Shown piece after piece: positions 1-46,710 of a stretch of 46,710 bases of DNA. Numbering within the stretch: the stretch's first letter is position 1; the number at the start of each line of letters is the position of its first letter. Under the pieces are notes generated by a model. The model was not told the DNA's origin. It worked only from the letters and a program-made list of their open reading frames with translations, and did not search any database. This DNA comes from a virus. The stretch covers positions 1 to 46,710 of the IMG/VR virus record IMGVR_UViG_3300035698_035363. One strand, 5' to 3'. The position numbers were made by a program, and so were the translations under genes.

Positions 1-198
1 TCATAGAGCAATTTTCTTTTTAGCCACACAATTACCATTTCCCCCAAATTTTACCCCATTCTTTTTTATGTAATTACTAGCTATTCTTGATCTTAATATT
101 GATCTACAATCTCCCTCCCCACAGGTTTTCTTATACTTATTTCCAGTAGAATATTTTTTAGTAGGTTTACCACAAATTACGCAATACATTTTTTTCAT
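1..198 (-). CDS. Small Cys-rich zinc-binding-like protein
   Basis: A 65-aa basic protein. It has a CxxC pair near the N-terminus (CVIC) and two more cysteines about 20 residues later (TCGEGDC), the spacing of a zinc ribbon or treble-clef knuckle. It is rich in lysine. It resembles the 112-aa protein at 6699-7037, which has the same arrangement of a CxC pair, then a TCGxxxC pair. Such stand-alone Cys knuckles are often remnants or relatives of HNH/homing-endonuclease DNA-binding modules; that is inference. The stop codon is exactly at the window edge. An AT-rich, promoter-like stretch lies upstream at about 221-245. Specific function unknown. Confidence 0.6.
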   Translation of the reverse strand: MKKMYCVICGKPTKKYSTGNKYKKTCGEGDCRSILRSRIASNYIKKNGVKFGGNGNCVAKKKIAL

Positions 199-248
199 AG
201 GTTGGTTGTTAATTTATAATTTTATATATTCTATTTTATACGATTTTA

Positions 249-488
249 TTATAAAAGTAAATATTGATTCACAATCTGTAATAAATGACCCAAAAATTCT
301 TTAACGAACCCATTCTCCGTTCTCATATACACTGGGGTAAAGCTTTTTATACATAGTCTACACAGCTCAGTAAGCTCTTTAATATCCTCTGGGTCTTTAC
401 TCTTTGCCTTTTCTATTTTTATTTCCAACTCTTTTAATAACCAATCGAGTCGATCATAAATAGTCTGAGATGTCTTGTTTTTTAGCAT
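249..488 (-). CDS. Hypothetical protein overlapping the helicase 3' end
   Basis: I do not recognise this protein. It is about 79 aa, mostly helical, with a charged N-terminal half and a hydrophobic C-terminus. I chose the ATG at 488; an upstream start at 512 would be TTG and no Shine-Dalgarno precedes either. The first ~12 codons overlap, in another frame, the last codons of the DnaB-like helicase gene (ending at 454). Overlap of this kind suggests translational coupling, and helicase-loader-like partners often sit beside phage helicases, but no loader motif is visible. Confidence 0.55.
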   Translation of the reverse strand: MLKNKTSQTIYDRLDWLLKELEIKIEKAKSKDPEDIKELTELCRLCIKSFTPVYMRTENGFVKEFLGHLLQIVNQYLLL

Positions 489-1821
489 TTGATTTTTGTA
501 TTTGTGGCTCAATAGGTTTTGCCACAGATGATTTTTCTGAATTTATGTCTTCTTCTACTCTCCCAGATGGGAAATTATATTTCACATCAAACTTTCCAAT
601 CTCTCCGTGCCTAGCTTTTCTTATATAAACTTTTCTATAATTATCATATTCCTTATCCTTTTTTATCCAAATACCAACATCAGCCACTGCAGCAATTTCC
701 CCGGCTCCTTTATAGTCAATTGAATCTTTAGATGACCACCCAGCAGCGTCCTGACTTACTTGTGAAGCTAATACTAAACAAATATCTAAGTCCTTGGCTA
801 TTTGTTGTAGTTCAAGGGCTATGGTACTCATACGCTCATAAATACTTCCCTTACTACGCAAGTTTTGAATAAAATCAACGAACACTATATCTAATCCAGT
901 AGATAATTTTGCTTTTTTAGCTTTTAATCTAATTTCTTCAACGGTAAAACAGTCATCGAAAATAAACAAATTTTGCTCATAGGATTTAAACTTTTCTTTA
1001 GCTATGTCAAGCTCTGCTTCTTCATAATCTAACAAAGTATCTTTTAAAATATTTAAAGAACTTACCGAAGGCATATTCATTAAATTTGCCAACATACGAT
1101 AAGCGTTCATCTTCCGATCCATTTCTAGACTAAATAAAGCTACTTTTGCTCCTTGTAATAAAGTATTAAGTAACACTTGTATAGAAAAAAATGTCTTACC
1201 AATCCCTGTGTACGCCCCAATAATCCAAATATGAGAAGGGAATAGCCCTCCAACCCTCTGATCTAAACTATTAAAACCACTTTTAAAAATAAGCCATCCT
1301 CCTGCATTTCTTTTAGCCTTATCTATTTCAATCTCCTTAATAATTTCAGTTGGTTTTATTGGGTGGTTATTGCCTATTTTTTCACTTATTTTTACTATGG
1401 AAGTTTCCATGTCTCTTAATAATTCTAATGCCCCAGCAGAAGGAACAAAAGCTAAATCCTTATATCTATCAATTGAAAAAATAAACTTTCTCAATAAAGA
1501 AGTATTGTGAATTTTTTTAATTAGCACCCCTAAATTCTCAGTAACTACCCCCTCATTAAAACACTCTCCTATAATTTCTAAAGAAGCTTTGGGAGAGGAG
1601 TCTATCTTTTCTATTTCATCCCTTAAAACAACAGCGTCTATTTTTATATCCTTTTTGTAAAGATTCGTAAAAGCTATCCATATTTTCTGACTAGCTATGG
1701 AATAAAAATCATTGGCTTCTAATTTATCCACTACCTTACCTAAGTTATCAGGGTTTAATAAAATTATTGAAAATAGAGCTTTTTCAGCACTTTCGGCTGA
1801 GGGCAGTAATTGATTGACCAT
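454..1821 (-). CDS. Replicative DNA helicase, DnaB-like
   Basis: A 455-aa protein with the two-part DnaB architecture. The N-terminal helical domain (about residues 1-110) starts with PSAESAEKALFSIIL, close to the DnaB pattern of P..EAE..VLG..L. A RecA-like ATPase domain follows (about 180-420) with Walker A GAYTGIGKT, FSLEM typical of DnaB motif H1a, Walker B DIVFVDFIQNL, and a later ASQVSQ stretch like motif H3. It would form the hexameric ring that unwinds DNA at the phage fork. A Lys/Gln-rich tail ends the protein. The start at 1821 has a purine-rich GAAAGAT upstream. The putative replication-initiation protein lies directly upstream (1843-2697), consistent with an initiator-helicase pair. 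Confidence 0.92.
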   Translation of the reverse strand: MVNQLLPSAESAEKALFSIILLNPDNLGKVVDKLEANDFYSIASQKIWIAFTNLYKKDIKIDAVVLRDEIEKIDSSPKASLEIIGECFNEGVVTENLGVLIKKIHNTSLLRKFIFSIDRYKDLAFVPSAGALELLRDMETSIVKISEKIGNNHPIKPTEIIKEIEIDKAKRNAGGWLIFKSGFNSLDQRVGGLFPSHIWIIGAYTGIGKTFFSIQVLLNTLLQGAKVALFSLEMDRKMNAYRMLANLMNMPSVSSLNILKDTLLDYEEAELDIAKEKFKSYEQNLFIFDDCFTVEEIRLKAKKAKLSTGLDIVFVDFIQNLRSKGSIYERMSTIALELQQIAKDLDICLVLASQVSQDAAGWSSKDSIDYKGAGEIAAVADVGIWIKKDKEYDNYRKVYIRKARHGEIGKFDVKYNFPSGRVEEDINSEKSSVAKPIEPQIQKSNAKKQDISDYL

Positions 1822-1842
1822 GTCTTATCTTTCTTACTAATA

Positions 1843-2697
1843 TTAAATTTGTTTTATATCGTCTTCCCAAGAATTTGTTAACTCCTGCAATTTTCCTGCT
1901 CTCCACTCAGGCATTTTCTTTTTAATTGTATTAATTGTCCAAACCCTAAACCAAGGGAACCTTTTATCATCCTTGTTGTCTTTAATCCATTTCATAAAAG
2001 CACAAATATCATCTGGGGTATTTCCTGCCCTAAACATATCTTTAATTGTTTTCATTGGAATAAGCCTCTCACTTCCTCTTAAACCAATTCCCTTGTAAGC
2101 TTGGTAAGCTTCTAAAACTTTCTCATACCATTCCTTTTTAAATCTCTTTCCCTGTTTCTTTTTTTCTTTATTTTTACTAACTTTCGCTATAATACTATTA
2201 CTTAATACTTTAGTATTATTATTAGTATTAATATTATTATTATTAGTATTATATATATTATATATAGTGTTAGTTAGTATTTTTTTATTATCCTTTTGAG
2301 CTTGTTTAGAGATACTTTTTCTTGTTGCATCAAGCCATTTGCACACTTTCGAGAAGCCTTTTTCTCGGTTCAAATTTTGAACCCTGGTATAAATTTTGAC
2401 CCACCAACTGATTCTTTTATTAGTTCCAGTAACTCTTTCCTCAATAAGATGTTTGCTTTTTAGTTCATTTTTATATTTTAAAAAAGTTCCTTTTGACATT
2501 CCCAATAATTTTGCTATTTGAGTATAAGTTAAATAGGTAACACATTCTAATTGGTGCAATAAAACTAAATCTACATAAAAGCCTAAAAGCTTTGGTCTAT
2601 TTGATAAAACCACTACTACTTCAAAGGGTATTAAAATATCCGCATTTCTTCTTTGATAATTTAAACTATCAACTATCGTTTGGTTTGAAGATGTCAT
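1843..2697 (-). CDS. Winged-helix replication initiation-like protein
   Basis: A 284-aa protein. Residues about 40-110 look like a winged helix-turn-helix (YTQIAKLLGMSKGTFLKY), as in phage RepA/DnaD-type initiators. An Asn-rich low-complexity linker (about 140-165) follows, then a basic C-terminal domain with a KTIKDMFRAG..PDDICAFMKWIKD segment resembling the C-terminal domain of phage replication proteins that bind the helicase or loader. The linker is encoded by an extremely AT-rich tract with direct repeats (2214-2251), which could hold the origin, as in lambda O. Its place directly upstream of the DnaB-like helicase supports an initiation role. Name and exact mechanism uncertain. Confidence 0.75.
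   Translation of the reverse strand: MTSSNQTIVDSLNYQRRNADILIPFEVVVVLSNRPKLLGFYVDLVLLHQLECVTYLTYTQIAKLLGMSKGTFLKYKNELKSKHLIEERVTGTNKRISWWVKIYTRVQNLNREKGFSKVCKWLDATRKSISKQAQKDNKKILTNTIYNIYNTNNNNINTNNNTKVLSNSIIAKVSKNKEKKKQGKRFKKEWYEKVLEAYQAYKGIGLRGSERLIPMKTIKDMFRAGNTPDDICAFMKWIKDNKDDKRFPWFRVWTINTIKKKMPEWRAGKLQELTNSWEDDIKQI
2185..2290. repeat. AT-rich direct repeats inside replication gene; candidate origin
   Basis: Two perfect 17-nt copies of TATTATTATTAGTATTA (2214-2230 and 2235-2251) lie 21 nt apart in an almost pure A/T stretch, followed by alternating TA sequence to about 2270. They sit inside the coding sequence of the replication initiation-like protein and encode its Asn-rich linker. Iterons plus an AT-rich unwinding element within the initiator gene is a known arrangement in lambdoid phages. 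That this is the origin is inference; the tract may only be a low-complexity linker. Confidence 0.4.
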
Positions 2698-2739
2698 ACA
2701 TTTTTCTGCAATTACTTAGTGCTAACTATATTCGGTTTT

Positions 2740-4671
2740 TCAAGTTTTGAAAACCTTCAAATTCTTAAAAAAAGCTTCTATTTTTCCTAAGATTAATGTT
2801 TTAGGGGCAGGGGGAAAACTAGACAAAAATGAATTTCTGTACCTGGCTTTATAAAGTCTTTTGTCTAAGATAGCTATTACTCCAGTATCGGTAGTACTTC
2901 TTACTAATCTACCCATTCCTTGTTTAAGCCCCATTACAGTTTCCGGGATAGTATATTTAATCCATGATTTTCCTTTTCCATACTTCTCATCAATTAGCCT
3001 CATTTTAGCTTTTACTAATAAATTTCCTTGTTGTGGAAATGGTAAGTTTTGAATTACTACCAATGAAACTTTGTCACCCTTAATATCTACCCCTTCCCAA
3101 AAGCTTTTAGTAGCAAATAAAATTCCATTATCACTATCTAAGAAGTCTTGCAAAAGTTGCTTTTTAGATATGCCAAATTGTTGAATAAAAGTTGGGTAAG
3201 ATATGTTGCAGTTATTATAGTAATCTTTCATTGCTTTATAACTGGTAAATAAGACTAAAGCCCTACCCTCTGAATAGTCAATTAGTTTTTCTAACTCCTC
3301 ATATTGACCGTACTGGCAATCATCACTAGATAAATAAATTCTTACATTTTTATCATATCTAAATGGAGAACCAGCCATTAATTCTAAGCACTCACTCTCT
3401 AACCCTATCTGTTGTTTAAAATAGTCAAAACTTTTAGCAACAGCTAGAGTTGCTGAGGTACTAATTACAGTTTTATCTTTAAATAATATTTCCCCCAAAT
3501 ATTTTCCGATTTCAACTGGGCTATGTTTTATGGTTACTACTAAATTCTTTCCTCTTGAATCATAAGCCTCTATCCACCGGACTTGTTTATTATCAGGTAA
3601 TTTTAAGACATTAAATTCTTCAATGAGTTTTTCAACTTCTTGTGATATTGATTTAATTTTATTAATTACTTCTGGGGAGGTAGCTACACTTACTGCGGTT
3701 AATACTTTTCTTTCTATCAATTCAAGTTCATGAATTATAAAATCAAAATCAGTCCCTATGGCTTTAAACTCCCTTTGCTCATAATAGATCCCTTGTTTTT
3801 CTGGAAGATATCCTTGTTTAATAATTTTTTTAAACTCCCCCTCTAATTTTATCCTTGCTTTACTTGAATAGAATTTTCTTACTATTTTAGAATTAGTAAT
3901 ATGTCTAAGGGTAAATAAGTTTATTGATCCACTAAAAGCTAGGGTAGCATAACTTTCAAAAGCGTGTGCCTCATCAATTATTATATTTTTTATACCCTTA
4001 GGAAGTAGTCCAGCTTGTCCTTCACTTATATTTTTAATTACTAGATCTAGTGCTAATAAAGTGTGATTAACCAAGACTATATCTGAAGCTTTGGCTTTTC
4101 TTCTAGCCTTATTAGCAAAACACATCTCATCATATTTTGTTCCTTTTTGGTGTTTCACAAATTGGTTACAACAAATTAACTCTTTTACTTTTGGGCTTAA
4201 TTCTAGGGGTATTTCCTCAACCTCCCCAGAATTAGTTGACTCCGTCCAGGCAGTTATTTTTTTAATATCTTGATTAGACAAATAATTACTTAAATTGTCC
4301 TCAATTAAATTAATATCAAAACATTCTTGGCAAAAATAATTTGACTTACCTTTGAGAATCGCCCACTGAATAGGTCTTAAATTTTCTTTATCGAAAATGT
4401 CTCTTAAAAATGGAAGGTCTTTATTATTTAATTGATCCTGCAAAGCCTTATTAGAAGTAGAAACAATTGCCTTTTTATTATGAAGTAGTACTGGCAAGAG
4501 GTAAGAGAAACTTTTTCCCACCCCAGTTGAGCCTTCTATGACTGCGTGTTTTTTATTAAGCAAGGCATTTTCTACATAAGTAGCCATTTGAAGTTGCGAG
4601 GGTCTGAGTTCATAATCTTTTAAATGTTTATTTAAAACTCCCCCAGCTTTTAAAAAATCAGTTATTTGCAT
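2740..4671 (-). CDS. DinG/XPD-type superfamily 2 DNA helicase
   Basis: A 643-aa helicase. Walker A is GSTGVGKSF (about residue 45), the DEAH box is IIDEAHAF (about 235), and the C-terminal motif VI is GMGRLVRSTTDTG. Four cysteines between motifs I and II (FCQEC, CCNQ, EMCFAN) match the spacing of the 4Fe-4S cluster of DinG/XPD helicases. The family unwinds 5'-to-3' and resolves damaged or structured DNA; a replication or recombination role in the phage is likely. Length is near that of bacterial DinG without an exonuclease domain. Its start overlaps the epimerase gene end (4658) by 14 nt, so the two are probably translated from one mRNA. Confidence 0.9.
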   Translation of the reverse strand: MQITDFLKAGGVLNKHLKDYELRPSQLQMATYVENALLNKKHAVIEGSTGVGKSFSYLLPVLLHNKKAIVSTSNKALQDQLNNKDLPFLRDIFDKENLRPIQWAILKGKSNYFCQECFDINLIEDNLSNYLSNQDIKKITAWTESTNSGEVEEIPLELSPKVKELICCNQFVKHQKGTKYDEMCFANKARRKAKASDIVLVNHTLLALDLVIKNISEGQAGLLPKGIKNIIIDEAHAFESYATLAFSGSINLFTLRHITNSKIVRKFYSSKARIKLEGEFKKIIKQGYLPEKQGIYYEQREFKAIGTDFDFIIHELELIERKVLTAVSVATSPEVINKIKSISQEVEKLIEEFNVLKLPDNKQVRWIEAYDSRGKNLVVTIKHSPVEIGKYLGEILFKDKTVISTSATLAVAKSFDYFKQQIGLESECLELMAGSPFRYDKNVRIYLSSDDCQYGQYEELEKLIDYSEGRALVLFTSYKAMKDYYNNCNISYPTFIQQFGISKKQLLQDFLDSDNGILFATKSFWEGVDIKGDKVSLVVIQNLPFPQQGNLLVKAKMRLIDEKYGKGKSWIKYTIPETVMGLKQGMGRLVRSTTDTGVIAILDKRLYKARYRNSFLSSFPPAPKTLILGKIEAFFKNLKVFKT

Positions 4672-5566
4672 AATATTTTGCTGTTATTTGTAATCCTTTA
4701 GCCAATTTTGTTATTTTAAAATTTTTATTTATGAGAAATGGTGAGATCACACTATCCCTAATTTCCCCGTTTCTTTCTTCACAGTGAATGACTTCATTAT
4801 CTTTAACATTCAAAACTGTTTTTAACGTGTTTAAAAGAGTTAAAACATCTGTTCTAATTCCAGTGCTTACATGAAAAACTCCTTGGTAATCACTCAATGC
4901 TAAAATATTTGCTTTAACCACATCCTGCACAAAAACAAAATCTCTAGTTTGTTTTCCATCACCATAAATTGTAATAGGTTCCCCCTTTAGTAATTTGTCT
5001 GCAAAAATAGCGACTACGCCCCCTTCGCCATCAAATCGCTGTCTTGAGCCATAAACATTAGAATATCTTAAAATTGTTACTTGGTATTCCCCATTGTTAA
5101 AAACATGGGTTAAAAATTTCTCAGAAGCCCATTTATTTTTTCCATAGGGTGAGATTGGTTCTGGTGTTGTAAATACTGTAGGTGGTGTTGAGCAATTAGG
5201 AAATAAAGCCCCTGCTGTAGAAGCAAAGATAAATTTTTTTACTTTATAAATAAAACACAGACAAGCTAAATAGTTAGTAGCTATAGTATTTATTTCAAAA
5301 TCTAACTTTGGATTTTCTATAGACTTAGTAACACTAATTTGAGCTGCGTGATGATTTACTACATCTGGCTTAAATTGTTTAAATATCCCTTCTAAAAAAG
5401 AAAAATCAGTAATGCTTCCGAATCTAAAAATGGCTTTTTTGTTTATATTCTTAAGTTTCCCATTGGACAAATCATCAATAATAACTACCTTATGCCCTGC
5501 TTTAATATAAGCATCTGCAATATGTGAGGCTATAAATCCCGCCCCACCTGTTAGTAATATTGTCAT
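4658..5566 (-). CDS. NAD-dependent sugar-nucleotide epimerase/dehydratase
   Basis: A 302-aa extended short-chain dehydrogenase. The N-terminal Rossmann motif is TGGAGFIAS (residues 6-14), with an acidic IIDDLSNG after beta-2 as in UDP-glucose 4-epimerase-like enzymes. The catalytic YGKNK (Tyr-x-x-x-Lys) lies near residue 140, preceded by ASTAGALF. YGSRQRFDGEGG resembles the substrate loop of GalE/WbpP-type enzymes. It would interconvert a UDP- or dTDP-sugar in the cytosol. The phage also encodes a large glycosyltransferase (40096-42990), so it may supply or alter a donor sugar for glycan addition; that link is inference. It overlaps both neighbours by a few bases (5563-5566 is ATGA-type). Confidence 0.88.
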   Translation of the reverse strand: MTILLTGGAGFIASHIADAYIKAGHKVVIIDDLSNGKLKNINKKAIFRFGSITDFSFLEGIFKQFKPDVVNHHAAQISVTKSIENPKLDFEINTIATNYLACLCFIYKVKKFIFASTAGALFPNCSTPPTVFTTPEPISPYGKNKWASEKFLTHVFNNGEYQVTILRYSNVYGSRQRFDGEGGVVAIFADKLLKGEPITIYGDGKQTRDFVFVQDVVKANILALSDYQGVFHVSTGIRTDVLTLLNTLKTVLNVKDNEVIHCEERNGEIRDSVISPFLINKNFKITKLAKGLQITAKYYANN

Positions 5567-5841
5567 GTTAATTTTTCTGCTATTTCTTTATAATATTGGT
5601 TAGCAATTTTTAAGGCTTTGCTAAGACTAGAGGTTCTTTCCTCTTTTATTATTTCTTCTGAATACAGTGATATACACGTTATCCATTTACCAAAGGATAC
5701 TTCTTGTATACATATTTCATAACTGTGTTTTGATCCAATTAACCTAGCATTTTGTTTTGACCAAATTTTTAAAGAATAATAACCAATATATTTAGTTATA
5801 ACCATCCATTCGAAGTCTTTTTCTGTAAGTATTTGTCTCAT
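5563..5841 (-). CDS. Hypothetical protein
   Basis: A 92-aa protein I do not recognise. It has an aromatic-rich beta pattern (WMVITKYIGYYSLKIW) and a Lys/Glu-rich helical C-terminus. Its stop overlaps the epimerase start (ATGA), so it is probably the first gene of an operon running through the epimerase and the DinG-like helicase. A promoter-like TAGTAA-N16-TATAAA and a GC-rich hairpin lie just upstream. Confidence 0.65.
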   Translation of the reverse strand: MRQILTEKDFEWMVITKYIGYYSLKIWSKQNARLIGSKHSYEICIQEVSFGKWITCISLYSEEIIKEERTSSLSKALKIANQYYKEIAEKLT

Positions 5842-5887
5842 TTTAGACCTACAGAGAACCTATAATAAAAATGCTTACCCCTAGTAA

Positions 5888-5934
5888 TCCCCCCCATCAG
5901 GGGGAATTTATACTATTTTATATGATTTTTACTA
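5888..5934 (-). promoter_or_regulatory. Candidate promoter with hairpin at the mRNA 5' end
   Basis: On the minus strand TAGTAA (5929-5934), 16 nt, then TATAAA (5907-5912). The expected start of transcription falls at the base of a CCCCC-TGAT-GGGGG stem-loop (5891-5904). It would drive the 5841-to-2740 gene group. The -35 is weak; the -10 and the surrounding ATATAAAATAGTATAA resemble the stronger promoters at 15.7, 16.5 and 31.8 kb. A hairpin at the extreme 5' end could protect the mRNA. Confidence 0.4.
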
Positions 5935-5946
5935 TTGAATAAAGTC

Positions 5947-6702
5947 CTATTTTATACTTTCGATAAAAAAGAACTTTTCATCAGGTAGTTTTATTGCCGT
6001 CAATCTTTTAGAAGATGGAGGGCATACTGCAGTGTCAATACCTATCTTATTATGTTTTACTATCGGCATAAAGTGTTGTTTTTTGCCCCAAGGATTTTTT
6101 GGGTTGTAATACTTACCTTTATTATCACAAGAGTGCCCAAAAATAATCTTCTTACCCCAATCATACTTACTATTAATAAAACCATCCCTAGCCCAGATAA
6201 GCGTCTTCCAGTGCTTCTTACTCTCCTCTAGTGAGGCTTCTGGAATAACTCCACCATGAACAAAGAAGTAGTCATCATTTTCATAAGTGTAATCCAATTC
6301 TTTAAATAAAAAATCTAAGTGTTCTTTAGGAAAATCTGGTGGCTTAGGAGCTTCAAATTCCCCATTAATCATTTTCCCCATATGCCCACCATAACTTTCG
6401 TAAGTAATTTTTCCCCCATTACCAAACCAATTACTAATGCCATATAAAGCACCATTCCTAACTACAAAGTCAAGAAAAATATCTTCATGGTTGCCATATA
6501 AAAATTTCCAATGTGGGTACTTCTTTTTCCATTTAACTAATTGAGCAACAACTTTTTTAGAATCAGGACCACGATCAATATAATCACCTAAAAAAACAAC
6601 AGTATCTTTTTCTGGTATTAAACCATTCTTAATACATTTTTGTACTAATAAATTTAATTCTTTATAGCATCCATGGATATCTCCAATAGCCCAAGTTTTC
6701 AT
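5947..6702 (-). CDS. PPP-family metallophosphoesterase (Ser/Thr phosphatase-like)
   Basis: A 251-aa protein with all signature motifs of the PPP/lambda-phosphatase family in order: GDIHG (residue 6), GDYIDRG, GNHED, then FVHGG and GHSCD supplying the later metal-binding histidines. Two metal ions would be held by these Asp/His/Asn residues to hydrolyse phosphomonoesters on proteins, or dinucleotides such as Ap4A. Phage lambda carries a related enzyme of similar size. Its start overlaps the end of the Cys-rich gene 6699-7037 by 4 nt. The physiological substrate cannot be read from sequence. Confidence 0.92.
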   Translation of the reverse strand: MKTWAIGDIHGCYKELNLLVQKCIKNGLIPEKDTVVFLGDYIDRGPDSKKVVAQLVKWKKKYPHWKFLYGNHEDIFLDFVVRNGALYGISNWFGNGGKITYESYGGHMGKMINGEFEAPKPPDFPKEHLDFLFKELDYTYENDDYFFVHGGVIPEASLEESKKHWKTLIWARDGFINSKYDWGKKIIFGHSCDNKGKYYNPKNPWGKKQHFMPIVKHNKIGIDTAVCPPSSKRLTAIKLPDEKFFFIESIK

Positions 6703-7037
6703 AAATATTTATAATATTTATATCTATCAATTCTCATTTGACTTCTTTTGTTTAAACAATCTTCGCATCTTAGTGAAAATTTTTTTTGTTTACCCCCACA
6801 ATCAATGCAGCCAATTTTTTTTATAAATTTTGTAAGTTTTTTATGAATCTTTTTAGTATTCAGTCTTTTTGGTTTATATTTTTTACCAATTCTTACTGTG
6901 GTCCTAAATTCTTTACTTTTCTTTTTAGATAAACCAACACACTTTTTATCACCACACGTTTTGTAATACGCATTTTCACTTCCAGCAGTTCTCCAATGCT
7001 TCCTTTTTCGCTTTTTACCACAAGTACATTTTTTCAC
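6699..7037 (-). CDS. Basic Cys-rich zinc-ribbon protein
   Basis: A 112-aa, very Lys/Arg-rich protein with three Cys clusters: CTC near the N-terminus, TCGDKKC about 25 residues later, and a C-terminal CIDCGG...CEDC pair. This suggests two zinc knuckles. It shares the layout of the 65-aa protein at 1-198. The initiation codon appears to be GTG (7037); there is no in-frame ATG before the first Cys. It is probably a nucleic-acid-binding protein. No family name can be given. Confidence 0.6.
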   Translation of the reverse strand: MKKCTCGKKRKRKHWRTAGSENAYYKTCGDKKCVGLSKKKSKEFRTTVRIGKKYKPKRLNTKKIHKKLTKFIKKIGCIDCGGKQKKFSLRCEDCLNKRSQMRIDRYKYYKYL

Positions 7038-7057
7038 AGCTTTAAATTTATTAGTAA

Positions 7058-7119
7058 CATCCTAAAATTGAGGCAAGGAAAAGGAGAGAAAGCCAAAACC
7101 CTGTCCCAATTCTAAAATG
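7058..7119 (-). other. Long imperfect hairpin between genes
   Basis: In the minus-strand RNA, the 15 nt at 7105-7119 pair almost completely with 7058-7073 when G-U pairs are allowed (CATTTTAGAATTGGG against CCTCAATTTTAGGATG). The loop is pyrimidine-rich. It starts right after the stop of the 49-aa membrane gene and ends before the GTG of the next gene. It may act as an attenuator or RNA-processing site; there is no clear terminator T-run. Confidence 0.45.
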
Positions 7120-7269
7120 CTACCACTGCTCTTCTTGGAGGGCGGGGGGTAGATCTAAATTGTTAATATTAAAATTCATTCGCCCTAAAAATATCCCACT
7201 TATTATAATATAAAATAGTATAAATAATAATCCCAAGATAACTAAAATTCTAATTAACAGTTTGTTCAT
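7120..7269 (-). CDS. Small single-span membrane protein
   Basis: A 49-aa protein: MNKLL, then a hydrophobic span of about 22 residues (ILVILGLLFILFYIIISGIF), then a short polar tail ending LQEEQW. It overlaps the 3' end of the 7250-7654 gene by 20 nt in another frame, with a purine-rich AAAGAGA just before the ATG. It is too small for a family assignment; a regulatory or holin-like membrane peptide is possible. Confidence 0.55.
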   Translation of the reverse strand: MNKLLIRILVILGLLFILFYIIISGIFLGRMNFNINNLDLPPALQEEQW

Positions 7270-7654
7270 TCTCTTTAAATATTCTATCTAACTTCTCACT
7301 AACTGCTTTTAACTCCTCAAGAGTCATGTCGCTCATGTGAGAAGTAGTCATTGAGTGTTGTCTAAGCCATCTATATCTAGCTTTATTAAATTCCCTACCA
7401 GGAAATAGCAGATTTAATTTTTTATGAATGTTAGATTTTAACCAACCATAAGTTTTTTTACCCCTTGATCTACCCTTGAGTATCCCTCGTTTATAGGCAT
7501 CTTGTTCTACGTTATCTACCAAATTTATTAATATCTTAGCTTGTTTTTTTACATCAGAATCTTTTATATCACCTGCTACTCCTAAGTCATAAACTAATGT
7601 ATGAAAAATCGCCAACTGGATATTAAATTCTTCCTTCAAAAGTTTCATTCCCAT
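7250..7654 (-). CDS. Hypothetical protein, possibly GemA-like
   Basis: A 134-aa mostly helical protein. The C-terminal part has a loose similarity in style to the C-terminal segment of phage GemA/gp16-like regulators (MSDMTLEELKAVSEKLDRI), but I cannot confirm that by eye. The middle is basic (KGRSRGKKTYGWLKS). It overlaps the small membrane gene at its 3' end. Function unknown. Confidence 0.6.
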   Translation of the reverse strand: MGMKLLKEEFNIQLAIFHTLVYDLGVAGDIKDSDVKKQAKILINLVDNVEQDAYKRGILKGRSRGKKTYGWLKSNIHKKLNLLFPGREFNKARYRWLRQHSMTTSHMSDMTLEELKAVSEKLDRIFKENEQTVN

Positions 7655-7674
7655 AGCTTATTCTCTAAATCTTT

Positions 7675-7872
7675 TTAACAGTAGCAATCTTTCGCAAACT
7701 CATATCTCTCATCTAAATAATCAGTTAAAGCATTGATTAGGGCAGAAGCCCTTATCGCCTTGTCTTTATTACCTGGAAATAAGGCGTGTTGAAGCCCCAT
7801 CTCATAACCACTAACTCTTGCTTCGCCTAGTTTTGTGTCTAACTCTTTTTGAGTTAGTTCTATTTTTTTCAT
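7675..7872 (-). CDS. Hypothetical protein
   Basis: A 65-aa acidic helical protein. A good Shine-Dalgarno (TAGGAAGT) precedes the ATG, which supports the start. It is not recognised. Its 5' end overlaps the end of the basic/membrane gene 7811-8023 by about 60 nt in another frame. Confidence 0.6.
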   Translation of the reverse strand: MKKIELTQKELDTKLGEARVSGYEMGLQHALFPGNKDKAIRASALINALTDYLDERYEFAKDCYC

Positions 7873-8023
7873 GTTTACTTCCTACTTTTTCTATTTCAAT
7901 TTCCATTGTTATATCCCCACCTTTCAATAAACCATATAAAATGAAGGGTATATTTTTAATAAAAAACCAAACAGCATCTAATATCGTTCCTTCTCCTTCT
8001 TTTCTTATTTTGTGCTGTGTCAT
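7811..8023 (-). CDS. Small protein with one membrane-like segment
   Basis: A 70-aa reading frame with a hydrophobic stretch (AVWFFIKNIPFILYGLL) followed by an acidic patch and a strongly basic C-terminus. The last ~20 codons overlap the next gene (7675-7872) in another frame, which weakens the case for the C-terminal part. No Shine-Dalgarno is visible. Possibly real, possibly a shorter protein. Confidence 0.4.
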   Translation of the reverse strand: MTQHKIRKEGEGTILDAVWFFIKNIPFILYGLLKGGDITMEIEIEKVGSKHEKNRTNSKRVRHKTRRSKS

Positions 8024-8029
8024 ACTATT

Positions 8030-8293
8030 TTATAACTTCATTGTTCCAAATCGATCTGCTACTTTATGAGGACCCCCAGTGTTAGATTTTTTAACTTTTG
8101 ATTTGTAAGCTTTTATTAACTTAAGTTGGGTTTCATCAAATGTTTGAGCATCTTGTGGTAAACCATCTTTTAATTTTTTGCTCTGAACAGTAATCCTGTT
8201 GCAACCATTAATCCATTCTGTGACACCTAGCACAATGCCTTCAAATGGGGTTATTGTGTCTTTAACTAAGTCTCTTACATTGATTTTTGTCAT
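8030..8293 (-). CDS. Conserved small phage protein of unknown function
   Basis: An 87-aa protein whose pattern (VKDTITPFEGIVLGVTEWINGC, then ITVQ..L.DGLP.D...FDE.QLKLI) matches, as I recall it, small phage early proteins with an SH3/KOW-like beta barrel. A single cysteine follows the NG turn. Function is not known; these proteins usually sit among DNA-metabolism genes, as here. Confidence 0.65.
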   Translation of the reverse strand: MTKINVRDLVKDTITPFEGIVLGVTEWINGCNRITVQSKKLKDGLPQDAQTFDETQLKLIKAYKSKVKKSNTGGPHKVADRFGTMKL

Positions 8294-8305
8294 TTCTTTT
8301 TCCTT

Positions 8306-8428
8306 TCAAGGATAAATTAATAAATAAGTTCCTAATACAATCACAAACAATATTGTGAAAGCACTCAAAGCCCCAAACATAAAATAGAATCCTACCTCAA
8401 AACTATTTGTTATTTTTATTTCTTTCAT
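8306..8428 (-). CDS. Tiny single-span membrane protein
   Basis: A 40-aa protein: a short polar N-terminus followed by two hydrophobic stretches merging into a membrane segment (about residues 13-38, ending LLIYP). The ATG is at 8428 with a weak AAAAG upstream. It sits between two other small genes with no room for anything else. Probably a real membrane peptide; role unknown. Confidence 0.5.
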   Translation of the reverse strand: MKEIKITNSFEVGFYFMFGALSAFTILFVIVLGTYLLIYP

Positions 8429-8437
8429 ATCTTTTCT

Positions 8438-8605
8438 TTAAAAAAATAATTTAATTAATAATAGTAAAATTACAAATGGTAGAATCCAAATTGGTGAAGT
8501 AGCCACTAATACAATTAACAAGGTAAATAGTAATACTGGAATCACAACAGTGATAAACACTACTATCTCAAGTATCTTGTCAAATATATATAAAATTATT
8601 TTCAT
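8438..8605 (-). CDS. Small two-span membrane protein
   Basis: I chose the ATG at 8605 because a strong Shine-Dalgarno (AAAGGAGAG) lies five bases upstream; the frame stays open to 8632 but without a better start. The 55-aa product is nearly all hydrophobic, with two predicted membrane segments separated by a TSP turn and a charged N-terminus. Holin-like in size, but located far from the amidase, so a membrane-takeover or superinfection role is equally possible. Confidence 0.6.
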   Translation of the reverse strand: MKIILYIFDKILEIVVFITVVIPVLLFTLLIVLVATSPIWILPFVILLLLIKLFF

Positions 8606-8819
8606 TTTTCTCTCCTTTGTTTTACTAACCAAGCATCAAATTTTCTTTCAAATATCCCAGAATCTATTTCATAATCGTAACAGGCGTCCAACATAGCTTG
8701 GTAATGAGCCTGTTCTCTTTTATATTGAGGGTTAAAAAACTTACCCTCTAAAAACTTCTCTGTAAGTTTCTATACCCTGCTGAATTTTTAATAACATATT
8801 TTATTTGATACTTACTCAT
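8602..8819 (-). pseudogene. Frameshifted small gene (T5 homopolymer)
   Basis: Reading from the ATG at 8819 gives 23 codons and then a stop in ...AGTTTTTAG (T run at 8750-8754). The next frame is open from there to a TGA at 8602-8604 that overlaps the next gene's ATG. Adding one T to the run joins them into a continuous 72-aa protein (…NLQRSF-LEGKFFNPQYK…) ending KQRREK. The start overlaps the end of 8812-9033 and the end overlaps the next start, exactly as intact coupled genes do here. Sequencing error, recent decay, or slippage on the T run are the options. Confidence 0.6.
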
Positions 8820-9033
8820 TTTTTTCTAATTCTGTTATTTCTTTATCATAGTTAATAATATCTTCCTTAGCCTTTTTCTTTAAAGTTGGGTGTTCTAAAT
8901 AACACTCTGTACTTGCTCTCATTATTTTTAAATGTAAACTCTTAGGAAAATCTTTTCTATTTTCAGCCTGACTTATTATGGCACTTAATATTCCAAGTTC
9001 AAAAGGGTTTAGTTTTAGTATAATTTTATTCAT
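8812..9033 (-). CDS. Hypothetical protein
   Basis: A 73-aa protein, helical with a charged C-terminus (ITELEKNE). The N-terminal MNKIILKLNPFELGILSAII resembles small phage proteins beside SSB genes, but I cannot name it. Its start lies 7 nt from the outer end of the 41-bp inverted repeat (9040-9133), so that hairpin would be in its 5' leader. Confidence 0.6.
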   Translation of the reverse strand: MNKIILKLNPFELGILSAIISQAENRKDFPKSLHLKIMRASTECYLEHPTLKKKAKEDIINYDKEITELEKNE

Positions 9034-9039
9034 ATATTC

Positions 9040-9133
9040 TTACCATTTTAATTGATTCCTGGGAGGGAATAGGGGAGTAGAGAACCACTCACCTACTCCC
9101 CTATTCCCTCCCAGGAATCAATTAAAATGGTAA
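9040..9133. repeat. Perfect 41-bp inverted repeat with 12-nt loop
   Basis: Arms 9040-9080 and 9093-9133 are exact reverse complements; the loop (9081-9092) is AGAACCACTCAC on the plus strand. The right arm includes the last four codons and stop of the SSB-like gene (KLPF-stop), so the left arm is a mirror copy of that gene end. The arms contain G/C-rich blocks (GGGAGGGAATAGGGG) unusual in this AT-rich genome. A transcript would form an extremely stable stem between the SSB-like gene and 8812-9033. There is no terminator T-run on either side. It could be a processing/terminator structure, a fold-back duplication, or an assembly or amplification artefact. Confidence 0.95.
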
Positions 9134-9784
9134 CTTCTCCTTAGTGTCATCAGTGTCAACTTCTTTAACCTCTGTGTCTTCCTCTGGTAAAGCCCCATCT
9201 AAGTCTACCTTTTCTTCTTCTGGGACAGTTTCCATATCGCTATAATTACCCAAAGTATTACTTCTTTTAGCTTGTGGACCTATTACCTCATTCAGATCAA
9301 TGTCTGCTTTTTTAATAGCCTCCCATTGTTCTTTGGTAATATTAGCTTTATTTGGCAGTGGGTTAGTTGGATAATAGTTACCTTGAAGCTCTGACCTGAC
9401 AATTTTCAAATCAAAACCAGTTGGGCTTCCCCAATCTAAGGATAATTCTTTTATCTTTCTAGGGATACCTACAGCAAAGGTGCTGAATACCTTAATTTTG
9501 TCATCATCTTCCCGATCTAGTACGATCCAACCAAACTTATGGCTTTTTTGAACCCTATTCTTTTTGGGAATATCATCACCACAATAAGAACAAGCTCCAT
9601 CGGCGGTGCAGGGAACAACTGTATTTTTACCTTCTTCACCAGTTATCCAATGACAAGGAGCGTGTGCCATATCACTAACAATTCTAATAGTAACTTGGTC
9701 GCCCTTCTTTTTTAAACTGAGAAAATCTGCATTACTAGAAATTTTTTCTAATACGTCATATCCCCCCATACCTACATCTGTCAT
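9122..9784 (-). CDS. Single-stranded DNA-binding protein, zinc-containing
   Basis: A 220-aa protein with features of phage SSBs: a central domain with a Cys cluster (APCHW, VPC, ACSYC) that could bind zinc as in T4 gp32, followed by a long acidic C-terminal tail ending KEKLPF, analogous to the DDDIPF tip of bacterial SSB that recruits partners. Conserved-looking FGWIVLDREDD and FSTFAVG stretches fit an OB-type strand pattern. It lies in the replication block next to the nuclease gene, 1 nt downstream of 9786-10025. The end of its gene is duplicated as an inverted copy (9040-9080). Confidence 0.75.
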   Translation of the reverse strand: MTDVGMGGYDVLEKISSNADFLSLKKKGDQVTIRIVSDMAHAPCHWITGEEGKNTVVPCTADGACSYCGDDIPKKNRVQKSHKFGWIVLDREDDDKIKVFSTFAVGIPRKIKELSLDWGSPTGFDLKIVRSELQGNYYPTNPLPNKANITKEQWEAIKKADIDLNEVIGPQAKRSNTLGNYSDMETVPEEEKVDLDGALPEEDTEVKEVDTDDTKEKLPF

Positions 9785-9785
9785 A

Positions 9786-10025
9786 TTATTGACCTTTCGT
9801 TTTATTATTTAATAATTTTCTATAAACCTGGTACTGTTGTGCCATTTCTGCCCTAACAATTTCTCTTGCTTCTTCTTGGGCTTTAACTAAAGCTTTCCTA
9901 TCAGTGGAGTCAATAGGGGGATCTAAAGTCATTTCTATTCCCGCTGATAAATCAGCAGTTTCATAATTTCCTAAGTTTATTTTTCTGCTAGGACAGATTG
10001 TTATTTTTGAGATTAAGTTTGGCAT
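9786..10025 (-). CDS. Hypothetical protein upstream of SSB
   Basis: A 79-aa protein: a beta-rich first half (ISKITICPSRKINLGNYETADLSAGIEM) and a helical second half (AQEEAREIVRAEMAQQYQV). The pattern, a short beta domain followed by a charged helix, is common in phage recombination operons. It ends 1 nt before the SSB-like gene and has its own promoter (10040-10067), so the two are probably co-transcribed. Confidence 0.65.
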   Translation of the reverse strand: MPNLISKITICPSRKINLGNYETADLSAGIEMTLDPPIDSTDRKALVKAQEEAREIVRAEMAQQYQVYRKLLNNKTKGQ

Positions 10026-10039
10026 ATATTTTATATCAT

Positions 10040-10067
10040 TTTATAATATTTTATCAGTATAAATCAA
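10040..10067 (-). promoter_or_regulatory. Promoter for the SSB operon
   Basis: Minus strand TTGATT (10062-10067), 16-nt spacer, TATAAA (10040-10045), 14 nt before the ATG at 10025. The spacer and surroundings contain repeated TATAAAAT. No Shine-Dalgarno follows. Same layout as the stronger candidates at 15.7, 16.5 and 31.8 kb. Confidence 0.5.
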
Positions 10068-10083
10068 TAGGAAAATTTACCTA

Positions 10084-10896
10084 TTACATAACTATTGTTC
10101 TTTCAACAATCTTCCCTGTGTCTGGATTTTTAACTTGAACAAAAGCTCTTTCTTTAGATACTTTCAGTTCTGTATTTTGATCTAATCCAGTTTCTAAAAA
10201 CGCTTTTATTTTATCCTCTGGAGCTGAACAAAGTGGTAAAAAATTATTATAATTTTTCATCCAGTCAGGACAAGTGCAGGGGGGTATCTTGGCAGTTTCC
10301 CAATAATTAATCATCTCAGCCATTTCATCTTTTATTTGTCTTTCTCTAGTAGGGGTGAGTAAAACTTCTGGTGAAAAAATAATCTGTTGAGAATACTTTA
10401 GGTCTTTATTAATATAAATTAATAATCCCTTTTTAATTTTTTCTGCTTCTAAATCAGCTTGATTTTTTAAAATAGCATAAGTTAAAAGTTGTGACCTATT
10501 TTGTGGGCTAATTTCTTGTTTTTTAATTTTATATGAATTACACGATTTAACATCAGCAATAATTCTTTCATCATTATCACCCTTTAAAATAGCATCTAGT
10601 CTACCCTTAAAATGCTCAGTTTCCACTGTTTCCTCCACACTTGCTAACCTATTATTAGCTTCTAGTGCTTCATAGGCAAATTCATGGATCAAGTCGCCCA
10701 ACTTAAATATCCAAGCCACATGATCTTCTAGCTGAGCTTTTATTCCATGCCTTTTCAACCAACGCATCCTTTTACAACCACCCATATCAGAGACATAGTA
10801 TTTCAATTTCTTTTTTATTTTGCTAGGGGAAGGTTCATACTCTCTACTCTTGATAATGTATTCTAAAATCTCGTCACCAATGGGATGATTCTTCAT
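10084..10896 (-). CDS. Cas4/RecB-like PD-(D/E)XK nuclease with Fe-S type cysteines
   Basis: A 270-aa protein. The nuclease core shows HFKGRLDAIL (acidic residue of motif II) and IADVKSC (the D-x-K motif), followed by QSRSQ-like SQLLTYAIL (motif QhxxY). One Cys near residue 40 (MGGCKRMRWL) and a C-terminal cluster (PCTCPDW...PLC) match the split 4-Cys iron-sulphur site of Cas4/AddB nucleases. Expected activity is single-strand DNA exonuclease or end processing for recombination. It precedes the SSB operon. Start at 10896 has AAGGAAT upstream. There are no Cas1/Cas2 or CRISPR repeats nearby, so it is a phage recombination nuclease rather than an adaptation protein. Confidence 0.82.
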   Translation of the reverse strand: MKNHPIGDEILEYIIKSREYEPSPSKIKKKLKYYVSDMGGCKRMRWLKRHGIKAQLEDHVAWIFKLGDLIHEFAYEALEANNRLASVEETVETEHFKGRLDAILKGDNDERIIADVKSCNSYKIKKQEISPQNRSQLLTYAILKNQADLEAEKIKKGLLIYINKDLKYSQQIIFSPEVLLTPTRERQIKDEMAEMINYWETAKIPPCTCPDWMKNYNNFLPLCSAPEDKIKAFLETGLDQNTELKVSKERAFVQVKNPDTGKIVERTIVM

Positions 10897-10946
10897 AGGA
10901 TTATTCCTTTTTAATTTATATTTTTATTGCCTAATATTAACACTTT

Positions 10947-11375
10947 TTATCTATCTTTCCCATCTTTCCAGAATTTGCTTTTCTTTAAATAATGTTGTCT
11001 TCTTTTTTTAGCCCAAGCACCCATTCTACTTAAATTACTTAATCTATCTGCAAATTTAATTAAAATTGCATCCCTAGTTTTCAATCTTGGAAAATATCTA
11101 CCATAGCTATCTTTTTCCCCTTCATGGGTAACTTCCATAACTAAGTTTGTTATCCCATTACCAAAAACTTCTCTTAATTCTATGGGAGCAACCCCACAAT
11201 CTTCAACTACATCATGTAAATATCCTGCACATAAAATATCTTGGTTATCAGTAACTTGATTAAGAATTGCTACTACTTGGCAAACATGAGATATAAAATA
11301 ATTTTTCTCACTATCATCAAAAGTGTTGCCATGTTTTTCTTTAGCAAATTGGTATGCTTTTTCTAATTTTGTCAT
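10947..11375 (-). CDS. HD-domain phosphohydrolase, MESH1/SpoT-like
   Basis: About 142 aa from the ATG at 11375. Metal-binding residues appear in the order of SpoT/MESH1 (p)ppGpp hydrolases: His30 (FISHVCQV), His54-Asp55 (YLHDVVED), and a late Asp in IKFADRLSNL. EVFGNGITNLVMEVTHEGE parallels the FG..V...V..VT segment of those enzymes. It has no synthetase, TGS or ACT domain, so it is a stand-alone small hydrolase. It would degrade (p)ppGpp (or related nucleotides) and could damp the host stringent response. An upstream GTG (11393) extends the frame, but the ATG overlaps the stop of a 22-aa reading frame (ATGA), indicating coupling. Confidence 0.78.
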   Translation of the reverse strand: MTKLEKAYQFAKEKHGNTFDDSEKNYFISHVCQVVAILNQVTDNQDILCAGYLHDVVEDCGVAPIELREVFGNGITNLVMEVTHEGEKDSYGRYFPRLKTRDAILIKFADRLSNLSRMGAWAKKRRQHYLKKSKFWKDGKDR

Positions 11376-11440
11376 TTGTTTTGTTTTTTGCACGCTTCAA
11401 TTGCCTCTCTTAGTAGTTTTCTAAATAGTTTTATGTTCAT
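11372..11440 (-). CDS. 22-codon leader peptide before the HD hydrolase
   Basis: A 22-aa reading frame (MNIKLFRKLLREAIEACKKQNK) whose TGA overlaps the ATG of the HD-domain gene. A perfect TATAAT (11447-11452) ends 6 nt upstream of its ATG, which would give a leaderless mRNA. It is an amphipathic, basic helix. It may be a genuine peptide or a translational entry point for the HD gene. Confidence 0.4.
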   Translation of the reverse strand: MNIKLFRKLLREAIEACKKQNK

Positions 11441-11447
11441 AGTCTTA

Positions 11448-11609
11448 TTATACTTCTTTTGTGGTTTTCTTTCTTTTAAGTCTCGCTACTTTTAAAGCTA
11501 ACTCTGCCCGCTTAGTAATTCTATCTTCTTTCTCTAGTACTTGGTTTGCAAACACTCCATACTTTCTTTGATACATCAGTGTTTTCTTTGTTATTTGTTT
11601 ACTTGACAT
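11448..11609 (-). CDS. Small basic protein
   Basis: A 53-aa Lys/Arg-rich helical protein (MSSKQITKK at the start, a KRAELALKVARLKRKK segment near the end). An AGGA lies 14 nt upstream, a poor distance. It lies between the structured element at 11.7 kb and the HD-domain gene. It may bind nucleic acid. Its last bases overlap the TATAAT hexamer for the next gene. Confidence 0.45.
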   Translation of the reverse strand: MSSKQITKKTLMYQRKYGVFANQVLEKEDRITKRAELALKVARLKRKKTTKEV

Positions 11610-11661
11610 TGTTTATATAAACATTCCTAGATTAGCTGGTAAAACTTGTTCTTTACTATCT

Positions 11662-11905
11662 TATTAAAAGACTAATAAAGACAGCGGTAATGCACCTCCA
11701 ATCGACTCTGCCTCCAGTCCAGTTTGCTTTTTACGCACTATATCAATGTTAATGATCTAAACGATCGTACTCATTCCTGAGTTAGGCTAGAGATCCTGCT
11801 CTAGCACATCTTTATTTCCCATTCGTAACGTCAATGAGACCTTTCGGCTTAGTTCACGCCTGCTTAAAAGCTGGTATTAAAAGACTGTTATCTTCTAATA
11901 TCAAA
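11662..11905 (-). ncRNA. Structured intergenic element A
   Basis: About 240 nt with no reading frame and visibly higher G+C than its surroundings. On the minus strand it contains perfect hairpins GCTAGAG-CAGGAT-CTCTAGC and ACTCA-GGAA-TGAGT, plus GACT...AGTC. It shares two boxes with element B: TTAAAAGCTG (11864-11873) and ATTCGTAA (11821-11828), plus-strand reading. The 12-mer TATTAAAAGACT occurs at both ends (11662-11673, 11875-11886). It does not look like a canonical tRNA, riboswitch or group I intron to me. A non-coding RNA or a small mobile hairpin element are possibilities. Confidence 0.45.
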
Positions 11906-12124
11906 TTATAAGCGGTCATTTAACCCGTTAATAGCCCTTATACATTCATTCACTCGTAAAAGTAACGCTGTTGGTTGTTTTGGTTCTATAAGTTCTGGTA
12001 TTCCTGATTCTTCTCTTGTTAGTTTAGGAATAATAGTATCCCAGAGAATATTAAACTCCCATTTCTTTATGCGTCCTTCATTTAGCATATTAGATAGTAT
12101 TTGTTTTGCTTCTCTTGTTATCAT
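11906..12124 (-). CDS. Hypothetical protein
   Basis: A 72-aa helical protein (MITREAKQILSNMLNEGRI at the start, an ECIRAINGLNDRL end). It overlaps the previous gene by 4 nt (ATGA at 12121-12124), so it is translationally coupled. Not recognised. Structured element A follows immediately. Confidence 0.6.
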   Translation of the reverse strand: MITREAKQILSNMLNEGRIKKWEFNILWDTIIPKLTREESGIPELIEPKQPTALLLRVNECIRAINGLNDRL

Positions 12125-12465
12125 AAATCAGTTTCTTCTACTAAGTGTTGTTCTGCTAGGAGTTTTTGTAAATCTCTGGTTTGGGAAATCCAATTACTAA
12201 TAAAAACGCTTTCCCCATCATCTTCTTCTTCATCTCTTGTGTATGGTTTTAAGTCATCAAGAATAAACCCTAAAAGTTTATAGAGTTCATGTGCTTTAGT
12301 TTTTGAGTGAATTGTGATTGTTCTTGTATCAATATCGTTTGACATTCTTACTCCTTGTAATTCTTTTACTAGTGAACCAGCAACTTTAAACCCAACATCT
12401 CCAATATCTTCAACACAATCAGTATCTATCCAACTTCCATTTAATTTTGCTTGTAATCTTTTCAT
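12121..12465 (-). CDS. Hypothetical protein
   Basis: About 114 aa. I place the start at the ATG at 12465 because AGGGA lies 8 nt upstream; an in-frame ATG at 12510 would add 15 residues but falls inside a hairpin. The protein has alpha/beta character with an acidic patch (DEEEDDGES). Not recognised. Confidence 0.6.
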   Translation of the reverse strand: MKRLQAKLNGSWIDTDCVEDIGDVGFKVAGSLVKELQGVRMSNDIDTRTITIHSKTKAHELYKLLGFILDDLKPYTRDEEEDDGESVFISNWISQTRDLQKLLAEQHLVEETDL

Positions 12466-12478
12466 TAAAAAATCCCTA

Positions 12479-12531
12479 TATATGTTAAAAATACTCGACT
12501 TCTTTAACATGACAAAGTTTATATGTTAAAA
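12479..12531 (-). promoter_or_regulatory. Direct-repeat and hairpin leader before 12121-12465
   Basis: TATATGTTAAAA occurs at 12479-12490 and 12520-12531. Between them the plus-strand ATGTTAAA (12482-12489) and TTTAACAT (12503-12510) form an 8-bp perfect stem. The stem ends next to the AGGGA Shine-Dalgarno of the downstream gene. It may modulate translation or bind a regulator. Confidence 0.4.
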
Positions 12532-12722
12532 GCCTCATCTGTTTAGCGTTATTAAGTGCTAATGGTGGAGCATAAGTGACTAGCTTATGCCCTAAGAAGT
12601 TTTATTTAGTCGTGGAGACTTCTATTCTCCCCCATTAATCCTCAATCACTTGTTAAGCCAATCTTATAGACTGGTTGCTCAGACCGCCTATTCGTAAGTC
12701 CGAGCAATCAATTTAAAAGCTG
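12532..12722 (-). ncRNA. Structured intergenic element B
   Basis: About 190 nt without a reading frame. Minus-strand hairpins: TTGCTCGGAC pairs with GTCTGAGCAA (10 bp, one G-U), CCAGTC-TATAA-GATTGG, GGAGA-ATAGAAG-TCTCC, and GCATAAG-CTAGTCA-CTTATGC. A GACTA in CACGACTAAAT can pair with TAGTC in the last loop, a pseudoknot possibility. It shares TTAAAAGCTG (12713-12722) and ATTCGTAA (12690-12697, plus-strand reading) with element A. It lies between a 34-aa zinc-finger gene and gene 12121-12465. Probably a functional RNA; class unknown. Confidence 0.5.
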
Positions 12723-12827
12723 TTACTTTTTCTTTTCACAAGCACAACTTTTACCGACAACTTTCATAGCACCACACTTGGCACATTTTACTAAGTCCAT
12801 TACTTTACCATCTACGTTTGTTTTCAT
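12723..12827 (-). CDS. 34-aa Cys4 zinc-knuckle miniprotein
   Basis: A 34-aa protein with CAKC and CAC pairs about 11 residues apart, enough to hold one zinc ion, and a Lys-rich tail. Its ATG (12827) lies next to the stop of the 12829-13230 gene. Comparable short Cys4 peptides occur in phage early regions. Structured element B begins at its stop codon. Confidence 0.55.
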   Translation of the reverse strand: MKTNVDGKVMDLVKCAKCGAMKVVGKSCACEKKK

Positions 12828-12828
12828 A

Positions 12829-13230
12829 CTAAGACTGCTTGGTTTGTAATAAATTATTCTTTTTAAGATATAGCCACATTTTAGCTAAGCAATCAGTCAT
12901 AGATTTTCCCTTAAAGTGAGGTATTTTAGCTTCAATCTCTAATTCTAAAAACCAACTTCCACCTTTCGTACTCCTAATAAAGTGGAATCTTAATGCCCTA
13001 TTCCAGTCATTTATTGCCTCACCTAACTCACTTGCAGTGGGGGCTGAATATTCAAACTCTAACTTCCCACTCAACACTCCTAACTCTATTCCTTCTGGTG
13101 GAGTCTGATAAAGAGCTGGTTTTTTTGCTAGTGAGTATTTCCTCCAAACAAACAAACTCTCCTGTGGATATCCAGCAGACTCTAACTCTTTAGATAGTTT
13201 AAGTGAGGTGCAGATGTCTTGTAGTTTCAT
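12829..13230 (-). CDS. Hypothetical phage protein
   Basis: A 133-aa protein. It begins MKLQDICTSLKLSKELESAGYPQ and has WFLELEIEAKI and a C-terminal SMTDCLAKMWLYLKK helix, a pattern I associate with small uncharacterised phage proteins found near recombination genes. No catalytic motif. No Shine-Dalgarno is visible; its leader is element C. Confidence 0.65.
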   Translation of the reverse strand: MKLQDICTSLKLSKELESAGYPQESLFVWRKYSLAKKPALYQTPPEGIELGVLSGKLEFEYSAPTASELGEAINDWNRALRFHFIRSTKGGSWFLELEIEAKIPHFKGKSMTDCLAKMWLYLKKNNLLQTKQS

Positions 13231-13239
13231 AGTTTTAGT

Positions 13240-13580
13240 TAGTTGGGTTTAATAAATCTTATTAAGGAGTAGTTCTTGTGGCTCGGCTGTGGTGATAGCA
13301 GAGGTTCCCATTTATTTTCAGGTCTTTACATCCTGAAACACCGTTTGTTCACATTCGTCCTACCCCTTAGTAAGACTCAATTTTAAAATACTATTACCAA
13401 CCAATAAGTTAATCTGACTAGGTTGCTACCCTAAATGCGTAAGAGATTAAAGCCTGGTTAGGATACTCTGCGAAGAGTAAACGCTCCTTCTTAGACCGCA
13501 TAAAACAAATCTATTTGTACTTGATATTCAAATACTTTGTTACAGATTATCTACTGGCTGGTAGTAATATTTTATTAATG
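13240..13580 (-). ncRNA. Structured intergenic element C
   Basis: About 340 nt lacking a convincing gene on either strand. Minus-strand hairpins include TTTCAGG-ATGTAAAGA-CCTGAAA (7 bp perfect) and TACTCT-TCGC-AGAGTA (6 bp with a short loop), and TTAATAA-GAT-TTATTAA near the downstream gene. A weaker version of the A/B boxes is present (ATTCGT at about 13354 and TTTTAAAAT at about 13381, plus-strand reading). It probably belongs to the same kind of element as A and B, or is a long 5' leader of 12829-13230. Confidence 0.35.
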
Positions 13581-13590
13581 TGCTTAGTAT

Positions 13591-14064
13591 CTACTTATAA
13601 ATCCCATCTGCTAATTCTTGTAGTAAAAACTTCATGGCATAGCCCTCTGGACTACCAATACCCAATTTCTGAGATACATAATTCTCAAACCCTTTATTAA
13701 AAGAATTTGTTAGTTTGAAAGGGTACGATCTTAAATAAATTCCTCCAATATAATAATACTCATTATCCCTATAATCTAAGTGGTCTATATTTAAAGCATC
13801 TTGAAATTCTTTTGGTAAACCCCCACTACCAGTACCGGTCATTTTAGTTTCATCCCATTGACCATTAAGAGGAACAATCATTAATTCATATTGTGTAGCT
13901 AACTCTGGCCAACCTACCATTATTCTTTGAGGATATCCTGCCTTTAATCTAGCTATGGCTTTATCGTAAGTTACATTCCAAAACTCAACAGTTATTTCTT
14001 GGTGTAAAACATCCGATTCAATATGGTAAGTCTTGCTAGTATAAAACGGAGTAATATAATTCAT
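13591..14064 (-). CDS. Hypothetical protein
   Basis: A 157-aa alpha/beta protein. Features: a beta N-terminus, KAIARLKAGYPQRIMVGWPELATQ in the middle, and a Tyr-rich YRDNEYYYIGGIYLRSYPF segment. Not recognised. It has its own promoter-like sequence (14075-14101) and no clear Shine-Dalgarno. Confidence 0.65.
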   Translation of the reverse strand: MNYITPFYTSKTYHIESDVLHQEITVEFWNVTYDKAIARLKAGYPQRIMVGWPELATQYELMIVPLNGQWDETKMTGTGSGGLPKEFQDALNIDHLDYRDNEYYYIGGIYLRSYPFKLTNSFNKGFENYVSQKLGIGSPEGYAMKFLLQELADGIYK

Positions 14065-14074
14065 TATAATTAAA

Positions 14075-14101
14075 TTTATATTATTTTATATAAATATTCA
14101 A
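14075..14101 (-). promoter_or_regulatory. Promoter upstream of 13591-14064
   Basis: Minus strand TTGAAT (14096-14101), 15-nt A/T spacer containing TATAAAATAAT, then TATAAA (14075-14080), 10 nt before the ATG. The spacing is one base short of the other candidates, so confidence is moderate. Confidence 0.4.
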
Positions 14102-14104
14102 TCC

Positions 14105-14308
14105 CTATTTTCGACTTTTTAAGTACACCAAAAACTCTTTAAAAGTATTTGAAGTGTAAGCTTGAGCATTTCTAGTTAGGGTTCTTCTATCGTGCTCCAT
14201 GTGAGATATTAAACTAGGATGGCATTCAAGTATTCCTGCCAAATCAGCCCCCTCATAACCCTTAATTATTCTAGCTATTTTTAGTAACTGTCCTTTTGTA
14301 AATACCAT
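14105..14308 (-). CDS. Small XRE-like helix-turn-helix regulator
   Basis: A 67-aa protein built as one helix-turn-helix: GQLLKIARIIKGYEGADLAG, then ILECHPSLISHMEHDRRTL, matching the Cro/C1 helix 2-turn-helix 3 and the downstream E-x-x-R-R. It probably binds an operator as a dimer. It is a candidate transcription switch for the early genes. It lies 1 nt downstream of 14310-14549, with the 14075-14101 promoter immediately after it. Confidence 0.7.
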   Translation of the reverse strand: MVFTKGQLLKIARIIKGYEGADLAGILECHPSLISHMEHDRRTLTRNAQAYTSNTFKEFLVYLKSRK

Positions 14309-14309
14309 A

Positions 14310-14549
14310 TTATCCCCTTAAATTAGTTTGGTTTCTATCCTGAGATCGTTGGGCTATCTCTTTATACTCCTCCATACTATCAGTTTCAGGTAATACATTT
14401 CTTAAACAAACTTTACTAGCGGGTGAAACATAAGCATCTGATATAGCAGTTCCCGAAAAATCTCTAGACGTTAGAGGTTCTTTTGGGTGCATACTCTGTG
14501 CTACTTTAATATTTAATTCTTCTACTGGTATATTATATTGTCTTGGCAT
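14310..14549 (-). CDS. Hypothetical protein
   Basis: About 79 aa from the ATG at 14549, chosen over an upstream TTG because AAAGGA lies just before it. Polar, Ser/Thr/Glu-rich, no recognisable domain. It is followed directly by the HTH regulator. Confidence 0.55.
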   Translation of the reverse strand: MPRQYNIPVEELNIKVAQSMHPKEPLTSRDFSGTAISDAYVSPASKVCLRNVLPETDSMEEYKEIAQRSQDRNQTNLRG

Positions 14550-14557
14550 AAATCCTT

Positions 14558-15082
14558 TCAATTATTACTTGGAAAATACTTAATAATTTGATCAATTAAC
14601 GATTTACATTCTTCCTCAACATATTCTTTAGTTCTAATTACGTCACCTGGCACACTTTGTAGTAACACTGGATAGTCTTTGTATGATTTTTTATGTTTAT
14701 CACTCATAATACTTAAATCTCTGCTATCCCCAGCATGACCACAGTCAAAACCAATCCACCCACCGTGTAAATTTCTCAACTTACCACTAAAAGTAATTCC
14801 TCCATGAACATTAAATAAAATATCCATAAATAATCTGTCATCTTTTTTAATTCCTCCTGAACAAAAAAGTGGGATAATACCTCTTTTACCTACCTCCTCA
14901 TTTTCTGGTAAATCTTTTAAAGTAATTGAAGTTTGATCTGAATAACTTAAACCATAAAGTTCGTGACCATTGGGTATTCTTACATAACCACAACGATGTC
15001 CTATCTCTAAAGCAAGAACTACATAACGAAAACCGTTATATTCTTTATCAGATTCTTTAAGATAACGCCTAACTTTTTTCAT
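14558..15082 (-). CDS. Conserved phage protein of unknown function
   Basis: A 174-aa protein with many Gly and aromatic residues. Striking motifs are GHRCGYVRIPNGHELYG and NLHGGWIGFDCGHAGDS; the conserved-looking Cys/His/Asp pattern (HRCGY, HGG, FDCGHAGD) recalls a group of uncharacterised phage proteins that begin with similar GHRCGYV signatures. Metal binding or an enzymatic role is possible. No reaction can be assigned. Confidence 0.65.
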   Translation of the reverse strand: MKKVRRYLKESDKEYNGFRYVVLALEIGHRCGYVRIPNGHELYGLSYSDQTSITLKDLPENEEVGKRGIIPLFCSGGIKKDDRLFMDILFNVHGGITFSGKLRNLHGGWIGFDCGHAGDSRDLSIMSDKHKKSYKDYPVLLQSVPGDVIRTKEYVEEECKSLIDQIIKYFPSNN

Positions 15083-15086
15083 AATT

Positions 15087-15431
15087 TTATTTCGCTATTT
15101 TATACTCATTACTTAATTTAATAACCAATGTTGAGGGTAGCTCTTGTTCTTTGGCTTTTCCTAGTGTTAAAGCCCTCTGACGCCTAACTTTGATCCCATC
15201 CTTTATGCCCTTAATTTGTTCTTTGTCTTTTTTTTCTAAAGCTAGTAAATTGTCTGATCCTACAAAAAGAATATTTTTTCTAAACCCAAATACTCCATAG
15301 TCATCTTTTATGCTTTTACCGGCACGATTTTCTAATATATCTTCGGCAATTAATTTTCTTATATCCTGAGCCTTAGCTTCCAGTTCTACTATTTGCTTGT
15401 TTAAAGTAGCGTATTGTTTTGTTAATGTCAT
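15087..15431 (-). CDS. Coiled-coil hypothetical protein
   Basis: A 114-aa protein. Residues 5-40 form a coiled coil (LNKQIVELEAKAQDIRKL), followed by a beta-type YGVFGFRK segment and a basic C-terminus. The layout recalls phage Gp157-like proteins, but this is not certain. It overlaps the next upstream gene by 4 nt. Confidence 0.55.
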   Translation of the reverse strand: MTLTKQYATLNKQIVELEAKAQDIRKLIAEDILENRAGKSIKDDYGVFGFRKNILFVGSDNLLALEKKDKEQIKGIKDGIKVRRQRALTLGKAKEQELPSTLVIKLSNEYKIAK

Positions 15432-15646
15432 AAATCCTCCTTTTTTGCTAACAGAACCTCATCAATAGCTTCTAACCAAACATTTACTCTTTCACTGGCA
15501 CAGTCATAGTAAATCTTACGAGCCATATTAGAAGATGATACTACCTCATCTTTAGAAACTTGCTCATATAATTTTTTAGCATAAGCTTCTCGCCCTTGAT
15601 CAACTTGGAGTCTTGATCTTAATCTTTTTAAAATTTGCACTTTCAT
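15428..15646 (-). CDS. Hypothetical helical protein
   Basis: A 72-aa basic helical protein. A strong Shine-Dalgarno (GAAAGGAAAAC) precedes the ATG at 15646, and a clear promoter lies upstream (15679-15706). Likely the first gene of a group through 14105. Not recognised. Confidence 0.6.
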   Translation of the reverse strand: MKVQILKRLRSRLQVDQGREAYAKKLYEQVSKDEVVSSSNMARKIYYDCASERVNVWLEAIDEVLLAKKEDL

Positions 15647-15678
15647 TTTGTTTTCCTTTCAGTTATCTATTATTTTTA

Positions 15679-15706
15679 ATTATATATATTTATACAGATT
15701 TTACAA
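15679..15706 (-). promoter_or_regulatory. Promoter for the 15.6-14.1 kb gene group
   Basis: Minus strand TTGTAA (15701-15706), 16-nt spacer containing GTATAAA, then a perfect TATAAT (15679-15684), followed by a Shine-Dalgarno-preceded start. Good vegetative sigma-type promoter. Confidence 0.6.
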
Positions 15707-15730
15707 TATATATTACTATATAAAATCATA

Positions 15731-15973
15731 TCAATTATTGCCACTAAAGTAATAATTAGTTGACCATTCTGGGAAGTCTTTATAATCTAATTCTCTAGCC
15801 ATAGCATCAAGATTTTCTAAAATATCTTCAAACTTATCTTTAATTAAAATTTGTCCTGTAAAAGACCAAGCATAAGTATATTTTATTGTTTGTTCTTCCC
15901 AGTGAATTAACACAAGTTCTTGAAGTTCTTCAATCATTTCTTTTGGGACTGACTTGCCATTATATTTTTGCAT
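15731..15973 (-). CDS. Hypothetical protein
   Basis: An 80-aa acidic protein with several Trp/Tyr residues (YTYAWSFTGQI, FPEWSTNYYF). Not recognised. It follows 15975-16340 by 1 nt and is probably the last gene of the 16519-15731 operon. Confidence 0.55.
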   Translation of the reverse strand: MQKYNGKSVPKEMIEELQELVLIHWEEQTIKYTYAWSFTGQILIKDKFEDILENLDAMARELDYKDFPEWSTNYYFSGNN

Positions 15974-15974
15974 A

Positions 15975-16340
15975 TTATTCCATTTTTAATTTTAATTTTT
16001 CCCACTCAGTATCAACTTGATAATCATTAATTCTTAAGTCGTCAATCCATTTATCAATATCACCCCCACTTTTTAAAAATGAATAGGCTAAAACCTTGGT
16101 AACTGAGTCGTTCCCAATCCTGCCCCCCATTATTCCCATAGCCAACCAATCAAATATCCTATATCTAGCAATTTTTAAATCAAAAAAAGATTGCTTAATA
16201 TTACCGCCAAAAAAATCTATTGTGGCAATTATGGTTTCTAATTCATCGGGAGTTAAATTATTAGCTACGCCTTTGGATCTTTTATCCTTTGATTTTAAAT
16301 TCATTACTTGTTGCCAAAGAGGGGTAATATTTACTGTCAT
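15975..16340 (-). CDS. Hypothetical protein
   Basis: A 121-aa protein, helical, with a possible HTH-like middle (SFFDLKIARYRIFDWLAMG). Its start overlaps the stop of 16337-16519 (ATGA). Not recognised. Confidence 0.55.
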   Translation of the reverse strand: MTVNITPLWQQVMNLKSKDKRSKGVANNLTPDELETIIATIDFFGGNIKQSFFDLKIARYRIFDWLAMGIMGGRIGNDSVTKVLAYSFLKSGGDIDKWIDDLRINDYQVDTEWEKLKLKME

Positions 16341-16519
16341 TTTGACTCCTTGTATTCTTTTTTGTATTGATCGTAATTATACATAATCTCTAAACATTCT
16401 TTTTTAGTTAGCCCAGAAAAATTAGCTATGGTTGATATGTCATACTCACTTGTAACACCAGACTGTTTAATTTTTTCATAAGCTTTAAATTGATCTTGTG
16501 TGATTTTTGTTCTTGTCAT
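16337..16519 (-). CDS. Small helix-turn-helix-like protein
   Basis: A 60-aa protein. The segment KIKQSGVTSEYDISTIANFSG followed by LTKKECLEIMYNY resembles a short HTH, as in small phage regulators. Shine-Dalgarno AAAGGAAA and a strong promoter precede it. First gene of a three-gene operon ending at 15731. Confidence 0.6.
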   Translation of the reverse strand: MTRTKITQDQFKAYEKIKQSGVTSEYDISTIANFSGLTKKECLEIMYNYDQYKKEYKESK

Positions 16520-16548
16520 GTTTCCTTTCCTTTTTGATGTTAAGTATT

Positions 16549-16576
16549 ATTATATATATTTATTCTATTTTGTCAA
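16549..16576 (-). promoter_or_regulatory. Strong promoter for the 16.5-15.7 kb operon
   Basis: Minus strand consensus TTGACA (16571-16576), 16-nt A/T spacer, consensus TATAAT (16549-16554). The start codon is 29 nt further on behind a Shine-Dalgarno, so the mRNA has a normal leader. Best sigma70-type match in the window. Confidence 0.75.
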
Positions 16577-16642
16577 GTGGCAATACTAAATTATTATATA
16601 TTACCTCAAGTAGAATGCTTTAAACAATACAAAAAGAGGTTT

Positions 16643-16987
16643 TTATCTAAAGAATGACCATTTCATCGCTATTTTATCTCTTGCTTCCTTCCTCCAGTAG
16701 TCAAAATCCCAGAATACCCTAATATTACCCACACAATCCTCAGCCATCTTATCTAAATCATTGAAAACCCTACCGCTATCATACTTAGTGCGGTAAACTT
16801 TTTCTCCAACCTTGACCGCAACAAAAGCTAAAGCATAATCAGGCTTAACTAAATACAACTCTAAATCAATATCCTTAGTAAGAGTTTTTATTAAATTTGG
16901 TTTAACTCCTTTAATTTCATCACTGCCCCAATCTGAATAGTAATTTATTTTTGGTGGGAATAGTTTTTTGATTAAATTTTTAAGCAT
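16643..16987 (-). CDS. Hypothetical protein of the AAA+ operon
   Basis: A 114-aa protein of alpha/beta type, rich in Trp, Tyr and Asp, with a basic C-terminus (EARDKIAMKWSFFR). Its start overlaps the end of 16980-17648 by 8 nt; it is the last gene of a five-gene coupled cluster that includes the AAA+ ATPase. Not recognised. Confidence 0.6.
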   Translation of the reverse strand: MLKNLIKKLFPPKINYYSDWGSDEIKGVKPNLIKTLTKDIDLELYLVKPDYALAFVAVKVGEKVYRTKYDSGRVFNDLDKMAEDCVGNIRVFWDFDYWRKEARDKIAMKWSFFR

Positions 16988-17648
16988 TTGGCCTATCTTT
17001 TAATAATCCTAAAAAGAATCCTTTGAAGAATTGTTCTACTAACATATTTCTCGCAAGTTTGTCCTCTTTTTTAGAATACTTATTTAAGAATGGTGGGCTT
17101 TCATCAAAAACTATTTTCTCATTTATCCTTGTAAAAGTTCTAGATAATAAATTTGATCTGCCATCTATGGTAAGCCCCGCTATAATCATAGCCTCAGTTC
17201 TATTTGGATCTTCCGAGGGAATAATATCTTTAACATCTACGTCTTTACGAGCCGTAGATACCCAAGCCTCACTTACTAAATAAGCAGCTAATGGGTATTC
17301 ACCATCTTGTTGAAACTTATCTCCTAACCCAAACATGGATATTCTCCTAACAGTTGAATTGCCCCAATCTATGTCGCCACCTACCCCAACCACCGCAAGG
17401 TGCTTTTTAGAGCTATCCTTAGTTTTGAAAACTACTAAAAGTTTTATTAAAAATCCTTTTCCATCGTTATCTTTCAAGATCCGATCTTCGTTCCTAGCAA
17501 AGTCATCTAAATTTGCATTAAATTCCTTAGTTGGTAAAAGATATTTTTTATAAGTTTTTCTTATGTTCATTACCATAGCCTTGTCGCTAAATGGGGATAA
17601 AACATCATCGTTAATTAAATGCTTTAATTCTTCTGTAGTATATTTCAT
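16980..17648 (-). CDS. Hypothetical protein of the AAA+ operon
   Basis: A 222-aa protein. The central part is beta-rich (FLIKLLVVFKTKDSSKKHLAVVG-type strands, then VGGDIDWGNSTVRRISMFGLG), and the C-terminus is a basic helix. No known catalytic motif. The ATG overlaps the stop of 17645-18172 (ATGA), indicating fixed stoichiometry. It could be a substrate or adaptor of the ATPase; that is inference. Confidence 0.65.
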   Translation of the reverse strand: MKYTTEELKHLINDDVLSPFSDKAMVMNIRKTYKKYLLPTKEFNANLDDFARNEDRILKDNDGKGFLIKLLVVFKTKDSSKKHLAVVGVGGDIDWGNSTVRRISMFGLGDKFQQDGEYPLAAYLVSEAWVSTARKDVDVKDIIPSEDPNRTEAMIIAGLTIDGRSNLLSRTFTRINEKIVFDESPPFLNKYSKKEDKLARNMLVEQFFKGFFLGLLKDRPNA

Positions 17649-18172
17649 TTAATACCTCCTTCTTTGGCTTCTTTGCCTGTAGATGGAACAAGTTGTGGTT
17701 GTCCATTTACTATTTTAATTATTAATTTTTGATCGTTATCACTTTCTTCAAATTCTTCTAAATACCAAAAGAACCAACCGGGATAAGCTCCACAAGATGC
17801 TATGCCAGGATGGTCAGTTCTAAAACCCTGTGCCCCACAGTCAGGGCATTTAACACCAGGTATTTTTCCTTTAATTCCCCCAAGTTGATCCCTAGTTGCT
17901 TCACCTCTTACCCCCACAACATAATTATTTCGTATCTCATTCCCATTAATATTTTTTAAACCCGTAACAAAGAAACAACCTGCCCTTAAGTTCCCTTTTG
18001 ATTGAAAAGAATGCCAATCATCTGACTGTTTTTGAGATAGTAGCCCTTCTTTTTTTAACTTATCCTTAGCCTCATTAAAATCAAGTACTGCCTGTTCTTT
18101 TTTAATTCCTGAGCCATCAGAATATACAATGACTCTTTTCCCATCTTTATTTATTGTTGTGGGCATTGGCAT
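17645..18172 (-). CDS. Zinc-ribbon hypothetical protein of the AAA+ operon
   Basis: A 175-aa protein. A CPDCGAQGFRTDHPGIASCG segment (about residue 110) gives a CxxC and a later Cys/His that could hold zinc. The rest is Lys/Gln-rich. It starts 1 nt after the AAA+ gene stop and overlaps the next gene. It might be a nucleic-acid or protein-binding partner of the ATPase. Confidence 0.65.
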   Translation of the reverse strand: MPMPTTINKDGKRVIVYSDGSGIKKEQAVLDFNEAKDKLKKEGLLSQKQSDDWHSFQSKGNLRAGCFFVTGLKNINGNEIRNNYVVGVRGEATRDQLGGIKGKIPGVKCPDCGAQGFRTDHPGIASCGAYPGWFFWYLEEFEESDNDQKLIIKIVNGQPQLVPSTGKEAKEGGIK

Positions 18173-18173
18173 A

Positions 18174-19319
18174 TTATTTACCCTTCTTATCTAAGCTTTT
18201 TAATTCTTCAAAAGCTGTATCTACTGCTTCACTAATACTAGCAATTTTCCTTGACCCTGAATCTATTTCTAGTCCGATGCCACCTTTTTTAGCAGCAGCT
18301 TTAAGTACGTCAGACCCACTTCTTACTCTATTCAAATGCTTATCTTGTTCTATAGAACTTAAAAATTGTTGAAGACCTTTTAATTCTTTTTCTATAGCAT
18401 TGTCAAAACAATCCTTTGATATTTCATCAAGTCCTCTAAAAGCAGCCAATCTAGCAGCGTTAAGTACAGCATTTTTAATATTACCACCTACTATTGGAAT
18501 TTCGGCTAATTTATCTAATTTAACGTCTGAGGATAGTGAGGCTTTTGATGGAATCATTCTTCTCCAAATAGCCTTGCGTTGGGTTTTAGTAGGAAACTCA
18601 AATTCTATTTTTGCTGTAATACGCCTCTCAAGGGCAGGATCTAATTGACCCAACCTATTCGTGGTCATAATTACAATACCGTCAAAAGCCTCAAGCTCAC
18701 TCAACAAAGTATTAATTTGGGCTGCTAAAATAACTCCTACGCTATTTCTATCAACGAGTAAACTATCGCACTCATCAAATAATAATAAAGTAGGTTTTCC
18801 ACTACCATAAGCTTGGTTATGTTTAAATTTTTCTCTGGCATCTGCAAAGGCTTTTTTAATATTTCTTTCAGCTCCGCCTGGCTCACTTGTTTCAATATCA
18901 GCGGTACCAAGTATTTGTAAATCCCAACTTAAAAGATCGGCTACTGCTTGAGCCATTAGTGTTTTACCGGTTCCGGGGATGCCGTGAAATAACATGGTAA
19001 TTGCAGTACCTTTTTCAAAAACCTTACTAAATCCCCATTCATTAAATATTTTATCCTTATGTTCTAATTGTGAAATTGCAGATCTAATCTGCTCCATTTT
19101 GTCATCACTAATAATAACGGACGACATTTTTATTTTTATTGCACTTGGCATAGATTTCTTCTCCTTTTTATTTTTAATACTTTCTTCTTGGTAATTTCTT
19201 AACGGGGGGTCACTTGGAAATGCTACGCTAAATAGCTCTCCTCGCAAATCTTCTATAGTTGGCGAGGGCGTCACAGAACCCCCACCAGTACTAGTAGAAA
19301 TAGAACTTAAGTTATCCAT
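18174..19319 (-). CDS. AAA+ ATPase (classic AAA subfamily)
   Basis: A 381-aa ATPase. Walker A is GIPGTGKT (about residue 115), Walker B LLLFDECDS (about 185), sensor 1 TTNR, and the arginine-finger region DPALERR. The D-x-A-L-x-R-R signature is typical of classical AAA proteins such as FtsH, Bcs1 and p97 type. A helical lid with sensor 2-like IVGGNIKNAVLNAAR follows. The Ser/Thr/Gly-rich N-terminus has no membrane span. It would form a hexamer that remodels or unfolds a partner. Shine-Dalgarno GGAGGGAG supports the start. It is embedded in a five-gene coupled operon with otherwise unrecognised proteins. Confidence 0.88.
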   Translation of the reverse strand: MDNLSSISTSTGGGSVTPSPTIEDLRGELFSVAFPSDPPLRNYQEESIKNKKEKKSMPSAIKIKMSSVIISDDKMEQIRSAISQLEHKDKIFNEWGFSKVFEKGTAITMLFHGIPGTGKTLMAQAVADLLSWDLQILGTADIETSEPGGAERNIKKAFADAREKFKHNQAYGSGKPTLLLFDECDSLLVDRNSVGVILAAQINTLLSELEAFDGIVIMTTNRLGQLDPALERRITAKIEFEFPTKTQRKAIWRRMIPSKASLSSDVKLDKLAEIPIVGGNIKNAVLNAARLAAFRGLDEISKDCFDNAIEKELKGLQQFLSSIEQDKHLNRVRSGSDVLKAAAKKGGIGLEIDSGSRKIASISEAVDTAFEELKSLDKKGK

Positions 19320-19473
19320 AATTAAGATCTCCCTCCATTTGTAGTACTCTTTCTATTTCTTTTTCTTCTAACTCTTTATCTTTGGCTTTTATATAATCCT
19401 GATTATGCCTATCTTCATAGTCAGTGTCTCTACTGAAAAAATTTGGTGGTGAATATTCCTGTCTAGCTATCAT
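19312..19473 (-). CDS. Small acidic protein opening the AAA+ operon
   Basis: I chose the ATG at 19473, which has a strong AAAGGAGAG five bases upstream; the frame extends to 19530 with a hydrophobic N-terminus but no ribosome site. The 53-aa product is highly charged (KDKELEEKEIERVLQMEG), probably one coiled coil. It overlaps the ATPase start by 8 nt. Confidence 0.6.
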   Translation of the reverse strand: MIARQEYSPPNFFSRDTDYEDRHNQDYIKAKDKELEEKEIERVLQMEGDLNYG

Positions 19474-19562
19474 GTCTCTCCTTTTAGCTACTTTCTTATT
19501 AGGAATTAATAATAATATAGAATTATACATTTTTCAATAGATAAAACTATATCAAAATATAC

Positions 19563-19586
19563 AAAAACTCCCCAAAAAGGAGAGTT
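19563..19586 (-). terminator. Rho-independent terminator of the 19.6-19.8 kb ncRNA
   Basis: Minus strand AACTCTCC-TTTTT-GGGGAGTT, 8 bp with one G-U, followed by a T5 tract. It closes the non-coding region before the AAA+ operon begins. Confidence 0.75.
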
Positions 19587-19813
19587 TGAGTTTTTACTTA
19601 GCTAAAGCAATTGTTCTCCAATACTCAGGCTTCCCCTTTCATATCGAACATGGTGCCCTAAAGTGAGGGTTTTCAGCAGTAGTCTTGATTATATTTTGTA
19701 TATATAGTTTAGAACTATTAACCCACTTACAGTCAATTTGTAATAACTGACCCCAGAATAGGGTTCACAAATCAACCTACATTATCCCTGCTTAACGGAT
19801 TGTTCAGTCAAAC
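19587..19813 (-). ncRNA. Putative ~250-nt non-coding RNA (element D)
   Basis: No open frame of use, but a promoter-like sequence at one end (19820-19848) and a good terminator at the other (19563-19586). Minus-strand stems include ATTTGT...ACAAAT enclosing an ACCC/GGGT pair, ACCCT-CACTTT-AGGGC, and GTTC...GAAC. It has an AGGGGAAGCC-type G-rich segment unusual here. It does not share the boxes of elements A and B. It might be a regulatory RNA acting on host or phage mRNA, or a long leader of the AAA+ operon that is attenuated. Confidence 0.5.
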
Positions 19814-19819
19814 TAAGTA

Positions 19820-19848
19820 ACTATATTAAAACACATTTATATTTTTAA
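19820..19848 (-). promoter_or_regulatory. Candidate promoter of ncRNA D
   Basis: Minus strand TTAAAA (19843-19848), 17-nt spacer, TATAGT (19820-19825). Only a moderate match, but correctly placed upstream of the structured region and its terminator. Confidence 0.4.
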
Positions 19849-19861
19849 GTAAATAAGAAAA

Positions 19862-20026
19862 TTAAATTAAAATAGGATGGTTTTTATCAACCGCTAAATG
19901 CCTAGTTACAAGTTGTCCTTTAAAATCAATTATTACCTCTACCATTATTTGATTTAATTTTAATTTATATTTTTTAGGTTTTCTTTTCCAAATTGATATT
20001 AGTTTTACTATTTTGTTTTTAGACAT
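19862..20026 (-). CDS. Small basic hypothetical protein
   Basis: A 54-aa protein with a Lys-rich first half (WKRKPKKYKLKLNQ) and a beta-type second half (MVEVIIDFKGQLVTRHLAV). Shine-Dalgarno AGAGAGG lies just before the ATG at 20026. It overlaps the end of 20008-20214 by 19 nt. Confidence 0.55.
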   Translation of the reverse strand: MSKNKIVKLISIWKRKPKKYKLKLNQIMVEVIIDFKGQLVTRHLAVDKNHPILI

Positions 20027-20214
20027 AGTACCTCTCTATATTTTCTAATAGCCCCCTTTAAAGTTTTATCCTTTGGATGATTTTTAAAAAGTTTAATTAA
20101 TTTTCTTAGCTTATTTTTTTCTCTTTTATTTCTTTTTTGATAAATAACACACCAGGCTTTATTCCTGCCATGCTTCCGTGTTCCACCCCTTCTTTTACCC
20201 CCTCCTACTGGCAT
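20008..20214 (-). CDS. Very basic small protein
   Basis: A 68-aa protein with a Gly/Arg/Lys-rich N-terminus (VGGGKRRGGTRKHGRNKAW) and more than a third basic residues. Probably binds nucleic acid. The first residues look like a flexible DNA- or RNA-binding tail. Promoter not identified; the terminator at 20304-20328 lies upstream, so it likely has its own. Confidence 0.55.
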   Translation of the reverse strand: MPVGGGKRRGGTRKHGRNKAWCVIYQKRNKREKNKLRKLIKLFKNHPKDKTLKGAIRKYREVLCLKTK

Positions 20215-20303
20215 ATAGCCCCCTTATATTGTGGAGTTGATGGGTAATGACCCCATGTGTCATTTATTTTATAAAAATAAAGATCTATCAATACAACCCC
20301 ATT

Positions 20304-20328
20304 AAAAAAACCACCAAAAATAGTGGTT
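20304..20328 (-). terminator. Terminator of the lysis/HNH transcription unit
   Basis: Minus strand AACCAC-TATTTTTG-GTGGTT (20309-20328) followed by five more Ts. It would stop transcripts arriving from the amidase and HNH genes before the 20.2-kb small genes. Confidence 0.8.
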
Positions 20329-20435
20329 ATTACTTTTCTTATATTTCCTGGTAAGCTTAAAATTAAATTGACGTTTGAAGAATTATAGCACAGTAAATTA
20401 TCATTTTCGTGGCGTCTTTAATATGATAAACAAAG

Positions 20436-20469
20436 ACCCCCGCATCTTCTGCAGAAGTAATAGCGGGGT
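20436..20469. other. Compound GC-rich hairpin with internal palindrome
   Basis: CCCCGC (20438-20443) pairs with GCGGGG (20463-20468), enclosing the perfect palindrome CTTCTGCAGAAG (20446-20457). On the minus strand the stem is followed by TCTTTGTTT, so it could be a second minus-strand terminator; equally it could be an operator for the plus-strand genes that start just to its right. Confidence 0.45.
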
Positions 20470-20499
20470 GAAATACAGTATCCTCATTTTAACATACTG

Positions 20500-20505
20500 T
20501 ATACT
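20500..20505 (+). promoter_or_regulatory. -10 element directly before the 20513 gene
   Basis: TATACT ends 7 nt before the ATG at 20513 and lies within the inverted repeat CATACT...AGTATG (20493-20515), so a repressor site and the promoter may coincide. No good -35 is visible. The spacing implies a leaderless mRNA. Confidence 0.4.
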
Positions 20506-20512
20506 TGAGAGT

Positions 20513-20659
20513 ATGAAAACAAAAACATTTGAAGAGATGCTAACTAAGAACGCTGATAGTCAAGACTTGAAAGACTTAATAGCTATGGCAGAGGGAGAGA
20601 TAATTGAGTGGAAAGAATTTATAAAAACTTGTAAGAAAAAACAAAGTGCTGATTCGTGA
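20513..20659 (+). CDS. Small acidic plus-strand protein
   Basis: A 48-aa helical acidic protein (MKTKTFEEM at the start). The frame is open further upstream, but only from a TTG and through the GC-rich hairpin at 20436-20469, so I use the ATG at 20513. It is one of three genes on the plus strand in this window. Small acidic plus-strand proteins between late genes can be regulators or anti-defence proteins; no evidence favours one. Confidence 0.5.
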   Translation: MKTKTFEEMLTKNADSQDLKDLIAMAEGEIIEWKEFIKTCKKKQSADS

Positions 20660-20731
20660 CATCACGAAAGACCATTTTACCTAGTTGGTTAAAGTCCTAC
20701 TTCTGCACCATCAATTTTCATACAAACATTA

Positions 20732-20737
20732 TATACT
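20732..20737 (+). promoter_or_regulatory. -10 element directly before the 20744 gene
   Basis: TATACT with a further TAT upstream (ATTATATACT), ending 6 nt before the ATG. Same hexamer and nearly the same distance as at 20500-20505. No -35 seen and no Shine-Dalgarno, so a leaderless mRNA is likely. Confidence 0.4.
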
Positions 20738-20743
20738 AAGAAC

Positions 20744-20923
20744 ATGGAAGTAACCAAACAACTAGAAGCATTAAAGGCAGAGGGTATCTTAATAGCAGAA
20801 GAAATTAAAAACGTAACTAAAGAGACTCCATTCGAAATAATTATAATAGCTAATCTTTATAAACAATTACTAGAAATAGCCTCTAAAGTTACTGAGTTAA
20901 AATATGGTCAATCTCCAGAATAA
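20744..20923 (+). CDS. Small plus-strand helical protein
   Basis: A 59-aa helical protein (MEVTKQLEALKAEGILIAEE at the start, then TKETPFEIIIIANLYKQLLE). Its last 16 nt overlap the 3' end of the minus-strand HNH gene, so the two are convergent. Paired with 20513-20659 by strand, size and promoter style. Not recognised. Confidence 0.5.
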   Translation: MEVTKQLEALKAEGILIAEEIKNVTKETPFEIIIIANLYKQLLEIASKVTELKYGQSPE

Positions 20924-21297
20924 GCAGGTTGTTTTCTCCATTTATAAGTATGCCTATCTCTATTCTTAAGCATTCTTAATGCTTTTACATCATCACGTTT
21001 TCCAAGAGTGGTACCCTGTCTATGTTGCTCCTCATGGCAATCTAAGCATCTGATATCTCCTGAGCTTGGGTGGTCATACATTGGGTCTGATTTTCTATGG
21101 TGTTCTGGACTATGTGCAGCGTCTACCATCCAACCTTTGTAGAACTCCTTACCACAGCCCTGACAAGTCCAATTATCTCGTTTACCAATTTCTTTTCTTG
21201 TCTTAATTGAAAAAGCACCCAAAATTGCTTGGGCGATGACGATAAGAGAAGATGTGGCAATAACAGTTTCAAGAAGTTGTGATCTTTCTTTAGTCAT
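20908..21297 (-). CDS. HNH endonuclease with N-terminal hydrophobic segment
   Basis: A 129-aa protein. The zinc-binding CQGC and CLDC pairs frame the HNH core: RDNWTCQGCGKEF, then DAAHSPEHHR and a final CHEEQHRQG. The N-terminal 25 residues are hydrophobic (ETVIATSSLIVIAQAILGAF), so the protein may be membrane-anchored. This is unusual for a nicking enzyme. The location near the lysis genes, away from terminase, argues for a free-standing homing or modification-directed nuclease. It overlaps 21290-21502 by 8 nt. Confidence 0.8.
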   Translation of the reverse strand: MTKERSQLLETVIATSSLIVIAQAILGAFSIKTRKEIGKRDNWTCQGCGKEFYKGWMVDAAHSPEHHRKSDPMYDHPSSGDIRCLDCHEEQHRQGTTLGKRDDVKALRMLKNRDRHTYKWRKQPAYSGD

Positions 21298-21502
21298 TCC
21301 TCTTTTTTCTTTTAAAGTTTTCAGTACTCATTTCTGACACTCCTCCGTTAATCCACATTAAAACTTGATTGGGAAATTCTTCCATATAAGAAACAGCTAT
21401 GCCTATTTGAGTATTATCTGGAATCTCTCCAGTTTCATATTGAGAGATAAATCTATAGTGAGAGGGAAATAACTCGTTTCTAAATTTAACAGGTAATGGC
21501 AT
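21290..21502 (-). CDS. Hypothetical protein coupled to HNH gene
   Basis: A 70-aa protein. No motif recognised. QIGIAVSYMEEFPNQVLMWINGG suggests an alpha/beta fold. Its stop overlaps the HNH start by 8 nt. Confidence 0.5.
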   Translation of the reverse strand: MPLPVKFRNELFPSHYRFISQYETGEIPDNTQIGIAVSYMEEFPNQVLMWINGGVSEMSTENFKRKKRND

Positions 21503-21618
21503 AGTTGACTTTTATATAAATTTATTATATTGTTTATTTACGCAAAAAGGACACTCTATACCAAGAATGCCGTTCTTGTAGTTTCAAGTTTTAAACAGAC
21601 TTAATAAAAAGAGTAAAT

Positions 21619-22401
21619 TTATTTTTGCTCTTTTTTATTTTTTAATAACTTACTCACGGCCAATGAAAGAAGTTCTATAAGAGAATAACTCTCTATATCA
21701 ACACATTCTGATAGACTTTTTTCCCAAGCAATTTTATCTAGGGAATAGTCTTCTTGAAGTTTATTGTAAAGTTTTAATACCCTATTATATTCAACTTTGT
21801 AATTAACCTCTGGAGTAGGTGGTATTGGAGTTTCTGGTGGTACCTCTGGAATTACAGGGGAGTAAATTCTTCTATCAATAATTCTTTGACGCATATCATT
21901 AGGCCAAGAAGTGCCTGGACAAGATGTAGCTTGAAAATCTTTATGTCCTTTAAGACTATCCCAACCCGCAATAATTAAATTATCCCAAACTTTGGCTTCG
22001 AAAATTAAGAATTTACATAAATCATGAGCTGATTCTATTTGAACATCAGTGGGCAAATGTTTAGTAAAATCACCTGTTAAACAAATCCCAATTACTTTTT
22101 CATTCTGATTTTTTACATTAGCCCTAGCTGTCCCAACATCACCAACATAATAAACCATTCCATCTGAAGTAATAACAAAATGATAACCAATCCCACCCCA
22201 GCCCCTATTTTTATGAATATTTGCAACATTATCTGGGGAAGCATTAGCATTCCCCGCAGTATGATGTATAACAACATACTTAACATCTGTAGGAGGTCTA
22301 TTCCAACTCCAATTAAAACTGTCTCCAAATATTCCTTGTCTGTAATCTGTCCATTTATTCCTAGCAAGTAATGATGGTATGTGTAAAGGTGTATTACTCA
22401 T
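21619..22401 (-). CDS. Endolysin: N-acetylmuramoyl-L-alanine amidase (Amidase_2/PGRP)
   Basis: A 260-aa lysin. The zinc ligands of the Amidase_2/PGRP fold are His46 (VVIHHTAG), His153 (KGHKDFQ) and Cys161 (TSCPG); Tyr73 in GIGYHFVI and GICLTGDF complete the fold. It cuts the MurNAc-L-Ala bond of peptidoglycan at the end of infection. A Pro-rich linker (about 190-205) leads to a helical C-terminal tail rather than a known wall-binding repeat. No signal peptide, so a holin is expected; membrane proteins lie directly upstream (22930-23738). The HNH gene at 22440 lies head-to-head with it. Confidence 0.92.
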   Translation of the reverse strand: MSNTPLHIPSLLARNKWTDYRQGIFGDSFNWSWNRPPTDVKYVVIHHTAGNANASPDNVANIHKNRGWGGIGYHFVITSDGMVYYVGDVGTARANVKNQNEKVIGICLTGDFTKHLPTDVQIESAHDLCKFLIFEAKVWDNLIIAGWDSLKGHKDFQATSCPGTSWPNDMRQRIIDRRIYSPVIPEVPPETPIPPTPEVNYKVEYNRVLKLYNKLQEDYSLDKIAWEKSLSECVDIESYSLIELLSLAVSKLLKNKKEQK

Positions 22402-22427
22402 AAATATCCAGTGCCATTTGAATGTGT

Positions 22428-22438
22428 TATAATATAAT
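22428..22438 (+). promoter_or_regulatory. Double TATAAT before the plus-strand HNH gene
   Basis: Overlapping TATAAT hexamers at 22428-22433 and 22433-22438, the first ending 6 nt before the ATG at 22440. No Shine-Dalgarno. The arrangement matches the other putative leaderless starts. Confidence 0.45.
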
Positions 22439-22439
22439 T

Positions 22440-22886
22440 ATGCCTAAAAAAAGAAATATACTTGGACAATTTATCAAAAATATTACTCCTGGTGAACTTA
22501 TTTTTTGTGCCTGTAATTGTGGTAAAACTATTACTTCTAAAGATTCTAGGGGGAGAAAAAGAAAATTTATTAGAGGTCATCATAAGGGAAATTATAAAGG
22601 CGGTAGAAGAATTAACTCCCAAGGATATATAGAAATATATAGCCCTAAACATCCTAACAAAAACTGTAGAAATGCTGTAAGAGAACACCGACTTATAATG
22701 GAAACTCATCTTAATAGATATTTGAAACCCACGGAAATAGTGCACCATATTAATGGTAATAAAACTGACAATAGAATTGAGAATTTGAAAATATTTTCTA
22801 AAAAAGAACACGACAGAGAAACAGCTTCCACCAATAAATTTTTTCAAAAAGATAGGGGTTTTTCTCCTAGATGGAGTAAAAAATAA
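22440..22886 (+). CDS. Plus-strand HNH homing-type endonuclease
   Basis: About 148 aa from the ATG at 22440 (an upstream ATG at 22422 overlaps the promoter). N-terminal Cys knuckle (CACNCGK), a basic [13 protein letters not shown] segment, then an HNH_3-type core: [33 protein letters not shown]. These are the standard His/Asn catalytic positions. It is oriented against all neighbours and sits between the amidase and membrane genes, as expected of a mobile intron-less homing endonuclease. Confidence 0.88.
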
Positions 22887-22929
22887 ATTAGCCATTCTCT
22901 ATATATCATAGAGATTTAAATTTAGCCTG

Positions 22930-23250
22930 TCAATCTTTTCTGATAAAAATATTTAAAGGAACAGACATTAAACTCCAAAATACTGGAAGAACCAGTACTT
23001 CCCAAGAATTTATATCACAACTTACTTGTAAATATCTAATTGAAGAGAATAAAATAACTATTCCACTAAATATTACCCCTAATAATAGTAGAAAAAAGGA
23101 AAATATAAAACCAGCTGCCCTAGATTTTAATCTTATTGAAAGAAGTAATAAATTACATAGATAAGTAGCAACAACAATAAGCCCTATAAAAGCTGGTATA
23201 TGAAAAAAAATTAAGGGTTGTAGTAATGAAAAATTAACTAAACTAAACAC
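22930..23250 (-). CDS. Membrane protein, holin candidate
   Basis: A 106-aa protein with three hydrophobic segments (about residues 10-36, 45-67 and 82-102). Charged residues are confined to short loops and the KD end. Overlaps 23250-23483 by one base. Its place between a coiled-coil protein and the amidase suggests a role in lysis, but no holin family is recognised. Confidence 0.6.
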   Translation of the reverse strand: MFSLVNFSLLQPLIFFHIPAFIGLIVVATYLCNLLLLSIRLKSRAAGFIFSFFLLLLGVIFSGIVILFSSIRYLQVSCDINSWEVLVLPVFWSLMSVPLNIFIRKD

Positions 23251-23483
23251 TAAGCTCCCTTCCCATTTTTAGCGACTATTAAAATAGACTCTATGGAGGA
23301 AAGTTGCTCCTGAAGTTTAATTAATTTATTTTTAGTATTCACTGTATGTTTGCTTACTTCTTTTTGTATTCTGGTAGTTTTTTTATCTACCAATTTTTCT
23401 CTTGAACTAAGTTTATCACACTTTAGTTGTTGGTTAAACTTATTACTAATTTTTTGCCAGTAATCATTAAATAAACTTATCAT
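23250..23483 (-). CDS. Small charged coiled-coil protein of the lysis block
   Basis: A 77-aa protein, highly charged, with a predicted long helix (KLIKLQEQLSSIESILIVA). No membrane span. It may be a partner of the adjacent membrane proteins. Confidence 0.5.
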   Translation of the reverse strand: MISLFNDYWQKISNKFNQQLKCDKLSSREKLVDKKTTRIQKEVSKHTVNTKNKLIKLQEQLSSIESILIVAKNGKGA

Positions 23484-23489
23484 TGGTTA

Positions 23490-23738
23490 TTAATCCATTT
23501 TAACTAATTTTGTTAATTGATCTACTACGTTAGATACTTCTTTTGTTATTGCAAGAACTTCTATTTTAGAAGCTTTAGCATCTTCTATTCTTTTATTTTG
23601 TATTTTTTGTATCTCATCCCTCAAGAAAGATATTTTCTTATCTTTAAGATAATAAGCAACGCCCATTAATACTAATAATGCCCCAAGCAACCCACCTTCT
23701 AAAATTTTACCTAAACTACTTAGTATTGTTTCTTCCAT
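23490..23738 (-). CDS. Holin-like protein with N-terminal span and coiled coil
   Basis: An 82-aa protein. Residues 10-29 form one membrane span (GLLGALLVLMGVAYYL) followed by a charged helix to the end. This is the layout of BhlA/XhlA-type holin-associated proteins found upstream of amidases. Together with 22930-23250 it may permeabilise the membrane. Confidence 0.6.
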   Translation of the reverse strand: MEETILSSLGKILEGGLLGALLVLMGVAYYLKDKKISFLRDEIQKIQNKRIEDAKASKIEVLAITKEVSNVVDQLTKLVKMD

Positions 23739-23768
23739 AGTATGTATTTAATATATCAGAGTTAACAA

Positions 23769-24398
23769 CTAAGTTAAATAATTTGCACAAATTAGTTCTA
23801 ATGCGTGTGCCTTTGTTAATTTACTATCATGTGATTCTGTTATATCTCTAATGGCTTTTGCGACAATTAAATATTGATCCTTAGTTAGTGTAACCTTAAA
23901 TTGCCTAAACTCCAAGTCTTCCTCCTTATTTAATTGATCTCTCTCCCAATCAAACCCAACTTCCTCGCTCATGGCATCTATCTCATCTTCTGAGAATGGG
24001 AGTTCAATGTCCTCAAATTTTTCAAATAGATCTCCTACTAAATTAGCCAAAGATACTGTATCAAAAGGAACTTGCTGTTGAAAAAATATGGTTAACTCCA
24101 TTGACTCCCTATTTGATACTTCTCCCTCGTTATAAATTAAAATCTGTTGATACCCCAACTGTTTACAAGAAGTAAAGCGTTGCTCACCATCTATAATTTC
24201 ATACTGACCCTCTTCTGTAGGATGATTTCTAACAATTATTGGAGAACGTAAACCCTTTTTCTTTATACTTAGTTTTACTTTTTCAAATTCATCGGTTTGT
24301 TTTTGTTTAGGATTCCAAATATTAGGAATAACCAAGTTAATATCCACTAAAGATAACTTTTCAACATCAAACTTTATTTTATCTGTAGGATTACTCAT
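23769..24398 (-). CDS. ParB/Srx-like N-terminal domain protein
   Basis: About 209 aa from the ATG at 24398. The ParB/sulfiredoxin signature is clear: INLVIPNIWNPK, FEKVKLSIKKKGLRSPIIV, then EIIDGEQRFTSCKQLG (ParB box II). The remainder is acidic and lacks the ParB DNA-binding HTH. Stand-alone ParB-fold proteins are CTP-binding switches, kinases or nucleases; which applies is not visible. It overlaps a tail gene by 8 nt and precedes the lysis genes. Location among late genes is unusual. Confidence 0.75.
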   Translation of the reverse strand: MSNPTDKIKFDVEKLSLVDINLVIPNIWNPKQKQTDEFEKVKLSIKKKGLRSPIIVRNHPTEEGQYEIIDGEQRFTSCKQLGYQQILIYNEGEVSNRESMELTIFFQQQVPFDTVSLANLVGDLFEKFEDIELPFSEDEIDAMSEEVGFDWERDQLNKEEDLEFRQFKVTLTKDQYLIVAKAIRDITESHDSKLTKAHALELICANYLT

Positions 24399-25467
24399 AA
24401 ATTCCAACTACACTACCGCAATAATCTTGACCCCCTATTACCTCACTTGCTTCTGGATCAGTAACACCAGTTAATTCACACGCTTCAATTCTAATTCTAC
24501 CGACTGAGCCATTTCCACCAGTACCAAGACTTGTACTATCGCCTCCAGCACCACCATTTGCTGTTATATTACTCGAAACTACGGCAGATACTGACTTAAT
24601 GAAAATTGATCCGCCTGAACCTGCTCCCGCACCCGCTCTTTCTTCTCCCCCATCTGTGCCATCTGCGGTAAACTGACAATCTACAGAAAGATGACGAGAA
24701 TATACAATAATTACTCCTCCCCCAACTCCACCAACTGGTGCTAAGGTAACACGATCAAAAATACCACCTCCGCCACCTCCGCCACCACCTAAGAAAACAC
24801 CAGTAGTTAAATCAGCCTGACCCACAACTAAGCCTCCGGTACCAGGAGAATTTCCTGTGCCATCACCTCCAACAAAAGCATAAGCTCCGCCACCCCCACC
24901 ACCTGCGACACCTTGCAAACCTGATTCTCTTATCCCGCCCCCACCACCATTGCCATTTGCAGAACTGGAAGCCACACTAGCTCCAACAGTCCCCTCGCCA
25001 GTATAAGATCTAGCCCCAGCACCATCTCTTGATGTTCCTCCCCTGTACCCTTTTCCTGTGGCATTAATTATTGCATTGGTTGTTCCAGTACAAGCTATAA
25101 CAAACAAACCCTTAGTATCTCCATCCCAAGCATCCATAGTTAGTGTCCCAATGACACTTGTTGCTTGAGGAACAACAACAACTTGAGCTTGTTCTGCTCC
25201 AGAGTCGGTATAATCTCTTTCTAATTCATGTACTAAAGTAATTGTTCCAGCTACATAAGAAGCAATGGTATTATCTTCTCCTAAGCCAACATTACCCCCA
25301 CCTCTTGACTGATTAATATAAACTCTTTGCCCAGTTGCAAATGAGGCATTAGTAGCTGTTAAAGAAACAGATCCAGAAGAACCAGAAGCACTAGAACGAA
25401 TAGGGGTATGGGTATCTAGATCTACTATCCCATCTGTTCCATTACCTAGTCCTAAAAATCTTGACAT
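24391..25467 (-). CDS. Glycine-rich tail fibre or tip protein
   Basis: A 358-aa protein. The central part (about 145-300) is very rich in Gly with several poly-Gly runs (GGGGGGGGGI), flanked by beta-type segments. Gly-rich loops of this kind form polyglycine-II sandwiches in phage adhesins such as the gp38 type of T-even phages; this fold assignment is inference. It directly follows the 25469-26062 virion gene and precedes the lysis block, a usual place for a receptor-binding protein. Confidence 0.7.
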   Translation of the reverse strand: MSRFLGLGNGTDGIVDLDTHTPIRSSASGSSGSVSLTATNASFATGQRVYINQSRGGGNVGLGEDNTIASYVAGTITLVHELERDYTDSGAEQAQVVVVPQATSVIGTLTMDAWDGDTKGLFVIACTGTTNAIINATGKGYRGGTSRDGAGARSYTGEGTVGASVASSSANGNGGGGGIRESGLQGVAGGGGGGAYAFVGGDGTGNSPGTGGLVVGQADLTTGVFLGGGGGGGGGIFDRVTLAPVGGVGGGVIIVYSRHLSVDCQFTADGTDGGEERAGAGAGSGGSIFIKSVSAVVSSNITANGGAGGDSTSLGTGGNGSVGRIRIEACELTGVTDPEASEVIGGQDYCGSVVGIYE

Positions 25468-25468
25468 A

Positions 25469-26062
25469 TTATTTACATCTTAAATAAACAGATAAACCCG
25501 CACCGGCAACAGTAGAACCAACTTGATCATTATCTAAAGTAAGGGCGTTTTCATCTGTTAAGGTAGTAGTATCAAAAGAAGTTTGACTTCCACTTGTATC
25601 TCCTGCAGTAACAGTTAATCTATTAGCTTGGGTAGTTGCCCAGATAGAAGATCCATTTTTATTAATGTCTATAATTAGATCTGCTCCTGTAGGACCAGTT
25701 TTTAATTTTGCAAAAGCTTTAACAATAGTTAGGGCTCTATGCACTGGAAGAATTGGAGTTAAACTTGTTCCAGTACTTAAAACTCCTGTAATAGTAAAAA
25801 GAAATGTTGGTCTGCCCTCTGATAATTCATAAATAGTTCCTGCGTCATTAATTACATAAATCGCAGGTACGCCACTTTTATCTTTAGCATAAACATGAAT
25901 TTTATTTGATGAGGGAGTACTTGGATCGGAGCGTTCGGTAAACTCTATACCATTGACCATAGCATCAACTGCCCTATCATTAGCAACCATGTTGTCCATT
26001 TTTGCTTCTGTTATCGTATCTCCGCTCGTCCATGTAACTGCTGTGTATGTTGTCTCACTCAT
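25469..26062 (-). CDS. Virion tail protein, beta-rich
   Basis: A 197-aa protein. The N-terminus (YTAVTWTSGDTITEAKMDNM) is a segment I know from many phage tail-fibre proteins, and the C-terminal half (TGADLIIDINKNGSSIWAT) is a beta sandwich found in structural proteins. Overlaps 26055-26669 by 8 nt. Likely a tail fibre or adaptor for the Gly-rich protein. Confidence 0.7.
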   Translation of the reverse strand: MSETTYTAVTWTSGDTITEAKMDNMVANDRAVDAMVNGIEFTERSDPSTPSSNKIHVYAKDKSGVPAIYVINDAGTIYELSEGRPTFLFTITGVLSTGTSLTPILPVHRALTIVKAFAKLKTGPTGADLIIDINKNGSSIWATTQANRLTVTAGDTSGSQTSFDTTTLTDENALTLDNDQVGSTVAGAGLSVYLRCK

Positions 26063-26669
26063 ATAAATCTAGTCTATCATTTAATTGTATTTTTGGCATA
26101 TTCTTGATTTTATTTTGCATGACTTTAGGGGCTAATTTCACTTTGAACTTAGAATTTATTTTATTAAATTTTCTTCCAATTTTATTACTTTCCTCAAGTT
26201 GATAAGCTATATTCCCTGGCAAAGTCATGTTAGCTCTAAAATCTCTAATATCTTGACCACAACAACACTCTAAACCAAGTTGCCCATCGATAGGAGAAAC
26301 ATTGGGAGTTAGGCAACCCCTCCATTCACTCCCATCTGTCCACTGAGTGTAATGAAAATCACACCAATCAGTTAAATTTTTATCTACTGCCCAAAGATAA
26401 CCTTGCACTTGTTTACATTTCCCACAAGTTATTTGATAACGCCTCATATTAGTTTTATCTCTAGAACATTCAAAATGACCCATCTCAGCTATGCGTTGCC
26501 TTCGTTCTTCTGTGTTTAAAATAGCCATTTCATCTTTAAAATCACCTATTTCTTTATTACAAGAACAGTAACGAGGGTCTACTGGATAAAAAGAATAAAC
26601 TTCTAATCGCCCATTTTTATTTTTGGCTGCTTGTTTAGCTCCTTCTCTTGATGTAAATATATTTCTCAT
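26055..26669 (-). CDS. Cysteine-rich tail-region protein
   Basis: A 204-aa protein with many cysteines arranged as possible zinc clusters: CSCNKE, then CSRDKTN..ITCGKCK, and GLECCCGQD later. The two halves each contain a C-C-G-Q/E-D/I-x-D-F motif (EIGDF, DIRDF), so it may be an internal duplication. No membrane or enzyme motif. Cys-rich proteins are rare in tail regions; it may be a zinc-stabilised baseplate part. Confidence 0.6.
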   Translation of the reverse strand: MRNIFTSREGAKQAAKNKNGRLEVYSFYPVDPRYCSCNKEIGDFKDEMAILNTEERRQRIAEMGHFECSRDKTNMRRYQITCGKCKQVQGYLWAVDKNLTDWCDFHYTQWTDGSEWRGCLTPNVSPIDGQLGLECCCGQDIRDFRANMTLPGNIAYQLEESNKIGRKFNKINSKFKVKLAPKVMQNKIKNMPKIQLNDRLDLYE

Positions 26670-26670
26670 A

Positions 26671-26895
26671 TTATGGACCTATTGTTAACCATTGACTTAA
26701 ACTCTCATCATAAATCATTACTTGATCTGTATCAGCATCTTTTATTACTGTAAAAATCTCAGCCGGTCTTGGGCTTGAGGGCAAAGTAGTACCTCTGGGA
26801 AGAACTAATCTTTTCCCACTCCAATCAATAATCTCTTTTTCTTCTAGTTGTCTTGCAGAGGAGTCCTTACGAACACTCTCAATTTCTTCTGCCAT
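26671..26895 (-). CDS. Small virion protein
   Basis: A 74-aa protein. The end (EIFTVIKDADTDQVMIYDESLSQW) resembles the short conserved tag seen in phage tail-fibre proteins where a parameter strand is followed by a Trp. It lies between the hub-like and Cys-rich genes. Probably structural. Confidence 0.55.
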   Translation of the reverse strand: MAEEIESVRKDSSARQLEEKEIIDWSGKRLVLPRGTTLPSSPRPAEIFTVIKDADTDQVMIYDESLSQWLTIGP

Positions 26896-26914
26896 ATTTT
26901 AATTATTACACACT

Positions 26915-28441
26915 TTATAATCCTACAGAGTCCCTAATTTTTCTTAAAGTTAATTTTTGAGTAAATGAGCCAGGCTCAAACACTCCTTGAATACCTATCA
27001 ATCTATATTCTGTAGTTGTGTCAACATCTTGATCTATTACCTTAATTCTGTCTCTTAATTGTAGTTGGGGAATGCCCCTAACAGTTAATTTAATAACATC
27101 ATTTGGATTTTTATATCTTCTTACTATATCTTGAGCCATATTAGCTGCGAATTTTTTATCATCAATATATGGATTATCAACTGTTAATTGCTTTTCAGTG
27201 TAGTCATCAACAGAAACAGTATCCTGAAACACCTCTCTTATCTCATAATCTACTGTAGCGGGTGTTCCCCTTAGTCTTAAAAAGTTTAAATAAGCTTTAC
27301 TGGCATTGTTATTTGTGATTGTAAATTTGGCTGCCGTTGTAAAAGCATCCATTGAAACAGTAATGTCGCTAGAAATATTACTTCCTGCCCCACCAGTGGC
27401 GTCAAAAGCGGTGAAGTCAGTAGTTTCTACTGGAGTTGTAAGGCTTGAGCAAGGGTCTTGGAAATTAGCCCAAATAACAACACTTTCACCAGCCCCGATT
27501 TCTTCTTCTACTCCATTTCTCCAAATCTCTGTTTCCCCTTTTATGCTCCTGGGTTTTCCACTAATTAATGCCCTATTAATAATTTTAGAAGAAGCTTTAG
27601 TATTCCAATTAATAATATCATTAGCTTTTATTGTCCAACAAGCGGTTGTATAAGGAGGACTAGAATTTTTGTCTCTGTTTTCAAATAATAAATTTCCTGT
27701 TTCATCCTGATAAAATAAAGCTTCTTCGGCTTCACATAATTTTCTAATTCTTTTACCCGCAGTCTGACCTTTTTCAAACCAAGCAAAACCAACTGTGTTT
27801 AATCCTTGATCTAACTCATAGCTTCCTGATCCTATCCCAGCCCTGCTTAAAATATCAGCAATAATTTCATCGCTCCTTTGGTCTTGATAAATAGTAGTTT
27901 CTTGAGGCTTAGTATTAATTAAATTAAGAAAATCATAAGCCTGAATTGAAACTGTTCTTCTCAACTTGTCTTCTTTTGGATCATCAGTTAATCCTTCAAT
28001 AATTGGAATTAATTTATCTTGACCTTGTACCTCAAAACCTATAAATATTTTAATTGGTCTATTAGGTCTTAAAGCTGTTCCTATAGTTGAATTAAAAGTT
28101 GGGGTGAGCCTTAAATCTGTGTTATCTAAAACAATATTAGCTATCGCCATACTCATACCCCCTAGAGGTTCTAATAAATGTCGCTCATATTCAACTCTTA
28201 TTACCCTATCTGTCTCATCAAAATACTCAAAAGAATCAGCACTGTTAATAGAAGATTCACCAGACCCTTGAATAATATCTGTACCACTAATAACAGATGC
28301 CCCTATAGTGGCGTAATTAGTTACATTTTCTATTCTAGTCCAAGCAATAGAAACCTTTGCTCTTATTGGTCTTATACTAGAAGTAGTAACAGAATCAAAA
28401 GGAGTCCAAATTGATTGTGAGCTTTTCCCACTTCCCTGCAT
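26915..28441 (-). CDS. Tail hub/baseplate protein
   Basis: A 508-aa protein. The first half includes RPIKIFIGFEVQGQDKLIPI, GLTDDPKEDKLRRTVSIQAYD and FLNLI, matching the N-terminal beta barrels of siphovirus baseplate-hub (Tal/gp27-like, ReqiPepy6 Gp37-like) proteins. Ser/Thr-rich beta segments follow, then DIVRRYKNPNDVIKLTVRGIPQL near the C-terminus, a typical hub tail domain. It sits after tape measure and the Dit-like protein, as in siphoviruses. No protease or lytic domain is evident. Confidence 0.75.
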   Translation of the reverse strand: MQGSGKSSQSIWTPFDSVTTSSIRPIRAKVSIAWTRIENVTNYATIGASVISGTDIIQGSGESSINSADSFEYFDETDRVIRVEYERHLLEPLGGMSMAIANIVLDNTDLRLTPTFNSTIGTALRPNRPIKIFIGFEVQGQDKLIPIIEGLTDDPKEDKLRRTVSIQAYDFLNLINTKPQETTIYQDQRSDEIIADILSRAGIGSGSYELDQGLNTVGFAWFEKGQTAGKRIRKLCEAEEALFYQDETGNLLFENRDKNSSPPYTTACWTIKANDIINWNTKASSKIINRALISGKPRSIKGETEIWRNGVEEEIGAGESVVIWANFQDPCSSLTTPVETTDFTAFDATGGAGSNISSDITVSMDAFTTAAKFTITNNNASKAYLNFLRLRGTPATVDYEIREVFQDTVSVDDYTEKQLTVDNPYIDDKKFAANMAQDIVRRYKNPNDVIKLTVRGIPQLQLRDRIKVIDQDVDTTTEYRLIGIQGVFEPGSFTQKLTLRKIRDSVGL

Positions 28442-28443
28442 AA

Positions 28444-28788
28444 TTATATAATTTCAATCAAAATAATTGTTATATTTTCTAAATATTTTTTACCTGATGG
28501 AGTATATTCCCTTTGTGAGATATCCATTAAAACAGGAGTTGATGAAACAGTAAAATTATCTTCTGTAACTTCAAAATCTAAGACCTGGGCTAATTTAAAC
28601 AATGATAATATTGTTGATATCTCATCTGGAGTTAAATACTGAAATTGTAAAGTATATTCCTCTTTCCTAGCGGTAACTTTCCTTTTTCCCTTACCCTCAA
28701 TAGTAGTATTTCTTTGAGAAATTTCTAAAAAACTTCTGTTTAAAGTTTTTGGTCTTGGTAGTGTAATCCCTCCTAAAATAAAAGACAT
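28444..28788 (-). CDS. Small tail protein, Dit-like
   Basis: A 114-aa protein located between tape measure and hub. It starts FILGGITLPRPKTLNRS and ends in beta strands (FEVTEDNFTVSSTPVL, YLENITIILIEI). Position and beta character suit a distal-tail-like ring protein, although it is shorter than classical Dit. A diverged copy lies at 37846-38241 (same IPRPK, FEVTxxNxxxxSTxV and YLxxxxIIL pattern). Confidence 0.65.
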   Translation of the reverse strand: MSFILGGITLPRPKTLNRSFLEISQRNTTIEGKGKRKVTARKEEYTLQFQYLTPDEISTILSLFKLAQVLDFEVTEDNFTVSSTPVLMDISQREYTPSGKKYLENITIILIEII

Positions 28789-28790
28789 AA

Positions 28791-30932
28791 TTATCCGCCC
28801 ATCATTTGTGCGACAGTTTCGTTCCTAGCATTGGCTACTGTCAGCAAAGATTGATACAATTCCTCAGCTATATTTCTTTTTTCTGTTTCAGAACCAGCAT
28901 ACAAACCAACACTCACATTAAGAACTAGGCTAGACCCACCACCCGATGATCCCCCTAGACCTGCAGATGTAACTCTTTCACCTGCGTGAGCTGTAATCGG
29001 AACAGGTTGCCCAATAGGACCAGGAACAATACCACCAGTTTGTTTACTAAACATACCTTTAGCACTAGCTATACCGGCATCAATACCTCTTTTTAAAGCA
29101 TCAATAGCCCCATTAATTGCATCTCTAATAGCATTAAACGCTCCTACTATCTTATCTTTAAATCCAACAATAATATTCCAAGCCTCGGATAATTTTGATT
29201 GAAAAGCTTGTTTAAGACTTTGCAGTAAATCTCTTACCTTACCAGGTAGGTCTTGAATAAAACCCATGAATTTACCTACCCACGTTGAGACTTCCCCACT
29301 TACCCAAGCCCATGTAGCTGTTAATTTTTCAATAATAACTCTTTTTACTTCTTCAAAAAACGCAGTTATTTTAGGTGGTAATTCACTAAACCACTTAATT
29401 ACACTCGTCACTAATTGATTAACTTTAGCAATTAACCAATTTGACCCACTATTTACTGTGGCGGGTATCTGTTCCATGAATAAAGAATTGAAGAAAGCCA
29501 TAATTTTATCAGGCAACTCTTGGAACCAGGTAACAATCATTAAAATTAACTCTGGTATTACTACACTTATCCAACCAATAAAGAAACCAATTATAAATGG
29601 AATTTGCTCTAAAAATAATAAATTCAAAAATGCCATTATCCTTTCGGGAAGCATTTGAAACCAAAGTACAATATTATTTACCAGAGTCATTATCGCCGTA
29701 CTCATCCAAAGTGAGAAAGCATCAAATATCGCAGGTATTTGTTCTTGAAATAAAACTCTAAAAAATTCACTAATTCTTCCAGGTAATTCTTGAAACCAAG
29801 TGACTGCATTGGTCACAAAAGTCACAAATGCGTCACCTAAAGTCTGCAAAGCTGGTAATACATCTTCTAACCATACTGCTTTTAATACACCAAATATATC
29901 TCCTAGCCGTACTATTACAGTGCCAAGCCATGCAAATATAGCTATTATCGCTACTACAATACCAAGCGTTGTACCCATTATTACCCCAAGAATAATTAAT
30001 GGAGCTATTAACAAACCAGTAAATGCTCCACCTATAGCCCCTAAAGCTATTTTATTGCCCTCAATAGCCTTGGCTAAACCTAATAACTTAGGAGACAATT
30101 TATCTAATATGCCTAGCAATTTTTCACCATTAGTTTTTAAAAAATCAAACAAACTTCCCTCTCTAATTTCTCCCGCAGAGTTAACTCCCGCAATTTCTGT
30201 AGCTAAAACTGTCATGCTGTCTGTTAAATTCTCAGTAACACCCCCTAAACTTTTAGATTGTTTATCCATTAAGTTAAAAAATGTTCCTCCTTCTAGGGTA
30301 GCTTTTTCTAAAACAGCTCTTACGTCATCGAAGCCTACCTCTCCCGCAGATACCATGTCTTTTATTGCACTTTCAGCCACGCCAAAATGATCGGCTAACA
30401 TAGTAATCATTGGAACACCTGTTTCAGTAAATTGTCTTAATTCTTGTCCTGCTAATTTTCCTTGTGCTTTTACTTGCCCAAAAGCTAGAGTTAATTGTCC
30501 TAATTTATCAGTACCAACACCTGCCGATATGTCACCTAAAATCTTCATCGTATCAATTAAATCCTCAGCTTCAACGCCATAAGCAGCTAATTTCTTAGCA
30601 CTTGTAATAACTCCTGGTAAATCAAAGGGGGTTTTTTTAGCAAAATTAGTTAAATCTTCCAAGATATCTTTAGCTACCTCAGCAGAAGCATAAAATGTTT
30701 CAAAGGCAATTCTATTTTGCTCAAAACTACTTGCTACGGCAACAGTCGCACCAATTGTTTTAAATAAAGCAATTTGAAAAGCTGTTATAGCTATTCCCGC
30801 TGCCACCAAATCTGCTTTATAAGATTGAAAATCTTTACCCGCATTTTTTGCTGAACTACCAACGCCTTTAAGTACCTTAGAGGCATTATCTTTTGCATCG
30901 ATAACTACTTGGACTTGGGTTGTGGCTGCCAT
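28791..30932 (-). CDS. Tape measure protein
   Basis: A 713-aa protein. It begins with a helical, Ala/Lys-rich N-terminus (VQVVIDAKDNASKVLKGV), has the phage TMP_2 segment ASSFEQNRIAFETF...LEDLTNFAKKTPFDLPGV, then a hydrophobic region (GAIGGAFTGLLIAPLIILGVI and following), and four or so tandem repeats of about 50 residues with TWFQELPxxI or IxWFSELPPKI cores. The C-terminus is Gly/Ser-rich. The protein sets tail length; 713 residues predicts a tail of about 100 nm (using the usual ~0.15 nm per residue). Hydrophobic segments may serve in DNA injection. Confidence 0.92.
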   Translation of the reverse strand: MAATTQVQVVIDAKDNASKVLKGVGSSAKNAGKDFQSYKADLVAAGIAITAFQIALFKTIGATVAVASSFEQNRIAFETFYASAEVAKDILEDLTNFAKKTPFDLPGVITSAKKLAAYGVEAEDLIDTMKILGDISAGVGTDKLGQLTLAFGQVKAQGKLAGQELRQFTETGVPMITMLADHFGVAESAIKDMVSAGEVGFDDVRAVLEKATLEGGTFFNLMDKQSKSLGGVTENLTDSMTVLATEIAGVNSAGEIREGSLFDFLKTNGEKLLGILDKLSPKLLGLAKAIEGNKIALGAIGGAFTGLLIAPLIILGVIMGTTLGIVVAIIAIFAWLGTVIVRLGDIFGVLKAVWLEDVLPALQTLGDAFVTFVTNAVTWFQELPGRISEFFRVLFQEQIPAIFDAFSLWMSTAIMTLVNNIVLWFQMLPERIMAFLNLLFLEQIPFIIGFFIGWISVVIPELILMIVTWFQELPDKIMAFFNSLFMEQIPATVNSGSNWLIAKVNQLVTSVIKWFSELPPKITAFFEEVKRVIIEKLTATWAWVSGEVSTWVGKFMGFIQDLPGKVRDLLQSLKQAFQSKLSEAWNIIVGFKDKIVGAFNAIRDAINGAIDALKRGIDAGIASAKGMFSKQTGGIVPGPIGQPVPITAHAGERVTSAGLGGSSGGGSSLVLNVSVGLYAGSETEKRNIAEELYQSLLTVANARNETVAQMMGG

Positions 30933-30959
30933 ATACTAATAATAGCACAAAATGAAGAG

Positions 30960-31139
30960 CTATCTTTTAGATCCACGCCTACCTTTTTTCATAGCCTTAT
31001 TTTCTATTTTACCCCTTATTTTCATAATATATTGATTTGCCATTAAAATATTAAGAGGTTCTTTTAAATATTCCTCGTAACTTAATCCAAACTCTTTTCT
31101 ATATTGAAATTGGCTAATTTTATTTCTAGCCCAGTTCAT
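30960..31139 (-). CDS. Tail assembly chaperone, T-type partner
   Basis: A 59-aa basic protein (MNWARNKISQFQYRKEFG at the start) with EEYLKEPLNILMANQYI, the form of the T part of lambda gpG-GT and related chaperone pairs. Its frame is open upstream to overlap the end of the G-type gene; -1 slippage at CTTAAAG (31187-31193) would fuse the two. Alternatively a GAGG four bases before its ATG allows separate initiation. It lies immediately before the tape measure gene. Confidence 0.7.
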   Translation of the reverse strand: MNWARNKISQFQYRKEFGLSYEEYLKEPLNILMANQYIMKIRGKIENKAMKKGRRGSKR

Positions 31140-31159
31140 GTCCTCGCTATCAAAAATTG

Positions 31160-31522
31160 TTATTTCTCTTTTGGCGTTAAGGATTCCTTTAAGACAACTG
31201 ATTTTATTGGAAGTGATGACTGGGACAAAAAACCGATTACCTCCTGTAATAGCTCAGCGGGTAATTTGCCTAAATCTTCTTTTTTTACCGGAACTTCTTT
31301 TCCATCTTTTATTGCTACCCCATCAACAAAATGATTTCCTAGCAATTCTATAGTTTTTCTAGTAGCTTTATTAACAGCTTTAGCATCTTTTGTGTCAACA
31401 CTAGCCATTTCAGCTATCTCTGTCTCTAGTTCATTTATTGAAATTGGTGAAAAGTTTAAGTAACAATTCTTCCAAGTATCACCGTACTTGGCTAAGGAAA
31501 ATCTTTTATAAATATCAAACAT
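31160..31522 (-). CDS. Tail assembly chaperone, G-type
   Basis: A 120-aa helical protein positioned between tail tube and tape measure, the standard place for the G chaperone that coats the tape measure during tail assembly. It contains ELETEIAEMAS and RKTIELLGNHFVDGVA segments. Its C-terminal codons overlap the open T frame, and CTTAAAG near the end is a possible -1 slip site. Confidence 0.7.
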   Translation of the reverse strand: MFDIYKRFSLAKYGDTWKNCYLNFSPISINELETEIAEMASVDTKDAKAVNKATRKTIELLGNHFVDGVAIKDGKEVPVKKEDLGKLPAELLQEVIGFLSQSSLPIKSVVLKESLTPKEK

Positions 31523-31551
31523 ATAAATTCATATTACCATAAATTAGAAAC

Positions 31552-31582
31552 AAAAAAACAGGGATTTTATTCCCTGTTTTTT
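31552..31582. terminator. Bidirectional Rho-independent terminator
   Basis: A 12- to 13-bp stem (AAAAAACAGGGA/TCCCTGTTTTTT, loop TTTTAT at 31565-31570) with T runs in both directions. On the minus strand it ends the 42-aa gene's transcript before the chaperone pair. The strongest terminator in the window. Confidence 0.9.
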
Positions 31583-31601
31583 ATTTAAAAATAATTTAAT
31601 T

Positions 31602-31730
31602 TTACTTTGCTAATTCTGCTTCAATAATGGCTTTTTTAATGGCAATTTTTAATGCCCATAACCAGCCAAAACTGCAGAGATTGTAAAAATAATATACTAA
31701 GTTTTCACTTAGAGGTACTGATTTTTTCAT
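31602..31730 (-). CDS. 42-aa peptide between tail tube and chaperones
   Basis: A 42-aa protein with strong Shine-Dalgarno (AAAGGAGAG) and its own promoter upstream and a terminator downstream. The sequence is hydrophobic in the middle (YFYNLCSFGWLWALKIAIK), a possible membrane span, with an amphipathic end. It sits as an independent monocistronic unit inside the virion cluster. Role unknown. Confidence 0.65.
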   Translation of the reverse strand: MKKSVPLSENLVYYFYNLCSFGWLWALKIAIKKAIIEAELAK

Positions 31731-31760
31731 GCTCTCCTTTATTAATTTATAATAACCTAT

Positions 31761-31788
31761 ATTATATACTATTTTATACGGATTTCAA
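31761..31788 (-). promoter_or_regulatory. Promoter of the 42-aa gene
   Basis: Minus strand TTGAAA (31783-31788), 16-nt spacer with GTATAAAATAG, TATAAT (31761-31766). Shine-Dalgarno and ATG follow at normal distance. Same class as 15.7 and 16.5 kb promoters, although in the virion cluster. Confidence 0.6.
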
Positions 31789-31795
31789 TATCTAA

Positions 31796-31818
31796 ATAAA
31801 AACCCCCTAAATAGGAGG
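31796..31818 (-). terminator. Terminator after tail tube gene
   Basis: Minus strand CCTCC-TATTTA-GGGGG with a T5 tract (one G-U pair). It lies 27 nt after the tail tube stop codon. Confidence 0.6.
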
Positions 31819-31844
31819 AGTTTATTTTTATAATTTACTAAATT

Positions 31845-32825
31845 TTAATAACTTACTACTTCATTTACTAGGTCACATTTATAAATTATGTCTTGTGAGT
31901 TAGACAAATCATAACTACCTTTAAATGACATAGTCTGCGTAGATATCTCATCATTGTCATGCTCAGGCTCCCAATCAAAGAAGTCTACTTTAGGCATTTG
32001 AATAGTTAAACTTGGATTAGTAGACCCATTACCAATAGTTTCATCAGTATTTACCAGGGCAATTTCCATAGCCCTATTGGTATTAGCTTTCATGTAATCT
32101 TTCCATGTCTCATCCTCATAATTCAATTCTATCTCACCTTCAACTGCTAACTGCCTATTTAAAATATCTTCTGGTTCGGCAGTTCCTAGTACATCATCTA
32201 GGGCAACATTTTTAGAGATAGTTAGTGTAATACTCTTAATTGATACTGCCGTAGCAGCTCCCAATCCAGAAATATCTGAGGCTACTTTAAGATTAATATG
32301 TTTCTTAGTAAACTTAGGCTCGGCTACTGCATCTGGGACTGTTAATCCTGTAGAAGTACCCTTCTTACCCATAAAAGTAGCAGTGTATTTAACCAATTCA
32401 TCTAACTCAGCAACAATTTCTAAACTATCAAGCATTACTAATTTATATAACTCGGTAGTATTTGAATCCGCTACAACAAAAGCTAAAGATTGATGGCTAT
32501 TGGTATTCGCTACTGTAAATGAATGAGTATAAGCTTCATCAGAAACAGTACCAGTAGAAAGAGTACCAAGCATGGCATAAAGAATATAACCAAGCCCATT
32601 AGCTCTTACTTCTCCCTCTAGTTCACCTTGACCATAATTAGTTACAACAAAAGCTTCCTCACTATCTGAAATTTTACCTAATGAGCCAACTGCCCTAGCC
32701 TGGACGATTTTATCGTCAAAGGAAAAACTAATTTTTGGGAGTTGATAAACGGAAGCAGCTCCAGCTCCTCTTACGGACTCTTTACCCACTCCTACATTTA
32801 GTAATCTGCCTATATATTTACTCAT
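31845..32825 (-). CDS. Major tail tube protein
   Basis: A 326-aa protein. It starts MSKYIGRLLNVGVGKES, as siphovirus tube proteins do, and continues in beta-rich style with GELEGEVRANGLGYILYAMLG (a segment typical of the phage tail tube fold), TATFMGKKG in the middle and acidic FDWEPEHDNDE near the end. It has its own leaderless-type promoter and terminator, fitting the highest-expressed tail gene. It follows the head-tail completion genes as expected. Confidence 0.85.
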   Translation of the reverse strand: MSKYIGRLLNVGVGKESVRGAGAASVYQLPKISFSFDDKIVQARAVGSLGKISDSEEAFVVTNYGQGELEGEVRANGLGYILYAMLGTLSTGTVSDEAYTHSFTVANTNSHQSLAFVVADSNTTELYKLVMLDSLEIVAELDELVKYTATFMGKKGTSTGLTVPDAVAEPKFTKKHINLKVASDISGLGAATAVSIKSITLTISKNVALDDVLGTAEPEDILNRQLAVEGEIELNYEDETWKDYMKANTNRAMEIALVNTDETIGNGSTNPSLTIQMPKVDFFDWEPEHDNDEISTQTMSFKGSYDLSNSQDIIYKCDLVNEVVSY

Positions 32826-32834
32826 AGTAACTTC

Positions 32835-32863
32835 ATTATGACTTTAGTAATTTTTATTGTCAA
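32835..32863 (-). promoter_or_regulatory. Promoter abutting tail tube start
   Basis: Minus strand TTGACA (32858-32863), 17-nt spacer, CATAAT (32835-32840), 9 nt before the ATG; no Shine-Dalgarno. Predicts a transcript starting at or next to the ATG. Confidence 0.65.
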
Positions 32864-32868
32864 GTTTT

Positions 32869-33318
32869 TTAAGAGATGTCCACTGATATTCTTATCCTAA
32901 TCTTTATTTCTGCTAATAATAATTCTTCTTCTGGTATTTCTCCCCACCTACCAGGAGTCGCCCAAATATTAATATAAGTATATCTTGATGGTAAATTAAT
33001 TCCAATAATTCTGGTGGCACTAGATTTTAAATCTTCTTGGTCAAATAAATCTAAAACTTTATCCACTACTTCTTCCACAGCTAAAGTGGCATTTTCTATA
33101 TTCTGATCCTTTGTTGTGTCTAAAATATATACATTAAAAGCATAGGTTCTTATGTTTTCTGTAGTCGTTTCATAATCTGCTTCATTTTCAGAGGCAACAA
33201 TATAGGCACTAGGATAAGAATCAAATTTAAGTTTAGGAGCTTTGGAGACTTCTCCTAATTCAGAAATATTAGTTTCTAATAAAGTTTTAATTTGTGGTCT
33301 AATAACTGCCCAAGACAT
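32869..33318 (-). CDS. Tail terminator/completion protein
   Basis: A 149-aa alpha/beta protein immediately upstream of the tail tube and downstream of the HK97-gp10-like protein. Sequence SYPSAYIVASENEADYETTTENIRTYAFNVYI resembles tail-terminator (lambda gpU type) proteins, where a beta strand pair follows the P-x-A-Y motif. Ends IRIRISVDIS. Confidence 0.65.
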   Translation of the reverse strand: MSWAVIRPQIKTLLETNISELGEVSKAPKLKFDSYPSAYIVASENEADYETTTENIRTYAFNVYILDTTKDQNIENATLAVEEVVDKVLDLFDQEDLKSSATRIIGINLPSRYTYINIWATPGRWGEIPEEELLLAEIKIRIRISVDIS

Positions 33319-33320
33319 AA

Positions 33321-33707
33321 TTATTTTATTTTTGATTGTATATGAGCTTCTAGGTTCCCTGCTAATTCTGAGTCAAATCCATCCACTGCACTTCTAGCTC
33401 CCCAAACCATAAAAGGTCTAGCACTCATAAATCTAGTACCCTCATGGACAAATATAGCATAATTAACTTTTCTAGGACCAATTGAAGCTCTTAAATTTCC
33501 CTCAAATACTGGCCTAATACTTCCTCTCATTATTCCTGTGTCAACTGGTGATACTTGCTTAGACTCTCTTTCTATATTAGCAGCTAATATTTTTATTCCT
33601 TTACCAAGTATTTTTTCAGCTTCTATTGAACCAAATTTCTTTTGTAATTGAGCTAGGCTTGGTTTAAAAGTAATTGTTAAAACTGTCTTAGGCACTCTGC
33701 TCCTCAA
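33321..33707 (-). CDS. HK97-gp10-like head-tail protein
   Basis: A 128-aa basic protein. VSPVDTGIMRGSIRPVFEGNLRASIGP followed by YAIFVHEGTRFMSARPFM matches the HK97 gp10/minor tail protein signature (VDTG.LR.S......V...YA..VE.GT). It acts at the head-tail joint or tail completion. Its start overlaps 33688-34005 by 20 nt. Confidence 0.85.
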   Translation of the reverse strand: MRSRVPKTVLTITFKPSLAQLQKKFGSIEAEKILGKGIKILAANIERESKQVSPVDTGIMRGSIRPVFEGNLRASIGPRKVNYAIFVHEGTRFMSARPFMVWGARSAVDGFDSELAGNLEAHIQSKIK

Positions 33708-34005
33708 GTATTACTTCTAAATGCTGATTAATCCCGTATTCCTTTTTGACAAGTTCTCTCACATCATAACGAATCCCATTGTTGTCAACTAATTTATCTT
33801 GCTCTTTAATATCAGAATCTACGGGGAACCAAGCCTTCCATGCCCGTTCTTCCAATATGCCTAGTATTTGCTTTGTTTTGAGGTCTAATGATTGAATATG
33901 CCCTTCTACCGTAGCTGTAGCTGAAAAAGCTCTTTTTCTACCGCTAGTAGCCTTTAAACGGCTAATTACAATGCTTTGGTTAAAGAATCTTCGTATTGTT
34001 GACAT
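33688..34005 (-). CDS. Head-closure/head-tail adaptor protein
   Basis: A 105-aa protein: STIRRFFNQSIVISR start, KQILGILEERAWKAWFPVDSDI in the middle, DNNGIRYDVREL near the end, in the style of phage SPP1 gp16/HK97 gp7-like stopper proteins. Gene order (connector, closure, gp10-like, terminator, tube) supports it. Confidence 0.7.
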   Translation of the reverse strand: MSTIRRFFNQSIVISRLKATSGRKRAFSATATVEGHIQSLDLKTKQILGILEERAWKAWFPVDSDIKEQDKLVDNNGIRYDVRELVKKEYGINQHLEVILEEQSA

Positions 34006-34668
34006 TTATAATTCTAAAGGTGTTAACGGAGCACCAATTTCCATATCCAATCTAACGTATTTATCTAACAAACTTTCTATATCCGCATTTTCAAACATTG
34101 ACTTAGCATAGACTATTCTGTAATCACCAATAGACTCCGATTTAATTCCTGCTCCTCCTTGCCCTCTACCATTAATACTAGCTACTAAAAGCCAAGCAGC
34201 TAATTCAATACTTGCCCCAGATGTGTCAGATAAATATGTTGTTGAATTGTCGTAGTCATATCCAGCAGTATAAGTAACCCTAAAACCATTTCTTGTCCTT
34301 GGGAAAGCCCAACCACCTGCCCCATAAATAATTCCGCCTTCTTCATCAACATGATAATACTGACTATCAACAGTTTCCCATTCGTCCTCATTTAACCCGC
34401 TATTTCTCCTCTGCAAAGTAAAAGTTTCTCCAGATATAACAGGGAAATTACTTAATCCTAAATATTGCCCTCTTTCTGTAGTGTATTCTTCATTAGTATA
34501 ATCCGTTTTCTTTACTGTATACCCAAGATAATTCTCAATAAAAGAAGTTACAGCATTAATTTGATTTTCCAAAAGAATTTCAGCAGTACTACTACTTGCG
34601 GGAGTAGAAATACCTATAAAGGCAGACGCCCTAGCTACTGTGGTTAAAGCATTTGAAAGTAATGACAT
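34006..34668 (-). CDS. Head-tail connector protein (gp6-like)
   Basis: A 220-aa protein. N-terminal helical ARASAFIGISTPASSSTAEILLENQINAVTSFIENYLGYTV is the phage gp6 head-tail connector pattern (I...S.......INA.S..IE...G), followed by YTAGYDYD and a C-terminal ELAAWLLVASINGRGQGG. It would form the ring below the portal. Confidence 0.82.
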   Translation of the reverse strand: MSLLSNALTTVARASAFIGISTPASSSTAEILLENQINAVTSFIENYLGYTVKKTDYTNEEYTTERGQYLGLSNFPVISGETFTLQRRNSGLNEDEWETVDSQYYHVDEEGGIIYGAGGWAFPRTRNGFRVTYTAGYDYDNSTTYLSDTSGASIELAAWLLVASINGRGQGGAGIKSESIGDYRIVYAKSMFENADIESLLDKYVRLDMEIGAPLTPLEL

Positions 34669-34677
34669 ATAAATCTA

Positions 34678-34893
34678 TTATGCCTTAGTTTTGTATGTTT
34701 GGGAAGTTTTTCTCTTTCGTCTTTTACTCCTTAGTTTTTCCATAACTATCCCAGGAGGAAGCATTTGTCTATGAACATACTCTTTAGGATCTTCTTTATA
34801 TAAAATAGCCTCCTCAGCTTCAATAAGACCATGAGCTATATTAGGAGTTACTAACTTTATTTCCCCAGTTTCAATAATTTTAATTTTTAACAT
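34678..34893 (-). CDS. Small head-associated protein
   Basis: A 71-aa protein with a beta-type N-terminus (KIKIIETGEIKLVTPNIAHGLIEAEEAILY) and a basic tail (KLRSKRRKRKTSQ). It lies between major capsid and connector genes. Short proteins in this position are often head-tail joining parts. Function uncertain. Confidence 0.6.
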   Translation of the reverse strand: MLKIKIIETGEIKLVTPNIAHGLIEAEEAILYKEDPKEYVHRQMLPPGIVMEKLRSKRRKRKTSQTYKTKA

Positions 34894-34896
34894 TTG

Positions 34897-34977
34897 TAGA
34901 AGTTAGAGGAATTGAACCTCCGTAGCAACGTAATATGGCATTCACCTATAAAACCTTGATACTCATCCGGTACTTCC
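34897..34977 (-). tRNA. Degenerate tRNA-like sequence
   Basis: The 3' part has a textbook T-arm (GGAGG-TTCAATT-CCTCT) followed by AACTTCT and A, which pair with GGAAGT at the other end as a 6-bp acceptor stem. The D-arm and anticodon arm are not convincing: the best anticodon arm, around TGCC, would be imperfect, and the total is 81 nt. No encoded CCA. It could be a decayed or unusual tRNA (possibly Gly, GCC) or a tRNA-like mRNA element next to the following gene's ATG. tRNA detection software is needed. Confidence 0.3.
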
Positions 34978-34979
34978 CT

Positions 34980-35065
34980 AAGCCCCCTCTCATATTTCTA
35001 CAAGAGGGGGAAATTATTTCGTAATAATCGTTGTACTTGAGTAGGAGAGTAGTACAAAACTCCCA
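34980..35065 (-). other. Three hairpins downstream of the capsid gene
   Basis: Minus-strand order after the capsid stop: TTGTACT/AGTACAA (7 bp), ATTATT-ACGA-AATAAT (6 bp), CCCCCTCT-TGTAGAAATATG-AGAGGGGG (8 bp). The last is GC-rich, without a T-run. These stems and the tRNA-like sequence fill the capsid-connector gap. May be mRNA processing or stability signals separating abundant capsid mRNA from the connector genes. Confidence 0.55.
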
Positions 35066-35080
35066 TGTCTTCTTTAAGGA

Positions 35081-36325
35081 CTAAACACCAGTAATTTTAG
35101 CAAAGGCAGAAGTTAAAACGGCAGCACCGTCAACTCTTTCCACAGCTTTAATTTCCATAGCATTTCTACGCCAAGCGTCACCGCCTTCCATAGTTGTTCT
35201 AACAGAAATTGTCTGTCTATCACCAATGATGTAGTAACTCCAGTCACCAAAATATAGTTCACTCTGAGCTAAATCGTTCTGCTCATAAAATGGATAACCA
35301 TATACAGTATCGGGAAGTCTGCCAATTTCAGCACCGCCACCTGGACCTGTGCCATCTCTCCAAATATAGTTACCGTTGTTGTCTTTAAGTTGTCTAAGTT
35401 GGGTTTTAACCTTTCTATTTCCAACCCAAGCGGTACTTCTAGATTGAGAGATTCTTTGAGAAACTTTATCCATTACTGCAATTAAGTCATCAAAATTGAA
35501 AGTACCACCGGCAGCAACGCTACCGAGTGTTTCTTGATTGATACCTTTTGGCTGACCACTACCTGACCCTGTAAAGAAAGCTCTATCTTCACCTACTCCA
35601 ATAGCCTCGGCGAACAATTCAGTGATGAACTGGACGAGGTTGATATTAGCATCGGCAATAAGTTGCTCTGATAAAGGCAACAAACAAACTAAATCGTTAG
35701 GTGCTAATGACACCTGACTAAATTCAGCGGAAGTTGTTGACTTAGAAGCATACTCAGCTGTCCAATATGCTGTAGGACGTGCTGTCAAACTGTTGAGTTT
35801 GAGAGTGTCTGTAGACATAGGGATAACTCTTGCGATTTTCCTCATGATAGATACGTCTGGAAGTATTCTCCAGACTTCAGCTTTCAATTCTTCTGGGACC
35901 AAGTAACCACCTTGAGCGTCTGTTCCTTCTACCAAAGCCCTAAGTACCTGTAAGGAATTAGGATCTGCCTTAGAATAAAGCAGTGCTTTGAAAAAAGTTA
36001 CAATTTTTTCGTCCTTGCTGAGAGCTTTTAAATTAGAGGGGTAACTAATTTCTTTCATCCCTGCCCAATTTGTAAAGATTTTATTCTTTATTTCTTTGTT
36101 TAGAGATTTCTTAGTTTCCTCGGCTTTATAACCCTTATTTTCGCTAATAGCATCGGTCAATTTCTTGGCGATACTTTCAGCTAAATCCGCAACGACTGTT
36201 GAGCTCTTAGTTTCTGCTTCGGAGGTTTTAACCTCTTCGACTGGCTTGGACTCGGATGTAGTATCATCCGCCTTCAGTCCATGTTTTGATAAAAGTGCTT
36301 GTAGTTCTTTTTGAAATTCATTCAT
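35081..36325 (-). CDS. Major capsid protein, HK97 fold
   Basis: A 414-aa protein. The N-terminal 110 residues are helical and charged like the delta (scaffold) domain removed by the protease. The capsid core starts near residue 125: TDAQGGYLVPEELKAEVWR, the classic GG.LVP.E signature, then VIPMSTDTLKL, AEFSQVSLAPNDLVCLLPLSEQL, FFTGSGSGQPKGI and the E-loop/P-domain patterns. It follows the protease gene. Upstream leader (36326-36417) has two small hairpins but no clear Shine-Dalgarno. Confidence 0.95.
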   Translation of the reverse strand: MNEFQKELQALLSKHGLKADDTTSESKPVEEVKTSEAETKSSTVVADLAESIAKKLTDAISENKGYKAEETKKSLNKEIKNKIFTNWAGMKEISYPSNLKALSKDEKIVTFFKALLYSKADPNSLQVLRALVEGTDAQGGYLVPEELKAEVWRILPDVSIMRKIARVIPMSTDTLKLNSLTARPTAYWTAEYASKSTTSAEFSQVSLAPNDLVCLLPLSEQLIADANINLVQFITELFAEAIGVGEDRAFFTGSGSGQPKGINQETLGSVAAGGTFNFDDLIAVMDKVSQRISQSRSTAWVGNRKVKTQLRQLKDNNGNYIWRDGTGPGGGAEIGRLPDTVYGYPFYEQNDLAQSELYFGDWSYYIIGDRQTISVRTTMEGGDAWRRNAMEIKAVERVDGAAVLTSAFAKITGV

Positions 36326-36417
36326 AATTTTTTAAATTTTTCATATATCCACACTGTTTAAGTGTTCATGGTTAATAGTAAACTACAAACCATAACTTAG
36401 GATATTGACGATTGTTT

Positions 36418-37812
36418 CTACTCCTTTCTCCTCGTCTTACCTACTAACGTCAGTGCCTTATCAATAATAGCAAGAGCTTCAATAGCATCTTGCTTCTCAA
36501 CTAAAGTTTTTTTAGTTGGTGGGCTGGATTTTTTATTCTGAACCTTTAACATCTTCATTACTTTTTTCAATAATCTAACAGTGTATTTATCTTCTCGCTC
36601 TAAAATTAAAGCGTGAATCTCGGCGTCTAACTCTAATAAAACCCTACTTTTCACTAAGGAAAGCTCTGGTGGTTTTTTATTAAATTCTTTATAGTGTTCT
36701 GCTAAATGCTCATAAGATGCCTCAATTACTGAGTTAGGTAAATCTAAGTCGCTTTTATAGCCCATTAGTGTAGCCATAGAAATTTGAAGCCCTCTCAAAA
36801 TAGCCTTACCGTTTTCAGCATCATGGTGAGGTAAATACAAAACATCTTCATGTTTAAATACACATAATTCCTCAGCGTTTTTTGCAATAATAACTTTACC
36901 TACGTCAAAAACGTCTGTTTCTGGGGCTATTCCCATATCTTTATATTTAAAGATAGTAAAATTCTTCTCCTCTGGTTCTTCTATTTTTTCTCCCTCTGAT
37001 TCTGCAACCACTTCTTCGCTCTCTCCTCCATCAGCATCGTCCGACTCTGGTAAAACATCCCCCTCTTTTTCGCTATCGCTATCTTCTGATTCGCCCACTT
37101 CTGCCACTTCTTCAATAGAGTCAATGGTGGGTTCTTCTGGTTCTTTTTCTTCACTAACCGTTTCTTTTTCATCTGGCTCCTCTATAGATATTTTAATTTC
37201 TGGCTCATCAACGACTGATTCTGTGGCACTAGTCCCATCATTAATTACTTCTTCTTCCTCGTCCTCAATTTCCTCTACTTTTTTAACCATAGCTTTAACT
37301 TGCTCATCATTTTTTTGTTTAAATAAATCTTTAGTTTCTATTGGCTCAATATCCATACCCCTTAAAACTGCTAGGGCTTCTGGATTAGCGGGTACGGGAA
37401 CAATAGAGTATTCAAGTAGTTCTTGTTTTGCAAAAGTATTTCCATCCCATTCTAAAGGAATAAAACCAACCGAGCCTGTATTAATAAAGCCGTCTTTAAT
37501 TTTTCTCCAAATCTCAAATGCAAATTTATCTTCAAGGTCAAATAGGATATCAACCATTAATCGTTTCTTTTTTTCTATCCAGATCTTAACAGCCTTACCA
37601 ATAGGAGGTCTATTCTCCCCCATATTATGCCCCCATAAAATAACAGGGTTCTTTTTGAAATTTTTTAAATCCCATCCACCCTGTTCAATTACATCTCCCA
37701 TCCTGTCCGCTACGTCAGTAGAAGCAATCATTGTTATTCGCCCATCGCTACCTATTTTTTTTACTGTAGTGGTAGAGTGCAACATATTTTTTGTCAATCT
37801 AGTTTTAGACAT
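36418..37812 (-). CDS. Prohead protease with acidic linker and C-terminal domain
   Basis: A 464-aa protein. Residues 1-165 are the HK97 prohead protease (S78/U35 fold): GRITMIASTDVADRMGDVIE, ILWGHNM with the catalytic His, GFINTGSVGFIPL with the catalytic Ser, and YSIVPVPANPEAL. Residues about 175-280 are extremely Glu/Asp/Ser-rich (acidic), then a folded C-terminal portion with a helical basic end. Usual HK97 proteases are about 200 aa; the extension of about 290 residues may be an internal scaffold fused to the protease, as in some phages with linked protease-scaffold genes (inference). Leaderless-type promoter before the start. Confidence 0.9.
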   Translation of the reverse strand: MSKTRLTKNMLHSTTTVKKIGSDGRITMIASTDVADRMGDVIEQGGWDLKNFKKNPVILWGHNMGENRPPIGKAVKIWIEKKKRLMVDILFDLEDKFAFEIWRKIKDGFINTGSVGFIPLEWDGNTFAKQELLEYSIVPVPANPEALAVLRGMDIEPIETKDLFKQKNDEQVKAMVKKVEEIEDEEEEVINDGTSATESVVDEPEIKISIEEPDEKETVSEEKEPEEPTIDSIEEVAEVGESEDSDSEKEGDVLPESDDADGGESEEVVAESEGEKIEEPEEKNFTIFKYKDMGIAPETDVFDVGKVIIAKNAEELCVFKHEDVLYLPHHDAENGKAILRGLQISMATLMGYKSDLDLPNSVIEASYEHLAEHYKEFNKKPPELSLVKSRVLLELDAEIHALILEREDKYTVRLLKKVMKMLKVQNKKSSPPTKKTLVEKQDAIEALAIIDKALTLVGKTRRKE

Positions 37813-37820
37813 AGTAAGTC

Positions 37821-37849
37821 ATTATGGAATAAGGGCTATTCATTGTCAA
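37821..37849 (-). promoter_or_regulatory. Promoter abutting prohead protease start
   Basis: Minus strand TTGACA (37844-37849), 17-nt spacer, CATAAT (37821-37826), 8 nt before the ATG. The -35 overlaps the stop codon of the upstream gene. Same structure as at 32.8 and 39.8 kb. Confidence 0.7.
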
Positions 37850-38241
37850 GTTACCCCCTCCTCTTCTAATATTATTTCTACTTTTGCTAAGTATGTACTC
37901 CCTGGTATTTCATAAATTATGTTACCTAAAAATGGAAATACTTGTGTAGAAGCAATCTGTAAGTTTCCATCGGTAACTTCAAAACTCACAAGCTTATCTT
38001 GATTTACAATGTTAATTAATTTAGTAAGTTCTGATTTAACTAATACTTCCCAAGTTAAAATAAATCTCTCTTTAGAAATAGATATATCTCTAGCAGTCCT
38101 CCCGCTTAAAGTAACTACATCTTTTTTTATAAAAAATGATTCTCTTTTAAATGCTTTTGGTCTAGGAATAAATTCATTATCTAAAATATAAAATCTTCCT
38201 TTTTGTATGCCAGTAGATGATAAAAGTAAAAGTAATGACAT
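37846..38241 (-). CDS. Paralogue of the Dit-like tail protein
   Basis: A 131-aa beta-rich protein whose features align with 28444-28788: FIPRPKAFKRESF, LVSFEVTDGNLQIASTQVF, YLAKVEIILEEE. It lies upstream of the protease, away from the other tail genes, so it appears to be a duplicate with a new role. An N-terminal LLLLLSSTGIQ is hydrophobic but short. Confidence 0.65.
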   Translation of the reverse strand: MSLLLLLSSTGIQKGRFYILDNEFIPRPKAFKRESFFIKKDVVTLSGRTARDISISKERFILTWEVLVKSELTKLINIVNQDKLVSFEVTDGNLQIASTQVFPFLGNIIYEIPGSTYLAKVEIILEEEGVT

Positions 38242-38243
38242 AT

Positions 38244-38960
38244 TTATCTAGCAAATGGTATAACTCCTAAGCCACCTACTACATCTTTCAATCCCCCATC
38301 TATTTCAAATGAAGCTAAAACTACAGCTTCTGAACCTGGGTTACTTCGAGTAATCTCAGTGTCTGTTGAAGCTGGGGTAGCAACAGTTTTATATCCACCA
38401 ACATTAACAGAATCTTCAATACCGCCCACTGTTGACTCCCAAGCAGTTGCCTCACCAGTATCAAATGAATCAAAGAATGAGTTTGCATTTCCATAAATAA
38501 CTAGAACTAAAGCATCTGATGAAACTGTTGTTATCGCAGTAGTCCAAGGAGATAGATCAGTCCCATCTGCGTCTTGAGTAGCAACCGCTTCTTTAACCTG
38601 ATTTTTAAGTCCTGAAAATGACATCGCCCCGCCTGTGCGAGACTCGCAACTAGCATTATATGTAACAATAATTTCGTAAGTTCCTGCACTTGGTACTGCA
38701 CTACCATGAATTTCATACATCGCTACACTGCAGGAGTGATTCACTGTATTGGTGTCAGTTCCTACTAAGGTCATTGCATTTCCGTCAAAAGTAACTCCAG
38801 TGATGTTTTGATTAGAAGAACCATTGGCAGTATCTTCACCAGTTGCTCCAACTACTATAAGTCCAGTTGATCCTAAAGACCCAATAGTGTGATTCCATGT
38901 AAGAGTTGTTCCTCCAGATCCATTTGCTTGACTAGAAGCTGCATCAAATTCTGCTGACAT
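38244..38960 (-). CDS. Virion surface/decoration-like beta protein
   Basis: A 238-aa beta-rich protein, rich in Gly, Thr, Asn and Ser: LTWNHTIGSLGSTGLIVVGA, then a repeated VTFDGNAMTLVGTD beta motif, ending DVVGGLGVIPFAR. The pattern is common in structural proteins of phages and viruses with large surface fibres or head spikes. Specific location on the virion unknown. Confidence 0.65.
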   Translation of the reverse strand: MSAEFDAASSQANGSGGTTLTWNHTIGSLGSTGLIVVGATGEDTANGSSNQNITGVTFDGNAMTLVGTDTNTVNHSCSVAMYEIHGSAVPSAGTYEIIVTYNASCESRTGGAMSFSGLKNQVKEAVATQDADGTDLSPWTTAITTVSSDALVLVIYGNANSFFDSFDTGEATAWESTVGGIEDSVNVGGYKTVATPASTDTEITRSNPGSEAVVLASFEIDGGLKDVVGGLGVIPFAR

Positions 38961-38968
38961 ATTTTATT

Positions 38969-39817
38969 TTAGATAGCAATAGTGAAGTAAGTAACATTAA
39001 TTGAAATAGAACCACCAGCAGGATCTTCACAAGTTACCCTAAGATCTTCGTCACTAGCTCCTTGTCCAATAATACCCGCACCACTTCCAATAACTACACC
39101 TGATCCCGCAGCAATTCCTGGATGATTTAAAACTTGTTTAGCAGCGTCTTCTGCCGGAGTGGAAGCTGTGCCAAATCCAATTCTACATTGAACATCGCCT
39201 GTATTAGCATTATCAGCAGTTACAGCAATATGAGTAACTACGATAGCAGTTCCAGCAGCTACAGTAATAATTGCTGTATTTGCCTGTGCTCCATCACCAT
39301 CAGTCACATTGAGTCCTGCATTAAGCATTCCTGGATGACCACCTAATACCCAAGGAATACCCTTACGAGTTGCGTAAGAGTTCGTCCTATCATTCTCTGC
39401 TACTTCTGTGGGGTTAGTATCTATATCAATGGCTTTATATCCAACTTTAATTGGATTACCTGCATCAGCAGCATCGTGGGCTTCATCGCCTGTAGTTTGG
39501 ATGGCGGCATTACTCATTGTAACGCCAGTAATAGAAGTTACATCAACATCACCGATATCAACACCAGAGTTAGCCCCTAGTTTACCGATTGAAGCAGTAC
39601 CAGCTCCTAAAACAACAGCCTCCCCATCTAAAGTTACTGCTATATCAGTAGAGTTTTGTATATCTACAGGGAGAGGGTTAGAAGCAGAAACGTCACCCTC
39701 ATTGGTTCCGTCTACTCCGAAGATTAATTTAATTCTTTGATATTTTGTACCACCTATGTCGTCAGCTCCTACTGTGTCGCCGTCCGCCATTTGATCTAAA
39801 GTTACATTGTCTGACAT
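38969..39817 (-). CDS. Virion structural protein with Gly/Ala-rich beta domain
   Basis: A 282-aa protein. N-terminal segment VTLDQMADGDTVGADDIGGTKYQRIKL is a known start in phage structural proteins that bind to or decorate the virion. The C-terminal half (ITVAAGTAIVVTHIAVTADNANTGDVQCRIGFG) resembles the beta sandwich of decoration/adhesin proteins. Own promoter. Likely an abundant virion component. Confidence 0.7.
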   Translation of the reverse strand: MSDNVTLDQMADGDTVGADDIGGTKYQRIKLIFGVDGTNEGDVSASNPLPVDIQNSTDIAVTLDGEAVVLGAGTASIGKLGANSGVDIGDVDVTSITGVTMSNAAIQTTGDEAHDAADAGNPIKVGYKAIDIDTNPTEVAENDRTNSYATRKGIPWVLGGHPGMLNAGLNVTDGDGAQANTAIITVAAGTAIVVTHIAVTADNANTGDVQCRIGFGTASTPAEDAAKQVLNHPGIAAGSGVVIGSGAGIIGQGASDEDLRVTCEDPAGGSISINVTYFTIAI

Positions 39818-39825
39818 ATAAAATT

Positions 39826-39854
39826 AGTATGACTAACTTTTATTTATATGTCAA
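39826..39854 (-). promoter_or_regulatory. Promoter abutting 38969-39817
   Basis: Minus strand TTGACA (39849-39854), 17-nt spacer, CATACT (39826-39831), 8 nt before the ATG. Third example of the leaderless-type class. Confidence 0.7.
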
Positions 39855-39911
39855 TTCTAGCACCTTATAGAAATAATTTTATTTTGAGTCTTTTTTACTA
39901 TCTATGTTTCT

Positions 39912-40094
39912 TTAATTAGTTTTAGCATTTAATATTTCTAGTATTTCTTTATCGCTCACAATCTTACCCTGTAGAGGGTCAATAAGTTTGCGTAATTTTA
40001 TACTATCCACATTAAACTCAACTAATTTCTTTCCCCCTTTATCAAAAAGAGCGTAGGCATTAATTGATAATGCTTGAAGTTTTCCTTTAGTCAT
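39912..40094 (-). CDS. Small hypothetical protein
   Basis: A 60-aa basic protein with a Shine-Dalgarno (GGAAGGAG) directly before the ATG. Begins 1 nt after the glycosyltransferase stop. It has ALFDKGGKKLVEF and LQGKIVSDKEILEIL segments. Function unknown. Confidence 0.55.
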   Translation of the reverse strand: MTKGKLQALSINAYALFDKGGKKLVEFNVDSIKLRKLIDPLQGKIVSDKEILEILNAKTN

Positions 40095-40095
40095 A

Positions 40096-42990
40096 TTACT
40101 CCTTCCAAGTTTTCATAAAATGATGCTTTGTAATTGTGTTCTTTGTAATTTTAACAGTTTCCTTCTCATGATTGTATGGGAAAAAATAGTCTGGGGTGTA
40201 GATCTTAAATCCCTCTGGTTCCCACTTATCATACCCCTTAGTTAGAATTTCCATTGATGACTCAAAACACTTATCATCATCACCTCTGAAGTTAATCTCC
40301 ACTTCATTCATCCATCTTTTGACAAACTTATGCCCTGGTTCTGAAGCTACTACAGCACTGCCAATCCACCCATTCTCTTCTCTACCTGCAAACATTTTGT
40401 TTTTTAGTAAATCATCAAAGTTCTTGCCCTCTAAAACTTCAACGTCTGCATCAAGATAGATACCACCCTCAGTGTAGAGGTAGTGCATCCTCAAATAGTC
40501 AGAGGCTTTGCACCATTTTTGCTTGTCATGTTTAGAAGCCAAGCACTCTTTCATATACTTCGAGTCTTTAAAGCAATTATCTAGTGTGATTAGTTTGTGT
40601 TCATATCCTTCTATCTTCTGAGACTCAATACACTTCTTAACCAACTCAGGCATTTCATCGCCTAACCAAATAGTGAAAATACGTTTTGGAATTATATCTG
40701 GTACAACAAAATTCTCTTTAAATTCAAACCCTAGTTCCTTGGCTCTTTTTTTATACAATGCCCTGTCGTGGTCTGCCCTATCTTTGCGATATGCTAACTG
40801 GTAAACATCGTCTAATGGTGTTTTGTAACCGTCTTGAATGGGGTGGTCATGGTAAACTTTAGCTTCCTCAGCCCAAACATATTTACCTATCTTTTTACAA
40901 CGCTCGGTCAGTTCATTATCTGCTCCAGTATGAAAATACCCAGTGTGAAAGAACTCGTTTCCCAAGCCAGGTAGAAGTTTCTTGGACACTAAAAAATGGG
41001 TAGCGAACTCACCGTTCCAATACCCATCGTTCAGCCCAACCATACCGTCTAAATCTGGAAAGTTCTTAATCATCCTGTAAACCGCTAACTGTAAGAAGTC
41101 TTTTTTTGGAACACAATCATTTCCCAGATACATGACGAGATCCCCATGACTCTCTTCTACGCCTTGTTTTAATAGCTTAGGTACTCCAGTGTTATTAGGA
41201 GGAAATTGGTCATACTTGACTATGATCTCATAATTATCATATCCAGCGTTTTCTTTAATTAGTTTCAAGAGGTTATTCAACTTACCTGATCGACCAAGAG
41301 TAGGAATAATGATGCTAACGAATGGAGCTTGTACGTCTTGATGCCAGATAGAATAACCACCAACTTTAACTGCCCCCATTGACTCATCAACAGCTTCTTT
41401 AACACCCATCCAAATTGTGGAAATATAATCATGACCAGACATGATAACTCTGGCTTTGTCTTTCCACATGGCAATATCTTCTAAAACTTCTTCTTTAGTG
41501 TGACCTGCGTCAATAAAGACCATGTCATACTTCTTACCCTCAAGTTTCTTGGCAGCCTCTTTACTAGACATCTTCATCACCTCTAGGTTCTTGAAGTGAC
41601 CTACATTCTTCATAAATTCACCGTAAATATCTTTTTGTTTAGCTAAATCATGAGTCCAATCTTTTAAGTCTTTAGATCCTGCAAACGTGTCTACCGCCGT
41701 TACCTTGCCTTTACACCCAGATAGTAAAGCGTGGGTGCTTCGACCTTGCCAACTTCCTACCTCAAGTATAGAGTCCATTTTCTTAGCTGTTTCATACAAC
41801 CAGGTCAACTCAGAGAATTGCATCCAACCCTCTATTCCCTGATCTGGATACTCGAAATAGAACTTAGTGTCTCTTAGGTATTCAGGTTTAAACGGACAAT
41901 GATCTAACGCTTTAGTTAAATGTTTTTTAGCCCCCCCAATATCTCCCACCCATCCCTTAGCCCAATAAAGAATCTCATGAGGTACGTTAGTATAATCAGC
42001 CATGTCAGTAGCATAAAATCCACTCCAGGGAACTTCCATAGCTGCGGAAGCGTAACAAGCTGCTGCTTGAGGGTTATTATTATGTTGATAGAATCTAGCT
42101 AATTTAATAAATGCTTCTCTTCTCTTATTATCAATGTAAAGTGATTTGTTGTACCACTCAACTTGTTTCTCTGGTTGATTAATCTTCCCATAAGCATCTC
42201 CTAAAAAAATCATTGATTGAGCTTTCTCTGCCGGCCACCGATTCATCTCAACATGACGTTTAAATTCTTTAATGGCACTTTTTGGTCTGTCACTCCAAAG
42301 TAGCTCTCTAGCAAAATAGTGAGAATTTCTGTCTTTATTTGGATTGTTAAAACAATCAACTGCTAATCCCACTAGATATGAATGTCTACCTGTTGAATGA
42401 TTCTGGAAATGTTCTAACTTAAATACATCCTCATCGAGAAAAGTTCTTTTAGCGCTTCCTTGCAAACATTCATGGACAAGACCAACCCATTTCATTTTTC
42501 TTCGATCATAGAACTTAGACTGCACAAACTTGATTGATTCTCTTCTGTGCTGATCATGGGCAAAAACAAAATTATATTCAAACTGTTCACTACCATTTTT
42601 AATTAACTTTTGAATTTTCTCAGTATCAAACTTGGTGAAAGCCTCATCAGCATCAGCAAAAGACACCATGTCATTCTTTGCAAGAGATGCAGCATGATTT
42701 CTGGCTGAGGCAAAGTCAAAATATTTATCTTTTTCATTGACAATTAAAGCCTCATCATCAACAATAAATTGTTTATTAATCTTGTCTGCTAATTCTTTAT
42801 CAATTATGTGGAGATATTTATCACCTACCTCAGTAACACTACAACCTCTTTCTTTGGCAATCTTGACTGTATTGTCAGTAGATCCTGTGTCTAAAATGAC
42901 TATGTCATCAATGTTTTTAATGGAATCTAGTAACTTAGGAAGAGTCTCTTGTTCGTTCTTGGTGATGACTACAACAGAGATTTTATTCAT
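40096..42990 (-). CDS. Multidomain glycosyltransferase (GT2 + TPR + methyltransferase-like + GT2 + GT32)
   Basis: About 964 aa from the ATG at 42990 (the frame runs on to an ATG at 43014). Domain 1 (about 1-220) is GT2, WaaE-like: SVVVITKNEQETLPKLL, ILDTGSTDNT, FADADEAF. A TPR-type helical segment follows (about 230-340). Domain 3 (about 390-530) is a Rossmann methyltransferase-like fold: ILEVGSWQGRSTHAL, VTAVDTFAG, FIDAGHTKEEV. Domain 4 (about 550-740) is another GT2: FVSIIIPTLGRSGKL, YLGNDCVP. Domain 5 (about 770-960) is GT32 (Och1/capsule type): FTIWLGDEMP, KASDYLRMHYLYTEGGIYLDADVEV with its DxD. It lies between virion genes, so a virion or wall glycan may be the acceptor (inference). Confidence 0.85.
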   Translation of the reverse strand: MNKISVVVITKNEQETLPKLLDSIKNIDDIVILDTGSTDNTVKIAKERGCSVTEVGDKYLHIIDKELADKINKQFIVDDEALIVNEKDKYFDFASARNHAASLAKNDMVSFADADEAFTKFDTEKIQKLIKNGSEQFEYNFVFAHDQHRRESIKFVQSKFYDRRKMKWVGLVHECLQGSAKRTFLDEDVFKLEHFQNHSTGRHSYLVGLAVDCFNNPNKDRNSHYFARELLWSDRPKSAIKEFKRHVEMNRWPAEKAQSMIFLGDAYGKINQPEKQVEWYNKSLYIDNKRREAFIKLARFYQHNNNPQAAACYASAAMEVPWSGFYATDMADYTNVPHEILYWAKGWVGDIGGAKKHLTKALDHCPFKPEYLRDTKFYFEYPDQGIEGWMQFSELTWLYETAKKMDSILEVGSWQGRSTHALLSGCKGKVTAVDTFAGSKDLKDWTHDLAKQKDIYGEFMKNVGHFKNLEVMKMSSKEAAKKLEGKKYDMVFIDAGHTKEEVLEDIAMWKDKARVIMSGHDYISTIWMGVKEAVDESMGAVKVGGYSIWHQDVQAPFVSIIIPTLGRSGKLNNLLKLIKENAGYDNYEIIVKYDQFPPNNTGVPKLLKQGVEESHGDLVMYLGNDCVPKKDFLQLAVYRMIKNFPDLDGMVGLNDGYWNGEFATHFLVSKKLLPGLGNEFFHTGYFHTGADNELTERCKKIGKYVWAEEAKVYHDHPIQDGYKTPLDDVYQLAYRKDRADHDRALYKKRAKELGFEFKENFVVPDIIPKRIFTIWLGDEMPELVKKCIESQKIEGYEHKLITLDNCFKDSKYMKECLASKHDKQKWCKASDYLRMHYLYTEGGIYLDADVEVLEGKNFDDLLKNKMFAGREENGWIGSAVVASEPGHKFVKRWMNEVEINFRGDDDKCFESSMEILTKGYDKWEPEGFKIYTPDYFFPYNHEKETVKITKNTITKHHFMKTWKE

Positions 42991-43033
42991 TAGAAATAAT
43001 TTTACACCATCCAATGTGCAACAGCTATATCAA

Positions 43034-43921
43034 TTAATTAGCAGTCACACCGGCAACTGCCTTAATACTAGCCTCTGCTACACCTGCAAGTTGTTTAACA
43101 TTTGACCAATCTATTGTTGCCATTTGCTTAATATCCCCCGTTGATACATCAATTAATGAGTATCTTCTAATTTGTGGAGTCAAAAAATTGGCGTATGGAT
43201 CACTATATAGTTGTTTTATTTCAACAGGTGAAAGAGCACGATTATAAATTCTAACGTCATCAATAACTCCATTTAATTTATCATTACCATCATCGTTTGC
43301 AAAGAAAAGGGAGTCGGTTGAATCAAAAATACTGCCACTTATTGTGGGCTGATCAATATTATCATTAGAGCCATTAATATATAAATCCATAGTGGTACCA
43401 CTAACGACTCCGACTATATGATACAAAGTATTCGCTAATAGAGCATCACCTAAATATTCAGCTTCATACTGAGTTAGGGTAGTGTTTACCCAAAAGAATG
43501 ATGGTTTGTTTGCAGTGCTAACAGTAATCTTATATGATTGATATGGACTTGAGCCGTGAGCTTTGTAAACAATTGTTGCTCTGTTTCCTGTAGCACTGGG
43601 AAGCGAATTAAATTTTATCCAAGTAGAAATAGTCATATCTCCAGTAGGTTCTAAAATAGCACTATCTGTAATTGTTATATCATCATCGGATCCATCAAAA
43701 ACTAATCCTCCCCCATGCACTGTGCCAACCCAATCTGTTGCAGGGTCCATATTATTTAAAACTCCATCATTCTTATTTCCTGAGATATCTCTTACAATGC
43801 CTCCAGCTCCTTCATTAAATAACCAACAAGCAACTAATCCTTTTGAAAGAGGATGAAGTGGATTAATCCTTATTCCTGGTTTGGGCTTAATAATGTAGCC
43901 TTTTTGACTAGAATAACTCAT
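43034..43921 (-). CDS. LamG/concanavalin-like virion protein
   Basis: A 295-aa protein. GLVACWLFNEGAGGIVRDIS, GSDDDITITD, MTISTWIKFN, and IDDVRIYNRALSPVEI are the diagnostic strands of the LamG-like (concanavalin A) jelly roll, which binds carbohydrate. The C-terminal region is short and Ala/Val-rich. Placed with the collagen-like fibre, it is likely a sugar-binding part of the virion that helps attach to the host envelope. Confidence 0.85.
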   Translation of the reverse strand: MSYSSQKGYIIKPKPGIRINPLHPLSKGLVACWLFNEGAGGIVRDISGNKNDGVLNNMDPATDWVGTVHGGGLVFDGSDDDITITDSAILEPTGDMTISTWIKFNSLPSATGNRATIVYKAHGSSPYQSYKITVSTANKPSFFWVNTTLTQYEAEYLGDALLANTLYHIVGVVSGTTMDLYINGSNDNIDQPTISGSIFDSTDSLFFANDDGNDKLNGVIDDVRIYNRALSPVEIKQLYSDPYANFLTPQIRRYSLIDVSTGDIKQMATIDWSNVKQLAGVAEASIKAVAGVTAN

Positions 43922-43922
43922 A

Positions 43923-44528
43923 CTATGCTATTGAATCACCAGTTATCATTAATGCTTTAACATGAACATTGGCACCAGTAGCTCCCTCATGTTGGAAAAT
44001 AACTCTAACTCTACCAACCGCAGTTAAATCTAGCTGAGCAGTAAACTTTTCTGCATCACTCCAGAAGTCAGAAGCTGCCGCTGTTTGCTCTGTTGTCAAA
44101 CCATCTAATAAATCAATACTTGTATTAGAGACTATTTGTTCGATTTTTGCCCATTCACCATTACCTATAGTAGTGTTGATGATATAAACCTCATTTGTAG
44201 CCACAAATCCAGTGGTACTAGAGACAACACATACTTTTTCACCTATTGGTTCAGTTGCAGTAAATGCCTCTGTCACAGCAGTTACTATACCTGGAGTAAA
44301 TTGAGCAACTGTTGTCCAATCTTCATCCCCACTTGAAGAAGGTGATATTTGAATATAAAAACTCCCAGGGTTTGTGTTGGCCGTATTCTCAACAGGTGCA
44401 TGAAAACAAACAATCGTTGCCGCTAATTTAGTAGTGACGTCTTGATCTGCACCTACCAATGAACCTGGGTGAGTTATTGCGGTATGAGCTAGTACTGCTA
44501 TACCTTGGGTTTTACTTATGTCTGCCAT
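43923..44528 (-). CDS. Virion-associated beta protein
   Basis: A 201-aa beta-rich protein with a Shine-Dalgarno (AAAGGAGTG) before the ATG. Segments VAQFTPGIVTAVTEAFTATEP, VGRVRVIFQHEG and VHVKALMI suggest a beta sandwich such as carbohydrate-binding or Ig-like modules. One nt separates it from the LamG gene. Likely structural. Confidence 0.65.
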   Translation of the reverse strand: MADISKTQGIAVLAHTAITHPGSLVGADQDVTTKLAATIVCFHAPVENTANTNPGSFYIQISPSSSGDEDWTTVAQFTPGIVTAVTEAFTATEPIGEKVCVVSSTTGFVATNEVYIINTTIGNGEWAKIEQIVSNTSIDLLDGLTTEQTAAASDFWSDAEKFTAQLDLTAVGRVRVIFQHEGATGANVHVKALMITGDSIA

Positions 44529-44529
44529 A

Positions 44530-44883
44530 TCACTCCTTTGTATATCCGTAATACTTTAATTCTATTTTAATCCTATTTTTATAATCAGCAATTAACTGAT
44601 CTGACATTTCATCCAACGAGTTATTGGTTGTTCCACCTGATTCTGCTAAAAAAGACGTTCTAATCTCAAGCATATCTCCAGTTGCAATAAGATCCGCTTC
44701 TTCTTGAGTAATATTACCTGGATTAGTACCTATTGTTAAAGATGTGCCTCCATTTTTACCACTTTCAATCAAACATTGTTTCCAACTCTTACCAGCGGAA
44801 TTATTTCCAATAGGAACAACAATATGTAAAGCTACTGCATAATTTCCGTTGGTGTCAGCCTCTAAGATGTGTATCTTACTCAT
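44530..44883 (-). CDS. Hypothetical virion-region protein
   Basis: A 117-aa protein with a strong AAAAGGAGATAAT before its ATG. NSAGKSWKQCLIESGKNGGTSL and GNITQEEADLIATGDMLEIRTSFL segments are familiar from uncharacterised phage structural-region proteins. It lies between the collagen-like fibre and a beta protein. Confidence 0.6.
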   Translation of the reverse strand: MSKIHILEADTNGNYAVALHIVVPIGNNSAGKSWKQCLIESGKNGGTSLTIGTNPGNITQEEADLIATGDMLEIRTSFLAESGGTTNNSLDEMSDQLIADYKNRIKIELKYYGYTKE

Positions 44884-44901
44884 ATTATCTCCTTTTAAAT
44901 A

Positions 44902-46710
<1,809 letters not shown>

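What the first reader, a model, noticed from the sequence alone, without database searches (positions are those of the whole stretch)
40096..42990. A phage protein of five fused glycan-modifying domains inside the virion cluster
Motifs show two GT2 domains, a TPR segment, a methyltransferase-like domain and a GT32 domain in one polypeptide of about 964 residues, between structural genes. GT2, GT32 and Rossmann methyltransferase motifs are family knowledge; the fusion is seen directly. With the sugar epimerase at 4658-5566 the phage may assemble a glycan by itself, on its fibre or capsid or on host wall polymer.
Basis: partly seen in the sequence, partly recalled or inferred. Interest (0 to 1): 0.85.

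Follow-up and report, generated by a model that had tools for sequence, protein, structure and literature searches.

The report
Phage enzyme for sugar-coating collagen-like fibres
A bacterial virus carries one long protein that joins a protein-glycosylating enzyme to further sugar-adding and sugar-methylating modules, and in related viruses this enzyme almost always travels with a collagen-like fibre whose repeats are packed with threonine, so the virus probably builds sugars onto its own fibre.

Summary
One 964-residue frame (40096-42990, minus strand) carries GT2, TPR, methyltransferase, GT2 and GT32 modules with catalytic motifs intact. The likely function lies next door: four genes upstream (44902-46710, minus) is a collagen-like fibre with Thr at 99 of 114 y positions of its G-x-y repeats. 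The N-terminal GT2-TPR core folds like the peptide glycosyltransferases SunS/ThuS. Of 30 unique records with the core, 28 carry a Thr-rich collagen gene, usually within 5 kb and on the same strand (35 of 36 genes); of 42 records found through the window's capsid, none does. In reverse, 26 of 50 phage records sampled for GYT collagen carry the core, 12 of 50 sampled for G[PA]T collagen carry a relative of it, and 0 of 50 sampled for GP[KEQ] collagen do. Modules behind the core are permuted between phages. Best reading: a phage-encoded, single-chain glycan assembly line that O-glycosylates Thr of the phage's own fibre. It works like C. difficile SgtA with its collagen BclA3, but is fused, modular and fibre-directed. 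Glycosylation itself is unproven; the proposed link to the epimerase at 4658-5566 is unsupported.

The parts
42391..42990 (-). Core, GT-A (GT2) domain, aa 1-200; proposed initiating protein glycosyltransferase; D113-x-D115-E116 motif
   Evidence: Pfam GT2; AF2 pLDDT 92; SunS/ThuS fold match; D113, D115, E116 invariant in 26 sequences
41845..42384 (-). Core, TPR domain, aa 203-382; proposed binding site for the acceptor chain
   Evidence: AF2 helices 203-378; TPR profile matches; VIA-align matches to TPR domains
41326..41844 (-). Methyltransferase module, aa 383-555; proposed sugar O-methyltransferase
   Evidence: Methyltransf_24 1.9e-14; fold match MeT1 Z 20.6, also SpnH, NovP, MycF; E410, G412, G416, D434 conserved
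40726..41325 (-). Second GT2 module, aa 556-755; proposed chain-extending glycosyltransferase
   Evidence: Confident GT-A model with GT-A fold matches; module profile found in 39 distinct rows, N624-D625 conserved
40099..40725 (-). GT32 module, aa 756-964; proposed further glycosyltransferase
   Evidence: Pfam Gly_transf_sug 2e-9 and Caps_synth 4.4e-10; D847 and D849 conserved in 12 of 12; model low confidence
44902..46710 (-). Collagen-like fibre, 5' end beyond the window; 99 of 114 y positions Thr; proposed acceptor
   Evidence: Pfam Collagen 2.7e-36; PHROG tail fibre families; repeat count
43034..43921 (-). LamG (concanavalin A-like lectin fold) virion protein directly upstream of the enzyme gene
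   Evidence: PF13385 8e-27; phrog_8510 virion structural protein
43923..44883 (-). Two short genes (44530-44883, 43923-44528) between fibre and LamG gene, spaced as in one operon
   Evidence: ORFs and short gaps; no family match

Best explanation
It is a phage-encoded, single-polypeptide glycan assembly line for the phage's own collagen-like fibre. Proposed steps: (1) the N-terminal GT-A/TPR core, a SunS/SgtA-type cytoplasmic peptide glycosyltransferase, binds the fibre chain and puts a first sugar on Thr in the y position of G-x-T (mainly G-Y-T) repeats; (2) the second GT2 and the GT32 module extend that sugar; (3) the methyltransferase O-methylates the glycan. The glycosylated Thr would stabilise the triple-helical shaft in place of hydroxyproline and coat the fibre. 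Shown here: domains, motifs, core fold, gene linkage, two-way association with Thr-rich collagen, permutation of modules. Inferred: acceptor, sugar identity, order of steps and effect on the fibre.
For: Core fold closest to peptide glycosyltransferases SunS/ThuS (Z 23.1, rmsd 2.2 over 260 aa). Fibre in the same gene run has 99/114 Thr in y. 26 of 30 unique core loci have Thr-rich collagen in the fetched stretch, 2 more elsewhere in the record, 35 of 36 genes on the same strand; 0 of 42 capsid-fetched records. Sampling by collagen repeat: core in 34/118 GYT, 13/120 G[PA]T, 2/120 GP[KEQ] stretches; 26/50, 12/50 and 0/50 whole records. Methyltransferase fold closest to sugar O-methyltransferases. 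Relatives beside Thr-rich collagen in phage DSL-LC01 and on Priestia plasmids. Precedent: SgtA adds O-GlcNAc to Thr of BclA3 collagen repeats in vitro (PMC7157674).
Against: No biochemical evidence. Records are related by descent, so association statistics overstate independence. Not all relatives sit near annotated collagen (PaBG), and many GYT-collagen records lack the core, partly because they are fragments. In L004 and L011 collagen is not adjacent. The GT32 fold was not confirmed by modelling.
Confidence: 0.72

Rival explanations
1. The enzyme modifies host surface glycans (O-antigen, teichoic acid, capsule) during infection and blocks superinfection; its place among virion genes is incidental.
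For: Phage glycosyltransferases are usually read this way (e.g. PMC7029224); the GT2 domain resembles wall teichoic acid enzymes TarP/TarS in fold.
Against: No membrane segment; the TPR-bearing core fits peptide glycosyltransferases best; linkage follows the Thr content of the collagen, which this view does not predict.
Confidence: 0.12
2. The enzyme glycosylates another virion protein (LamG protein, capsid or tail protein), and collagen is linked only because all belong to one fibre module.
For: LamG protein lies directly upstream; mycobacteriophages glycosylate capsid and tail tube (cited within PMC12619734).
Against: Capsid relatives come without the core; Thr-poor collagens, also in fibre modules, lack the enzyme.
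Confidence: 0.1
3. The enzyme glycosylates hypermodified phage DNA.
For: Phage glycosyltransferases can hypermodify DNA (cited within PMC12619734); a PHROG labels the methyltransferase region DNA methyltransferase.
Against: Methyltransferase fold closest to sugar O-methyltransferases; no base-modification gene among the profiled ORFs, although not all ORFs were profiled; gene not in the replication module.
Confidence: 0.03

Closest known systems
SgtA with collagen-like BclA3 (Clostridioides difficile exosporium; PMC7157674)
   Same: GT-A domain followed by TPR, gene next to a Thr-rich collagen-like gene, about the size of the core (358 aa).
   Different: Stand-alone, cellular, spore coat; here fused to a methyltransferase and two further glycosyltransferases, in a phage, with mainly G-Y-T instead of G-P-T repeats. 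Sequence relation to SgtA was not tested.
SunS / ThuS peptide S-glycosyltransferases (7MSN, 7MSK, 7MSP)
   Same: Fold of GT-A plus helical repeat over 260-315 residues.
   Different: Act on small bacteriocin precursors at Cys; score far below the SunS family cut-off (24 against 350 bits); no such precursor seen.
GT2-TPR glycosyltransferases beside collagen genes on Priestia plasmids (pBM500 and others)
   Same: About 25% identity over the whole core; adjacent collagen genes with 219 of 220 and 134 of 140 y positions Thr; neighbouring second glycosyltransferase, and methyltransferases on pBM500.
   Different: Separate genes, divergent orientation, cellular; x positions Val/Ala/Ile/Leu.
Mimivirus collagen glycosylation (L230 and relatives)
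   Same: A virus encoding both a collagen and an enzyme that glycosylates it (PMC8968730, PMC9546862 as found).
   Different: There hydroxylysine is glycosylated by a lysyl hydroxylase/glycosyltransferase; here y is Thr and no hydroxylase domain is present.
Virion glycosylation of mycobacteriophages (Freeman et al. 2023, cited within PMC12619734)
   Same: Phage-encoded glycosylation of its own virion proteins.
   Different: Reported targets are capsid and tail tube C-termini, not collagen; the paper itself was not held.

Membership tests
SgtA-type collagen O-glycosyltransferase | GT-A domain with DXD followed by a TPR domain | tested here: met
SgtA-type collagen O-glycosyltransferase | Gene linked to a collagen-like gene with Thr in the y position | tested here: met
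   reverse test
SgtA-type collagen O-glycosyltransferase | Transfers a sugar to Thr of collagen repeats | not testable with these tools
   needs biochemistry
SgtA-type collagen O-glycosyltransferase | Sequence homology to SgtA itself | not tested
   SgtA sequence was not fetched; only Priestia relatives compared
SunS family peptide S-glycosyltransferase (TIGR04195) | Score above the family's curated cut-off | tested here: not met
   24.2 bits against 350
SunS family peptide S-glycosyltransferase (TIGR04195) | Shared fold of GT-A plus helical repeat | tested here: met
   Z 23.1, rmsd 2.2, 260 aa
GT32 sugar-binding region (PF04488) | Score above Pfam cut-off and DXD motif | tested here: met
   38.5 bits against 23; D847, D849 conserved
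GT32 sugar-binding region (PF04488) | GT-A type fold | tested here: inconclusive
   pLDDT mostly under 50 in this part
Methyltransf_24 (PF13578), sugar O-methyltransferase | Profile score above cut-off and SAM-binding motif | tested here: met
   54.8 bits against 26.3; E410, G412, G416, D434
Methyltransf_24 (PF13578), sugar O-methyltransferase | Methylates a sugar hydroxyl | not testable with these tools
   only fold resemblance to MeT1, SpnH, MycF, NovP
Mimivirus L230-type collagen lysyl hydroxylase/glycosyltransferase | Acceptor Lys in the y position of the collagen | tested here: not met
   y residues are T 99, I 8, S 3 and four others of 114; no Lys

The most novel reading that the evidence does not exclude
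Many environmental phages carry a self-contained modular assembly line on one polypeptide that initiates, extends and O-methylates a glycan along a Thr-rich collagen-like fibre. The sugar replaces hydroxyproline in stabilising the triple helix, and swapping of the C-terminal modules changes the glycan coat between phages, as a route to fibre durability, host recognition or escape from defence.
Probability: 0.35. Interest if true: 0.82.

Novelty: new variant of a known kind. Interest (0 to 1): 0.66.

Why it matters
If true, tailed phages make glycosylated collagen by themselves, which would explain how G-Y-T repeats without hydroxyproline can form stable shafts. It would give a function to a set of phage glycosyltransferases now labelled beta-1,4-glycosyltransferase, O-antigen modifier or DNA modifier, and provide compact enzymes for making glycosylated collagen. 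The open question (are phage collagen fibres glycosylated, and by what?) becomes directly testable by mass spectrometry and co-expression.

Tried and rejected
Epimerase link: one viral scan with the epimerase found no relative, so co-occurrence could not be tested; treated as unsupported. DNA-methyltransferase label (phrog_2675): rejected for this domain because the fold is closest to sugar O-methyltransferases. Capsid as constant partner: capsid relatives come without the core. Promoter and terminator scan around the cluster: at chance level. PDB sequence searches: only weak hits for the GT32 part through the DXD region and none for the methyltransferase part. Literature searches for O-glycosylated phage collagen found none in the open-access library; subscription journals and preprints are not held, so this is not proof of absence. 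Core tree against the x residue (Tyr or not): 6 changes against 15.6 in shuffles, but near relatives and sampling by repeat motif inflate this; suggestive only.

Full report
What is there. The minus-strand frame 40096-42990 encodes 964 residues from ATG (972 from an upstream TTG). Pfam finds GT2 (three stretches), a sub-threshold TPR, Methyltransf_24 and the GT32 DXD region. An AlphaFold2 model of the N-terminal core (390 aa) is confident (pLDDT 92): a GT-A domain, aa 1-200, followed by a helical repeat, aa 203-378. The model of the whole chain is confident for the core, a Rossmann methyltransferase (about 383-555) and a second GT-A domain (about 556-755), but not for the GT32 part. That part rests on Pfam scores and conserved motifs.

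What the core is. The best solved matches over GT-A plus TPR are SunS and ThuS, glycosyltransferases of ribosomal peptides (Z 23.1, rmsd 2.2 over 260 aa). A profile of 26 phage cores also reaches GmaR and SunS. Across those 26 sequences D113, D115, E116, H173 and E174 among others are invariant. The score for the SunS family itself is far below its cut-off, so the core works like a peptide glycosyltransferase but is not filed as a SunS.

The neighbour. Four genes upstream on the same strand, with short gaps, lies a collagen-like fibre (44902-46710, cut by the window end; Pfam Collagen, PHROG tail fibre). Of 114 G-x-y triplets, 99 have Thr in y and 60 are G-Y-T. In between are two short genes and a LamG protein.

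Association tests, from the enzyme. Scans of viral contigs with the protein and with the core alignment gave about 30 distinct related contigs. Only 2 loci came from 84,980 species genomes, both in contigs of metagenome-assembled genomes. Of 30 unique records with the core (the window and those 2 included), 26 carry Thr-rich collagen in the fetched stretch and two more elsewhere in the record; the last two are contigs of 24.5 and 8.9 kb. Enzyme and collagen share a strand in 35 of 36 cases, and the gap runs from an overlap to about 7 kb. Of 42 records fetched through the window's capsid, none has the repeat.

Association tests, from the collagen. I sampled viral DNA by collagen repeat alone. 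The core was found in 34 of 118 GYT stretches, 13 of 120 G[PA]T stretches and 2 of 120 GP[KEQ] stretches; both GP[KEQ] exceptions also hold collagen genes with about half Thr in y. Over whole records the counts are 26, 12 and 0 of 50. Any GT2 domain occurs in 31 of 50 GYT and 7 of 50 GP[KEQ] records. So the enzyme follows Thr-rich collagen, not collagen in general. The samples are related by descent, so the p-value (about 5e-10) overstates the strength.

A wider family. G[PA]T phages mostly carry shorter relatives (about 350-420 aa), several of them overlapping or touching the collagen gene. The named phage DSL-LC01 has such an enzyme about 3 kb from two collagen genes with mainly G-P-T repeats. 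On Priestia plasmids a relative of about 25% identity lies beside collagen genes with 219 of 220 and 134 of 140 y positions Thr. In the viral structure library the core also matches larger proteins of uncultured phages and of pithovirus bins. Not every relative is linked to annotated collagen: the one in phage PaBG is not.

Modularity. Profiles made from the window's and its relatives' modules show the core always at the N-terminus and variable modules behind it: core alone, core-GT2, core-MT-GT2, core-MT-GT2-GT32, core-MT-GT32-GT2, core-MT-GT32-GT32-GT2, core-GT2-MT and core-GT2-GT32 (Pfam). Some members carry other methyltransferase types (L018, L019, L028, L117). The methyltransferase of the window is closest in fold to MeT1 and also matches other sugar O-methyltransferases, SpnH, MycF and NovP (that these act on sugars is stated in the titles of SpnH and MycF and otherwise is my own knowledge). 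This is what one expects of a constant initiator with interchangeable extending and capping enzymes; that function is inference.

Mechanism. The closest experimental precedent is SgtA of C. difficile: a GT-A plus TPR enzyme whose gene lies beside bclA3 and which adds beta-O-GlcNAc to Thr of collagen repeats in vitro; extending enzymes could not be identified there (PMC7157674). I infer that the phage core does the same to its fibre and that the fused modules supply the extending and methylating steps. Glycosylated Thr is reported to stabilise the triple helix of Riftia cuticle collagen (cited within PMC11766948 and PMC6953826), and prokaryotic collagens mostly lack hydroxyproline (PMC8968730); together these suggest why a Thr-rich fibre would need the enzyme. 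This last step is hypothesis.

Verdict. It is a new variant of a known kind (SgtA-like collagen glycosylation), novel in its fusion, its modular shuffling and its phage fibre target. I found no description of it in the open-access literature searched.

Noticed in passing
L003:2458-2949: An ORF with an HNH-endonuclease-like sequence interrupts the assembly line of a close relative: core-MT, GT32 and the two halves of the second GT2 are in separate frames around it.
   Followed up: partly
L012:7986-11380 and L013:1831-5881: Two core-bearing genes in tandem with different modules, which suggests duplication and divergence of the assembly line within one phage.
   Followed up: partly
L478 (OQ999401.1 95184-108221): In phage DSL-LC01 a stand-alone GT2-TPR relative overlaps a gene annotated tryptophan halogenase, near two Thr-rich collagen genes; an odd partner for a fibre module.
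   Followed up: no
L479 and L480 (Priestia plasmids): Plasmid collagen genes with almost pure G-x-T repeats (219 of 220) beside a GT2-TPR enzyme, a second glycosyltransferase and, on pBM500, methyltransferases: a cellular unfused counterpart.
   Followed up: partly
L007:6948-7976 and L027:6691-7566: A Thr-poor collagen-like gene (0 to 14% Thr in y) lies nearest the enzyme, with the Thr-rich one further upstream.
   Followed up: no
L034:1-3264 and L035:7950-9865: The core is split over two frames; real frameshift or sequencing error not decided.
   Followed up: no
window 40096-42990, PHROG matches: phrog_13126 (beta-1,4-glycosyltransferase) and phrog_2675 (DNA methyltransferase) are likely misleading labels for these domains.
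   Followed up: partly
window 10084-10896: A phage gene matching phrog_1706, labelled CRISPR/Cas system associated (E 5.7e-19).
   Followed up: no
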